Positions 1 through 56,226 of a stretch of DNA of 56,226 nucleotides are shown here, one piece after another. Source of the stretch: Phycisphaeraceae bacterium (lineage in GTDB: Bacteria; Planctomycetota; Phycisphaerae; Phycisphaerales; Phycisphaeraceae); contig JAFIFY010000016.1 of the NCBI GenBank assembly GCA_020831765.1, forward strand, positions 1-56,226, read 5' to 3'. The first letter of the stretch is position 1. Each line of letters begins with the position of its first letter. The position numbers and the translations under genes are program-made. Below the pieces are notes generated by a model. That model was not told where the DNA came from. It saw only the letters and a list, made by a program, of their open reading frames with translations, and did no database searches.

Positions 1-1106
1 CCGTTGCCCTTGGTCCGCTTGTGCCGCAGCCGCACGGTGGCAAAGGTGCTTTCGATCGGGTTGGTCGTGCGAATGTGTGCCCAGTGCGCGGCTGGGAAGT
101 CGTAGAACGTCAGCAGTTCATCGCGATCCTTCTTCAGGCACGCCGCGGCTTTGGGGTACTTGGCCTCGTAGGTCGCCACGAACAGGTCAAATGCCTCAAA
201 GGCATCCTTACGGGTTGAAGCCATCCAGATCTGATGCAGTTTATCCTTGGCCTGGGGCTGGAGGTGCTTGGGCATCTTGTCCAGCACGTTGGCCGTCTTA
301 TGCACCCAGCAACGCTGCTCGCGGGTGTCAGGCCAGACCTTACGACAAGCGGCCCAGAAGCCCAAAGCACCATCGGCCACCGCCAGTTCCGGCTCGATGG
401 TCAACCCTCGATGCTTGAGGTCCAGCAGCACGCTGGTCCACGACTGCTCGCTCTCGCGATAGCCATCCTGCACGGCAATCAGTTCTTTCCGGCCGTCAGC
501 GGTGGCGCCCATGATCACGAGAATGCATTGGCGATCCTCTTCCAGACGAATGTTGAAGTGGATGCCGTCGGCCCAGATGTAGGCGTAGTGCTTGCCGGCA
601 AGATCACGCTGATTCCACTGTTGGTGTTCGCCCCGCCACTGTTCGATGAGGCGTGTGACGGTGGTGGCGGAAAAGCCCGGGCAGTCGGGGCCCACGAGGG
701 CCTGCAGGGCTTCTGTAAAGTCGCCGGTGCTCACGCCCTTGAGATAGAGCCAGGGGATGAGTTGCGCAACGTTGGGCGCCTTGCGCAGATAAGGGGGCAG
801 GATGGCGGAGGTGAAGCGCTGGCGCTGATCCTCGGGCCGACGATCATGCACACGCGGCATCGTGACCGGCAGCGGTCCGGCACCGGTGACAACCGTGCGC
901 GGCTGGGCAAACCCGTTCCGAACGACCTGTCGCCGGCCCCGCTCATCGGTGAGATGGGCGTGATCCTCGATCCACGCCGCAACCTCCGCTTCGACGGCCT
1001 GTTGGAGCATCTGACGAGCTCCCTGGCGAACGATCAGGGCGAGCATGTCCGGGCAGCCATCCTCGACGGATGGAATCGAAACCGATTCACGGGTACTCTG
1101 ATTCAT
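1..1106 (-). CDS. IS256-family (mutator-type) transposase, C-terminus cut by window edge
   Basis: DDE transposase that would cut and join the ends of its own element. The ATG at 1106 opens a reading frame that runs unbroken to the window edge, giving 368 visible codons of an expected 400 or so. The catalytic triad of the family is visible: D180 in WADGIH, D245 in VADGALGF and E352 in NPIEST. The Cys/His-containing stretch RCWVHKTANVLDKMP follows the second Asp, as in IS256 relatives. No frameshift or stop is seen, so it may be active if the missing end is intact. A long open frame lies antisense to it (234-1250) and is only a shadow. Confidence 0.93.
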   Translation of the reverse strand, partial: MNQSTRESVSIPSVEDGCPDMLALIVRQGARQMLQQAVEAEVAAWIEDHAHLTDERGRRQVVRNGFAQPRTVVTGAGPLPVTMPRVHDRRPEDQRQRFTSAILPPYLRKAPNVAQLIPWLYLKGVSTGDFTEALQALVGPDCPGFSATTVTRLIEQWRGEHQQWNQRDLAGKHYAYIWADGIHFNIRLEEDRQCILVIMGATADGRKELIAVQDGYRESEQSWTSVLLDLKHRGLTIEPELAVADGALGFWAACRKVWPDTREQRCWVHKTANVLDKMPKHLQPQAKDKLHQIWMASTRKDAFEAFDLFVATYEAKYPKAAACLKKDRDELLTFYDFPAAHWAHIRTTNPIESTFATVRLRHKRTKGN

Positions 1107-1174
1107 GGTGGCGTACTCCTGCCCGCGTGGGCGGTTGGGGGGTTTACAGCAACCCCAAGGTACGCCGCCTTTTT

Positions 1175-1207
1175 CAATTCGTCATCCACAACTTTGGGGT
1201 ATATCTC
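1175..1207. repeat. probable terminal inverted repeat of the IS256 element
   Basis: This stretch lies directly outside the transposase start and, read inward, starts GAGATATACCCC. IS256-family ends commonly begin with G and carry a CCCCA-A-TTGTGGA core, and AAAGTTGTGGA is visible here. Only one copy lies in the window, so pairing with the other end cannot be shown. Confidence 0.55.
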
Positions 1208-1295
1208 GTCAACGCCCCGCCAGGCGGTGATTGAACCGATCCACGGTTGACAGGCGATGTTGGCCAAAGTTGATCCTGACCGAACCAGCAAGCGG

Positions 1296-2276
1296 CTACA
1301 GCTTTGCTTTTTCCGATACCGGACGGTCTTTGAAGGCATCCAGGGCGACGCGCCCATCTCCGCAGCCACCTTGGCCGGAGGGGCGCACATGCGGCTTGTG
1401 CAGGTCTTCCAGGCCTTTCCAGGCGTAGGGATCGCGTCCGGCGACCATGACGATGTCGCGGTTGTCGGTCTTGGCGATCGATACGTTGGGCTCGACATGC
1501 CAGGGCAGGAAACTCTGCGCGCTCATGTAGTGGTTGACCAGGGCGCGGCGGAATCCGCTGGTCGCTTGGTTGGGCAGACTTCGGTGCAGCAGGTAGCCGT
1601 TGAAGAACACCACGCCCCCAGGAGGCACTTCCACCGGAATCGCATCCTCATCGGTGTACGGAAAGTCGTAACTCTGGAGGCTGCAATCGAATCGCGGGTC
1701 ATCGTGGGGATACTGCGGCCAGAGGATACCGGGCCGGTGTGAACCGGGAATCACCCAGAGGCATCCGTTCTCCGTCGTGGCGCGGTCGAGGCTGATCCAC
1801 GCCCCGCACAGCGATCGATCGCGGGTCGGGATGTAGTCCTCATCCTGATGCCATGCCTGGCCCGGTTTGCCCGCCGCCTTGACAAAAAGCATCGACTGCA
1901 TGCATTTGACATCCGGCCCGATCGCCCGGGTAAGCACATCCACGATGACCGGATGCGATAGCGCTTCGAGCATCACCCGCGAGCACTTGTGCGGGAAATG
2001 GATGCAGAGAAATCGCTTGAGCAGTTCATCATCGTCCAGCTTCGCCATTTCCTCGGGCGTGGGCATATCGGGATGGCGCTGGCCGTTGCCGCCAAGCCAA
2101 CCGGCACCCAACTCGGCGCGCTGTCCCCGGCAGATGGCCACGGTCTCGCGGCAAAGCTCATCGACCTGATCGGAGGTCAGCGCATCAGGCACGACAAGAT
2201 AGCCTTGTTCACGATAGAACTCGCTGGCACCGTTGTTTAGCTCTTGTCTGGAAAAGTAGCCGGGCTTGGACACCAT
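1296..2276 (-). CDS. phytanoyl-CoA dioxygenase (PhyH) family protein
   Basis: Fe(II)/2-oxoglutarate-dependent oxygenase of the PhyH family, 326 residues, cytosolic with no signal peptide. The metal triad is visible: H143-x-D145 in WHQDED and the distal H231 in YLLHRS. R243/R244 are suitable for binding 2-oxoglutarate. The double-stranded beta-helix core runs about 125-255. The frame opens further upstream, to 2558, but the ATG at 2276 fits: GGAG lies 10 bases before it, and the preceding residues are low-complexity and overlap the ankyrin gene. The stop lies about 90 bases from the inserted IS end, so the C-terminus appears intact. The substrate is not predictable, because many planctomycete PhyH paralogues exist. 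Confidence 0.9.
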   Translation of the reverse strand: MVSKPGYFSRQELNNGASEFYREQGYLVVPDALTSDQVDELCRETVAICRGQRAELGAGWLGGNGQRHPDMPTPEEMAKLDDDELLKRFLCIHFPHKCSRVMLEALSHPVIVDVLTRAIGPDVKCMQSMLFVKAAGKPGQAWHQDEDYIPTRDRSLCGAWISLDRATTENGCLWVIPGSHRPGILWPQYPHDDPRFDCSLQSYDFPYTDEDAIPVEVPPGGVVFFNGYLLHRSLPNQATSGFRRALVNHYMSAQSFLPWHVEPNVSIAKTDNRDIVMVAGRDPYAWKGLEDLHKPHVRPSGQGGCGDGRVALDAFKDRPVSEKAKL

Positions 2277-2379
2277 GAAAACGAAACTCCTCTGCCCGAT
2301 GGCCGGAAAACGGACCGAGCATTCTAGCACCGCCGTCCCCGCATTGGCGACGCTCGAACGGTTCGCCTGTGCATGAAGC

Positions 2380-3753
2380 TCATCCGCGCCACCGCGAGTA
2401 TCGGCGCAGGAGTTCGGCCAGTTCAGGCTTCCGCTCGCGCCGGGCTTTGGCCTCGGGAAGTTCACCGGTCGGGAAGATCGGCTGACGGGGATCCGCGCCG
2501 GCCTTGAGCAGCAGACGGGCGACGGCGAGCGAGCGGACGCGGTGGATGGGATAATCATCGTCCCATTCGCGGTTCACTTCGCTCCCGGCTTTTATCAGCA
2601 TGTCCACGATGACCGGATCGTCCATCATGACGGCCGTATCCAGAGCCGTTGCGCTGTACTCCGATCCGGGTCGATCGGGGATGCCACGCTCCAGGAGCGC
2701 GGCGATCAGGCCGTGGTTGCGCTGCTCAGCGGCATGGCGGAGCAACGTATAGCCCTGACCACTCACCTTGCTGGGGTCGGCACCGGCGGCCATGAGTAGA
2801 TCGATCACCTCAAGGTCGGAGGTTTCATGGATGGGTTGGTCCTCGACATGATCCTCGGCCACCGGGTCCGCGCCGGCTTCCAGCAGGATGCGGACGCATG
2901 GGGCAGCGCCTGCTCGCGCGGAGGCCGCGAAATGAAGCGGTGTTCGCTGGTATTCATCGACCTCATTCACATCCGCCCCGCGCTCGATCAGCCAGCGGAC
3001 CATGGCATGCCGGCCTTGATCGCAGGCGTACATCAAGGGGGTCTGGCCCTGTCCGCCGAGCCGGCCTGAAGCGGCACCGGCCTTCTCGAGTGTTTCGGCG
3101 ATGCCGATGTCGCCGCGCATGATGCTCAGCACCCATGCGGTGCGTTCGAAGTGGTCGCACACATCGGCATCGTCCGGGCGGGCCACGCGCGCCACCGCCT
3201 CTTGATCGCCAAGCGCCACAGCGTGCATCATGGGTGTCCACTTCAGAGGCGATGGATCGGCACCGCGATCGAGCAGCCGGGCGATCAGTTGGAAATCGCC
3301 CCAAAGACCGGTGTAGCCGATCGCCGTTTCACTGTGGGATGTTCGGCCATCGAGCGGCGATCCGGCTTCGATCAGGCGTTCGATGATCGCGTGTCGGTCC
3401 GGGCCGGGGTTGAGCGCGGCCAGGATCAGCGCATCGCAGCCATGCTTGCCGGTGAAATCCGCCGGTGCGCCGGCTTCGAGCAGCGCCCGAACCTTTGCCT
3501 CGGTCCCGGTGTGCGCAGCCAGCATCAGCGGCGTACTTCCAATGCCTTGGCTGACGCTGTTGACATTGGCGCCGTGCTCGACGAGCAGGCGGATCATGCG
3601 TTCATCGGCCAGGGGACTGGTGGCGGCGATCATCAGCGGTGTCAGGCCGCCTTCAATGTTGTCCAGCTCGATGGCATTGATCGGTTCGCCCTTTTCGAGG
3701 CGCTTTTGAACCTCATCCAGGTCACCATGATCGACAGCGCGGTGTATTTCCAT
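2380..3753 (-). CDS. ankyrin-repeat protein
   Basis: A 457-residue protein made almost entirely of ankyrin repeats of about 33 residues. Repeated signatures such as TPLMIAA, TPLMLAAHTG, TPLMYACDQGR and TPLHFAAS are each followed by L-x-x-GA. At least ten units can be recognised, some degenerate. There is no signal peptide or membrane segment, so it is probably a cytosolic protein-binding scaffold. The ATG at 3753 begins MEIHRAVDHG, the natural start of the first repeat, although no strong ribosome site precedes it. The frame stays open to 3894 but would then overlap the divergent SDR gene. The partner cannot be predicted. Confidence 0.88.
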   Translation of the reverse strand: MEIHRAVDHGDLDEVQKRLEKGEPINAIELDNIEGGLTPLMIAATSPLADERMIRLLVEHGANVNSVSQGIGSTPLMLAAHTGTEAKVRALLEAGAPADFTGKHGCDALILAALNPGPDRHAIIERLIEAGSPLDGRTSHSETAIGYTGLWGDFQLIARLLDRGADPSPLKWTPMMHAVALGDQEAVARVARPDDADVCDHFERTAWVLSIMRGDIGIAETLEKAGAASGRLGGQGQTPLMYACDQGRHAMVRWLIERGADVNEVDEYQRTPLHFAASARAGAAPCVRILLEAGADPVAEDHVEDQPIHETSDLEVIDLLMAAGADPSKVSGQGYTLLRHAAEQRNHGLIAALLERGIPDRPGSEYSATALDTAVMMDDPVIVDMLIKAGSEVNREWDDDYPIHRVRSLAVARLLLKAGADPRQPIFPTGELPEAKARRERKPELAELLRRYSRWRG

Positions 3754-3897
3754 GATTGGACTCACAAGGTGCGGGCATCGGTCGGGCATGCGTCGCATGT
3801 ATGGTTTGCGTGACGGCCCGCCACTTTGCGGTACGATCGCGGCACCCCTGGAATTTGCCCCCGGCCTCCGGAATTGGGACCACGAAAGGAGCATTCT

Positions 3898-4716
3898 ATG
3901 AGTTCAACTTCGCCTGAGCAGGTCTTCGATCTTGCCGCTTCGGCCTGGCCGGCATCGCCGCTTTCCGGCCGGGTGGCGCTGGTGACCGGCGGTGGGGCGG
4001 GGATCGGGCGAGCCACGGTCTGGGCGATGTTGGCGGTTGGGGCGAAGGTCATGGTCGCCGAGCGGGATGAGGATGCGGCCGCCGAGGTGGTCCAGCGCGG
4101 CAAGGAACTGGGCGAGGTGGAGCATGTGCCGTGTGATGTGGCCAGCGCTGGGGACATCGAGCGGGCGGTGGATCAGTGCGCCCAGCGGTTTGGCGGGCTG
4201 GACATTCTGGTGAACAACGTGGGCATCGGCCGCACACGACCGCTGGCCGAGCTGGACCTTGCGACGTGGAACCAGGTCATGGCGACGAACCTGACGGCGA
4301 TGATGCTGGCCGCGCGTCGGGCAGCGCCGCTGCTGGAGAAAACCGGGACGGGGTCGATTGTCAATATCGCCTCGACCCGCGCGTTGATGAGCGAACCGAA
4401 CACCGAGGCGTACAGCGCCAGCAAGGGCGGCGTGGTGGCGTTGACCCATGCCCTGGCCGCGAGCCTTGCGCCGAAGGTTCGGGTCAACTGCATCTGCCCC
4501 GGCTGGATCGAGACCGGCGCGTGGCAGCCGTCGGCCAAGGCACAAGCTGCCGAACACACCGAGGCCGACCGCCTTCAGCACTGGTCCGGGCGCGTTGGCG
4601 ATCCGATGGATATCGCCCGGATGTGCATCTATGTGTCATCGGATATGGCCGGCTTCATCAGCGGCCAGGCCATCGTCATCGATGGCGGCATGACCAGGAA
4701 GATGATCTATGTGTAG
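3898..4716 (+). CDS. short-chain dehydrogenase/reductase (SDR)
   Basis: NAD(P)-dependent classical SDR of 272 residues with a Rossmann fold. The cofactor motif TGGGAGIG (30-37), NNVG (106-109) and the catalytic S159, Y172 and K176 (YSASK) are all present. The C-terminus has the usual VIDGG element. The ATG at 3898 is chosen because AAAGGAG lies six bases upstream; an upstream in-frame start at 3826 would add an unrelated tail. It is divergent from the ankyrin gene and convergent with fabF. It is related to fabG but distinct from the dedicated fabG of the nearby cluster, so the substrate is unknown. Confidence 0.92.
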   Translation: MSSTSPEQVFDLAASAWPASPLSGRVALVTGGGAGIGRATVWAMLAVGAKVMVAERDEDAAAEVVQRGKELGEVEHVPCDVASAGDIERAVDQCAQRFGGLDILVNNVGIGRTRPLAELDLATWNQVMATNLTAMMLAARRAAPLLEKTGTGSIVNIASTRALMSEPNTEAYSASKGGVVALTHALAASLAPKVRVNCICPGWIETGAWQPSAKAQAAEHTEADRLQHWSGRVGDPMDIARMCIYVSSDMAGFISGQAIVIDGGMTRKMIYV

Positions 4717-4746
4717 CCGGATGTGGGGAGGCTCCGGGCGTGAATC

Positions 4747-4769
4747 AAAAAAGCCCGCCATTGCGGGCT
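4747..4769 (-). terminator. intrinsic terminator after fabF
   Basis: A perfect seven-pair stem (AGCCCGC at 4752-4758 with GCGGGCT at 4763-4769) has a four-base loop. On the minus strand it is followed by a run of six T (complement of 4747-4752). It lies 48 bases beyond the fabF stop, in the orientation that ends the fatty-acid cluster transcript. Confidence 0.85.
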
Positions 4770-4816
4770 CTTGAATCATCAGGATATCGATGGGAAGGCC
4801 GGTGGGAAGGCCCGGC

Positions 4817-6058
4817 TTATTCGAAGGCGCCAAAGGCGAGGCTGACATTGTGGCCGCCGAAACCGAAGCTGTTGCTCAGCACGTGGCGAACCTTGGCCTC
4901 CCGCGCGGTGTTGGGCACGAAATCCAGGTCGCACCGCTCATCCGGGGTGGTCTGATTGATCGTCGGATGGATCACGCCACCGTTGATGGTCTTGACGCAG
5001 GCGACCGCTTCGATGCCGCCTGAAGCGCCCAGCGAGTGGCCGATCATGCTCTTGGTGGAACTGACGGGTACCTTGGCGGCATGCTCGCCGAAGAGCCGCT
5101 TGATGGCGGTGACTTCGGCCACATCGCCCAATGGCGTGCTGGTGCCGTGGGCGTTGATGTAGTCGATCTTCTCGGGCTCGAGACCCGCATCCTTGAGTGC
5201 CGCGCCCATGGCGAAGGCGGCGCCTTTGCCTTGTTCATCCGGAGCGGTGATGTGCGATCCATCCGCCGACTGGCCGTAGCCGAGTACCTCGGCCAGGATG
5301 TTTGCGCCGCGTGCTCGAGCGTGTTCGAGTTCTTCGAGGATGAGGATACCGGCGCCTTCGCCGAGCACGAATCCATCGCGATTCAGGTCGAAGGGCCGCG
5401 AGGCGGCCTGGGGATCATCGTTGCGACGCGAAAGCGCCTTGAGCGCTGTGAAGCATGCCAGGCCAAGCGGTGTCAATGCCGCTTCCGAGCCGCCGGTCAC
5501 CATCACATCGGCCACATCGTTGCGCACGCAGTCGAAGGCCTCACCAATGGCATGCGCGGCACTGGCACAGGCGCTGGTGATGGCCGTATTCGGTCCGCGG
5601 ATGCCAAAGTGAATCGAAACATTGCCCGAGGCCGCATTGCACATCAGCTTGGGCACCATGAACGGGCTCACCCGATCCGGTCCCTTTTCCAGGAACCTGC
5701 GATAGCCAAGCTCGAACTCCTCCATGCCGCCGATGCCGGTACCGATGATGGCGCCGCATCGCCAGGCGTTCTCCTTGGAGAAATCCAGGCCCGATTGGTT
5801 GACGGCTTCGATGGCGCTGTGCATGGCGAATTGGGCGAATCGGTCCAGCCGCTTGGTGTCCCGCGAGTTAAGGTGCGGGCCGCCTTCCCATGTGGTGATT
5901 TCGCCGCCGATGCGGCTGTAGTGACCGCTGGCATCGAACCGCGTGATCGGCTTGATCCCGCTCTGTCCGTGTACGAACCGGTCAAAGACATCGTCGACGC
6001 GATGTCCCAGACACGTCACCAGCCCCAGTCCAGTCACCACGACTCGTCGTCTTGGCAT
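4817..6058 (-). CDS. fabF: beta-ketoacyl-ACP synthase II
   Basis: Condensing enzyme that extends acyl-ACP chains with malonyl-ACP in type II fatty-acid synthesis. The 413 residues match the normal family length. The thiolase-fold catalytic triad is complete: C164 in SACAS, H304 in HGTST and H341 in GHSLG. The Gly-rich C-terminal motif SNSFGFGGHN is present. It is the last gene of the minus-strand cluster and lies 128 bases downstream of acpP, the common bacterial order. A strong intrinsic terminator follows. Confidence 0.97.
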   Translation of the reverse strand: MPRRRVVVTGLGLVTCLGHRVDDVFDRFVHGQSGIKPITRFDASGHYSRIGGEITTWEGGPHLNSRDTKRLDRFAQFAMHSAIEAVNQSGLDFSKENAWRCGAIIGTGIGGMEEFELGYRRFLEKGPDRVSPFMVPKLMCNAASGNVSIHFGIRGPNTAITSACASAAHAIGEAFDCVRNDVADVMVTGGSEAALTPLGLACFTALKALSRRNDDPQAASRPFDLNRDGFVLGEGAGILILEELEHARARGANILAEVLGYGQSADGSHITAPDEQGKGAAFAMGAALKDAGLEPEKIDYINAHGTSTPLGDVAEVTAIKRLFGEHAAKVPVSSTKSMIGHSLGASGGIEAVACVKTINGGVIHPTINQTTPDERCDLDFVPNTAREAKVRHVLSNSFGFGGHNVSLAFGAFE

Positions 6059-6186
6059 TGCAGAATCTCTTGACGCTTGCGGCGCTGTGCCATCAAACCT
6101 TGCGGGAGGTCTGAATTCTCCGAACCGGCACCGGAATCGGCAACGTAGGCCACGATTTCACCAGATCGGGCGAACGCTCGACCGCC

Positions 6187-6474
6187 TTATTCCGTTGTGT
6201 CCGAGCTGTTGACCTTCGAGTCGCTGCCGGCTGCGTTCAGACCGTTCTTGATGAACTCGATGGCATCGCCCACGGTCTGAATCTTCTCCGCTTCCTCTTC
6301 GGCAATATTGGTCTGGAATTCGTCTTCCAGGGCCATGAGCAGCTCGACCACATCCAGGCTGTCGGCGTTCAGATCGGTCACAAAGTGCGTATCACGCTTG
6401 ATTTCGCTCTTTTCCTTGGTCAATTGCTCGGCGACGATGCTGATGACCTTTTCCTCAATGGCGGATTCATCCAT
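6187..6474 (-). CDS. acpP: acyl carrier protein
   Basis: Small acidic carrier of acyl chains, 95 residues. The phosphopantetheine attachment serine is S39 in the motif [11 protein letters not shown]. The usual DSL core is kept; the residue most often Gly before it is Asn here. The ATG at 6474 is supported by AAGGAG nine bases upstream, and a longer open frame to 6588 is not supported. The C-terminal tail after NGLNAAG is longer and more polar than in E. coli ACP (77 residues). It sits between fabG and fabF. Confidence 0.96.
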
Positions 6475-6754
6475 GGGACCAGACTCCTTATTGTTATCCG
6501 TGGGGGGTTTACCTTGATCTCCCACCGCCAGGGTACGGGCGGCGGGCAGTGCGGAAAATCGGCCTAGACTATACTGGCAGCGGCTCAAGTTTCCAAATCA
6601 AACGCTCACAATCGGTCAGGGGCCGCACAAGCCTGGAGGGCGCTGTCCGGCCGGAATCGGGAAAAGCCCCACTCCCGGGCCAGTCCGCCCGGACGGGTTT
6701 CCATTCCAGTCGCCAGACCGGCCAAAACGGCCCGGCTTGATGGGCCATCGTGGG

Positions 6755-7504
6755 TCAGGCCATGGTCATCCCGCCATCAACGGCCAGAACCTGGCCCGTG
6801 ATGAAACCGGCCCGCTCGCCGGCCAGAAAGGCGATCGCCGCGGCGATCTCCTCGGGTTGTCCGAAACGGCCCAGGGGCGTCGCCTTGCGAGCCAATTCCT
6901 TAATCGTATCCGGAAGTTTCTCGGTCATGGAGGTCTCGACGAACCCTGGCGCGACCAGGTTGGCCGTGATGTTCTTGGCGGCCATTTCCTTGGCCAGGCT
7001 CTTGGTCATGCCGGCCAGTCCGGCCTTGGCAGCGGCGTAGTTGGCCTGTCCGGCGTTGCCCGCCACGCCGGCCACCGACCCGACGTTGATGATCCGGCCC
7101 CACTTGCCCCGCATCATGGGCCGCAGCGCTGCCCGGCAGGTGATGAACACGCTCCGCAGGTTCGCGTGAATGACCTGATCGAACTCTTCATCGCTCATCC
7201 GCAGCATGAGGTTGTCTCGCGTGATGCCGGCATTATTGACCAGGATGTCCAGCCGCCCGTGCTTCTGTGCGATGCCTTCGATCGTCGCGGCAAGTCCGGC
7301 GTGATCCGTGATGTCGGCCTCAAGCGCTTCGGCTTGCCCGCCGTTGGATGCGATCTGCTGGGCGATCGCTTCCATCGCCGGGACGCTTCGGGCCAGCATC
7401 ACCACATGGTGTCCGTCGGCGGCCAGCGCGCGGGCGGTGGCTTCACCGATGCCCCGGCTGGCCCCGGTGACCACCGCGATACGTTGAATGGTTGCTTCTG
7501 TCAT
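6755..7504 (-). CDS. fabG: 3-oxoacyl-ACP reductase
   Basis: NADPH-dependent reductase of beta-ketoacyl-ACP, 249 residues. The SDR motifs are complete: TGASRGIG (13-20), NNAG (90-93), N115, S143, Y156 and K160. It ends with the usual VDGGMTMA. The ATG at 7504 follows AAGGA at 11 bases; an in-frame TTG at 7513 is the only nearby alternative. It is part of the fatty-acid cluster, about 100 bases after fabD and 280 bases before acpP, so acpP may also have its own promoter. Confidence 0.96.
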   Translation of the reverse strand: MTEATIQRIAVVTGASRGIGEATARALAADGHHVVMLARSVPAMEAIAQQIASNGGQAEALEADITDHAGLAATIEGIAQKHGRLDILVNNAGITRDNLMLRMSDEEFDQVIHANLRSVFITCRAALRPMMRGKWGRIINVGSVAGVAGNAGQANYAAAKAGLAGMTKSLAKEMAAKNITANLVAPGFVETSMTEKLPDTIKELARKATPLGRFGQPEEIAAAIAFLAGERAGFITGQVLAVDGGMTMA

Positions 7505-7606
7505 GGGTTTCAAGTTCCTTGGTCGACCATGGGGCGTTCCGGCATCGGCACGGCCGGCTCCGCCTGGGCATGCGGCATCAGCGATGGCTCAGTCCGCCGA
7601 ACGCGG

Positions 7607-8563
7607 TCATCCGCCCGCCGGGCTTGTCTCCAGGTTCATTTCCGAGAGCGGAGCGACCTTGACCTGGCGATCGATTCGCCGCATCAGGCCGGCGATGACC
7701 TTGCCCGGGGCGAGTTCCACCCAACCCGCGTTCCGGTAGGGATCGCGCTCCAGCAGCCATTGCATGGACTGGGTCCATCGCACCGGACTCGTAAGCTGTT
7801 CAACCAGCCTCGCCCGGATCGATGCCGGGTCGTCAGGGTGCGGCTGGGCCGTGACGTTGGAGATCACCGGTACCGTCGGCGTATTCCACGCGATCTTCTC
7901 CATCGCCTGGCCGAGCTTATCACCGGCCGTGGCCATGATCGGAGAATGAAACGCTCCGGCGACGCGCAGCGATGTTGCCCGAAGGCCCATCTCCGCGGCG
8001 ACCGTCAGGGCGCGTTCGCAGGCGGGCTTTGATCCGCTGACCACCACCTGTCCCGGACAGTTGAAGTTGGCCGGCACGAGGATGTCATCGCCGCGTGCGC
8101 GGCCGCAGAGTTCCTCGGCCTGCCGTTCGTCAGCGCCCACCAGAGCGACCATGCCGCTGGGTGTTTGCGTGGCGGCTTCCTGCATGGCGCGGCCGCGCAC
8201 CTGAACGATCTTCAGCCCATCCTCGAAGGAAAACGCGCCGGCCAGGTGCAGAGCGGTGAACTCGCCAAGGCTCAGTCCCGAGGCGCTCTGGATTCGCCCG
8301 ATCCGCCCGAGGCGTTGGGCCACGGCGAAGCTCGCCGCGCCGCACACGTAGAGCGCAACCTGCGTCACATCGGTTCGCGTCAGTTGTTCTTCGGGGCCTT
8401 CAAAGCACAGGCGCGTCAGGGGAATGCCCAGGATCTTCTCGGCCGTATCGAATAGCTGTCGAGCCTCCGGGTGCGCCTGATGGAGGGCGGCACCCATCCC
8501 GACGTGCTGCGATCCCTGACCGGGGCAGAGCAGGTTGTTCGGCGATGGAGTTGCGTCGGTCAT
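7607..8563 (-). CDS. fabD: malonyl-CoA:ACP transacylase
   Basis: Loads malonyl groups onto ACP. 318 residues with the alpha/beta-hydrolase-like core and ferredoxin-like subdomain typical of FabD. GQGSQ (15-19), nucleophile S98, and H206 in AFHSPIM are present. The nucleophile elbow reads GLSLGE rather than the usual GHSLGE, so the His next to the catalytic Ser is Leu. The overall protein is otherwise ordinary. It lies between fabH and fabG in the cluster, 189 bases after fabH. Confidence 0.95.
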   Translation of the reverse strand: MTDATPSPNNLLCPGQGSQHVGMGAALHQAHPEARQLFDTAEKILGIPLTRLCFEGPEEQLTRTDVTQVALYVCGAASFAVAQRLGRIGRIQSASGLSLGEFTALHLAGAFSFEDGLKIVQVRGRAMQEAATQTPSGMVALVGADERQAEELCGRARGDDILVPANFNCPGQVVVSGSKPACERALTVAAEMGLRATSLRVAGAFHSPIMATAGDKLGQAMEKIAWNTPTVPVISNVTAQPHPDDPASIRARLVEQLTSPVRWTQSMQWLLERDPYRNAGWVELAPGKVIAGLMRRIDRQVKVAPLSEMNLETSPAGG

Positions 8564-8752
8564 GGAATCAGGGTTCCGTCAGCGGGGCTAAATCCGGTGT
8601 GAAGCGGCCGGAGAAATTGATCAGGCGCGCGGGCACGGGTCGCAACGGCTTGGGCGCTACCCGTGGCGGCGTGTCGATGCATGGGGGCAATCATGCAAGC
8701 CGCATGGTCGGCCGGATTCGGCGAACCCGGCCTAGCGTGATCCCGCGAGCGA

Positions 8753-9772
8753 CTAAAGCCGCCAGAGGCTGGTTGCCCAGGTCAGGCCGCCTCCCAGCGC
8801 CACGAAGAGCACCAGGTCGCCCTCGACCAGTCGGCCGGCGCACCGTAACTCGTGGAAACATAGCGGAACGCTTGCGGCGGCCGTGTTCCCGAAGCGATCA
8901 ATATTAACATAAATCCGGTCATCCGTCAGTCCCAACCGTCGGGCCGCACCCTCGATGATCCGGGCGTTGGATTGATGAACCAGGATCGCCTTGAGCTGAT
9001 CCAACTCGACGCCGGCGGCCTCAACGGCATCGAGAATGGTTTGTTCCAGGGTTGAGACGGCGAATCGATAGATCTCGCGCCCATTCATCTGCAGGGTGTT
9101 GAGTTTGCCCGAGAAGATGGCATCGTTCTCGGGAATGTCCTGGTTCGTGCGTGGGCAGTAAAGATCGCGCCATCCAGCGCCGTTGCTGTACATCGACTGA
9201 TGGATGCAGCCCTGGTTCGGGGATGAATCGGCGCTGAGAACGACGGCCGCGGCACCATCGCCGAAGAGGACGCAGGTTCGCCGGTCGGACCAATCAACGG
9301 TCTGGCTGAGCACTTCCGCGCCGACGACAAGGATGTTGTTCATGGCACCGGTGGCGATCAGGCCGGCGGCCATATTGAGGGCATAGACGAATCCGCTGCA
9401 CGCCGCGCCGATGTCCACGGCGCCGGCGGGGGTGGCCCCCAGTTGGTCGACGAGCCTTGCGGCGGTGGAGGGCGTGAGCATCTGTGGCGACATGGTGGCG
9501 ACGATCGCCATGCCCAGATCGCCCGGGGCAAGCTGAGCGCTCTGGAGCGCCTGCCGCCCGGCTTCCACCGAGAGCGAGAGCAGCGACTGCCCCTCGCCGA
9601 TGATGTATCGCTGGCGGATGCCGGTTCGCTGCACGATCCACGCATCGCTTGTATCGACGGTCCTGGAAAGTTCGGCGTTGGTGACGACCCGCGCGGGGAT
9701 GGCGGCGCCGGAGCCCGCGATTCTGGCTGGGATTCGGATGCGGGGTTGGCTTCGAGCCAAGCCGGCGTTCAT
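8753..9772 (-). CDS. fabH: beta-ketoacyl-ACP synthase III
   Basis: Initiates fatty-acid synthesis by condensing an acyl-CoA with malonyl-ACP. 339 residues, slightly longer than the family norm because of about 14 extra N-terminal residues. The triad is complete: C125 in AACSGF, H266 in HQSNAR and N296 in GNTAAAS. Its ATG overlaps the plsX stop by four bases (ATGA), which indicates translational coupling with plsX. Confidence 0.97.
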   Translation of the reverse strand: MNAGLARSQPRIRIPARIAGSGAAIPARVVTNAELSRTVDTSDAWIVQRTGIRQRYIIGEGQSLLSLSVEAGRQALQSAQLAPGDLGMAIVATMSPQMLTPSTAARLVDQLGATPAGAVDIGAACSGFVYALNMAAGLIATGAMNNILVVGAEVLSQTVDWSDRRTCVLFGDGAAAVVLSADSSPNQGCIHQSMYSNGAGWRDLYCPRTNQDIPENDAIFSGKLNTLQMNGREIYRFAVSTLEQTILDAVEAAGVELDQLKAILVHQSNARIIEGAARRLGLTDDRIYVNIDRFGNTAAASVPLCFHELRCAGRLVEGDLVLFVALGGGLTWATSLWRL

Positions 9773-10800
9773 GCCGCGCCCTCTTCCATGGGATCCAGAC
9801 CCGCGATGGCCTCCACAATCCCCGCATTGACATCGTGGCGGGAGAACTCGATGGAGTTCCGGATGGCCGCCTTGATCGTGCGGGCCACGCTCGAGCCATG
9901 ACAGATCACGCAGATGCCGTTGACCCCCAGCAGCGGAGCGCCTCCGTATTCGTGATAGTCGTGCTTGCGATAGATGCTCTTGACGATGGGCGTGAACTTC
10001 GGAGCCAGGTCCGGATCGGTTTCAGCGATCTCGCGATGGATCGTCTGGAAAAGCCCGGCGGATAGCCCCTCGGCCAGTTTGAGCACGACATTGCCGGTGA
10101 AGCCTTCACAGACAACCACGTTGGCCTTGCCATCGAACAGTTCACGACCTTCGCAGTAACCGACATAGTTGAGTGTGCGGTCGGTTCGAAGAAGCTTGTT
10201 GGCGTCCTTGACCAGTTGGTTGCCCTTGGTTTCCTCGGCGCCGATGCTCATCAGGGCGACCTTCGGCTCACGGATGCCGGTGACGCGCTGGGCGTAGACG
10301 TTGGCCATGTGGGCGTACTGGTAAAGGTGGCCGGGTTTGGGCTCGGGGTTGGCGCCGACATCGCAAAGGATGACCGGGCCGGCGAAGGTCGGCAGGGTGA
10401 CGGCGATGCCGGGGCGGTAGACACCCGGAAGCCGCCGGACGGTCATCATGGCCGCGGCGACAAAGGCGCCGGTGTTGCCGGCGCTAAGGACGATGTCGCA
10501 TGTGGGGACGTTGCCGCGCCTGCCCGCCAGTTGAGCCATGCGGACCAGCGAGCTGTCGGGCTTGTTGCGAACCGCCATGACCGGCGTTTCGTCCATCTCA
10601 ATGATCTGGGAGGTCGCGATGATTTCCAGGCGCGGATCACCGGTCAGCCCGCGCTTCTCGATCCCGCGGCCGATGACCGACTCATCACCCAGCAGGACAA
10701 GGCGATCGTCGGGCTCGATCAGGGGCAGCGCATCGAGACTGCCCTCTAGAATGGCGTCCGGCGCATGGTCCCCGCCCATGACATCAACTGCAATCCGCAC
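9769..10800 (-). CDS. plsX: phosphate acyltransferase
   Basis: Makes acyl-phosphate from acyl-ACP for phospholipid synthesis; a peripheral membrane enzyme. 343 residues beginning RIAVDVMGGDHAP and carrying LSAGNTGA and LCDVGANPEPKPGHL, signatures of the family. The start is GTG at 10800, three bases after the rpmF stop, with AAGGATG upstream inside rpmF. rpmF, plsX and fabH are therefore a tightly coupled operon. This order is conserved in many bacteria. Confidence 0.97.
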   Translation of the reverse strand: MRIAVDVMGGDHAPDAILEGSLDALPLIEPDDRLVLLGDESVIGRGIEKRGLTGDPRLEIIATSQIIEMDETPVMAVRNKPDSSLVRMAQLAGRRGNVPTCDIVLSAGNTGAFVAAAMMTVRRLPGVYRPGIAVTLPTFAGPVILCDVGANPEPKPGHLYQYAHMANVYAQRVTGIREPKVALMSIGAEETKGNQLVKDANKLLRTDRTLNYVGYCEGRELFDGKANVVVCEGFTGNVVLKLAEGLSAGLFQTIHREIAETDPDLAPKFTPIVKSIYRKHDYHEYGGAPLLGVNGICVICHGSSVARTIKAAIRNSIEFSRHDVNAGIVEAIAGLDPMEEGAA

Positions 10801-10803
10801 GTT

Positions 10804-11007
10804 TTATTCATCCTTGTTGCGGCCGGGGACAATGAAGCCGGTCTGGCGCGAGCTGCGCGGCCGGACATATCCACAGGACGGGCAAGCGGTGTGGTGTGGC
10901 TTGGAAGCGCCGCATTGCGGGCACCGGGTGAAACCGGCCGGACGCAATGCATGGTGCGCACGGCCCATCCGGGTCTGGGATCGGGTTTTTCGCTGGCAGG
11001 GAAGCAT
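10804..11007 (-). CDS. rpmF: 50S ribosomal protein L32
   Basis: Component of the large ribosomal subunit, 67 residues. It shows the L32 pattern of a basic N-terminus (RKTRSQTRMGRAHHAL) followed by a zinc ribbon CPQC...CPSCGY. The ATG at 11007 is nine bases after AAAGG. The first residues are MLPCQRK rather than the usual MAVPKRK, and the C-terminal tail is slightly longer than normal. The DUF177 (YceD) gene that often precedes rpmF is absent; the upstream 260 bases hold no credible gene. Confidence 0.93.
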   Translation of the reverse strand: MLPCQRKTRSQTRMGRAHHALRPAGFTRCPQCGASKPHHTACPSCGYVRPRSSRQTGFIVPGRNKDE

Positions 11008-11267
11008 GCTCGACGACCTTTGCAAAGGCGCGCAGGCGCGGTTGGGGGGTGGCTGTCATCAGGGTCTCGACCCGGGCGCATCCAGACCGAGTAGAGAGAA
11101 TCGAAAAGAATAACCACCACCCCTTGAAACGTCAAATGATTACGCGAGCCGTCCATACCGCGAACCAGCCGGTCGGATGATGGATTCGGCGCCGAATCAG
11201 GCCCGTGGCGCGATGCCGATCGCGGCCGATTCGCGCTGTGGCCGCCAGGGCCATGCTCGGAGCAGGT

Positions 11268-12566
11268 TCACGCCATGCCGGCGCGAAGGGCCCAAAGATG
11301 GCGGGCAAAGTGCTCGGTCAACACCTGCTCGTGGATCGCCGGCTCGCTGTCAAGAACCCCCTTGATCGCCTCGCCCAGGGTCGGGTCCGTCAGTACCGAG
11401 CCGAATGTGCAGTGCAGAATCTGTCGTCCCGGTTCTGTAAATCCTTTTCCTTCCGGGGTTTGTGCCCATGCTTGAAGGTAGGTCGCCTCCAGGGCGTCGT
11501 TGTCGCTGATTTCGGAGGGCGGGGGTACGCTGTCGAGCGTGGCTGAGACGTGGTAGGTGGCTCGATCGGTTTCGTACCGCTGACGCGAGAACTCGATCAC
11601 CCGGCGGAAGAGGCTGGGCTCGCACCGCGCCACGACGCGAAGCGCTTCGAGGTAGCTGGTGCCGGCGGTCTTGACGTGGAAAAGTCCGGCGGTCGTTCTG
11701 GCGAAAATCGGGTACATCGATAGCTTGTCCGAGCCGGAGTGAAGGCTGAGCTTGTACGGCCCCAGGTCGCGGGCGATCGCGGCATGGTCCTTCATCGACC
11801 GCTCCAGCGCCGCCAGATCGCCCTTGTAGTCCACGCCCTTTTCCAGTTCACCGATGAAACGCGGCGCCAGGGAAACGACTTTGACCTCCGCGACTCGGAG
11901 TTGGTCGGCGATGATGTAATGCTCGGCGGGGGTGGTTGGCTGCGGGGTCTCATCAACCGATATCTCGATCTCATAAGGCATCGATCGGGCCGTCGCCGCC
12001 GAACGGATGTACCGCGCCAGCTCGATCGCGTGGCGAATCGCCCGGCCGTACTTGACCGCGGCGCGGCGAACGGTCGTGGGATCGAAATCGATCGTCGGCC
12101 CTTCGGGCACCGTGATCCGTTTGCCGATGTATCGCTCGACCCAGGGCACCTGGTCGCGAACCGCTTCGAAGGCGGCCGCCAACGGCGAATCCGAGCCCCG
12201 GGCATCGTAGTCGTCGGCCTTGGGATCCACATGGTCGGACGGGTCGATGGTGAAGAACACAAAGCCCGCATCCGCGGTGACATCCACGTCTTCGGGGTTC
12301 TTCAGATGGTCGGCATCAGCACCCCAGGGATCGCCGAAGCCCGCTTTATCCAGCGATTGCACCGCCGCCTCCATGACCTGGGACGGGTTACGCTGCGTTC
12401 GGGTCATCTCCCGGATCGACTGCTGGGCGAAGATGCCGCGAATGGGTCCGCCAGCCTCACGCAGCGAGGCCACATGGCCGGGACCGGCGGTGCCCAGGCG
12501 GTCACCGAAGCCGAAGCTGGGTTCCAGTCCAAGGGGGGAAGGCGTAAGCTTGCGCGTGTCAGGCAT
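11268..12566 (-). CDS. uxaE: tagaturonate epimerase UxaE-like protein
   Basis: Resembles the UxaE family, which interconverts tagaturonate and fructuronate in galacturonate breakdown. 432 residues. Recognised family features are FGFGDRLGTAGPGH near residues 18-31, TIDPSDHVD near 107, and SLHSGSDK at 274-281, where H276 is a probable metal ligand. The enzyme is cytosolic with no signal sequence. It is divergent from a secreted polysaccharide-lyase-like gene, which supports a role in uronate use. Residue assignments come from recall of the family rather than an alignment. Confidence 0.8.
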   Translation of the reverse strand: MPDTRKLTPSPLGLEPSFGFGDRLGTAGPGHVASLREAGGPIRGIFAQQSIREMTRTQRNPSQVMEAAVQSLDKAGFGDPWGADADHLKNPEDVDVTADAGFVFFTIDPSDHVDPKADDYDARGSDSPLAAAFEAVRDQVPWVERYIGKRITVPEGPTIDFDPTTVRRAAVKYGRAIRHAIELARYIRSAATARSMPYEIEISVDETPQPTTPAEHYIIADQLRVAEVKVVSLAPRFIGELEKGVDYKGDLAALERSMKDHAAIARDLGPYKLSLHSGSDKLSMYPIFARTTAGLFHVKTAGTSYLEALRVVARCEPSLFRRVIEFSRQRYETDRATYHVSATLDSVPPPSEISDNDALEATYLQAWAQTPEGKGFTEPGRQILHCTFGSVLTDPTLGEAIKGVLDSEPAIHEQVLTEHFARHLWALRAGMA

Positions 12567-12957
12567 GGCGGGATGTCTCGCTTTCTTGCGGAAACCGGGT
12601 GATCAGGGGCGATTCGTCGAAGTCGCGGCGTGATGCATCAGGGCGTGGGTCTGGCGCGGCCGCTGTCCGGCGAGCAAGGTAACCTAAAACACGGGGAAGG
12701 CACGGTCAATAATTCGTGGGTCAGGTTCAGGTTAGCGCTGCCGCGCGACGGGGCTTCTCCAGACTCTTCTTTGCGATGATCAAAAAACGCGGCGAAATGC
12801 GCAAAACGCTGTTTCAAAAGAAATTAGCAGCATTTGGATGTTTTTGAGGGTATGATTCGGGTCGGGGCTCGTTGATGTCCGTCGGTCAGGCTTGGGGACC
12901 AGCTTCAGGCTATGGCCTGCCCGCGGCGATCGTTGGGGCAGTGTTCAGGAGGGCTTC
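12567..12957. other. divergent intergenic region with AT-rich patch
   Basis: 390 bases without a gene separate uxaE (minus) from the lyase-like gene (plus). A clearly AT-rich patch lies at about 12775-12860. It contains a short palindrome AAAC-GCT-GTTT at 12804-12814, of the size of a LacI- or GntR-type operator half, but this is not strong evidence. No convincing -35/-10 pair was found. A good ribosome site (AGGAGG) lies just before 12958. Confidence 0.4.
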
Positions 12958-15165
12958 ATGCGAATCGGACTCATGACCGGCTTGATACCGGGGTTGCTGT
13001 TTGGTCTGGCGACCCTGACGGTGGGCTCGACCGGCCCGAAGCTCTTTTTCGATGAGGCGGATATCTCCGCGATTCGCGACCGGCTCGATCACGAACCTTA
13101 CGCCTCGATGTTCGCCCGGATCGCGGCCCTGCCCGAAGCCACCCCGGCCGACCCGGCCAACAACATTCACGTTCAGTATGCCCGTGCCGACAATGCGCTT
13201 CACTACGCCACGCTGTATCTGTTCATTGAAGATGAGCAGTATGCGGTCAAGGCGCGCGATTTTTCACTGCAACTGGTTAACGATCCCGATTGGGCGCGCG
13301 ATGGCTATCGGGCACTGTCGCGGGCGTACATGCTGCGGGGCGTGGCGATCGCCTATGACCTGACCAAGAGCTCGGCGGCGTGGGATGTCGACCTTGGCGG
13401 TGGATCGAGCAATGACCGGTCTTATGTCTCTGAGCAACTCAAGGCCATGGGTGACAGCCTCATCGCCAGCGGCGGTTCCGGCTACAACCACAACAACAAC
13501 TGGCGGGCGGTTCGATATTCGGCGGCGGGCCTGGCCTATCTGGCCACGGATGAGCCGGTTGCCGCTTCAGGAAGCACCAGCGTTCAGAACGCCTACAACC
13601 AGGTCAGGGGCTTTTTCAGCAATCAACTGACGACGAGCAGCCAATCCAACGGCTGGATGTATGAGCCGGTGAATTATGCCACCTACCCCGCGGCTTTCTG
13701 GGGCGTATTTCACCAGGCGGCGATCCGGCATGACCCATCGTTCAATTACATCGAAGACTCCGCGGTTCCCGGCATCAAGCACAATCTGATGTCCGTGGCG
13801 TTCTCGGTCGTGGCCATTCCCAAGGCCGAGGCGTATGTGGGTGGCGGTTTCGGCATTGTGCCCGACTGGGCCAATGGACACACCAGCTATCGCCCGGAGG
13901 GCACGGCGGGACTTGGTTTGCTGGGTTCGAATGTCGCGCCGGAATATCTGCCGGCGATGCTCTGGGTCTACGACAACGTCGTCGGTGCCGCGGGTGATCA
14001 GACCTGGGATGCGACGGATCGCTACATGGGGCTCTTTTCGCTGCTCAACTATCCCAGCGATATTCAGCCGGTCAATCCGGCCGAGATCTTCGGCTTGACC
14101 TTTCACGATCCGGTCAACGGCATGACGATGTTCCGCAACCGTTTTCAGGATGGCCATGATCTGCTGTCGGGCATTCAGGCGAAACATCGACTCGTATCGC
14201 AGAATCACAATGGGCCGGATTTGAACAGCTTCCGAATCATCGGCTTGAACTCCATCTGGGCGACAGGCGGCGGAAACCAGAATCCCGCCGGGCAGACCAC
14301 GGTGTTTCCGGTCGATCCAGGACAAGCTTCGTACTCCAACGCTCCGGGAAACACCGTCGCCAAGCAGTTTTTCGAAGATGGCAGCGGCTGGGCGATCGTG
14401 GATGGAACCAATGTTGGCACCAGCAACCATCGCCGCCGATTCATCACCGATTACTCCGACCAGACCGGAGCCGAAGCGGTTTACATCGTGGCCGACACCT
14501 CCAGCAACGGTCAGTTCTGGCGCTTGAATACCGGCGCGATGAACAGCATTCAACTCACCGATTCCGGTTTCATCATCACCAGCCCCGATGACCACACTAT
14601 GTATGGCCTGGTGCTTCACGGCGACCCGCAGACCATGCGAACCGGTGAACTGGTGCGTGGCTTCAAGATCGCCTACGACGGGGTTCAGTACGACAATCGC
14701 TGGGTGGACCTTCAGAGCAGCGACGGGGATTTTCTCATTGTCCTGCTGATGGTCGAAGCGGGAAACCAGCCGCCCGCCGTGGTTACGCTGGACACGCCCG
14801 CCTATGCCTCGGGCATCTTTCCAAGTGTGGTGGTGGGCAATCGCATCTACGAAGTCGGCGACGACTGGGCCAATATGAGCGCGATCAAGGACGTTGCCCT
14901 GCCGGGCGATGTGAAGCTGTCTGGTGTGGTGGATGATGCGGACCTGGCCATGGTTCAGGCGAACCTGGGCATGGACGGTGCGTTCTGGATGGACGGTGAT
15001 CTGACCGGCGATGGCCGGGTCGGGCTCCGGGATGCCTTTGCGGTTCTTGAAAACCACGGCGGCCCGGGCGCTACGGCGATTCCCGAGCCGGCGTCCCTGG
15101 CGGTGCTGGGTCTTGGCGCCGTCTTTCTGCTCGGCAGCGCTCGACGATCGCGGCGGGCCTTCTGA
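12958..15165 (+). CDS. secreted alginate-lyase/heparinase-like protein with PEP-CTERM signal
   Basis: 735 residues. A signal peptide (1-25) is followed by an alpha/alpha-toroid of the alginate lyase/heparinase type; NHNNNWRAVRYSAAG at about 177-191 resembles its active-site Asn/Arg/Tyr segment. A heparinase II/III-like beta region follows (about 370-630). A dockerin-like calcium segment comes next (DGDLTGDGRVGLRDA, near 680-695). The end is a PEP-CTERM signal: IPEPASLAVLGLG, a hydrophobic helix and RRSRR. Chosen start: ATG at 12958 after AGGAGG; an upstream frame to 12892 has no signal sequence. It probably cleaves uronate-containing polysaccharide at the cell surface. The exact lyase family is uncertain. 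Confidence 0.8.
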   Translation: MRIGLMTGLIPGLLFGLATLTVGSTGPKLFFDEADISAIRDRLDHEPYASMFARIAALPEATPADPANNIHVQYARADNALHYATLYLFIEDEQYAVKARDFSLQLVNDPDWARDGYRALSRAYMLRGVAIAYDLTKSSAAWDVDLGGGSSNDRSYVSEQLKAMGDSLIASGGSGYNHNNNWRAVRYSAAGLAYLATDEPVAASGSTSVQNAYNQVRGFFSNQLTTSSQSNGWMYEPVNYATYPAAFWGVFHQAAIRHDPSFNYIEDSAVPGIKHNLMSVAFSVVAIPKAEAYVGGGFGIVPDWANGHTSYRPEGTAGLGLLGSNVAPEYLPAMLWVYDNVVGAAGDQTWDATDRYMGLFSLLNYPSDIQPVNPAEIFGLTFHDPVNGMTMFRNRFQDGHDLLSGIQAKHRLVSQNHNGPDLNSFRIIGLNSIWATGGGNQNPAGQTTVFPVDPGQASYSNAPGNTVAKQFFEDGSGWAIVDGTNVGTSNHRRRFITDYSDQTGAEAVYIVADTSSNGQFWRLNTGAMNSIQLTDSGFIITSPDDHTMYGLVLHGDPQTMRTGELVRGFKIAYDGVQYDNRWVDLQSSDGDFLIVLLMVEAGNQPPAVVTLDTPAYASGIFPSVVVGNRIYEVGDDWANMSAIKDVALPGDVKLSGVVDDADLAMVQANLGMDGAFWMDGDLTGDGRVGLRDAFAVLENHGGPGATAIPEPASLAVLGLGAVFLLGSARRSRRAF

Positions 15166-15363
15166 AATTCCGGGTATGGACAGTTGGCGATTCTCCGAAG
15201 CTTACGATCGCATTCCAGCCCGTTGGCAAGCTGAGCGCCTTGATGCCGGCCGTGCCCGGCAATCGATGCTGTCGCCGCGACGTTGGAAACCGGGCCTCGG
15301 AGGTTCTCACGCGTGGTCGGTTGATCCTGATCGAGACTCGATGTCCCCATTGACTGGAGCCGC

Positions 15364-17517
15364 ATGATGTTCGGATGGATGCCTGGCGGGCGAAATGCAA
15401 CGGCCCTGATGATTCGGTTCGCTCTGACGGCGGCGATGACTTTCCTTGTGGCTGGCGATATCACGGCGTGGGCTGAAGATGAGGCTGGCGCCGGGGCTTC
15501 GGTCGTGCCGACCGACAATCCGGTGGCTGCCCATTACCGTGGCGATGAGGGATATCCCGCCTGGACCGACCGGATCAACTGGTCTCGCGTTATCGACATG
15601 AGCCGTTATGAGAACGGCCGCACCGAGTTCGAGCGATTCGAGAATGCGCGGGATGAGCTTCACGCCGCCGGTGGAGGCGTGCTTTATTACCCGGCCGGGA
15701 CGTACGATTTTTCCGATCGCCCGGCCCACGGCCCCCATGGCCGCGGTCTGATGTTGCGTTCGGGCGTGGTGATCCGTGGCCAGGCACCGGTCGCCGAGCG
15801 CCGATCAGCGTTGGGCGAGGATGGCCTGCATACGCCGACTCGCTTTGTCCTTGGCTTTCAGGAGCGGGGCGGAGGTCAGGTGCCGCTGGATTGGAACCTG
15901 ATCGGCATCATGGCCTCGGAGGGTGAGCGGCTGGCCGATGTCCGCGATGTCGGGGTGGTTTCGGTGACGCTTGAAGGTGGGGTGGTTTATTTCGGGCCGG
16001 ACTTCGACTGGGGTGAGGGCGTGACGTGGGGCAACGGCGGAAGCTGGCGCAGCGCCTTTGTCAAGGATCGGTGGCGCGATCGCATTCCTGATGGAACCCA
16101 TCCGGGCGATCCGTTCATGGCCGGGCCCGTGGTGCTCAGGAGCAACGGTGGCCGCGACCCGGACGGCACTCCGTTTTCCGAAGCGCCGGGCATCGAGCCC
16201 CAGCGCGATGCCTCGCGATTGCATGGCGCGGGCCGGGGCCGGCTGGTGTTCGGTTGCCGACTTGAAAGCGCGGCCTTCCTCAACGATTTCGACAACGCCG
16301 GGCGGAAGGAATCCCCCGAAGGCTTCGGCCCGGATGGCTTTCACATGGCGCGGTATGTGGCTCGAATCAGCGTCTACGGCTCGCAGGTGCTGGTGGCCAA
16401 CAACCATCTGCCGATCGAGAGCCGGCGCCATTTCACCCACGAGCAGACCACCGTGCGCACCAGCCCCGTGCATGGCCGGGGCCAGGGCAACGCCTACCAG
16501 ATGCTCAACACGCGCCGAAGCGTGGTGCTCTTCGACTACGGGCGCACGATGGGCATCGATGTGAACAAGGACCTGCTGACGCTGCTTCAGGCACCGCTTC
16601 GCGAGGATTTCGAGCGGGGCTTTCATGAACCGGGCGTGGCGATTCTGGACAATCGCGTGGCCAACCATGGACACAAGGGCTTCAACCTTTCCGGACGCTG
16701 GATGGTGGTGCGCCGCAACCACAACGATCGCGCGCTGTTGCGATCGGGCCAGGACCCCTACGGCATCGGTGGTTGGATCCTCACGCTCGATGGTTTCGTG
16801 GAAAGCTCGGCCGGTGGGGGTGGGATGATCTCGGACAACTACACGCGCGCTTTCGATATGGCCGGTCGCGATCTCTGGATCGATTCGAACTACTACGAGA
16901 ACCTTGGATCATGGCCGGGCAACGATGGCGAAGGCATCCTGTGCCAGAACCACAATGGAACGTTCATCCGATCCTGGGCGATCACACGCAATCGCCATGA
17001 GCAGGGCGGGGGCAAGAGCAGCTACATCGGCGGCTGGGGTGTTGGTGTTCAGGGGCTGCTGATCGCATGGAATCGAACGGCCGGTGGTGTGGGCATGTTC
17101 GGCGGGGCGATGGGCCCGAGCAATATCGCCGTGGTGGGCAATCGTGCCGGCGAGGTGAATGTGCCTCGACGCGGCGCGATCACCTCGAACCCCTCAGGCC
17201 GGCTCGTTCCGCCGGACAACATCACAACCCGGGTTGTGGACGATGTGGCGGTGCGGATCGAATGGCGCGACCGGACGGACGCCGAGATCGGCTATCGCGT
17301 CGATCGCAGCATCGATGGCGGTCCCTGGACAGCCATTGCCTATCGTCCGCCGCAGATGACTTCGGACCCGCGCAACGAGCCGGTCTGGATCGATTACCTG
17401 GCCCCGGCGGAAAAGGCATTGCGCTATCGTGTCGTGGCGATCAATAGCAACGATGGCGATGAGGGGGCTTCGGAATCCACGCCGGTGGTTCGGCTCGATC
17501 GCCCCAGGCCCGATTGA
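15364..17517 (+). CDS. secreted right-handed beta-helix (pectate-lyase-like) protein
   Basis: 717 residues with an N-terminal signal or anchor (hydrophobic stretch at about 16-36 ending ITAWA). The body has many V-x-x-N-x-x and G-x-x-V-x-x-N turns (VLVANNHLP, VAILDNRVANHG, GMISDNYTRAF, IAVVGNRAG), typical of a parallel beta-helix as in pectate lyases and other polysaccharide-active proteins. The opening DRINWSRVIDMSRY and GGGVLYYPAGTYDFSD resemble the pectate-lyase superfamily 3 entry strand. The last 100 residues look like a fibronectin III domain. GGAG sits four bases before the first of two tandem ATGs. It follows the lyase-like gene on the same strand, 198 bases downstream. No PEP-CTERM signal is present. 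Confidence 0.75.
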   Translation: MMFGWMPGGRNATALMIRFALTAAMTFLVAGDITAWAEDEAGAGASVVPTDNPVAAHYRGDEGYPAWTDRINWSRVIDMSRYENGRTEFERFENARDELHAAGGGVLYYPAGTYDFSDRPAHGPHGRGLMLRSGVVIRGQAPVAERRSALGEDGLHTPTRFVLGFQERGGGQVPLDWNLIGIMASEGERLADVRDVGVVSVTLEGGVVYFGPDFDWGEGVTWGNGGSWRSAFVKDRWRDRIPDGTHPGDPFMAGPVVLRSNGGRDPDGTPFSEAPGIEPQRDASRLHGAGRGRLVFGCRLESAAFLNDFDNAGRKESPEGFGPDGFHMARYVARISVYGSQVLVANNHLPIESRRHFTHEQTTVRTSPVHGRGQGNAYQMLNTRRSVVLFDYGRTMGIDVNKDLLTLLQAPLREDFERGFHEPGVAILDNRVANHGHKGFNLSGRWMVVRRNHNDRALLRSGQDPYGIGGWILTLDGFVESSAGGGGMISDNYTRAFDMAGRDLWIDSNYYENLGSWPGNDGEGILCQNHNGTFIRSWAITRNRHEQGGGKSSYIGGWGVGVQGLLIAWNRTAGGVGMFGGAMGPSNIAVVGNRAGEVNVPRRGAITSNPSGRLVPPDNITTRVVDDVAVRIEWRDRTDAEIGYRVDRSIDGGPWTAIAYRPPQMTSDPRNEPVWIDYLAPAEKALRYRVVAINSNDGDEGASESTPVVRLDRPRPD

Positions 17518-17531
17518 TCGCGTTGCTTTGA

Positions 17532-18749
17532 TCACCCCGGATGTGATGCGTTCGGAGACCTGATCGCCAACATCCGTTCAAGCAAGTGGCGACTCTTGGC
17601 GCGCCAGGATTCATCGGCCAGACGTTCACGCCGCCGGTGGAGTCGTGCCTCCGCTTCGCCAGCCTGCACAGCGCGCCTGCAAGCGGCAAGAAACGCCTCG
17701 TGCTGGTCCACCACATCGCAGCAATCTTCCCAGCCCTCGGTCGCGGGCAATTTTCGCACGACGACCGGACGGCCCGTGGCCAGATATTCCTTGAACTTCA
17801 ACGGCTGCATGGCGCGGGTGACGGGCAGATCGGCATAGGGCATGACCAAGGCCCCGGCTTGCCGCGCCAGGGCCGGAAGCCGCTCATAGGCGATCGGGCC
17901 GCACAGACGGATGTTCGGATGGTTCAGCAGACGCGGATCGGGGTTTTGCCTCGGGCCGGCCAGCAGCAATCCGCCGCACTGCTCCGCGGCGGCCAGGCAC
18001 CAATCCGCATCCAACCGCTGATCGACATATCCCCAGAACAGGAGGAACGGCGAATCAGGCAGCCTGGAATCCTCGATCGCGGGTGTACCCTCATCGTCCG
18101 GATCCGATGCCGCCCAATGGTCCGGGTCGATGCCGTGGGTCAGAAGCTCAGCGCGGCAACCCATACCCGCCAGCCGATCCACCAGCACCGGGCTGACCGC
18201 CACCGCAAGATCGATCTTGCCCACAAGTTCCCGCTCCATCGCATCCATCACCGTCCCATCGAGGCCGGGCCACACCGAAAAATCATCCACGCAGTAGTAA
18301 ACCCAGTGATCGACCTCGATCGATCCCGGCAAATCGGCCACCAGCGGAATGGTGGTCATCACGATGCGCGGCGGCCGTTGCTCCGTTTGTGGGGTGATCG
18401 ATGCAAGGGCCTGGTTCACCGCTCGCGAGATCAAACGTCGGTTGAGCCGACGCTGCCAGCCCGTACGGAAACCCGGATACATCCGCGGACTGATGATCCT
18501 TGGACCGGGCACCGTTTCCAACGTGGGCGTATCAGTGTCCGAAGCGCGGCGGGGGGTGAGCCACGCCTTGAGCTTGGCCCACACCTTGGCGATATCCTCC
18601 CGGTTGAGGCCCGGCAGCCGCGTGCCGATGGTGTTTACCCAGATCACATCACAATCATCCAGCCAGTACCGTGCCAGGTGCTGGCTGCTGGAGGGGTGCC
18701 TTCCCCAATCATCGGAGAAGACCACGATCTGCGGCTTGGGTTGGGGCAT
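17532..18749 (-). CDS. GT4-like glycosyltransferase
   Basis: 405 residues of a two-Rossmann (GT-B) glycosyltransferase. The acceptor half includes HWVYYCVDDFSVWPG near the middle and LLTHGIDPDHW, where the linker begins. The donor half has FKEYLATGRPVVV, the Glu-containing sugar-nucleotide-binding element of group 1 transferases. There are no membrane segments. It probably transfers a sugar during cell-surface polysaccharide or glycoprotein synthesis; donor and acceptor are unknown. It is convergent with the beta-helix gene, only 14 bases apart at the stops. Confidence 0.8.
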   Translation of the reverse strand: MPQPKPQIVVFSDDWGRHPSSSQHLARYWLDDCDVIWVNTIGTRLPGLNREDIAKVWAKLKAWLTPRRASDTDTPTLETVPGPRIISPRMYPGFRTGWQRRLNRRLISRAVNQALASITPQTEQRPPRIVMTTIPLVADLPGSIEVDHWVYYCVDDFSVWPGLDGTVMDAMERELVGKIDLAVAVSPVLVDRLAGMGCRAELLTHGIDPDHWAASDPDDEGTPAIEDSRLPDSPFLLFWGYVDQRLDADWCLAAAEQCGGLLLAGPRQNPDPRLLNHPNIRLCGPIAYERLPALARQAGALVMPYADLPVTRAMQPLKFKEYLATGRPVVVRKLPATEGWEDCCDVVDQHEAFLAACRRAVQAGEAEARLHRRRERLADESWRAKSRHLLERMLAIRSPNASHPG

Positions 18750-18905
18750 GTTTCAGGGCGTATCGGCCGATCGGCGGGTCGGACACGAAGATACCCGTTC
18801 CCGAGGCCGTGCGCGGCCGTACCACCAGCCCGTCTCCGTCCGGGTGGTACACTGAAATGCCGTGACCGTTCGCGGCTTTGATGTTGTCATGAAGGAGCCT
18901 GATCC

Positions 18906-19418
18906 GTGAGCCTCGCCGATGAGCTGCTCAAGCTCGAACAATTACGAAAATCCGGCGGCATTTCCGAGGAGGAATTCGCGCGGCTGAAGGCCAAGCTGAT
19001 GGATGGATCATCGGACACCGGACCTGGCCCAGCCTCCGCACCGCCGCCACCGCCCAGGATGCGCTCTCCCCGGGAGATCGAGCAGCAGACGCGGCAATGG
19101 GCGATGTTCATTCATCTCTCCCAGCTTCTGAATTTTGTCCTGCCTGGAGGCGGCATTGTTGCGCCGATCGTGCTCTGGCAGATCAAGAAAGATGAACTGC
19201 CCGGGATCGATGAACACGGCAAGGCGGCGGTGAATTGGGTGATCAGCCTCCTGATCTACGCGATCGTCGCCGGAATGTTTTCGTTTATTTTGATCGGCAT
19301 TCCCTTCCTGTTTGCTTTGGCTGTCCTGGGTATCGTCTTCCCCATCATCGCCGGCTTGCGCGCCGGCAACGATGGCGTGCTCTGGAACTACCCGCTTTCG
19401 ATCCCGTTCATCCGCTAG
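18906..19418 (+). CDS. SHOCT and DUF4870 domain membrane protein
   Basis: 170 residues. An N-terminal SHOCT motif (about 4-32: DELLKLEQLRKSGGISEEEF and on) is followed by a Pro-rich linker and a DUF4870 region with three hydrophobic segments (about 65-165), including FIHLSQLLNFV and GLRAGNDGVLW. The start is GTG at 18906, nine bases after AAGGAG. SHOCT segments are short oligomerisation modules, and the function of DUF4870 is unknown. It stands alone between converging minus-strand genes. Confidence 0.85.
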   Translation: MSLADELLKLEQLRKSGGISEEEFARLKAKLMDGSSDTGPGPASAPPPPPRMRSPREIEQQTRQWAMFIHLSQLLNFVLPGGGIVAPIVLWQIKKDELPGIDEHGKAAVNWVISLLIYAIVAGMFSFILIGIPFLFALAVLGIVFPIIAGLRAGNDGVLWNYPLSIPFIR

Positions 19419-19480
19419 GCCCCGTGAACGTTCTGGCACCAGGCTCACTTCCGGGGCCGGGGCTGGGGGCTGGGGGCGGG

Positions 19481-21442
19481 TCAACCGCCGGCTGAGCGGT
19501 CTTCGATGAAGTTTTCGACGGGCTTGCCCGTCTGGGGGTCGATTTCCGGGGCGATCGGTTCGGCGGCGTAAGTGACCGGGCCGGGCTTCTCCTTGCGCCA
19601 GGGCTGGCGGGCCATGATTCGGCGGGCGGTCTGCCGGCCCGAGACGATGGCCTGATCGTCGGTGCCCTGATCGGGTGGTGAGGAGGCCGGCTCGGTGGCG
19701 GTCTTGCCGCGGAAGACGTGCAGGGTCTGCGTGGGGAAGGCGAAGCTCACGCCCAGTTGATCGGCCAGGCGGATGGTATCGAGCATGAAGCGTTCGCGTT
19801 CGCGCAGTTCGACCGCCCAATCCGGCACCGACCAGAAGATGCAGACCAGCACGTTGAGCGAGGAGGGGCCGAATTCATTGAGATAGATGACGTAGTAATC
19901 CTTACGCGTGTAAGGGTGATGGCGAACGATTTCGCGAATGCCTTCGACAAAAGCGGTCAGCTTTTCCGGTGGCGTGTTGTATTGCACGCCGACGTGGGTG
20001 AACCAGCGGCGGTATTTTCTCCGCCCGTAGTTATCCACCGTGGCCCGCACAAGGCTGGCGTTGGGCAGCGTGATCTGGGAGTTGTAGAAGGTGCGGATGC
20101 GCGTGGAGCGGAACCCGAGTTCTTCGACGATGCCTTCGGTATCGCCCACGACGACCCAGTCGCCGACTTCAAACGGCCGGTCCAGAATCACCGCCACGCT
20201 GCCGAAGAAATTTTCGACCGTGTCCTTGGCCGCGAAGGCGAACGCCAGCGACCCGATGCCCAGGCCCGTCAGCAGCGGCACGATGTCGATCCGAAGCGTG
20301 TTGGCGGCGTAGATCAGGCCCACCACCACGATGAACACCTTGATCGCCTTGCGCAGCAGGGGCACGAGAATGTCATCGATCTTGATCCGGGTCCTGGCCG
20401 CCTTCTGGGCCATGGCCTCGGTCACCAGGTCGGTGATGCGCCAGGCCGCCCAGGTCATGCTCAGGATCAGCATCACCCGGATCGCCGTCAGGAGGATTAT
20501 CTCCGGCAGTTCCGGCAGGCCCATGAGGGTCACGACCGCAAGCCAGAACAAGGCCGCGGCGGCGATGCCGATCGGCCGGACCGTGTCCTGAATGGTCTCC
20601 AGGCGCGCCTTGGCGTCATGGCGGCGGAATGTCTGCTTGAGCAGCAGGCGAATCACGACACGGACGGTGTGATCGAGGACCACACCCGCGAAAATGATCA
20701 GGAGAATCGTCAACCACTGCCAGTAGCGCATGCCGCCGAAGCCCTCTCGGGCGAGGGTGCGACTGACGTTTCGCTCCAGCCACCATTCGATCGAATCCGC
20801 CAGGGTGAGGAACCGCTCATCCCGCCCGGCGACGATCGGCAGCGGCAGGAACTGTTCATAAAGCCGGGGGATGTTCTGCACGGTCCTCGGGCTGAATCGC
20901 CAGGCGCCGTCAGCCCCGCGACGCAGGGCGATGAACGGATCATCCATCGTCAGCAGCGATGCGATTCGTCCATGGGCGGGCTTATCCGGATCGGGAAAGA
21001 AGACATAGCGCTCGATGCCCAATTCGCGCACGCGCGCGGCGCTGGGAAGTTCATCGACATCGATCAGCTCGATGCGATTGAGGATGCCATAGAGATGCCG
21101 GGCCAGGGTTCTTGGATCATCCGGCACCAGTTCAGGATCGCTCAGGTCCAGGCAGGCGGTCACGCTCGCCCAATCGGTGGCCACGCCCTGGAAAGCGGTC
21201 AGAAAGGTCAGCATGGTTTGACGCGGACTGACCAGCCGGCCATCGACTTCTCCGTGCGAGGGAGCGCTGTCGGAGCCGGCTTCGACTCCAGATGCATCGG
21301 CTCGCACGGTCGAAACACCCGTTCCGATCACCAGCAGCAGGCACGCCAAGGCCCATGCAATCGCCGCCGGGCGATCGCCGCCGACCGCCCAGTGCCGTCG
21401 GCATCGAAACACGTCTGGTCTGAAGAAACGATCGATCCGCAA
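19481..21442 (-). CDS. MscS-family mechanosensitive channel
   Basis: 653 residues. It begins with a signal/anchor segment and a periplasmic region of about 200 residues. Four or more membrane helices follow (from about 245), and then the MscS core: LGIGSLAFAFAAKDTVENFFG is the pore-lining helix, followed by the beta domain (DWVVVGDTEGIVEELGFRST) and the cytoplasmic alpha/beta part. It probably opens under membrane tension to release ions. The start is TTG at 21442 with AGAGG upstream; no ATG lies close by. It is last in a minus-strand run headed by an ECF sigma factor. Confidence 0.9.
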   Translation of the reverse strand: MRIDRFFRPDVFRCRRHWAVGGDRPAAIAWALACLLLVIGTGVSTVRADASGVEAGSDSAPSHGEVDGRLVSPRQTMLTFLTAFQGVATDWASVTACLDLSDPELVPDDPRTLARHLYGILNRIELIDVDELPSAARVRELGIERYVFFPDPDKPAHGRIASLLTMDDPFIALRRGADGAWRFSPRTVQNIPRLYEQFLPLPIVAGRDERFLTLADSIEWWLERNVSRTLAREGFGGMRYWQWLTILLIIFAGVVLDHTVRVVIRLLLKQTFRRHDAKARLETIQDTVRPIGIAAAALFWLAVVTLMGLPELPEIILLTAIRVMLILSMTWAAWRITDLVTEAMAQKAARTRIKIDDILVPLLRKAIKVFIVVVGLIYAANTLRIDIVPLLTGLGIGSLAFAFAAKDTVENFFGSVAVILDRPFEVGDWVVVGDTEGIVEELGFRSTRIRTFYNSQITLPNASLVRATVDNYGRRKYRRWFTHVGVQYNTPPEKLTAFVEGIREIVRHHPYTRKDYYVIYLNEFGPSSLNVLVCIFWSVPDWAVELRERERFMLDTIRLADQLGVSFAFPTQTLHVFRGKTATEPASSPPDQGTDDQAIVSGRQTARRIMARQPWRKEKPGPVTYAAEPIAPEIDPQTGKPVENFIEDRSAGG

Positions 21443-21487
21443 GATTCAACCTCTGTGGCAATGCGCCCTGACGGTTTTACACATTGA

Positions 21488-21841
21488 TCATGGCCGTCCG
21501 GTGTCTTCCTCGTCGGTGATCACGCGATGGCTCGATTCGATGATGACCTGTCGACGATCATCGTTCGAATCACGATCCTTGGGTCGCTCGCCGCCGATCC
21601 AGCGGACCATGCCATCGATCCAGCCCAGCACCGTGAAGGTGATCAGAAAAACGATACCGGAAAGCACCAGTCCCAGAACCAGAATCAACATCGGGACCAG
21701 AACAAGAACCCCGGCCAGCATCAGGGAGATGCGCCAGACCCACCCGGAGCGCCCCTTGCCAAGTCGATTCAGGGGGCCACCGAGGTTCGCGCCTGGAATG
21801 TTGAAGGAGCCAAACCGAAAACCAGTGCCGGGATTTTCCAT
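21488..21841 (-). CDS. small membrane protein of unknown function
   Basis: 117 residues. A polar N-terminus (MENPGTGFRFGSFNIPGANL) is followed by a long hydrophobic stretch of about 35 residues forming one or two membrane helices (about 50-85). The C-terminus is charged and ends in an acidic TDEEDTGRP. The start at 21841 is chosen because the upstream open frame (to 22303) overlaps the vWA gene and is Arg/Ser/Pro-rich shadow sequence. No strong ribosome site is visible, and it may be read by coupling from upstream. It lies between the vWA protein and the MscS channel. No family was recognised. Confidence 0.65.
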   Translation of the reverse strand: MENPGTGFRFGSFNIPGANLGGPLNRLGKGRSGWVWRISLMLAGVLVLVPMLILVLGLVLSGIVFLITFTVLGWIDGMVRWIGGERPKDRDSNDDRRQVIIESSHRVITDEEDTGRP

Positions 21842-21968
21842 ATCCAAGAAGGTAAGCGGCCCGGCCAGCCGCCACAAATCCACCCCCACCCCCGACTTGC
21901 CGATTGCGGAATCGCAAAACCGGCCGGCTGGCCGCGAGCGGTACCGGCTGGGCACCGATCCCGGCCGA

Positions 21969-24122
21969 TTACCAGCCCAGGAGTTGCTCGGCCAGCAGGC
22001 CGCCCAATCGTTGCCGGGTTGGCCGGTTCGATGCGCCAAGCAAGAGCTCGATGTGTTCGACCACTGGCGCGGCGGGCTTGCCCTCGGCATCAACCTGTGC
22101 GCGCAGGGCTTCCAAGTCCCCTCCAAGCCGCCAGGCCGTGATCGCCAGTCGTTGTGATTCCGGGATATTGTTCCACGCCTGAGGTTTGGGCCAGTCGATC
22201 GCACCGATCGCTTGCCAGGATTCTTCCGGATCGTCGCCATGCCCGGACGATTGAACGAGTAATTCGATAGCGCCGGACTTGATGGCCGCGCTGGACGAAG
22301 CATCGTATGTCCTGGGCGTGGTGTTCGTCACTCGATCAAGTTCGAGGACGACCAGCCATGTTCCCGATCGGCCTGATATCGCCCCCGCTTGCCCCTTGCC
22401 TTCCGAAAGCTCGTACATCGCAGTGGCCTGATTCGATTGCTCGCTGACAAGACGATCAGGTAACGCCAGGCGCAAAGCGATCCCGGCGGGGAGCGCGGCG
22501 ACCGGTGGATGCCCACACAAGGTCAGAACCGCCTCCTCTGTCGATTCTCCACCCGTGGTCCGAATCCACCGGCCGCCGAGCTCGCCGTCCGTATTCACTT
22601 CGATAGGAAGCTTACCGGTCGAATTTGAGGATTCGGTGAATTCGCCGACATCAGCCGTCCAGCCCAGGACCGGCCCCGGCTGGCTTGCCTCCAGCCACCT
22701 CGCCCACGGTAGCGAGACGGACTGATCCTCCGACAGGATGACGATTCGCGGGTCCATGCCCGCCTCGGCCGCCTCCCGGGCCTGCGCGGCCAACAGCGAT
22801 CGGGCGGCCGCATGGCTGGTGACCTGCCGGGGCAGAGCATCCATCAGCCGGTGGTAATCCGGAGTGGTGATCGGTGCCCGGGCTCGGTCAAGAACAATGC
22901 CGCTGGATTCATCCGCAACGGTAATGACGGTGATGCGCTGATCCGGCTCGAGCGACTCAATCACCCTTCCCAATGCGATCACCGCCTCGGTCAGTCCGCC
23001 CGGCATGCTCGAATCGGCCCGGAGATCGATGACCACCCCCAGCCAGCCCGGGCGTGGCAAGTCATGCAACTGGGATCGGGCATTGGCGCTGGTCTGAGGC
23101 GCAGGTAATCCCCGGCGATCGCCCTGGGCGCGGATCAGAAGGAGATCCCGATCGGGATTCCAAGGCGATTCGACAAGCCAGGCATCAAGCGGGGAAGCAT
23201 CATCCGGCCGATCCGTCGGCGACGATCGCGGGCCAACGAGGTCAGCGTATCCGGCCAGGAGATGGTCCGGATGGAACAGGTCGGAGGGTAGCGAGGCCTG
23301 GCGGCGATGGGCCAGCTCGAGCAGCGCGTGCAGGGGTGCGGCATCTTGCCGCGCAGGGAGCACGGTCAACGCCGAGTCATCATGGCGTGGCGGAAACGGA
23401 TGGGCGTGTGGCACAGCCGAACCCGCCAGGGCTTTGCGATAGGCATCGATGGGGATGGGCGGGGCGCTAGGCCAGTTTGAACGTTGAGCATCGAACGCCG
23501 GGGGCATTCGCTGGGCCAATGCGCGAGGGAGGTGCGGCCATGCCGGACGAGGGGATTCCAGCGGTGTGTCGGGCAGGGTCGGAACGGGCACCGCGTCCAG
23601 TCTGCGGTCGCCGCGCATATGACGGAACTCCGAAGTAGAGAACGGGTTGATCGCCGACCAGTTGAGGGCGATCATCACCGCTCCCAGCGAAGCGACCAGC
23701 ACAAGGGCTGCGGCGGCGGCCCAGTGTGCGTTCCATGAATTGGCGGACTTCAACCGCCAGGGCCGGATCGGCGATGAATCCTCATCCGTTTGCTGGTCTG
23801 CCGGGTCATCAGGTTCAGCCGTGGGTTGGCCGGCATCGGTCAAGCTCAGCGAGGACGATTGGGGATGTTCTCTGGCAGCGCGATGGATCGCGACCAGACG
23901 CGCATCATCGAGGCTCAGTGGCTGGTCGCCGGTTCGCCCCGACGCCTGCAAAGTGGTTTCAAGCCATTCGACATCGCGGCGGATGGCCTGGGCTTGAGCC
24001 ATGCGATCGGGATCGGCGACAATCCATGCGCCGACCTCATCAGCCCGTTGAGCATCCAGCTCACCCAGCACCCACGCGGTGATTTCCCAGGGTTCGACAG
24101 ATTGGGGTTCAGGTTGGGTCAT
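21969..24122 (-). CDS. degenerate vWA (YfbK-like) membrane protein paired with an ECF sigma factor
   Basis: 717 residues. The N-terminal cytosolic part (about 10-60: EITAWVLGELDAQRADEV and on) looks like a putative anti-sigma region. A single membrane helix follows (133-154), then a Pro-rich stretch and a YfbK-like module: ESPWNPDRDLLLI at 319-330 and a vWA fold from about 359. The metal site that should read D-x-S-x-S instead reads D366-LRADSS, so the MIDAS is probably lost. It starts 13 bases after the sigma-factor gene. It may act as an extracytoplasmic sensor and sigma-factor regulator; that role is inferred from context. Confidence 0.7.
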   Translation of the reverse strand: MTQPEPQSVEPWEITAWVLGELDAQRADEVGAWIVADPDRMAQAQAIRRDVEWLETTLQASGRTGDQPLSLDDARLVAIHRAAREHPQSSSLSLTDAGQPTAEPDDPADQQTDEDSSPIRPWRLKSANSWNAHWAAAAALVLVASLGAVMIALNWSAINPFSTSEFRHMRGDRRLDAVPVPTLPDTPLESPRPAWPHLPRALAQRMPPAFDAQRSNWPSAPPIPIDAYRKALAGSAVPHAHPFPPRHDDSALTVLPARQDAAPLHALLELAHRRQASLPSDLFHPDHLLAGYADLVGPRSSPTDRPDDASPLDAWLVESPWNPDRDLLLIRAQGDRRGLPAPQTSANARSQLHDLPRPGWLGVVIDLRADSSMPGGLTEAVIALGRVIESLEPDQRITVITVADESSGIVLDRARAPITTPDYHRLMDALPRQVTSHAAARSLLAAQAREAAEAGMDPRIVILSEDQSVSLPWARWLEASQPGPVLGWTADVGEFTESSNSTGKLPIEVNTDGELGGRWIRTTGGESTEEAVLTLCGHPPVAALPAGIALRLALPDRLVSEQSNQATAMYELSEGKGQAGAISGRSGTWLVVLELDRVTNTTPRTYDASSSAAIKSGAIELLVQSSGHGDDPEESWQAIGAIDWPKPQAWNNIPESQRLAITAWRLGGDLEALRAQVDAEGKPAAPVVEHIELLLGASNRPTRQRLGGLLAEQLLGW

Positions 24123-24135
24123 GGTTGGGAAAAAC

Positions 24136-24702
24136 TCATTCGGGATGCCGGGCAGACGATGTATCCGGGGGTTGGGTTTCCGCTGTCGGGCTGTCGGTCT
24201 TTTCCATCGCGGATCGGAGATCGCCGAGCCCTTCGTGGATCAGCCAGCCGACATAGCCGACCTTGATGTCCATCACTTCGGCGATTTCCTTGTAAGACAG
24301 GCCACCTTCGAAACGGAGCAGCAGGGCATGGCGGCGAGGCTCGGGCAGACGGCTCAAGTTCCCTCGCAGCCGCTTGATGGATTCATCGTGTGCCATCGTC
24401 TCCAGCGGCGTGCGTTCCGGTGAATCGAGCCGGTCCGCATCCAGGCCGATCTGCTCCTTCCTGGGCCGACGCCGAAGCTGGTCGAGGCAGTGGTTGCGGC
24501 AGACGGTAAAGAGCCATGATGCAACCTTCGCCTCGATGGATGAGCGTCGCTGGCGGCAGAGCCGAAGCAGTGCCTCCTGGGCGGCGTCGCGGGCCGACTC
24601 GATCTCACCGAGCATGCTGAAGGCGTAGCTGACCAGGGGGCGCTGATACCGCTCGGCCATCCGTGTCAACCAGTCCACATCCTCGGAGTCTCGTTCCGGC
24701 AA
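24136..24702 (-). CDS. ECF-type RNA polymerase sigma factor
   Basis: 188 residues. Sigma-2 region (about 10-75: YQRPLVSYAFSMLG, DAAQEALLRLC, WLFTVCRNHCLDQLRRR) and sigma-4 helix-turn-helix (about 125-165: LLLRFEGGLSYKEIAEVMDIKVG) with a polar C-terminal tail. It redirects transcription to a regulon that probably includes its own operon. The start is uncertain: TTG at 24702 is the longest option and has a stop just upstream, while ATG at 24660 would trim 14 residues. The downstream vWA gene follows after 13 bases, a pairing common in planctomycetes. Confidence 0.9.
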   Translation of the reverse strand: MPERDSEDVDWLTRMAERYQRPLVSYAFSMLGEIESARDAAQEALLRLCRQRRSSIEAKVASWLFTVCRNHCLDQLRRRPRKEQIGLDADRLDSPERTPLETMAHDESIKRLRGNLSRLPEPRRHALLLRFEGGLSYKEIAEVMDIKVGYVGWLIHEGLGDLRSAMEKTDSPTAETQPPDTSSARHPE

Positions 24703-24879
24703 ACCGATCGTCTCCGGACGGCCCGACGGCAGCTTCCCGTCGTCTCGGCCGCGCTACTTTCAGCAGCCGGTCAAGACGATCCATGTCATGGTGGGAAACG
24801 TTCGTCAGGGAGTTTTGTTAGTGAACATCGGAGCCCCGCAACGGGTCGGGCACCAGTCTTGTGGGTATAACCACTGTGA

Positions 24880-28575
<3,696 letters not shown>

Positions 28576-28843
28576 GGCGAGCCGGGGCATCCTTCCGGGT
28601 GGGCGGGGAGAGGCGGGGGTTCAGGCAAAACCGCCAGAGAATACAGGTTAAGTGGCCGATCGACAAGCATCCAGCGCGGCTGGAAAGCCGCGGGGGGAAC
28701 CGATGATCCTGCAACATCGGCATGTCCGCCGACACGGCCGGGGCGGGCGTGGGCCATCACTTGGGCGCAAGGCCGATGGCTTCCAAGCCCCGTGGGCCGT
28801 GAGACGCTAAGATAAGGTAGTTTCGAGACTTTGCGAGCAGTTT

Positions 28844-29812
28844 ATGTCCCGACCTGATGACTCGGTGCCGTCCGTTCCTCCCCGCGGCGGTATTGAATGG
28901 AACAATCTGAACTGGACGGTGGTGATTGCGATCGCCGCGCTTCATGCGGTGGCCGTTGCCGCGGTGCTGCCGATGTTCTTCTCCTGGAGCGGCCTGGTGT
29001 TGTTCCTGGTGCTCGGCTGGCTGACGGGCGGGATCGGGATCACGCTGTGCTACCACCGACTTCTGACCCATCGCTCGTTTCGCACGCCGCGCTGGTTTGA
29101 GTATCTGCTGACGCTCTGCGCATGCCTGGCCTGGCAGGGCGGGCCGGTGGAATGGGTCGGCGTCCATCGGCTGCACCACAAACATTCCGACGATGACCAC
29201 GACCCCCACAGCCCCAAGCACGGCTTCACCTGGTCGCACATCCTCTGGATGCTTCGCCGGGAGATCGAGGGCATCCGTGCCCACGAGGCGGCGCGGGACC
29301 TGCTGCGCGATCCGGTCATGCGCCGGATCGACCGGTGGTTCTGGGTGCCGCAGATTGTGCTGGCGGGGCTTCTGCTGGGCGTGGGCTGGTGGATCGGTGG
29401 CTGGATGCTGGGACTGAGCTGGGTGATCTGGGGCGTTGCGCTCCGGACGGTGGTGGTCTTCCACGTGACCTGGTTCGTCAATTCCGCCTCGCACACCTGG
29501 GGCTATCAGAACTTCAAGGAGACCGGCGACGATTCGACCAATCTCTGGTGGGTGGCGCTGCTTTCGTTCGGTGAAGGCTGGCATAACAACCACCACGCCC
29601 ACCCGCGCTCGGCGGCGCACGGCATGCGATGGTTCGAGTTCGATCTGACCTGGCAGACCATCCGGCTCTTGTCCTGGGTCGGCCTGGCCCGCGACATCCA
29701 TCGGCCTCCGGTCGAAGTGCCCGATGCCCCCAGCGCGGAGAAGCCCGCCCCCGCCCGCGACATCTGCCCCGAACCCCTCCCCGCCCTGCCCAGGACGGCG
29801 GGGGAGTCGTAA
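28844..29812 (+). CDS. acyl-CoA delta-9-type fatty-acid desaturase
   Basis: Membrane di-iron desaturase, 322 residues. All three histidine boxes are present: HRLLTH (residue 72 region), HRLHH-x-H and HNNHHAH near residue 245. Four or more hydrophobic segments flank them. It introduces a double bond into an acyl chain, probably to adjust membrane fluidity. The C-terminus is Pro-rich and charged. The ATG at 28844 has only a weak ribosome site. It is divergent from carB across 268 bases. Confidence 0.92.
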   Translation: MSRPDDSVPSVPPRGGIEWNNLNWTVVIAIAALHAVAVAAVLPMFFSWSGLVLFLVLGWLTGGIGITLCYHRLLTHRSFRTPRWFEYLLTLCACLAWQGGPVEWVGVHRLHHKHSDDDHDPHSPKHGFTWSHILWMLRREIEGIRAHEAARDLLRDPVMRRIDRWFWVPQIVLAGLLLGVGWWIGGWMLGLSWVIWGVALRTVVVFHVTWFVNSASHTWGYQNFKETGDDSTNLWWVALLSFGEGWHNNHHAHPRSAAHGMRWFEFDLTWQTIRLLSWVGLARDIHRPPVEVPDAPSAEKPAPARDICPEPLPALPRTAGES

Positions 29813-30083
29813 TTGTGCTCTGATCATTTTGCCGAGTTGATGAAGGTTTGGATGGCAGACACCCCGTGTATGCAGGAGTTCTCAAGTCTTGCCTTGAAGT
29901 AGGTTTCGCAAACAACCCACATGGAGTTCGTGTCACGGCTTTTCGATTGCCTGCTCGGCCGGTTGATCACCATCTTGAGTTGAAGGAATGTCTGGAAGGG
30001 TGCATGGTTGAGATTCTGCGGTGACTGTCCTGCGCGCCGATGCCCGCTTGCGGGGTGGCGGGGTGGTTCTACACTGAGTTTCA

Positions 30084-31415
30084 ATGTTAGGACTTGCACT
30101 GAATGACTGGCTGTTGATCGGGTCGCTGGCGCCGTTGCTCGCGGCCAGTGGTTTTTTCTCCGGGACCGAGACGGCGCTGTTCAGTCTTTCGGCGGAGGAG
30201 AAGCGTGATCTGGCCGGGGAGGCGGGGTATGTCGGCCGCGCGGTGACCCGGATGCTCGGCGATCGGCGGGCGCTGCTGCTGACGATCCTGATCGGCAATA
30301 TGACCATCAATGTGCTCTTCTTCGTGGTCAGCACGGTCATCCTGATCCGCCTGGGCGAGGAGTATGAGCTTTCGGCCTGGTGGCTGACACCGCTGAGCGT
30401 GCTGCCATTGCTGGCCATTGTGATGTTCGGCGAGGTTCTGCCCAAGCTGCTGGCGTCGCGGAACACCCTGGTTTTCACGCGCTTCATCGCCCTGCCGTTC
30501 ACGGTGGTCTATCGCGGCCTGACACCGCTGCGGATCGTGCTCAACGCGGTGGTGGTGACACCGCTGGCCCGGCTGATCGAACCGGGTCGCCGGCCCGAGG
30601 TCTTCTCCGCCGCGGAGCTCGAGACGCTGCTGAAAATCAGCAAACAGGAAGGGATCATCGATCCGGATGAAGAAGGCATGATGCAGGCGATCATCGACAT
30701 GTCGCAGCTCCGGGTGCGGCACATCATGACGCCGCGCGTCGATATCCGGGGTTACGACCTGGATCATCCCGTCGAAGAACTCTACGAGCTGATCCGCCAC
30801 ACGCGCCTCAGCCGTCTGCCGGTCTATCGCGGCGATCTTGACCACATCCAGGGCATGGTGCTCTCACGCGATGTGCTGCTGGCTGAACCGACTGATGCGC
30901 CGGCCGTCGAATCACTGGTCTTCGACATCCAGTTCGTGCCGCAGTTGGTTCGGCTCAACCAGTTGCCGGAGGTTTTCGCCGAGGCGAGGCAGCCGATGGT
31001 GATCGCGGTGGATGAGTACGGCGGGACCGCCGGGCTGGTGACGCTTGAAGACCTGATGGAGCACATGGTCGGCGAGATCGCCGGTCCGTACGATTCAATC
31101 GCCAACACATCCATCGAGCGGATCGGGGCTCATGAGTACAGGATCGGTGCCGGCTTTCCCGTCGAGCAATGGGTACACCTGCTGGGCATCGCCCGGGAGG
31201 AACTGGACAATTCTCCCCGAACCCTGGGCGGCTGGATGATGGCCGGACTGGGTCGTCTGCCCAAGGTCGGCGACCGCCTTGAGATTCCAGCGGGCGAATT
31301 GCGGGTCGAGCGGATGCGCGATCGTCGAATCGCCACGATCCTGCTCAAACTCGGGCAAGGTCACGAAGGGTCACTGCGCGTCGCCGATCAGGCCGAACCT
31401 GGGGGTGGACAATGA
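30084..31415 (+). CDS. CNNM/CorC (HlyC) family membrane protein with CBS domains
   Basis: 443 residues. An N-terminal DUF21 (CNNM) membrane domain (about 8-185, with SGFFSGTETALFSLS and FGEVLPKLLA) is followed by a CBS pair (about 205-335: VRHIMTPRVDI, RLPVYRGDLDHIQG) and the C-terminal CorC_HlyC domain (about 345-430: IGAGFPVEQWVHLLG). Relatives are linked to magnesium or cobalt efflux and to resistance. Its stop overlaps the start of the next, paralogous gene by four bases (ATGA), so the two are translationally coupled and may form a heteromer. Confidence 0.92.
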   Translation: MLGLALNDWLLIGSLAPLLAASGFFSGTETALFSLSAEEKRDLAGEAGYVGRAVTRMLGDRRALLLTILIGNMTINVLFFVVSTVILIRLGEEYELSAWWLTPLSVLPLLAIVMFGEVLPKLLASRNTLVFTRFIALPFTVVYRGLTPLRIVLNAVVVTPLARLIEPGRRPEVFSAAELETLLKISKQEGIIDPDEEGMMQAIIDMSQLRVRHIMTPRVDIRGYDLDHPVEELYELIRHTRLSRLPVYRGDLDHIQGMVLSRDVLLAEPTDAPAVESLVFDIQFVPQLVRLNQLPEVFAEARQPMVIAVDEYGGTAGLVTLEDLMEHMVGEIAGPYDSIANTSIERIGAHEYRIGAGFPVEQWVHLLGIAREELDNSPRTLGGWMMAGLGRLPKVGDRLEIPAGELRVERMRDRRIATILLKLGQGHEGSLRVADQAEPGGGQ

Positions 31416-32404
31416 TCGACCCGGTGGTGATGCTCTGGATCGTGTTGATCGCCATCGGTCTGGTGGGCAGTGCGCTGTACAGCGGGCTGGAGACCGGCAG
31501 TTACACCCTCAGCCGAGTTCGATTGCGGCTACTGGAAGCCGAGGGCGACCGGCGGGCGATTCGTCTGCGTCGAATGATCGAGAATCCAGCCAGGCTTCTG
31601 GCGGTGTTGCTGATCGCCAACAACGTGACCAACTACCTGGGCACGGCGGGTGTGGCGGTGCTTCTAGAGCGAGGCGGTCTGGGTGCGTGGCAGACGGTGG
31701 TGGTCAACGCCCTGATCATGGCGCCGTTGCTGATGATCTTCGGCGAGACCCTGCCCAAGGATCTGTTCTCGACGTACAGCGATCGACTGATGCGCCCGTT
31801 CAGCGGGCTTCTGGAGGCCACTTCGCGGCTGCTGAGCTGGGTCGGCGTGGTGCCGCTGGTCATGGCGCTGAGCGCTGGATTCGCCCGGATGGTGGGTGTG
31901 CCGCCGGAGCGTTCGGGCATGACGCCGCGCCGGCACATGCTGCTGTTGATGCAGGAAGGCCTGGGCGCGGGGGTGCTTCGCGATGAGCAGACGCGTCTAC
32001 TCCGCCGCGCCATGAATCTGGGCGCTCAGAAGGTGGGTCAGCACGCGGTGACCTGGGACCGAGTCGCCAAACTTCGCATCACCGACAAGGTGGCCGATGC
32101 CCAGCGGCTCTGCCGCGAGACCGGTCACTCGCGGTTTCCGCTGCTGGATGAACAGGGACAAGTGCTGGGCGTGGTCAACGTGTTTGAAACGCTTCTGGCC
32201 GCCAGCCAGCCCAGCCCGCCCCTGGTGTTCTTTTCCCGCGAATGTGAGCGGTTCGATGCCCGCCTGCCCCTGCGCAACGCGCTTCGGCGATTGCAGCGAA
32301 GCCCGGTCCACATGGCGATTGTCACGAACGATGACCGGCCGGTGGGGGTGGTCACGATGAAGGATCTGCTGGAGACCCTGGCCGGAGAGATACACGAATG
32401 GTGA
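31412..32404 (+). CDS. second CNNM-type membrane protein, short form
   Basis: 330 residues. A DUF21 membrane domain (LVGSALYSGLETGSYTLS, IFGETLPKDLF) is followed by a single divergent CBS region (ALLDEQGQVLGVVNVFE and VGVVTMKDLLETLAGE). Unlike its upstream partner it lacks the C-terminal CorC_HlyC domain. It starts at 31412 in a four-base overlap with that gene, behind a GGGGGTGG ribosome site. The arrangement of a full and a short paralogue in tandem suggests a two-subunit transporter or regulator. Confidence 0.9.
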   Translation: MIDPVVMLWIVLIAIGLVGSALYSGLETGSYTLSRVRLRLLEAEGDRRAIRLRRMIENPARLLAVLLIANNVTNYLGTAGVAVLLERGGLGAWQTVVVNALIMAPLLMIFGETLPKDLFSTYSDRLMRPFSGLLEATSRLLSWVGVVPLVMALSAGFARMVGVPPERSGMTPRRHMLLLMQEGLGAGVLRDEQTRLLRRAMNLGAQKVGQHAVTWDRVAKLRITDKVADAQRLCRETGHSRFPLLDEQGQVLGVVNVFETLLAASQPSPPLVFFSRECERFDARLPLRNALRRLQRSPVHMAIVTNDDRPVGVVTMKDLLETLAGEIHEW

Positions 32405-32456
32405 TGCGAAGGAATCGGCGCGGCGGGGACGCATCGTGTGGAACACGGGGGCGGCG

Positions 32457-33107
32457 ATGCTGACATGGTCCACAGCGGAGTTGGCCGATCATGTCGCCGA
32501 CCGGTTGCGCTGCCGCGCGGCCGATGATGATCTGGAACAGGCGGTTTACGGGTTCGATGCCCTTGATGAGCTGGGACTGCATCCTCTGGTTCACGAGGCG
32601 TTCCGGGAAGGCGGTTACGGCGTCTGGCCCGAGATGCGTTATCCAGACGACAGCGGGCGAAGCAGACGATCCGAGGGCAAGCGGTGTGATGTGGTCTTGA
32701 CGCCGGCACCCGAAGCGCTTCCGCTGCGCCAGCCCGGGGTCAAGGGCACGCTCTTTGATTCAGTGCCGGCATGCGATCCGGAAGTGGCGTATTGGCTGGA
32801 GATCAAGAGCGTCGCGCAGTTTGAGACCAGCGGTCCGTTTCGTCGTTACAGCGCTGAGTTGTTCTCCGCCGTGACCCGCGATCTCAAGAAAATCTGGCTC
32901 GACAGCACGATCATGCACGGCGGCCTGCTGCTGATTCTGTTTACATCATCGGAAACGATCGCAGCACACGACCTCGTGGCGTGGCACCACCGGTGTCTGG
33001 ACAAGGCACTCCCCGTGGGCCCGCCCTCGGCACGGGGCTTTCCATTGACCGACCGGATCGGCAACGCCTGGTGCCAGGTGGCGGTCTTCGGCGTTCGGGG
33101 GCTGTAG
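32457..33107 (+). CDS. unknown protein with PD-(D/E)XK nuclease-like motif
   Basis: 216 residues, no signal peptide or membrane segment. Family not recognised. It carries a possible PD-(D/E)XK core: E59 (WPEMRY), D78 in KRCDVVLTP, and E115-x-K117 in YWLEIKSV, all in beta-strand-like contexts and in the usual order. This would fit a metal-dependent nuclease or a nuclease-derived fold, but motif spotting by eye is weak evidence. An alternative GTG start at 32436 adds seven residues. It follows the CNNM pair on the same strand and may be cotranscribed with it. Confidence 0.6.
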   Translation: MLTWSTAELADHVADRLRCRAADDDLEQAVYGFDALDELGLHPLVHEAFREGGYGVWPEMRYPDDSGRSRRSEGKRCDVVLTPAPEALPLRQPGVKGTLFDSVPACDPEVAYWLEIKSVAQFETSGPFRRYSAELFSAVTRDLKKIWLDSTIMHGGLLLILFTSSETIAAHDLVAWHHRCLDKALPVGPPSARGFPLTDRIGNAWCQVAVFGVRGL

Positions 33108-33253
33108 GTGGGTTCGAAGCGGGCTTGGCTTGGTCGCCAGGGTTGCCTGGACTTTGGGCAGCATTTGCGATCGTGTTCAGTCCGTAGTCGCGCAGATGGC
33201 CATAATACGAAGCAATCGGGGCGAAAATCGGTTCTTTTAAGGAAAATTCTCGC

Positions 33254-33269
33254 TGGCACGACTCTTGCA
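33254..33269 (+). promoter_or_regulatory. candidate sigma-54 (-24/-12) promoter
   Basis: The sequence reads CTGGCACG-ACTC-TTGCA. It matches the RpoN consensus YTGGCACG-N4-TTGCW with the GG and GC dinucleotides at the correct spacing. It lies in intergenic DNA with an AT-rich stretch upstream and a structured, terminator-ended region downstream. Transcription would begin near 33280. This is a motif match only; no start-site data are available. Confidence 0.55.
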
Positions 33270-33279
33270 ACTTCCCAGG

Positions 33280-33440
33280 TGTGATGCGAAGTTCGGTCCG
33301 GGACGGACCCACCACCACTGAAAATTCGCTAACAGTCTTCCTCCTCTTCTTTCTCCGAGTCGGTGGAGTTGCAGCACTCCACCGGCGAATGGGAACTTGG
33401 AACCAGGCTCTCGGGCTCGTTGCCCGGGAGTCTATTTTTT
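33280..33440 (+). ncRNA. candidate small RNA with sigma-54 promoter and intrinsic terminator
   Basis: A stretch of about 160 bases begins 12 bases after the -12 element and ends in a U-tract. It has a perfect six-pair hairpin at 33295-33309 (GGTCCG/CGGACC). An unpaired CU-rich tract follows at 33337-33356, containing CTTCCTCCTCTTC, which can pair with Shine-Dalgarno sequences. A perfect nine-pair hairpin lies at 33361-33384 (CGGTGGAGT/ACTCCACCG), and a terminator hairpin at 33408-33430. An open frame across it runs through the terminators and looks incidental. Function is not known; a regulator acting on mRNA ribosome sites is an inference. It faces a PEP-CTERM gene. Confidence 0.5.
33408..33440 (+). 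terminator. intrinsic terminator of the candidate small RNA
   Basis: A nine-pair stem (CTCTCGGGC at 33408-33416 with GCCCGGGAG at 33422-33430, one G-U pair) has a five-base loop. It is followed on the plus strand by TCTATTTTTT. No protein gene on the plus strand ends nearby (the previous stop is 300 bases upstream), so it marks the end of some other transcript. Confidence 0.7.
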
Positions 33441-33473
33441 GGCAATGGCCGGGTCGGCGTTTCGGATCCCATC

Positions 33474-33505
33474 AAAAAAAAGAACCCGCCGTGATCGGCG
33501 GGTTC
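33474..33505 (-). terminator. intrinsic terminator after the PEP-CTERM gene
   Basis: A perfect nine-pair stem (GAACCCGCC at 33482-33490 with GGCGGGTTC at 33497-33505) is followed on the minus strand by eight T (complement of 33474-33481). It lies 26 bases beyond the stop of the PEP-CTERM gene at 33532. Confidence 0.88.
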
Positions 33506-33531
33506 CGGTTGTGATTGATTGAAGATAAACG

Positions 33532-34242
33532 TCAGATGCGTCGGCGGCGGGTACCGGCCAGGATCACGCCACCGAGCCCGAGCAGGGCAAGGCCGGCGGA
33601 AACCGGCTCGGGGACGGCGACCGGGTCATCGTCCTGAGGTGGCGGGGTGACCGGGTCCTGGTCATCATCGGATGGTGTGAACGGCGGCAGGTAGATTTCG
33701 ATGGCGCGGTTCTCCACGGCGGCGGTCTGGTCTTCGCCATCGGCGAACGTCTGGGAGTGGATGTTGAGGTTGCCGTAGAAGCCAGCCTCCAGGGAAACCA
33801 CCGCTTCCCAACCATAGGCGATGTCGTAGATTCCGTAGGTCGAAGGGTCGATCCAGGCGAAGCCGGTCGCCGCATCGGCATCGATGAGCTTATTGGAGTG
33901 GCCCAGCTTGATGAAGGTGTCATCGTGACCGACGCCGCCGCCTTCTCGGATGAAAAACTGGCCGGGATTGGGCAGAACCAAGGCATAGAGAAGCTCGTTC
34001 TCCGCATCCCAGCGAAGGTGTACACTGCCCTCAACGGGGTGGGTGGACTTACCCGCCCGGTACAGCGGAGCGAAAAAATCCTCAGCCAGATCCCATTCGT
34101 TGGCGACGCCATCGACAATGGCCGTTCCCAACGACGGGGTGATCAGCGGATAAGGATTGGCATTGGCTGTATTGGGAGCAGTCAGGCCGCCCCAAACCAG
34201 GGCACCAACAACCGCCGCACTTCCGATCATCTTCCTGCGCAT
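33532..34242 (-). CDS. secreted PEP-CTERM protein
   Basis: 236 residues. A signal peptide (1-29, hydrophobic core after MRRKMIGS, ending NTANA) leads a globular region of unknown fold (IVDGVANEWDLAEDFF and on; it may be a carbohydrate-binding or DOMON-like beta-sandwich). An acidic Pro-rich linker follows (about 185-205). The C-terminus is a canonical PEP-CTERM signal: VPEPVSAGLALLGLGG, a hydrophobic helix and RRRR. Such proteins are sorted by an exosortase, which is not in this window. The ATG at 34242 is eight bases after GGAG. It faces the candidate small RNA gene. Confidence 0.88.
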   Translation of the reverse strand: MRRKMIGSAAVVGALVWGGLTAPNTANANPYPLITPSLGTAIVDGVANEWDLAEDFFAPLYRAGKSTHPVEGSVHLRWDAENELLYALVLPNPGQFFIREGGGVGHDDTFIKLGHSNKLIDADAATGFAWIDPSTYGIYDIAYGWEAVVSLEAGFYGNLNIHSQTFADGEDQTAAVENRAIEIYLPPFTPSDDDQDPVTPPPQDDDPVAVPEPVSAGLALLGLGGVILAGTRRRRI

Positions 34243-34636
34243 CGCACTTTCTCCATAAAACATTTTGGCACGTTGAACCAGCCCCCACATCACATAGACC
34301 ATCAGCGGAGCGAGGCCGGTAATCTACTTGATCCCGGTATCAGCATGCACGATGATCGGAAGAAACGCAAGCCGATTGCTTGCCCAATTTGGAAAACAAG
34401 AATAATCCTAGAGGCGGCGTTAATCTGGGTAATTGTGTAGATGGATTTTCCGATGTCAACGAGTCATTTTGCCCATCAACGCGCTCAATTCCAGGCTGAG
34501 CCAGGGCCATGTCGGCTTGCCAGGTTCTTTGGCGGCCTGTGAGTGGGTCGGGTGGCGTGGAGGCACTCGGCCATGGGATAGACTGAAGCAGTCCGGCGGG
34601 TGTCCATGAAGCAACACGCCCCGCGAAAGGATCGAC
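34243..34636. other. divergent intergenic region with an inverted repeat
   Basis: About 390 bases between the PEP-CTERM gene (minus) and a membrane-anchored protein gene (plus). The middle is AT-richer than the coding surroundings. It contains an inverted repeat GCAAGC-CGATT-GCTTGC at 34367-34383, which could be an operator or a leader hairpin. No clear promoter was identified, and no credible protein gene is present. Confidence 0.4.
34367..34383. repeat. short inverted repeat, possible operator
   Basis: A perfect six-base inverted repeat GCAAGC/GCTTGC with a five-base centre lies 125 bases upstream of the PEP-CTERM start. It is not followed by a T-run on either strand, so it is not a typical terminator. 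A regulatory role is a guess. Confidence 0.3.
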
Positions 34637-35341
34637 ATGAACGCGTTCAAGATCATCATTGTCTTCGTCGCCCTGGCCGGTCTGGGCATCTGGATGATGC
34701 AAGTGTTCTCACAGAGGGATGAAACGCTTCGCTTCAACCAGCTTCTTACCCAATACGAAAACTCGGATGACCACCTCGAAGCCGCGCGCCAGTTCACCCA
34801 GCTCGCACGGGAAGCCCGATCATCCGAAGTTCGCCAGCGGGCTCGCGAGAGCGCTGATGCCCACCTTCATGACTATCTGATGGACCCGGGGCTGGGTTTT
34901 GAAACGGTGACCCGTCGTTACGAGCAACTTGCCGCATCAGAGGATTTTGATGTCCCGGAAAGCCTGCGCGCCAGGATTGATGACCAATTACGCGCGGGAC
35001 GATCGATGATCGAAACGCGCCGTCGCATGGATGAACATGAGCCGCAATATGAGGCGGAATATCAGCGGATCACCGAGCAACTGGTCGAAGCCGGGCGGTG
35101 GTCCGAAGCCATTGAAGCCTTGCGGCAACTGGCCGACAGCCGATATCTTCGAGCGTCCCTTCATCAACGCGCTTCGGTGAGCCTGGCCCATGCGCTGGCG
35201 CGGCGGGCCGAATCGGATGATCTCTCGCCGGAGCAACGCCTTAACCTGATCCGCGAGGTTCGGCAGTTGGAATTCGACTTTGACATCGACCCCTCTCCGC
35301 TGACCGAGGAACATCAGCAACTTGTACCGCCGATCAATTGA
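34637..35341 (+). CDS. membrane-anchored helical protein of unknown function
   Basis: 234 residues. One N-terminal membrane helix (about 4-24) is followed by a fully helical, charged region (30-225) with TPR-like spacing: HLEAARQFTQLAREA and WSEAIEALRQLADSRY. It probably faces the periplasm or cytosol as a scaffold. AAGGA lies seven bases before the ATG. It is convergent with the next gene. No family assignment can be made from the sequence. Confidence 0.75.
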   Translation: MNAFKIIIVFVALAGLGIWMMQVFSQRDETLRFNQLLTQYENSDDHLEAARQFTQLAREARSSEVRQRARESADAHLHDYLMDPGLGFETVTRRYEQLAASEDFDVPESLRARIDDQLRAGRSMIETRRRMDEHEPQYEAEYQRITEQLVEAGRWSEAIEALRQLADSRYLRASLHQRASVSLAHALARRAESDDLSPEQRLNLIREVRQLEFDFDIDPSPLTEEHQQLVPPIN

Positions 35342-35393
35342 CCGCATCGGGCCGGCGGGGATGCCGTTCCCCTCGGCGGGCCCCACGGTCGCT

Positions 35394-36593
35394 TCAGGCG
35401 CCGGGCAGGTCGATGGGTCTGGGCGGCAATCCTCGTGTGAGGCGAACAAGGACCCGGGCGATATCCACCACATCGGGATCGCCATCCCACGATGTTGTGA
35501 TGATGCGTGTTTCCCCGAACGCTTGAACCCGCAAGGTGAGGCGTTCGCTGTCTTGCGGGGGGATGTCGCGCTGGGCTCGATCGTTGTCTGCGCGATCGGC
35601 GGTTCGGCCGCCGGGGGCATTGTCGCGGTCCATGCGGTCGGCCAGTCCGCTGCGGACGAAAATGGCCCAGACGGCATCGCGATCGCGAGGCGAGAGCGTG
35701 CGGATGACCGGGGGTGAGAGCCCTTCAACGGCGGCCGGTCCAACCGCCGCCCGAAGTCTTCGTGCTGGATCAAGGACATACTGCGCCGGCCGGCGAACCG
35801 GGTCATCCGCATCGGCGGGCCCCCGGATCATCATCACCAGGCTGAAATCCGGGGGCACCGATTCACTGCTCAGGTCGGCAAAGCCATCGGTGGACCGGCA
35901 GCCGGAGAGGAGCCCGGTCGTCGTGGTCAGCGCCAGGATCAAGATCAATCCGGCCGATTTCGTGCCCGCGGATGGCCCGACCCCAGCGCGGCGACCGCGG
36001 ACCTGCCCGAGGCGCGGCTTGTGGCGACTGATCAGCGTGACCGCGACCAGGACCACCGTCATGGCCAGTGTGCTCCACCCGAAGGCGTGTCGATACGTTT
36101 CCATCGGCATGGTGTTCTCCTCCACGGCTTGACGCCAGGTTCGCATCAGCAGCAGCGACCCCAGATGCATCACCGGCAGGCTCACGGCCAGCAGGGCCAG
36201 CTTGAGTTGAAGCCAGCGCAGGCCAAGCAGGATGCGCGGCTGGTCGAGGACCAGCAGAATGACTCCGAGGATCATCGCCAGGGTCGAGGCGGGGATGATC
36301 AGCCAGCGGTACAGGGCGCTGACCTGCTGGAGGCGGTCGGCCTCGATCAGATTTCGTTGCCCGATCGCCACGCCACCGTGCCCGCCCGATGCCGCGTCGG
36401 TGGCAACGATCGCGGCACCACCGGCGGGCCGATCGGCGGGCTCGGGAGATTTTCCCGGAGTCAGGCAGAGCACCACGACAGCGGCCATGGCGCCGAGAAA
36501 GACCGCCACCGTCACGACTTTGGGCAGCAGAAACCAGGGCCTGAGCCCGCGTCCGCCTTTGCGCCCGAACCGGTTGGTGTAGCTTTGAGCCAT
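35394..36593 (-). CDS. DUF2269-like membrane protein fused to a lipoprotein-like domain
   Basis: 399 residues in two unlike parts. Residues 18-190 hold four membrane helices (PKVVTVAVFLGAMAA, LIIPASTLAMILGV, KLALLAVSLPVMHLGSLLL, FGWSTLAMTVVLVAV), resembling DUF2269/CopD-type membrane proteins. Residues 212-232 then read like a lipoprotein signal (KSAGLILILAL and LLSGC232), followed by a soluble C-terminal domain (235-399). The start at 36593 is chosen over an upstream frame (36755) that overlaps lysA on the other strand. The second part could be read separately from a TTG near 35948. The function of both parts is unknown. Confidence 0.65.
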   Translation of the reverse strand: MAQSYTNRFGRKGGRGLRPWFLLPKVVTVAVFLGAMAAVVVLCLTPGKSPEPADRPAGGAAIVATDAASGGHGGVAIGQRNLIEADRLQQVSALYRWLIIPASTLAMILGVILLVLDQPRILLGLRWLQLKLALLAVSLPVMHLGSLLLMRTWRQAVEENTMPMETYRHAFGWSTLAMTVVLVAVTLISRHKPRLGQVRGRRAGVGPSAGTKSAGLILILALTTTTGLLSGCRSTDGFADLSSESVPPDFSLVMMIRGPADADDPVRRPAQYVLDPARRLRAAVGPAAVEGLSPPVIRTLSPRDRDAVWAIFVRSGLADRMDRDNAPGGRTADRADNDRAQRDIPPQDSERLTLRVQAFGETRIITTSWDGDPDVVDIARVLVRLTRGLPPRPIDLPGA

Positions 36594-36753
36594 GGTTGGC
36601 GACAGTGTCGGATTCGGCGGTCGCCGATGCAAGCCGGCGGCCGGGGATCGACCGCCGCGCCGGGCGAATCCGGTTATGATCTGAATCGGCGGCGCGTGCG
36701 ACGGCCAGGCGCTCCTTTTACCTGTTTCCCTTTGTGGCATTCCGAGCAGATTC

Positions 36754-38073
36754 ATGGATCATTTCGCGTATCGTGACAACATCCTCCACGCCGAGGGTGT
36801 CAACATCGAGCATCTTGCCGAGGCGGTGGGCACCCCGCTTTACGTCTATTCGGCCGCGACGTTTGTCGAGCATTTCGAGCGTCTGCGATCGGCCTTCGCA
36901 TCCTTGAGCCCGACCATCTGCTACGCGGTCAAGAGTTGTGACAACCTGCACCTGCTGCGGTTGCTGGCCGATCGTGGTGCGGGGATGGATGTGGTCAGCG
37001 GGGGCGAACTGGTTCGCGCCCGTGAGGCGGGCTGCCCGATGGATCGGGTGGTCTACGCGGGCGTGGGCAAGACCAATGCGGAGATCGAGCTGGCGCTGGA
37101 TGAGGGGATTGGATATTTCAATATCGAATCCGAGGCCGAGTTTGAGAACATCAGCCGGATCGCCGCGGCGCGTGGGCAGGTCGGCCGGGCGGCGCTGCGC
37201 ATCAATCCCGACGTCGATCCAAAGACCGCCCATGCCAAGACGACGACGGGTAAGAAGGAATCCAAGTTCGGCGTCGATATCGACCGCGCCCGTCGGTTCT
37301 TTGAGACCTACGGCCGCGACAAGCACCTCAAGCTTTGCGCGTTGCACCTGCACATTGGTTCGCCCGTGTATGAAGTCGAGCCGTATGTCCATGCCATCGA
37401 GCGCGCCCTGGGGCTGATCGCCGACCTGCGGGACGCGGGGTTGCGTGTCGAGGCGATCGATATTGGCGGCGGCTTTGGCGCTGATTATCAGACGGACCAG
37501 ACGCCCGCGTATGTCGAGTACGCCTCGAAGATCGTTCCGTTGCTGGAGCCGTTTGTCGGCGAGGGCGGGCGTGTGTTGCTGGAGCCCGGCCGGACGCTCA
37601 GCGCCAACAGCGGCATCCTGGTCACCCGTGTCCAGTACATCAAGACCGGAGGGAGCCGGACCTTTGCCATCATCGATTCGGGGATGCACCACCTGATCCG
37701 CCCGACGCTGTATGAATCCTGGCATTTCATCTGGCCGGTCTCGCCCGAGGCGCACCACGTGCCCGAACAGCGCGTCCCGGAGATGGGCATGGATGGGCTT
37801 GAAACCTACGATGTCGTCGGGCCGATCTGCGAAACCGGCGATTATCTGGCCCTGGGGCGTGCGTTGCCGCCGCTGAAGCGTGGCGATCTTCTGGCGGTTT
37901 TTTCCGCCGGGGCCTACGCCAAGGTGATGAGCAGCAACTACAACAGCATGCCGCGCCCCGTCGAGGTGATGGTCGATGGCGACCGTGCCACGATCATCCG
38001 CCGCCGTGAGACGTTCGATGACCTGTTGGGTCCGGAGCGTGAGGCGATTGCGGTGGAGGCGTCGTTGCTCTAA
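36754..38073 (+). CDS. lysA: diaminopimelate decarboxylase
   Basis: PLP enzyme that makes lysine from meso-diaminopimelate. 439 residues, fold-type III barrel plus beta domain. K60 in YAVKS binds PLP, and H200 (HLHIGS), the GGGFG phosphate loop (238-242) and EPGR (277-280) complete the site. The dimer-contributed motif is C359-E-T-G-D rather than the usual CESGD. An intact copy, probably monocistronic or coupled with ruvB 53 bases downstream. Confidence 0.96.
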   Translation: MDHFAYRDNILHAEGVNIEHLAEAVGTPLYVYSAATFVEHFERLRSAFASLSPTICYAVKSCDNLHLLRLLADRGAGMDVVSGGELVRAREAGCPMDRVVYAGVGKTNAEIELALDEGIGYFNIESEAEFENISRIAAARGQVGRAALRINPDVDPKTAHAKTTTGKKESKFGVDIDRARRFFETYGRDKHLKLCALHLHIGSPVYEVEPYVHAIERALGLIADLRDAGLRVEAIDIGGGFGADYQTDQTPAYVEYASKIVPLLEPFVGEGGRVLLEPGRTLSANSGILVTRVQYIKTGGSRTFAIIDSGMHHLIRPTLYESWHFIWPVSPEAHHVPEQRVPEMGMDGLETYDVVGPICETGDYLALGRALPPLKRGDLLAVFSAGAYAKVMSSNYNSMPRPVEVMVDGDRATIIRRRETFDDLLGPEREAIAVEASLL

Positions 38074-38126
38074 AGCCGGGCGGCGCCGCCGCGTGCATGG
38101 ATGGGGCAATTTCAGGAGTCGCGAAC

Positions 38127-39242
38127 TTGGCCACCGAGCGCATCGTTTCCGCCCAGCCCCGTGATACGCGCGAAGAGCAGTTCAACCTGTCGCTGCGACC
38201 GGAAACGCTGGATGCCTACATCGGGCAGGCACGACTGGTGGAAAAGCTCCGCATCGCGCTGGAAGCCGCGCGGCAGCGCAAGGAACCGCTCGAACACGTG
38301 CTGCTTCACGGCCCGCCGGGGCTGGGCAAGACAACCCTGGCCAACATCATCGCCACGGAACTGGGCACCCACCTGAGCCTGACCTCCGGCCCGGCGCTGA
38401 CCAAGCCTTCGGACCTGGTCGGAACGCTCACCCGCTTGCAGCCGCGCGATGTGCTGTTCATCGATGAGATTCACCGGCTCAGCCCCGTGATCGAGGAGTA
38501 CCTCTACCCCGCGATCGAGGATTTCCGCATCGATGTCACGGTCGATAGCGGCATGCATGCCCGTAGCATCACGCTCCCCTTGCAGCCGTTCACGCTGATC
38601 GGGGCGACGACCCGGGCCGGGCTGATCACCTCGGCGATGCGCTCGCGTTTCGGCATCGCGCACAATCTGGAGTACTACCAGCCCGGCGAGCTGCTGGAGA
38701 TTCTACGGCGCAATGCCCGCCTGCTGGGTCTGGAAGAGGGTGGCCAGACGTCGGACCTGGAGCGGGCGCTTTCGCTTCTGGCCGATCGGTCGCGAGGCAC
38801 GCCGCGCATCGCCAACCGCCTCCTGCGCCGGGTGCGTGATTATGCGCAGGTTCGTCATGGCGGCACGGTCAACCCGGAAGTGGCCGATGCGGCGTTGTGC
38901 CTGGAAGGTATCGATGACCAGGGGTTGGATGAACTGGACCGTCGCTATCTCAGGGTGATCGCCGAGGTGTATCGCGGCGGGCCGGTCGGGTTGGAGGCGA
39001 TCGCGGCCACACTGGGGGAGGATTCAGGAACGCTCGAGGATGTGGTCGAGCCCTTCCTGCTGCAACGGGGCATGCTGGCCCGGACCCGCCGCGGCCGGCA
39101 GCTTACGCCTCATTCGGCCAAGCTCATCGGCTTTGGCGATCTGGCCGAGCGACTCAGCGGGCTGGAGGATTCAGGCGCGGCCGAAACGGGGCTCTTCGAC
39201 GCCGATCCTGATGCGAACGAGCACGGGCGGTCGTCCAAGTAA
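38127..39242 (+). CDS. ruvB: Holliday junction branch-migration ATPase
   Basis: Hexameric motor of the RuvABC complex. 371 residues: AAA+ core with Walker A (GPPGLGKTT, 62-70), Walker B (DEIH, 113-116), sensor and arginine-finger regions (SAMRSRFGI), and a winged-helix DNA-binding end (GTLEDVVEPFLLQRG). The start is TTG at 38127, because AGGAG lies eight bases before it. An ATG at 38097 would add ten residues but lacks a ribosome site. ruvA and ruvC are not nearby. A 17-position hairpin follows the stop. Confidence 0.96.
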   Translation: MATERIVSAQPRDTREEQFNLSLRPETLDAYIGQARLVEKLRIALEAARQRKEPLEHVLLHGPPGLGKTTLANIIATELGTHLSLTSGPALTKPSDLVGTLTRLQPRDVLFIDEIHRLSPVIEEYLYPAIEDFRIDVTVDSGMHARSITLPLQPFTLIGATTRAGLITSAMRSRFGIAHNLEYYQPGELLEILRRNARLLGLEEGGQTSDLERALSLLADRSRGTPRIANRLLRRVRDYAQVRHGGTVNPEVADAALCLEGIDDQGLDELDRRYLRVIAEVYRGGPVGLEAIAATLGEDSGTLEDVVEPFLLQRGMLARTRRGRQLTPHSAKLIGFGDLAERLSGLEDSGAAETGLFDADPDANEHGRSSK

Positions 39243-39244
39243 AG

Positions 39245-39281
39245 GCCGCCATGCACCATCCGACGGATGATGCATGGCGGC
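39245..39281. terminator. long hairpin between convergent ruvB and fibro-slime gene
   Basis: An inverted repeat of 17 positions (39245-39261 with 39265-39281, one mismatch at C-A) has a three-base loop. It starts three bases after the ruvB stop. There is no clear T-run on the plus side and only CCTTT on the minus side, so termination is likely weak or Rho-assisted. It may serve both converging genes. Confidence 0.6.
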
Positions 39282-39332
39282 ACTGGCTCAGGAGAATCGT
39301 GAAGAGTACGAAGAAACGAACCGTCTGTTGGA

Positions 39333-40460
39333 TCAGTCGAAGAGCGGGTTGATTTCGCCGGCGGCGACGCCTTCGAGCTGCATCGTGGTGTCGATGCGGA
39401 AGTTCGACTCGGTCGTGTGTCGCTCGGCCATGAACACATCCAGTCGGTATTCCCCACCCGGCACGAGACCGAGGCGCTTGCGCACATCGTTGTCGTCCAG
39501 ATTGACGGTCTGGCTGGCCTGCGGGTGTACGCCGCCCAGGTCCACGGCCAGGCGGCCGTTGATGAACACCCAGACATCATCGTCGCCGGTGAACTTGAAG
39601 ATCATGGGGAAATCCCGGTCTTCGGGATCGGTGTAGGTGAAGCGGGTGTTGATCTCGAACGTCCAGTGGAAATTGCGCCAGTTGCCGTGCGGGTCCCGCC
39701 CGGATTTGAGTTCCAGGCCGATGTCATCGATCGGGAAGAAGTAGTCAGGCCGCTCCTTGGCGAAGGTGTAGATGCCGCCGGGCTCATCCTGGCCGTTGTC
39801 CAGCACGATGGTGTAGGGGATGGCCATGTTCGTGCCGGGCACATCGCGATACCACTGGTTGAAGGTCTCCTTGGAGTGAACCATCATCGGACGTGAGAGG
39901 GTGGCCTCTTCGGCGATGAACTGGCGACCCCAGCCCGGTCCGCCGCCGGGATGCATATGGGAACCTGACTTGATGTAGGCTTCGACGATCTTCTTGCCCG
40001 CGTGTTCATCCGGAACCCTGAAGTGGCCATAGGGCGAAGGCCTGTCGCCAAGACTGTCGTACTTGTAGTCGGTTCCATCATCGAAGACCAGGACGACATT
40101 CGAGAGATTCTTCGACGATTCGACAAAGATCTGATCCTGCAGGAAGGTCACCGTCACCAGTGCATCACTGCCTTGCGGGCTGCCCTTGGTCGCGTGTTTG
40201 CCGTACATGAAGGGCAAGTTGAGCTGCGGCTTGTACTCATCGCACAGCTCGGGAAGTACCATGTTCTTGTAGACCAGGTTGGCCGATCCGCCCTGCACCA
40301 CCCACGGCGCGAATTCGCCGAAGGGCAGGAAGGCCTGCATGTCCGGATGATTGGCCCGGAAGTCTCGGATGGTTCCGGTCAGTTCGATGGTGTGCGCCAT
40401 GGCGGAACCGCCGAGGCAGCCGGCCACAAGCAAACCGCAGATCGCAAGTTTCGTTCTCAT
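39333..40460 (-). CDS. secreted fibro-slime domain protein
   Basis: 375 residues. A signal sequence (1-22, ending AMA) precedes a mature protein with the fibro-slime/PA14-like core (about 255-365: FKFTGDDDVWVFINGRLAVDLGG and on). This fold is found in extracellular slime and adhesion proteins. VAGC at residues 12-15 resembles a lipobox, but the signal-peptidase I site at AMA is more natural. AAGGAAG precedes the ATG by seven bases. Divergent from xseA. It probably binds sugars at the cell surface; the ligand is unknown. Confidence 0.88.
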   Translation of the reverse strand: MRTKLAICGLLVAGCLGGSAMAHTIELTGTIRDFRANHPDMQAFLPFGEFAPWVVQGGSANLVYKNMVLPELCDEYKPQLNLPFMYGKHATKGSPQGSDALVTVTFLQDQIFVESSKNLSNVVLVFDDGTDYKYDSLGDRPSPYGHFRVPDEHAGKKIVEAYIKSGSHMHPGGGPGWGRQFIAEEATLSRPMMVHSKETFNQWYRDVPGTNMAIPYTIVLDNGQDEPGGIYTFAKERPDYFFPIDDIGLELKSGRDPHGNWRNFHWTFEINTRFTYTDPEDRDFPMIFKFTGDDDVWVFINGRLAVDLGGVHPQASQTVNLDDNDVRKRLGLVPGGEYRLDVFMAERHTTESNFRIDTTMQLEGVAAGEINPLFD

Positions 40461-40774
40461 TGGATTCTTCCTTACTCAGCCTCAGGGGTTGACTGGTTCC
40501 TGCCCGGAAGCGGGCTCCGACATTCGGGGCCGGTGTTCGCAGCTTCCACGAGCAACAGGCCAAGCGTAAAATTCACTTTTTGGGAAAGCCAGAGAATTGC
40601 GCGCCGCTTGAATTTTTCCCGCTTACCCAGATGGAATATTCGGTACAGGAGCGGCGATTCAGCGCATCTTGCGGCCAAAGAAGCGGGCCTGGGGCCGCTT
40701 CGGAACGCGATCCAGCCCGGACGCATGCTCCAGCGGTCGCTTGACGAGCGGTTCCGATCGCCGAAGATGACCGC
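40461..40774. other. divergent intergenic region
   Basis: About 310 bases between the fibro-slime gene (minus) and xseA (plus). Apart from a small five-pair hairpin (GCCCG/CGGGC, around 40502-40515) and a moderately AT-rich centre near 40570-40650, nothing recognisable was found. Promoters for both genes must lie here. Confidence 0.35.
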
Positions 40775-42331
40775 ATGGCTCGACGAAAAACGACCGCCGG
40801 CGGTCTCTTTGACCATGCCCGTGAATCGTCGCCGCTGACCGTCTCGCAGGTCGCGGCCATGGTTCGCGACACTCTGGCCCAGCACCTTCCGCCGCGCATC
40901 ATGGTGATCGGCGAGATCAGCAACCTAAGCGCGCGAACGCATCTGTACTTCTCGATCAAGGATGAGGCTTCGGTGCTGTCCTGTGCCTGCTGGGCGACGC
41001 AGGCGCGTCGATTGGGCTTTACGCCCCGTGATGGAATGGAAGTGCTGGCCACGGGGCGGATTGATTTCTGGGCGCCCGGTGGGCGGCTTCAGTTCTATGT
41101 CGAGCGGATGGAACCGGCGGGGCTGGGGCGGTTGGAGGCCGAACTGCGCCGCCGCATGATCGAGCTTCGCGAGTTGGGCTACTTTGAGGATGGTCGAAAA
41201 AGGCCGTTGCCGCTGCTGCCTCGACGCGTGGCGGTGGTCACTTCCCGTTCGGCCGCGGCATTGCAGGATGTGATCCAGACCGCGCAGCATCGCTGGCCGG
41301 GATGTGCGCTGGCGCTGGTGAATGTTCTGGTCCAGGGCGAGCAGGCGGCCGGCCAGATCGCCGCGGCGCTGGAGATGCTTTCCCGGCGCGGTCCGGGGTT
41401 GAGCATCGATGTCATCATCCTCACGCGAGGCGGCGGCTCGATCGAGGACCTGTGGGCATTCAATGAGCGGATCGTGGCCGACAGCATATTCAACTGCCGC
41501 CTGCCGGTGGTCGCCGCGATCGGCCACGAAACCGACACCACCATCGCCGAACTGGTCGCTGATCTGCGATGTTCCACGCCCACCCAGGCGGCCATGCGCG
41601 TGGTGCCGGACGGTCGCGAGCTGGCGCGGCAGCTTGATGATTCGGCCGCGCGTCTGGCCGGGTCGCTTCGTCGAACCCTGGACCTTGCCCGCAGCCGCTT
41701 GAATGTGGTGGCCCGCCAGCCGCTGTTCGCCGCGCCACACCGGATGGTTCAACCCGCCCAGCAGCGGTGCCGCGAACTGGAGCGCAGACTGGCCGCCGCC
41801 ATGCGTCTTGCCCTGGAGCGCCACGATCAGCGGCTCGTGATGGCCGGTCGCAGGCTGCGGGCCATGGATCCCCGACGCGAACTGGTACGCCGCGGGCAAC
41901 GGCTGGACGAATCGATCAGCCGGCTGACCCGCGCGGCGGCGATGCGATTGCGTGAAGCCGATTCCAGGCTGCGCGCTTCGGGATGGGACCGAATGCCCGC
42001 CGCGCTTCGGTCGAAGTGGGCCGATGGCCGGGGAAGCTTGTCGATGCGGGCCGATACACTTCGCCTGGCCTCGATGCGACTGCTCGAACGCAAGGAACGG
42101 CGGATCGAAGCCGCCGAGCGTCACTTAAGCGCGATCGGACCGCGCGCGGTCCTGAAGCGTGGCTACTCGGTCACGCTCGATGCCCGCACCGGCCGGATTC
42201 TCCGCGATGTCCATGAGACGGCTGCGGGTGAAAGGATTGTCTCGATACTGGCCGATGGCCAATTGATCAGCGAAGTCGTCTCAAAGCAGGAAGGCGACGC
42301 GAACCTGTCCGATGCGGAAGGTCGGGTGTGA
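40775..42331 (+). CDS. xseA: exodeoxyribonuclease VII large subunit
   Basis: Single-strand exonuclease subunit, 518 residues. An N-terminal OB fold (about 15-115, DEASVLSCACW) precedes the catalytic region (about 130-320) with the family hallmarks RGGGSIEDLWAFN and GHETDTTIAELVADLRCSTPTQAA. A long coiled-coil (about 300-470) and a C-terminal GYSVTLD motif follow. The C-terminal 30 residues extend past the normal end. xseB is not adjacent. Confidence 0.95.
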   Translation: MARRKTTAGGLFDHARESSPLTVSQVAAMVRDTLAQHLPPRIMVIGEISNLSARTHLYFSIKDEASVLSCACWATQARRLGFTPRDGMEVLATGRIDFWAPGGRLQFYVERMEPAGLGRLEAELRRRMIELRELGYFEDGRKRPLPLLPRRVAVVTSRSAAALQDVIQTAQHRWPGCALALVNVLVQGEQAAGQIAAALEMLSRRGPGLSIDVIILTRGGGSIEDLWAFNERIVADSIFNCRLPVVAAIGHETDTTIAELVADLRCSTPTQAAMRVVPDGRELARQLDDSAARLAGSLRRTLDLARSRLNVVARQPLFAAPHRMVQPAQQRCRELERRLAAAMRLALERHDQRLVMAGRRLRAMDPRRELVRRGQRLDESISRLTRAAAMRLREADSRLRASGWDRMPAALRSKWADGRGSLSMRADTLRLASMRLLERKERRIEAAERHLSAIGPRAVLKRGYSVTLDARTGRILRDVHETAAGERIVSILADGQLISEVVSKQEGDANLSDAEGRV

Positions 42332-42360
42332 GCTGCCGGTTGCGTTGATCGGTTGCCTAC

Positions 42361-43077
42361 TTATGGCTCCCTGCGGCGGGCCATCATCAGCATGGCGCCG
42401 ACGCCGAAAAGCGCCAGGGATGCCGGCTCGGGCACGGCGAGAATGACCACGTTGTCGATCAGGGCCCGCGCGCCGGTGTTGCTCGCCGCGCCGGTGGCGC
42501 CGCTGAAGGTCAGGCGAATGAAGGCCGTCTCGACGCCGTCGAGCGCCGCACCGGTGTCCACCACAACCTGCTGATACGAGCCGGTGGGCAGCGACTGCGG
42601 CAGGCCGAGGTCGATGAACGTGATGCCATCGGTCGAGTAGGAAGGCTGGAAAGTGGTCACACCACCCGGGAAAGACTGCGCGGCGAAGGTCAGGAAGACA
42701 TCAAAAAGCCCCGAGGCGTCGAACGCGGCGGTCATGATCGCATTGTTCCAGCGCTCGCCGCGCTGAAGCCGGGCGTTATTGCCGCCTGGCACGCCATCCA
42801 GGGCGTTGACCGTGGTTCCAGCGGTTTCGACCTGAAAATTCGTGCCGCTATTTCCCGAATCAAAGACCAGCGTCGCCGGGAAATCGCCCGCTTTGCGCAA
42901 ACCATCATCGGCTAGAAACGTATCGCCCTGGCCGGAGCTGGTGTAAGGCTCGGCATCGTTGAAGTGCCAGGCGCCGACCGTGACCATGGGATCGATGGTC
43001 GCCCCTTGAACGCTTGCGCCCAGACCAACCATGGTGGTGAAAACGCCGGCAACGATCAATCGATAAGAAAGTTTCAT
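42361..43077 (-). CDS. secreted PEP-CTERM protein, beta-sandwich type
   Basis: 238 residues. A signal peptide (1-25, ending VQG-AT) is followed by a beta-rich region resembling planctomycete PEP-CTERM proteins with a discoidin-like layout (FDASGLFDVFLTFAAQ, FIRLTFSGATGAASNT). It ends with the sorting signal VPEPASLALFGVGAM and RRRE. GGAAAGAG precedes the ATG. It is divergent from thyA across 304 bases. Export and exosortase sorting are expected; the ligand is unknown. Confidence 0.88.
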   Translation of the reverse strand: MKLSYRLIVAGVFTTMVGLGASVQGATIDPMVTVGAWHFNDAEPYTSSGQGDTFLADDGLRKAGDFPATLVFDSGNSGTNFQVETAGTTVNALDGVPGGNNARLQRGERWNNAIMTAAFDASGLFDVFLTFAAQSFPGGVTTFQPSYSTDGITFIDLGLPQSLPTGSYQQVVVDTGAALDGVETAFIRLTFSGATGAASNTGARALIDNVVILAVPEPASLALFGVGAMLMMARRREP

Positions 43078-43381
43078 TCTCGCTCTTTCCAGCAGGTGCT
43101 TCGAGGCCGGCCGAGGGAGTATTGCCCCGCCCGATCACGCGGGCGGAATCCAGGGCGGTGGACCGGCCGATTATCCGTCCACGCCAACAAGTACCCCGGC
43201 ATTGGCCCGAATCAAGGTTGCTGAATCATCCCGCCCGGCGATCGTGGACATGCTCATCGGTTCTTGAGCCCTGTAGCGATCCTGACGGCCCCGACGGCGT
43301 CCGATCGACCCGCCAGACATCGTTGAGCCGCGGCGGCAACCGGCACGGGAGCGTATCGGCCGGTCGGGTAAACTGGACACC
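43078..43381. other. divergent intergenic region
   Basis: About 300 bases between a PEP-CTERM gene (minus) and thyA (plus). No terminator-like structure, convincing promoter pair or small gene was recognised, and thyA itself has only a weak ribosome site. Confidence 0.3.
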
Positions 43382-44182
43382 ATGAGCGACCTGGTCTACC
43401 TGCAACTGCTCCGGAAAATCCTGAATGAAGGTGTCGAAAAGTCCGACCGGACGGGCACCGGCACCCTGAGCATCTTTGGCCACCAGATGCGATTCGATCT
43501 GGCCCCTCACTTTCCCCTGCTGACCACCAAAAAGGTCCACTTGCGCTCGGTGATCCATGAATTGCTCTGGTTCCTGCGAGGCCAGACGAACATCGCCTAC
43601 CTGAAGGAGCATGGGGTGACGATCTGGGATGAATGGGCCGATGATCAGGGCGAACTTGGGCCGGTCTATGGCGCGCAATGGCGTCGATGGCCCGCACACG
43701 ACGGGCGCACGATCGATCAGATTCAACAGGTGCTCGAACAGATTCGCGATACGCCCGATTCACGCCGCATGATCGTCAGCGCCTGGAATGTGGGTCAGAT
43801 CGATCAGATGGCATTGCCCCCGTGCCATGCGATGTTTCAGTTCTATGTGGCGCAGGGCAGGCTGTCATGTCAGCTCTATCAGCGGAGCGCCGATGTGTTT
43901 CTGGGTGTGCCGTTCAACATCGCCGGTTATGCGCTGTTGACCTGCATGATCGCGCAGGTCAGCGGCCTGCAACCCGGCGAATTCATCCACACGCTCGGCG
44001 ATGCGCATCTGTATCTGAATCATCTCGATCAGGCGCGGACCCAGCTTGCCCGCGAACCCCGCACTCCGCCGCGCCTGTGGCTGAATCCCGCGGTCGTCGA
44101 TCTATTCGCCTTCCGCTTCGAGGATGTCCAGGTGCTGGACTATGATCCGCACCCGGCGATCAAGGCGCCGGTGGCGGTCTAG
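43382..44182 (+). CDS. thyA: thymidylate synthase
   Basis: Converts dUMP to dTMP with methylene-tetrahydrofolate. 266 residues, very close to E. coli ThyA (264). The nucleophile is C148 in [10 protein letters not shown]. The substrate-binding segments [10 protein letters not shown] and [13 protein letters not shown] are present. The folA gene often found nearby is absent. The C-terminal residues after IKAPVAV match the family end. Confidence 0.96.
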
Positions 44183-44205
44183 CGCGATATCGGGCCGGGT
44201 GGCGA

Positions 44206-44613
44206 CTACCAGTTGACGATGCACTGGCCGCCGATGATCTGCCGGCTCGTAGCGGTGTATTGCTGAAACTCGATCGGCGTGCCGTCAGGATCCTTGGCCC
44301 AGAACTGCCAGGAATCGTCGCTGCCCCGCTTCTTCCCGGTCACTTCGACCCCCGCGGCACACAGGCGTTGATGCGCCTGGTCGATGTCCTCAACTTCCAG
44401 GCACAGGTGGCGGATCTGTCCGCTTTCGGTGGCGGGCGTTCCCTTGAACACCTCGATGAAGGTGCCGGCTCCGGCGGAGAAATAATGGCCAAATAGAGCG
44501 CCGTCACGGATGAAATCGAATTTCCGTTCCATGCCCAGAACTTCGCCGTAAAACCACCGGGCGCGGTCCAGGTCGTGGGTGTTGATGCAGATGTGAGCGA
44601 GTTGTTTGATCAT
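44206..44613 (-). CDS. VOC-family (glyoxalase/bleomycin-resistance fold) protein
   Basis: 135 residues. Two beta-alpha-beta-beta-beta modules with IKQLAHICINTHDLDRARWFYGEVLGM at the start and AKDPDGTPIEFQQY at the end. Probable metal ligands are H7 or H56 and E125. The ATG at 44613 is chosen because the upstream open frame overlaps the RNase P RNA gene and has low-complexity sequence. AAGGTCA lies upstream. The substrate is unknown; the fold covers isomerases, dioxygenases and antibiotic-binding proteins. Confidence 0.85.
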   Translation of the reverse strand: MIKQLAHICINTHDLDRARWFYGEVLGMERKFDFIRDGALFGHYFSAGAGTFIEVFKGTPATESGQIRHLCLEVEDIDQAHQRLCAAGVEVTGKKRGSDDSWQFWAKDPDGTPIEFQQYTATSRQIIGGQCIVNW

Positions 44614-44687
44614 GGGGGTGACCTTGTGCGGCTCTGTGGGCGTGGATTGGGTCTGCTGGGAAGACGTTGAAGACCCTGGGGTGTAAA

Positions 44688-45120
44688 AAGCGCGGCGTGG
44701 ACCGTAAGCCGAATTCTGTTCCACCCGGCCAGGCGCGTGGCCGTGCCGGATGGGGCGGCCATTTCTCTAGGCCCGACGTTGCCGCCGGGCTCAAGCGGCC
44801 CACCCGCGGACACCGGCCCGTCAGGACCGAGGGTCGGACCGACCCGGACGTTACCGAAGCAACGTCGTGCCCGCTGTTTGGCCTTGCACGCGGTGGGGTT
44901 TGCCGTGCCCGGACTGTCACCAGCCCGGCGGTGCGCTCTTACCGCACCTTTTCACCCTTACCGGACCGGGGCGGACCCCGGCCTTGGGCGGTGTGTTTTC
45001 TGTGGCACTTTCCCTGGCCTTGCGACCGGTGGGCGTTACCCACCACCGTGTCCTGTCGTGTTCGGACTTTCCTCTGGAAATAACGGGACTTCCAGCGGCC
45101 GCCGCATCCACGCCGCGCTT
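44688..45120 (-). ncRNA. rnpB: RNase P RNA, type A
   Basis: Catalytic RNA of RNase P, which trims tRNA 5' ends; about 433 bases. On the minus strand the conserved GAGGAAAGTCC near the 5' end (complement at 45064-45074) and ACAGAATTCGGCTTA near the 3' end are both present. The P1 helix is a perfect 14-pair stem: AAGCGCGGCGTGGA at the 5' end with TCCACGCCGCGCTT at the 3' end. A T-run follows at 44685-44689. A -10 box lies six bases upstream. Confidence 0.95.
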
Positions 45121-45126
45121 GATGTC

Positions 45127-45132
45127 ATCATA
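45127..45132 (-). promoter_or_regulatory. -10 box of the rnpB promoter
   Basis: On the minus strand TATGAT lies six bases before the P1 stem, the expected distance to a start at 45120. A -35 element at 16-18 bases is poor (GATCCA), so the promoter may rely on an extended -10 or an activator. Identified by position relative to a structurally defined RNA end. Confidence 0.6.
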
Positions 45133-45259
45133 CGTCATCGCTCCCGGGGTGGATCGATTCTGGCATGGATGAACCCATCGGGTTATCATCTTCGGCCCCG
45201 AAGCGGACCGTGTCTGGTCCGCCGGGGATGATCGATTCCCCTTACCGACGGCACGCTCC

Positions 45260-46480
45260 ATGAAGATTCACGAATACCAGGCCCGCGAACTGTTTGTGAA
45301 GTTCGGCATTCCCACCCCGGAAGCCATCTTGGTCCGCAACCCGGATGAGGCAAGCCGGGCGTTTGAACGCCTGCAGCGGGATCACGGCTGCAAGCTTGCC
45401 GTGGTCAAGGCCCAGGTCCACGCCGGCGGCCGGGGCAAAGGCGGCGGGGTCAAACTGGTCCGTAGCGCCGACGATGCCCGCCATGCGGCCGCGGAAATTC
45501 TCGCCAAACCATTGGTTACACCTCAGACCGGCCCCGAGGGCGTGCATGTATCCCGCCTCCTGGTCGCCGCCGGCGTCAATATCGCCCATGAGTACTACCT
45601 GGCGCTGACCATCGACCGCAATCGCCGCGGCATTGTGCTGATCGCCAGCGCCCAGGGTGGCATGGATATCGAGGAAGTCGCCGCCTCCAACCCCGATGCG
45701 ATCGTTCGCGAGTTGATCAATCCCTCGATCGGCCTGCGCCCCTTTCAGGCCCGGAAGGTGGCCTATCGGCTCGGGTTCAAGGGCCAGCAGGTCCGCGCCG
45801 CGGGCAAGGTCATCCATCAACTCTGCGACCTGTTCATTCAGACCGACGCCAGCCTCGTCGAGATCAATCCCCTGGTCGTGACCACGCCGACCGAGGAGCA
45901 TCCCGATGGCCGTGTCCTAGCCATCGACGCCAAGATCACCTTTGATGAGAACGCCATGTTCCGGCACCCGGACCTTCAGGAACTGGCCGACCCGGCCGAG
46001 GAAGAGCCGCTGGAAACCCGGGCCAATCAATACGGCCTGTCCTACATCAAGCTCGATGGCAATATCGGCTGCCTGGTCAACGGTGCGGGTCTGGCCATGG
46101 CCACGATGGACATCATCAAGCTGCATGGCGGCGAGCCGGCCAATTTCCTGGATGTCGGCGGCTCAGCCAGCGAGGAAGCCGTCACGGAGGCTTTCCGCAT
46201 CATTCTCGCCGATGCCAACGTCAAGGCCGTGCTGGTGAACATTTTCGGCGGAATCGCGAAGTGCGACACCATCGCCCGTGCCATCATTCACGCGGCCAAG
46301 GAAGTCGGCTTCAAGGTTCCCCTGGTGGTGCGCCTCGAAGGAACCAATGTCGAACCGGCACGCAAGCTGCTGGAAGATGCCCAATCGTCCATTCCATCGC
46401 TGCAACCGGCCCGCGATCTGACCGACGCGGCCCGGAAGGTCACCGAGTCCATCGGCGTGGCGCCAGTCGCCCACACCTGA
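45260..46480 (+). CDS. sucC: succinyl-CoA synthetase beta subunit
   Basis: ATP-grasp subunit of the TCA-cycle enzyme that forms ATP from succinyl-CoA. 406 residues, about 18 more than E. coli. The N-terminus [42 protein letters not shown] and [18 protein letters not shown] are diagnostic. The partner sucD does not follow; the next gene is an unrelated hydrolase. The C-terminus is slightly extended ([19 protein letters not shown]). Confidence 0.95.
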
Positions 46481-46643
46481 GCAACCTGCCGATCCAGGGG
46501 GTACGGCCGCTTCCGCTCCGTCATCTGAACGTTCCTGGCCGTCCACGACCGGGCCCGAATCGCCGGTCGCGTCTATCCGCATCGCAGCGGCAACTCCATG
46601 GCTAACCGATGAGTTCGAATCATCCGGTCATGGAGAATGCCTG

Positions 46644-48440
46644 ATGCCCACCCCCGGAACGCCACAAACTTACATATCCGGAAAAATCAGTGAACTTCGA
46701 TCGCTGATGGCCGAGCACAAGACTCGGCCGATCCGCATCCTGGTCATCGGTTCAAGTTCGCACGTCTGGAGTTTGCTCCCCGGCGATTACCTGTGGCATC
46801 TGCATCGGCATCTGGCCGAGTATGCGGGCAACTGGGCCGGGCTGCCGCTGAACATTGGATATGCGGTCAACAGCAATCCGCCGGGCGGAAAAACATCATC
46901 TGCTGCGCCACGATTGACCGACTCGTTCAACCGCAACCTCATGGGTATTCGCTTTTCCAACAGCACGCTTGCTGATTGGCAGGATGTTGATGATGGCGCT
47001 TTCCGGATCGTCACCGACAAGGATGGAACGGTTGCTGAAGCCGTGGTCGGGCCTCTCGACTTCACCGGCCTGACCTGGGCACAGATTCGCGCCGCCATGA
47101 CAGCCGCGATCAGCGCGGCGGTCGATGGAACGGTGCTTTCCAACATTGACCTGATCGACTTTGATGAGACCGATCGAGGTCTGATGATCCGCTCGCAGAC
47201 CAGCGGGCTTTACATTCTCGAAATCAAGCCGCTGGAAGGTGAGGACTCGGGCACTGACCTGACCGATGGTTTTCTGGATATCACCGATCAGGGCGCGATT
47301 ACCCAATTCTGGAACAACTCGACCATCTGCTTCGGTCTCGTCCGGGCTGATGGGGCGGATACGAACTGGGCACCGATCGGCTTCGGGGTTGGTGTCGAGG
47401 TCGGTTATGACGGTGATGCGGGCCAGCTTCGCGCCGATGTCGTTGCCGCTCCGGCGGGCGACTTCAACATCGGTCGTGAGATCGGCGAAAAGCCATTCGA
47501 GGGCTTGGAAAACTGCCGGCTCGAAGTTCTCGCCCACAAGTCGGCGAACCCGGCGGGCGTCGATATTCGTTACCGGGTGCAATCGTCGGTCGCGACCGTG
47601 CCCAACACATGGTGGAATCCCGCCCTGATCACGCGGGTGCCGATGTTCACCGCCGCTGAATTGATGGGCAACCCCTGGGAAGTCGTCAGCAAGACCACCG
47701 AACCGCTGGCCACCACCGCCGATGATGCCTTTGTCACATCAATCCATGGATCCCCCACCTACCGACCAATCCAGATTCTGGGAACCCGGTTTCTGAACGC
47801 CGACAACCCGGCGGGCTTCCTCATCGATTCGATCGCCGAGGGCGGAACGACGGCGCACTCCTGGCCATTGACCACGGCCAGCGCTGAGCAAGCCCAACTG
47901 CGGACCGAACGACTGGCCGCGCTCTCCGCCTACCAGCCGGACATCATCATGTTCATGTTCGGGCTGAATGATTCGTACTACTCCGAGCGCACGGGCGAGC
48001 AATTCAAGGCGACGATGGCGGCGTTCATTGATGAGGCGCGCGCCGTCGTCCCGAACGTCTTTGCGATCTGCAACGTCCCGCGTCCAGCGATGGGCCATCT
48101 TTACAGTCGCAAGTATGGCGATGGTGCCGCATGGGACTTGCTCGCAAGCTACCCGGCGGCGATGGCTGAGTTGGCGGCCGAAACCCCGCGCTGCGTGATG
48201 TTCAACCAGTTCCAGATGGCGGTCGATTCCGGCATCTGGATGGAGGAGTTCCACGCCCCGATCCTGTGGGCGGCCGCGGACTGGAGCGGCGGGTCGTCGG
48301 GGGTTGGACACCCCAGCGCCCTGGCTCATCGGATCGTGGCGGGTTGGGATGCCCAGATGTTCGTGGCCGTCGCCGAAGGGGCGATGATGAGCGGCGGTGG
48401 ACAGGCTCTGGCGGGCTCACGTCTACGAGTTCGCCTGTAG
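46644..48440 (+). CDS. SGNH hydrolase with a large insert
   Basis: 598 residues, no signal peptide. The hydrolase core is split. Block I lies at 31-40 (RILVIGSSSH, nucleophile among S37-S39), block III at 440-443 (GLND), and block V at 553-562 with H556 (GVGHPSALAH). Between blocks I and III, residues about 100-330 form an unrelated beta-rich insert with TGLTWAQIRAAMTAAISAA and Asp-rich turns, reminiscent by eye of phage tail-sheath/structural domains. GGAG lies eight bases before the ATG. No phage genes are nearby. It may be an esterase acting on acetylated sugars or a virion-derived enzyme. Confidence 0.7.
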   Translation: MPTPGTPQTYISGKISELRSLMAEHKTRPIRILVIGSSSHVWSLLPGDYLWHLHRHLAEYAGNWAGLPLNIGYAVNSNPPGGKTSSAAPRLTDSFNRNLMGIRFSNSTLADWQDVDDGAFRIVTDKDGTVAEAVVGPLDFTGLTWAQIRAAMTAAISAAVDGTVLSNIDLIDFDETDRGLMIRSQTSGLYILEIKPLEGEDSGTDLTDGFLDITDQGAITQFWNNSTICFGLVRADGADTNWAPIGFGVGVEVGYDGDAGQLRADVVAAPAGDFNIGREIGEKPFEGLENCRLEVLAHKSANPAGVDIRYRVQSSVATVPNTWWNPALITRVPMFTAAELMGNPWEVVSKTTEPLATTADDAFVTSIHGSPTYRPIQILGTRFLNADNPAGFLIDSIAEGGTTAHSWPLTTASAEQAQLRTERLAALSAYQPDIIMFMFGLNDSYYSERTGEQFKATMAAFIDEARAVVPNVFAICNVPRPAMGHLYSRKYGDGAAWDLLASYPAAMAELAAETPRCVMFNQFQMAVDSGIWMEEFHAPILWAAADWSGGSSGVGHPSALAHRIVAGWDAQMFVAVAEGAMMSGGGQALAGSRLRVRL

Positions 48441-48458
48441 CGTGAATCGGCAGGTGAG

Positions 48459-49367
48459 TCACATGGTTCGCATTCGACGGAAGTCATCGCGGGTGAAGCG
48501 GTCGGCGACTTCGGCGGCTTCCCGGATCATCGGATCGGAGCTTTTCAAGAGCCGATCGATCGCGGCTTGGATTTGCCGGACATTGGCATGATTTTCCTGC
48601 TGGAACTTGAGCCTCGCCAGTGTGAGAACGGCCTCCTGCCGGAAGGATGAATCTTCATCACGTTCGGCGATGCGGATGACATCGGCCACGTTCGGTCTCA
48701 TGCGGCGGAGTACCTGGTCGAGCTTGGGCGCCCATCGTTCACGGTGTGAATTAATGACCTGTTCCCAGCGTTCAGCCAGATTGGCGGTGGACGGGTCCAA
48801 CTGGCGGGCAAGCATCTGAATTTGGCGGCACATGACGGCCATCTGCTCCAGCGCGATATCGCGAATCAGCAGGCGATGGTTGTTGTGATAAGCGCGATAG
48901 GTGAATACGAATCCCGCCCTGGCCAGTTCAATGGCTTCACGCTGCTGATTACGCTGATACATCGCCAGGGATTTTTGGACCACCTGCGTCACCAATTCGC
49001 CCATGCCCCGCAACGCCGGGGCATCGGGCAGAGGCGACAGTGGAACCAACTCATCGAGATAACCCTGGCGAACATCCTGAAGCGACATGGCATCAACGAG
49101 GGTCTTGAGGTGCTCATCAATCGCGGCCTGCGGTGGATTGACGCCCTGCGAGAAGGCGTCGATCAGTTCTCGGTAGGTATCCGATGCCGATCCCGGCCGG
49201 TAGGGCGTGGGAAAGAGCGGATCGAGCGGGGCCAGTTCGGATAGGCGGAGGTTCTGCGCCGAGGTGCGTTGCGTGGGCTTGTCGGGATTACCGCGCCACA
49301 TCAGCATCAGCACCAGGCCGAGGATGATGATGGTGATCGGGGTGATGATCCAGATGGAATTGCGCAT
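48459..49367 (-). CDS. membrane-anchored helical-repeat protein of unknown function
   Basis: 302 residues. An N-terminal membrane helix (about 6-26: IWIITPITIIILGLVLML) is followed by a soluble helical domain. Its last 60 residues look like HEAT repeats (VIRIAERDEDSSFRQEAVLTLARLKF, DPMIREAAEVADRF). It resembles the protein at 34637 in overall plan but not in sequence. Convergent with the SGNH gene, 18 bases apart at the stops. No strong ribosome site is visible. Family not recognised. Confidence 0.7.
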   Translation of the reverse strand: MRNSIWIITPITIIILGLVLMLMWRGNPDKPTQRTSAQNLRLSELAPLDPLFPTPYRPGSASDTYRELIDAFSQGVNPPQAAIDEHLKTLVDAMSLQDVRQGYLDELVPLSPLPDAPALRGMGELVTQVVQKSLAMYQRNQQREAIELARAGFVFTYRAYHNNHRLLIRDIALEQMAVMCRQIQMLARQLDPSTANLAERWEQVINSHRERWAPKLDQVLRRMRPNVADVIRIAERDEDSSFRQEAVLTLARLKFQQENHANVRQIQAAIDRLLKSSDPMIREAAEVADRFTRDDFRRMRTM

Positions 49368-49593
49368 GGTTGACTCTCGAGTGGAACCGGGGCGTTGCGA
49401 GTGCCGCTCGAGCGGCGTGGGCCGCGGGGGGTTGGATTGGTGGCTGGCCGCGCGGCGAAGTTGACGAACGCCCCACCGGGGTCGTCAGGAGGACGAGTAC
49501 CACACCAATATACCGAGCAAGGACCCGGGTCGGGAATCGTTCGTTGGCCTGGGCGTCATGCACCCGGGACCGGATCATCGCAAAGCCACGACC

Positions 49594-50475
49594 TCAGTCC
49601 GCCCTGATCAACTCGAATATGCCGCAACCGTAACGGCAACCGAAATTATTACCGGCCGCGGCATCGTCCCATGACACATCCTCGTGGAGATCACCGGCAT
49701 CATCAACGTAACTGAACCGGTCTATGTCGAACCGGTCCCTGAAAAGTTCGAGCAGAAACTCGATGGAAAACACGCGGTGGGCGTTGAATTCGACCCGAAG
49801 CGGGCCGATAGGCACTGACAGATAGAGCCTGCCTCGCGACTCGAGCATGGTGTGGAGGTTTTCCAAGCCCATCAGGTAACCGTCGGCGATGAGAGGGTCT
49901 CCGTATCGACCCAGGCCGAAATGTTCCAGCGTATGCAGGCAGGACAGTGAATCGCAGCAGGCGCGAAGTTGCTCGGGCAGCGGGGCCATCATGTCGGCCT
50001 GGAGGAACGTGATGTTGGGGACTTTCGATTCGAGGGGGCGGATATCGATGACCTGGATGGGACGGAAGGCGGCGACATGGGCCACGAAACCATCGATACG
50101 TGAACCAACATCCAGATGTCGGCGCGGGCCGGACTGGTGAATGCGCCGAGCCACCAGCAGGTCTTGATGAAAGTAATGACCTCGGATATGCCCGCTCTGG
50201 GCTGTCGCATCGTAAAGCTGTGGATTGACTTTGCCCAGCGCGATCGGCAGCTTTGATTGAGCCTGCAGACGGGCGAACCGCCGACGCTGGCGGAGGTAAC
50301 CGGGCAACCGTGCGACGGTACCTAAAAACCGCGGCACATCAAAGCCCAATTGCCTCATTCCAATAAGCAACACATGTAGATATCGCGACTTGCCGCCAGC
50401 TTTCACAATGTCGATCCCAATCAGAAACCTGATCATGCCAGGCCAGGGCCCGATCAAGCCGGGCCGATGCGTCAT
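49594..50475 (-). CDS. DUF268-type methyltransferase-like protein
   Basis: 293 residues. A hydrophobic start (MIRFLIGIDIVKAG, from about 14) and a C-terminal region with HLDVGSRIDGFVAHVAAFRP and ADMMAPLPEQL resemble DUF268 proteins, a Rossmann-like methyltransferase-fold family found in surface-polysaccharide loci. VDVGS-like binding of a nucleotide or SAM is likely but not shown. The start is uncertain; internal ATGs at codon 14 and later are possible. No glycosylation genes are adjacent. Confidence 0.65.
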   Translation of the reverse strand: MTHRPGLIGPWPGMIRFLIGIDIVKAGGKSRYLHVLLIGMRQLGFDVPRFLGTVARLPGYLRQRRRFARLQAQSKLPIALGKVNPQLYDATAQSGHIRGHYFHQDLLVARRIHQSGPRRHLDVGSRIDGFVAHVAAFRPIQVIDIRPLESKVPNITFLQADMMAPLPEQLRACCDSLSCLHTLEHFGLGRYGDPLIADGYLMGLENLHTMLESRGRLYLSVPIGPLRVEFNAHRVFSIEFLLELFRDRFDIDRFSYVDDAGDLHEDVSWDDAAAGNNFGCRYGCGIFELIRAD

Positions 50476-50749
50476 TGTGTCCGACCATCGAACAAGCCCA
50501 GTTTACGCGGTTGCCGGAATCCTGACAATCGAGAACGAGTGGACCCACGGCCGAGGAGATCAGGAGACATGATGCCCTGGGGCTGAATGCGTTTTTCCGC
50601 TGGTGGTGAGCTTGTGGCGGTTTGCGCTTCGGGCTGCCGATATAATGCCCTGTTCGCCACGGCCGCGGTGCGGCACTGCCGGCTTGTGCCCGCGGTCGGG
50701 TTGGGCGATGGACCGCCTCGCTTATTCCTGAGGCTGGAGAGTTTCCCCG

Positions 50750-51880
50750 ATGTCTGAGACTTCACCGACCCCCCCGAAACCGCCGCCAGGCCCTTCCTCA
50801 GCGCCCAACCCCTCGTCGGGCTCGCGAGGAGGCTACATTCCGCCGGCACCGCCGGGCCCGGCGTTCTACGGCATGGCCCAGCCCGCGCCCCCGGCCAGGT
50901 CCGGAACATTCAGCCGGATCGTCATTTATCTGCTTGCCGTCGGGCTGCTGGTCTCCATCACGATCAACGTCTACCTTTCGTTGATCGTCGGCGCTCTGAC
51001 CAGTGATATCCGCGAAACCATTCATACCCGGGGCGATACGAAGCAACGGGTGGTGATCATTCCGGTGGACGGTGTGATCAACGCCGGCGTGGAGGAGTTC
51101 GTGGTGCCGGTGCTTCGTCGCCTGAAGGCCGATCCGCCCAAGGCGGTGGTGCTTCGGGTGGATTCACCGGGTGGCGATCCGTTCGTATCGGACCGGATCT
51201 GGAACGCGCTGCGGAACTTTCGGAAGGAGACCGGGGTGCCGGTGGTGGCCAGCTTCGGGGGCATGGCCGCGAGTGGAGGCTATTACATCTCCGCGGGGTC
51301 GGACCTGATCATCGCCGAGCCGTCCTGCATCACCGGAAGCATCGGCGTGATGAGCATCCGCTTGAATCCTGAAGGCCTGTTCCGCGACATCCTGAAAATC
51401 GAACCTTATGTTCAGACTTCCAGCGACAGCCCGCGTAAGGATGTGGGCAATCATCCGTTCCGCTTCAGCGAGGATGACCGGGATGCGAATCAGAGGCTGC
51501 TGGACACGCTCGATGCGCAGTTCAAGCACGTTGTCCGTCAGGGCCGTCCTGATCTGGCCAAGCATGCCGAGCTTTTCGAAGCGGCGACGTCCGGCCAGGC
51601 CTTCAGCGCGCAGACAGCCATGGACAACGGCCTGATCGATGTTATTGGCTATCTCGACGATGCGATCGAAAAGGCCGCCGTGCTTGCGGAAATCCCGGAC
51701 GATGTGGAGCCGCACGTCGTGGTTGTTCGGCGACCGGTTCAGTCGCTGTTGCGCTCGATCATTGGCGTGGAGGGGTCGGCACCCTCGGCCGGGTTCCCCG
51801 CGTCCGGGCACGAACTGCAGGAGATGCTGCTGGAAACCGCATCCTGGCGGTTTGAATATCGCTGGTATCCGGGCCTGTAG
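50750..51880 (+). CDS. sppA: signal peptide peptidase SppA-like protease
   Basis: Membrane serine protease that degrades cleaved signal peptides. 376 residues: a Pro-rich cytosolic leader (1-50), one membrane helix (about 55-82), then a ClpP-fold protease domain. The nucleophile is S175 in MAASGGYY and the general base is probably K230 (SPRKD), spaced as in Bacillus SppA. This short form lacks the second tandem domain of E. coli SppA. GGAGAG precedes the ATG. Confidence 0.93.
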   Translation: MSETSPTPPKPPPGPSSAPNPSSGSRGGYIPPAPPGPAFYGMAQPAPPARSGTFSRIVIYLLAVGLLVSITINVYLSLIVGALTSDIRETIHTRGDTKQRVVIIPVDGVINAGVEEFVVPVLRRLKADPPKAVVLRVDSPGGDPFVSDRIWNALRNFRKETGVPVVASFGGMAASGGYYISAGSDLIIAEPSCITGSIGVMSIRLNPEGLFRDILKIEPYVQTSSDSPRKDVGNHPFRFSEDDRDANQRLLDTLDAQFKHVVRQGRPDLAKHAELFEAATSGQAFSAQTAMDNGLIDVIGYLDDAIEKAAVLAEIPDDVEPHVVVVRRPVQSLLRSIIGVEGSAPSAGFPASGHELQEMLLETASWRFEYRWYPGL

Positions 51881-52175
51881 GCGCGTCAGTTCGCGTTTTG
51901 GGCCTCTCCGGGCTGGCCGCGGGATTTGGGCTCGTGTGGCCGGCCGGATCGTGAAGCGGCGCGATGCAAAATGCGTCATGCCTTGTGGTGAGCAGTCCGA
52001 CAAAAGACTTTGATCCCTTGCCAAAGCTGGCTTTGGCTTATCGGATTGGTGTAACCGATCACCGGCCGCTTTCCAACGTTTTGCGGTAATGCTAGACTAC
52101 GGTATCGGTCGCCGATTCAGGCGTGTGCCGTGGCCCGTTCCGGGCAGGTCCGAGTTGAACGAAAAGGAATTGCAG

Positions 52176-52730
52176 ATGGGTAACCTTCGCGACTGGCTCA
52201 ACAACAATCCTCTGGCGGCGGGCGGCCTCATTGTGGTCTGTCTGATCGTGGTGCTCTTCATGATGTTGCGGGGTGGGCGTTCCGGTGGTTGGACCATGAC
52301 GCACGATTACATGTTCAATCTCGATACGGCGGCGATTGAGACCGTGGAGCGTGGGGACGACCCGATCTTTCCGCCGATCACCAATGCCCAGGGCCAGACT
52401 CTGGTGACGGCCTACGTGTTTGCCTGTAACGATTGCGGCAGGGAGGAGAACCGCCGGGTCCTCTGGATCGAGCGCTTCACCGAAGAAGGCAGGCGCACGG
52501 CCATGGAAGCCCATCGCCAGATTCAGGAAACCGGTGTTCACGAATTCGAGGACGTGGATATCGCCGAGGAAGGCCGCGAAATCGCCGAGCCGCCGACCGA
52601 ACCCGGCGCCGCGGCGCAATGGGTTTCGTCAATGAGTGAACGCGCAACGCAACTCATGGATCGCCAGATGCAGTCCCTGCGGGACACCCCCAATTGCGAT
52701 CGGGTGCGTCGGTGTTTTCCGGGGCGATGA
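52176..52730 (+). CDS. membrane protein of unknown function with a single helix
   Basis: 184 residues. A short cytosolic start, then a membrane helix (about 15-35: GGLIVVCLIVVLFMML), then a small globular region with C-x-x-C (CNDC, about 87-90) and an acidic C-terminal third. AAAAGGA lies seven bases before the ATG at 52176, which beats an upstream frame (52089). The CNDC pair could bind zinc or a thiol, but this is speculative. The family is not recognised. Confidence 0.65.
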   Translation: MGNLRDWLNNNPLAAGGLIVVCLIVVLFMMLRGGRSGGWTMTHDYMFNLDTAAIETVERGDDPIFPPITNAQGQTLVTAYVFACNDCGREENRRVLWIERFTEEGRRTAMEAHRQIQETGVHEFEDVDIAEEGREIAEPPTEPGAAAQWVSSMSERATQLMDRQMQSLRDTPNCDRVRRCFPGR

Positions 52731-52777
52731 GGCGCATGCGGGCCACCGCCGAACAAACGGGATCGGCCGTCGATTCA

Positions 52778-54322
52778 TCACGGCGCATCCGTGACTGAAA
52801 TCTGGATCGCCGGGTGTCGGCCAAGGGCTTTGGCCAGCCGCTCAACATCCCCTCCAGCCAGTCGTCCACAACGGGTGCGTCGGCCTTCACGCTCCAGCAC
52901 CACGGTGGCCAGTCGGCCTTCGTGATGGATATGCACCGCCGCCCGCTGATTCAGGGGCACCTGCCCTCCGTGATGATATTTGTGATAGATGATGCGTTGA
53001 GAGGTAATGATGATGCCGGCCAGCCCGGCATCCTTGACGCCGAACTCGGCATCCGAAACGTAGATGTCAAAACGCTCGCCCGGCTGGAACTCGCACCAGG
53101 CACACAGTCGCTGGCGGACCACATCCGGCAACGACTTCCAGGCGTCGTTTTCCAGGACGCGGACATGCTCGGCCAGCAGCGCGTGCTCGTCTCCGCAGGT
53201 TCCATTGACGTTGGCCAGCCATGTCAGGGCGCAACGATGGCTGGGTACCCGAACCGTACACATCAACTCGCCATCGGGCAGGCGATGCGTGGCCAGCTCG
53301 AGCGAGTCGCGCCGGTGGCTGGGGCCGACGTAGTAGGGCATGGGAAGGCAGAACGGTGAAGGAAGCTCCTCGAGCTGGCCCATCACCGCCATGATGTGCC
53401 AAGCGCCGTGCTCCTCCTTAAGCGGCACTTCGAACCGGGATTCGATTTCCTGGACCGACCTCACGCGGGCCTGGGATCGATCCACGAACGCCAGCGGACG
53501 AGCCAGCAGTTGATCGCGGCCGATCGGCCCGGAGAAAATACACATCTCAGGCATCGAGGCACGGAATCGGTTGTTCTCCAGCCAATGGCTCAGAAAGCCC
53601 AGGGTCACACCGCCCTGATGGACATCGCGCACGACCAGGTAGGGGCGTCGAGCACCGTGGGGATCGGTTGGAAACGAAGTGGGAAGCTCTTCAGCGTTGA
53701 GCGAAGCGCCGGTCATGGGAGGCATGGCCGCCCCGGGCGGTTTCGATGGGCGTGCCGGGGTCTTGGCGGCCGGGCCGGGAGCTGATGGCTGAGCGCTGGG
53801 GCTCTTGACATCGTCAGGAACGTCCGCTGACGCCGTGTCATCGGTGGTGGGCCGCACCGTGACCCGGACCTTGGCCTCGGCCGGCCGCACATCCGGCGGT
53901 GGACCGATGGCCGCGCCCTGGCCCTCGGAGCCAAAACCTTCCACGGAGATCTGCGAATCGTTCAGTCCTGGCAGATCGAACAGATCGAACTCCTCCGTCT
54001 CGTCTTCCTCGCCGATCCTGACCATGTCCGGGGCCGGCGGTGGCTTGGCGGCCTCGGTCGCGCAGGCTTTGCGTTGGCCCAGTAAATGAACCACCTGCTG
54101 CACGGCCCTGGCGATCCGCATTTCATCCCGGAAGTTCCGCCGCCGTTCCTCGGCCTCGAGTGATTGGTGCAGCCAGACGGATACCGTCTCGTCAAACAGT
54201 TCACCGGGAGTCGGTACGGCAAAGACCGTCGAACACGCCGGACAGCGGGCGCGATGGCCCGAGGCATGGGTCGGAACGCGAAGCGAAACCCGACATCCTG
54301 GGCAGTGGATCAGCATTGACAT
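52778..54322 (-). CDS. MJ0042-type zinc-finger protein with C-terminal PH-like domain
   Basis: 514 residues. An N-terminal zinc finger of the MJ0042/zinc-ribbon type uses C7-x-x-C10 and C27-x-x-C30. A long Pro/Ala/acidic linker (about 40-240) is followed by a mixed domain beginning PYLVVRDVHQGG. The C-terminus (about 425-510: GIIITSQRIIYHKY and on) resembles a bacterial PH-like domain. Such planctomycete proteins are numerous and of unknown role, possibly adaptors at membranes or nucleic acids. The ATG at 54322 is followed two codons later by another. Confidence 0.75.
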   Translation of the reverse strand: MSMLIHCPGCRVSLRVPTHASGHRARCPACSTVFAVPTPGELFDETVSVWLHQSLEAEERRRNFRDEMRIARAVQQVVHLLGQRKACATEAAKPPPAPDMVRIGEEDETEEFDLFDLPGLNDSQISVEGFGSEGQGAAIGPPPDVRPAEAKVRVTVRPTTDDTASADVPDDVKSPSAQPSAPGPAAKTPARPSKPPGAAMPPMTGASLNAEELPTSFPTDPHGARRPYLVVRDVHQGGVTLGFLSHWLENNRFRASMPEMCIFSGPIGRDQLLARPLAFVDRSQARVRSVQEIESRFEVPLKEEHGAWHIMAVMGQLEELPSPFCLPMPYYVGPSHRRDSLELATHRLPDGELMCTVRVPSHRCALTWLANVNGTCGDEHALLAEHVRVLENDAWKSLPDVVRQRLCAWCEFQPGERFDIYVSDAEFGVKDAGLAGIIITSQRIIYHKYHHGGQVPLNQRAAVHIHHEGRLATVVLEREGRRTRCGRLAGGDVERLAKALGRHPAIQISVTDAP

Positions 54323-54776
54323 GGCCGAATCCCCACAAACCGGCGACCCCTTTGGCGGCAGAGGTGGTCATGGCCGCCGAAATCGCCGTGTGTCCAACAC
54401 AGGCCGGCACCGTCTGGCGTTCGTGACGAAGAATCGGGCAGAACGGCACCTTGGCCAACCCAACGGCATCCAGTATACCGTTCGGCGCCAGCCTTCTGTT
54501 GCATCGGACCGGTCAACGAGAACCGATAGGCCGAATGTGTTTGTCCCGGGCTGGATGAAGCCCGCTCCTGGGTCGGTAACGTCTGGAGCGGAAACGGGCC
54601 GCGCAATATTCGCTGAGACGAGTAGATTTGCGGCTTATCGTCGGTATAGAATGCCGGGCTGATTCCGGTCGCTGAGGATTTTCTCAGGCTTGTCTGTCGG
54701 GTGTTCGCCTGGGCAGATGGCTCGGTTTGGTGCCACAGTCGCGCTCGGCCATCTGGCCGCTCAGGAGAAGGGTTTC
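54323..54776. other. intergenic region upstream of the broken prepilin-type gene
   Basis: About 450 bases separate the divergent zinc-finger gene and the prepilin-type gene. Open frames here are composition artefacts. No terminator, tRNA or repeat was recognised. A TATAGAAT at about 54644 resembles a -10 box, but no -35 at the right distance was found. The region lies immediately before the AGGAG that serves the TTG start at 54777. Confidence 0.3.
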
Positions 54777-55205
54777 TTGAGGTATCCAAGAGCATTCACA
54801 CTCATCGAACTGCTTGTCGTGATTTCGATCATTGCGCTGTTGATTGGTCTGTTGTTGCCAGCGCTGGGCATTGCGCGCGAGGCCGCGCGTTCGGTCAAGT
54901 GCATGGCCCATCTGAGGGGCGTTCAGAGCAGTCTTTCGATCTACCATGACCAATACAACAACGGGTTTACGATCCCGGCCGAGCTGCAATACATTCCCGG
55001 CGGCCATCAAAATCCGGATAACTGGACGAATTGGGCGTCTCTGCTGACCGCCGCGCAGCTCTTCACCGAGGTGGTCTCGGCTCCGGACGGCGTCAGCGGT
55101 GTGGACACGCCACTTCGATGCCCCAGTGATCTGCCGGTGCGGCACGATCGATTCGGGATGCGCGAGGAGTTTGATACCTGGCCGGAGCCGCGGGCCTCCA
55201 AGTAA
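54777..55205 (+). CDS. prepilin-type (H-X9-DG) protein, N-terminal part before an in-frame stop
   Basis: 142 residues. The type IV prepilin/pseudopilin signature is clear: [19 protein letters not shown], cleaved before Phe after a short basic leader (LRYPRA). The start is TTG at 54777, nine bases after AGGAG; upstream in-frame codons give an unrelated N-terminus. The product stops at TAA 55203-55205 after [10 protein letters not shown]. Reading on in the same frame continues into the C-terminal half at 55233 without any further stop, so this is probably a gene broken by one nonsense change. Confidence 0.7.
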
Positions 55206-55232
55206 TGGCGAACGCACGATGACCGGAGGGCC

Positions 55233-55667
55233 GTGGTGGTGGCGGCGGTGCCCGGCGGAAGCTTCGCGGGGGCCGTCAGCGAAACCAGCTTCGGACTTAA
55301 TGGAGCGAACAAGGAATCCAATATCTTTTACGCTTCGCACCATGGCGCAAGGCGACCTGACGGTCGGGATATCCGGGATCACCCGTATTCGCGGTACGGC
55401 GGGCCATCGGGGTTTGACAACAACCACAACCGCGTACGCGAGGAGCGTTTCGAAGTTCCGCCGGGGTCGCTGATTTCGGCGTTTGATGGACAGCGCTATC
55501 ACTATTCATCGTTCGATGCCTACAGCGCCAGGCACATGGAGCGAATCAGCATCTCGTTTTTCGATGGCCATGTGGAGAGCATCGATAGCGATGACATCCC
55601 GAGCATGATGTATGCCGATTTCGAGCGCGACCCCACACGTCGGCCGACTTCGTGGTATCGGCAATAG
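55233..55667 (+). pseudogene. C-terminal half of the same prepilin-type gene
   Basis: 144 codons in the same frame as 54777-55205, separated from it by a single TAA and nine codons (WRTHDDRRA). It contains the globular half typical of planctomycete H-X9-DG proteins, with ISFFDGHVESIDSDDIP near the end. It could be made on its own, because three tandem GTG codons at 55233 follow GGAGGG. On balance it is the downstream part of a broken gene. A base-call error is an alternative explanation. Confidence 0.65.
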
Positions 55668-55707
55668 CCCGGGTCCATGTTTCTTCGGGCGGTTGTCGGG
55701 GCGGTGC

Positions 55708-56226
55708 TCAGCGTTCCTCAAGCGCGCTGATGCGCTGACGGATGGTCTTCCGGTCGTCGTCACTGAGTTCGGGATGGTCGGCCAGGTGCTTGAGATAGGT
55801 GATGTTGTCCAGGAGCCCCAGGTTTCTCGCATCCTGCGCGGGGCTGGGAGCGGCGGTGCCCGATTCGGCGACGACCTGCTCCAGCCTGGCGCGACGTTCC
55901 GTGCTGATCCCTTCCCGGGCAAGCTCAGCGCGGATCAGTTCCTCGAAGGCTGAAAACTCATCGGTGAGTTTCTGGGTCGCGGCCTCACGGGTGGCGAACG
56001 TCTCGCTTTCGAGCCCCTCGAAAAGCTCCCGGGCCTGATCGGCCACCGATCCTTCGCGGGGTCGCAGGCTGTCCAGAACCGCATCGCGCATGGGCTCGCT
56101 CAACGGGCCGTGGGGCATGGTGATGCCCAGGCCGGCGAACGTGGGAAGAACCTTCTCATCAAACCATTTGGGGTCGGTCAGGTAAAGCTCGATAAAAGAT
56201 TCGCCTCTGGCCTGGCGAACGTTGGT
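55708..56226 (-). CDS. partial protein of unknown function, N-terminus outside window
   Basis: 172 visible codons read leftwards from the window edge without a stop. An internal ATG at 56118 is not the true start, because the frame continues (LYLTDPKWFDEKVLP and on) to 56226. The visible part is helical and acidic-basic alternating, with no motif recognised. Convergent with the prepilin-type gene, 40 bases apart at the stops. Confidence 0.6.
   Translation of the reverse strand, partial: TNVRQARGESFIELYLTDPKWFDEKVLPTFAGLGITMPHGPLSEPMRDAVLDSLRPREGSVADQARELFEGLESETFATREAATQKLTDEFSAFEELIRAELAREGISTERRARLEQVVAESGTAAPSPAQDARNLGLLDNITYLKHLADHPELSDDDRKTIRQRISALEER

Follow-up and report, generated by a model that had tools for sequence, protein, structure and literature searches.

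Transcription of the Qrr quorum regulatory RNAs of Vibrio requires sigma-54 and enhancer-binding proteins, as described for Vibrionaceae (PMC10162802), and the small RNA GlmY of enterobacteria is described as having a sigma-54-dependent promoter that is controlled by a two-component activator (PMC6075780, PMC7073468). For NfeR1 / alpha-r14 (RF02344), the accessible part of the source describes a CU-rich anti-Shine-Dalgarno seed in unpaired RNA, accompanied by hairpins and a terminator; alpha-r14 has a sigma-70 promoter, and each of its three hairpins carries an identical copy of CCUCCUCCC (PMC10746234). A sigma-54 promoter motif of PEP-CTERM genes was reported in Proteobacteria only, in what is available of a 2006 paper (PMC1569441).

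Like the Qrr RNAs, the candidate described here would be a small RNA under sigma-54 control with enhancer-binding proteins, which are predicted in this case, but it has no Rfam match and comes from a genome in which Hfq was not detected. It shares with GlmY a sigma-54-dependent promoter, again a predicted one, whereas GlmY acts as a decoy via RapZ and not through an anti-Shine-Dalgarno tract, and an Rfam match is lacking in the candidate. The likeness to alpha-r14 lies in the seed, the hairpins, and the terminator; in contrast to alpha-r14, the candidate has a single tract, located between hairpins, and a sigma-54-type promoter, and it belongs to a different phylum. No Rfam family reached its gathering score at the candidate locus. 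The best sub-threshold match was alpha-r14 itself, with 15.2 bits (E 0.65) against a gathering cut-off of 58.8, which is chance level. Qrr for its control and NfeR1 for its seed are its closest working analogues, but by these tests, the candidate is a member of neither. The only Rfam family at its gathering score in the window was RNase P, elsewhere (RF00010, bacterial class A, 267 bits, 44689-45115, minus strand).

The source genome comprises 4.71 Mb in 193 contigs and is 98% complete, and the window, i.e., the whole stretch of 56,226 nucleotides that was analysed, is its contig C31. The features of the locus and of its surroundings are as follows:

32457..33107, plus strand, upstream neighbour, a conserved protein with no assigned function, which could in principle share the terminator of the candidate RNA
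33108-33531, intergenic stretch of 424 nt, between the stop of the plus-strand gene (33107) and that of the convergent minus-strand gene (33532)
33254-33440, plus strand, candidate small RNA locus, between the two genes
33254..33269, plus strand, predicted sigma-54 promoter -24/-12 element TGGCACGACTCTTGCA (TGGCACG-ACTC-TTGCA), 12/12 consensus match
33279..33281, plus strand, inferred start of transcription at G33279 or at G33281, some 12 nt downstream of the -12 GC
33286..33329, plus strand, predicted 5' structured domain, GCGAA/TTCGC around hairpin 1
33295-33309, plus strand, hairpin 1, GGTCCG-GGA-CGGACC
33336..33356, plus strand, pyrimidine tract TCTTCCTCCTCTTCTTTCTCC, 21 nt, candidate anti-Shine-Dalgarno seed
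33359..33386, plus strand, hairpin 2, 11 pairs including one G-U, loop TGCAGC
33405..33440, plus strand, intrinsic terminator, 12-bp stem (33405-33433) with a 5-nt loop, T-run 33435-33440
33481..33506, minus strand, terminator belonging to the PEP-CTERM-like gene itself, with a T-run and an 11-bp stem, separated by 41 bp from where the candidate RNA ends
33532..34242, minus strand, convergent neighbour, a PEP-CTERM-like secreted protein with the Shine-Dalgarno sequence GGAGAAAG

The upstream neighbour gave no Pfam match at 0.001 and no NCBIfam match at 0.1. Further upstream lie two tandem genes encoding CNNM/CBS-domain membrane proteins (30084-32404, plus strand). Position 34242, which follows GGAGAAAG, is the probable start of the convergent gene, and not 34302, where a longer open reading frame begins. 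The initial annotation had presented it as a PEP-CTERM gene. Its product is indeed secreted and ends in a PEP-CTERM-like manner, but the assignment is borderline (TIGR02595 score of 15.2 bits, with the cut-off at 16); no Pfam match was obtained, and the protein is absent from the 91 PF07589 matches of the genome.

Sigma-54 sites were scored at the 12 informative positions of the consensus TGGCACG-N4-TTGC-A/T, and the transcription start was placed according to the usual spacing of such promoters. The element TGGCACGACTCTTGCA is the top-scoring site of the whole window, with the canonical 10 nt between GG (33255-33256) and GC (33267-33268). No site matching at 12/12 was present in Markov copies, whether in 30 made from the window and read on one strand or in 20000 made from the intergenic stretch of 424 nt. 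Nevertheless, the promoter by itself proves little, since perfect matches numbered three in the 4.7 Mb of the genome versus two for the reversed control pattern; sites with at most one mismatch (37 versus 40) also showed no excess. Many of the 30 sites inspected in this genome were located inside long frames. In the 51 family genomes taken together, there were 106 perfect sites versus 44 for the control, and such a site is therefore probably, though not certainly, real in this family. An inverted-repeat search of 33107-33480 for an activator-binding site returned short candidates only.

The predicted fold of 33278-33440 has an energy of -65.5 kcal/mol (z = -2.9), and two of 200 shuffled sequences folded as well. 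Hairpin 2 contains nine contiguous perfect pairs, and 8 of the 12 pairs of the terminator stem are G-C. The pyrimidine tract is predicted to be mostly open, with a mean unpaired probability of 0.6, part of it being able to pair within the RNA. It was the sole pyrimidine run of at least 21 nt on either strand of 456 kb of the genome, a sample made up of the window and of twenty 20-kb stretches, and of 20000 Markov copies made from the intergenic stretch, 17 contained a run of this length. Terminators with at least 10 pairs were also scarce in this sample (13 on both strands, that of the candidate included). The combination of parts is thus unlikely to have arisen by chance. All the parts listed in the initial annotation, i.e., a near-consensus -24/-12 promoter with correct GG-GC spacing, two hairpins, a CU-rich tract able to pair with Shine-Dalgarno sequences, and an intrinsic terminator with a T-run, were confirmed at, or very near, their annotated positions, the second hairpin containing one G-U pair.

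The search for an RpoN gene and an activator, proposed together with these parts, was also positive. RpoN is encoded in the genome (E 2.5e-60), and so are five activator domains for sigma-54, all with E values of 5e-66 or lower. Another four, weaker activator matches count little, because this broad family also matched in 14 of 14 control genomes. Functional-looking sites with one mismatch each precede a flagellin gene (contig C3) and a flagellar rod-like gene (C16), and another functional-looking site precedes a cysteine synthase-like gene beside one of the activators (C35); the gene names at sigma-54 sites were read off translations, the PEP-CTERM end alone coming from a family search. The two flagellar sites, together with a perfect site in front of a PEP-CTERM amidase, make it plausible that the sigma factor is in use. 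No PF17209 (Hfq) match was found at E ≤ 0.001 in this 98% complete genome. Separately, the third perfect site of the genome (C153:21137-21152, minus strand, L094) lies on the strand opposite to the rpoN frame, whose start it overlaps, and points away from that frame; autoregulation, a divergent RNA, and chance are all possible explanations for its position.

We favour, with somewhat better than even confidence, the interpretation that the locus encodes a lineage-specific, sigma-54-dependent, trans-acting small RNA with an anti-Shine-Dalgarno tract. What can be read from the sequence in its favour is the match to the promoter consensus, the predicted fold, the terminator, the lack of a coding signal, and the presence of RpoN and activators. 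The sigma-54-driven small RNA gene that had been proposed is therefore still the best reading of the parts in a genome with RpoN and five strong activators, but it has lost the support that conservation in relatives would have given. Transcription, its start site, the mode of pairing, and the targets are what we infer from these elements, as follows. RNA polymerase with RpoN would initiate at the -24/-12 promoter once a sigma-54 activator is active, and the intrinsic terminator would end a non-coding RNA of about 160 nt (about 33280-33440, plus strand). The mostly open CU-rich tract would be displayed between two stable hairpins and would probably pair in trans with target mRNAs at their purine-rich Shine-Dalgarno regions, blocking ribosome binding. 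As Hfq was not found, such pairing would work alone or with another chaperone. The mRNA of the adjacent PEP-CTERM-like gene may be one plausible target among many.

The same terminator could also be the ordinary 3' end of the upstream plus-strand gene, which would then carry a 300-nt 3' UTR behind its stop (33107), with the sigma-54 match occurring by chance. Only weak stem-loops, and no better terminator, were found between 33107 and 33405, and the near-equal frequency of perfect sigma-54 matches and of the reversed control in the genome speaks for this explanation. We therefore regard the claim that no protein gene explains the terminator as likely and not as proven, given a plus-strand gene that ends at 33107 with no better terminator of its own. 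The orthologues of this gene, however, show no such arrangement: no terminator of at least 6 pairs was present in the 450 nt behind any of the 35 relative loci inspected (31 distinct). These loci correspond to the 29 of 75 relatives with a match to the upstream gene plus six more, four of which repeat contigs of the former; one of the 35 has 121 nt of downstream sequence and another has none. The terminator is thus probably not a conserved 3' end of the upstream gene, even if the two transcripts may share it. Moreover, it is improbable that chance alone would place a perfect promoter at this spacing from a strong terminator and, between the two, the sole long CU run found in 456 kb. An ordinary 3' end is, in our view, an unlikely explanation, though by no means a negligible one. 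Both could also be true at once, i.e., a small RNA embedded in the 3' UTR, with its own sigma-54 promoter and a terminator in common with the upstream mRNA. The same-strand arrangement and the single strong terminator are in line with this, but no sign of read-through from the upstream gene was seen, and we consider such an arrangement rather improbable.

In CsrB and RsmY, A-N-GGA motifs are repeated in apical loops. A CsrA-sequestering RNA, whose GGA motifs would titrate CsrA in a flagellar sigma-54 circuit, could be envisaged at this locus as well, since the RNA contains six GGA, one of which forms the triloop of hairpin 1, and a csrA-like frame, found by its start motif, lies directly upstream of the flagellin-like gene on contig C3 (L068 / L221), with the one-mismatch sigma-54 site between the two. 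Only one A-N-GGA is present in the candidate, however, and only one GGA is in an apical loop, and we give this explanation very little credit. Still less credible is an mRNA under sigma-54 control that encodes a small hydrophobic protein, as the 77-codon frame that opens at the predicted transcript start (33281-33514, the sole long frame across the locus) has a non-coding codon usage (-0.08 per codon versus 0.16 to 0.27 in three neighbouring genes), reads through both the small RNA terminator and the convergent one, and owes its hydrophobic stretch to the CU tract read as Phe/Leu codons. This frame looks non-coding, and no frame of at least 10 codons (stop included) closes within the transcript.

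Conservation of the promoter and of the hairpin-tract-hairpin-terminator order in relatives, which the initial annotation had put forward as a check, was not observed: no homologue was found in 100 genomes. A blastn search with 33240-33440 revealed no second copy in the genome itself (E up to 10), the nine further matches being 15-32 nt long, and no homologue in the 100 relatives (E up to 0.1), where 10 genomes had one match each, of 18-28 nt. These short matches were scattered across the query. A covariance model, built from the single sequence (two identical rows) and searched with stricter filters, also yielded no homologue in the 100 relatives. Its three matches at E ≤ 0.5 (2.5e-4, 0.01, and 0.175) cover the terminator stem, and in one case also the preceding stretch; they were rejected as homologues, and neither a sigma-54 site above 8/12 nor a 12-nt pyrimidine run was found near them. 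Likewise, neither a pyrimidine run of 14 nt nor a sigma-54 site scoring above 10/12 was found within up to 900 nt behind the upstream-gene orthologue at the 35 loci described above. None of the 50 other family genomes compared is of the same genus, and the genomes of the two relatives whose neighbouring protein is closest have a completeness of 66 and 71%; the absence of a homologue is therefore weak evidence and does not refute the candidate. Two other loci were rejected on inspection. What follows the extended promoter shared by the best-looking blastn match (G003, L012) is a long reading frame, with no tract or terminator seen there, and a long reading frame also lies behind an identical 16-mer promoter in another genome (G040, L307).

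We also surveyed the family for analogous loci, using 92 of its 106 perfect sites (13 sites in G005 and G034 and the L012 site in G003 were left out). Terminators of at least 10 pairs were found within 320 nt of three perfect sites, that of the candidate included, versus one, one, and zero in the three control orientations, and those of at least 8 pairs within 320 nt of four sites versus five, two, and two. There is thus no convincing excess of perfect sites paired with a downstream terminator across the family. The neatest analogue, L277 (G006:C128:63474-63489, minus strand), belongs to another genus and has the same plan, with hairpins and a 14-bp terminator in the roughly 110 nt after a perfect site, and it is overlapped by frames of up to 95 codons. 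It has no significant similarity to the candidate RNA (319 of 1000 shuffles scored as high), and a blastn search with it returned no homologues, only short matches in 16 other genomes (E 0.015 to 0.1).

With regard to possible targets, the 8 nt CUUUCUCC of the tract (33349-33356) are complementary to the Shine-Dalgarno sequence GGAGAAAG of the convergent neighbour. By predicted duplex energy (-22.8 kcal/mol), this gene ranks 7th of 304 genes, and its Shine-Dalgarno pairing ranks 4th of 230 against intergenic starts; the 304 genes are home-made calls in the 456 kb, which are too few and have uncertain start sites. A wider comparison involved the 72 usable leaders among 75 PEP-CTERM genes and 230 background genes. 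After correction for Shine-Dalgarno strength, the tract favoured PEP-CTERM leaders (t -4.2), and among 200 shuffled tracts, one reached the size of this effect and two reached the t value. PEP-CTERM leaders have stronger Shine-Dalgarno sequences than the background and a higher purine content (0.595 versus 0.541), and when only genes with ATG starts and strong Shine-Dalgarno sequences were retained (53 versus 111), the preference dropped to t -1.9. Among 240 natural pyrimidine-rich windows (from 264), two matched this restricted effect by size and five by t, a comparison that carries no weight because the windows may differ in base composition. The preference of the tract for PEP-CTERM leaders as a class is therefore weak and not robust, and it may reflect base composition. 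As regards the suggested regulator of surface-protein mRNAs, pairing is thus predicted with the neighbour's Shine-Dalgarno sequence, but the preference for the class as a whole is small.

The locus is one well-formed candidate of a known kind, from one genome. In the open-access literature, as far as its accessible parts extend, we found no report of a sigma-54-dependent small RNA in Planctomycetota, which is weak evidence of absence; a review table, in an extract that does not include its heading, gives 8 for the PVC group versus 345 for Proteobacteria. If confirmed, the candidate would represent a wiring of sigma-54 to a small RNA in a genome with no detectable Hfq, and would offer a handle on surface-protein regulation in a genome with some 76 PEP-CTERM genes. 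It is conceivable, as a long shot, that an Hfq-independent, anti-Shine-Dalgarno small RNA under sigma-54 control represses the translation of a large set of PEP-CTERM surface proteins with purine-rich leaders in Planctomycetota. If so, much of the PEP-CTERM repertoire of this genome would be under indirect control of RpoN, via RNA, and not through promoters as in Proteobacteria.

The tie between PEP-CTERM genes and RpoN, by which the adjacent gene had been linked to the candidate, turned out to be mostly a coincidence of abundance. The genome contains 91 PF07589 matches at E ≤ 1, of which 76 are above the cut-off, so that adjacency to a PEP-CTERM gene is uninformative; within the 56-kb window, one match (42370-42438) was found besides the borderline neighbour. 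No minus-strand sigma-54 site of at least 10/12 lies in front of this neighbour. We scanned the upstream regions of 75 PEP-CTERM genes, leaving aside the 15 matches below the cut-off and one fragment at a contig end, and found a site above 10/12 in one region and a 10/12 site in five. The PEP-CTERM genes are thus not broadly preceded by -24/-12 sites (1/75 perfect), unlike those of the proteobacterial PEP-CTERM / PrsK-PrsR / RpoN regulon as described in the available extracts (PMC1569441, PMC9850573), which the genome resembles in having a perfect site before one PEP-CTERM gene. This site (C156:11427-11442, minus strand; L095, C156:8500-12583) is located about 125 nt upstream of a gene encoding a secreted amidase-like protein and, judged from its sequence, is possibly a direct case of sigma-54 control of a PEP-CTERM gene outside Proteobacteria.
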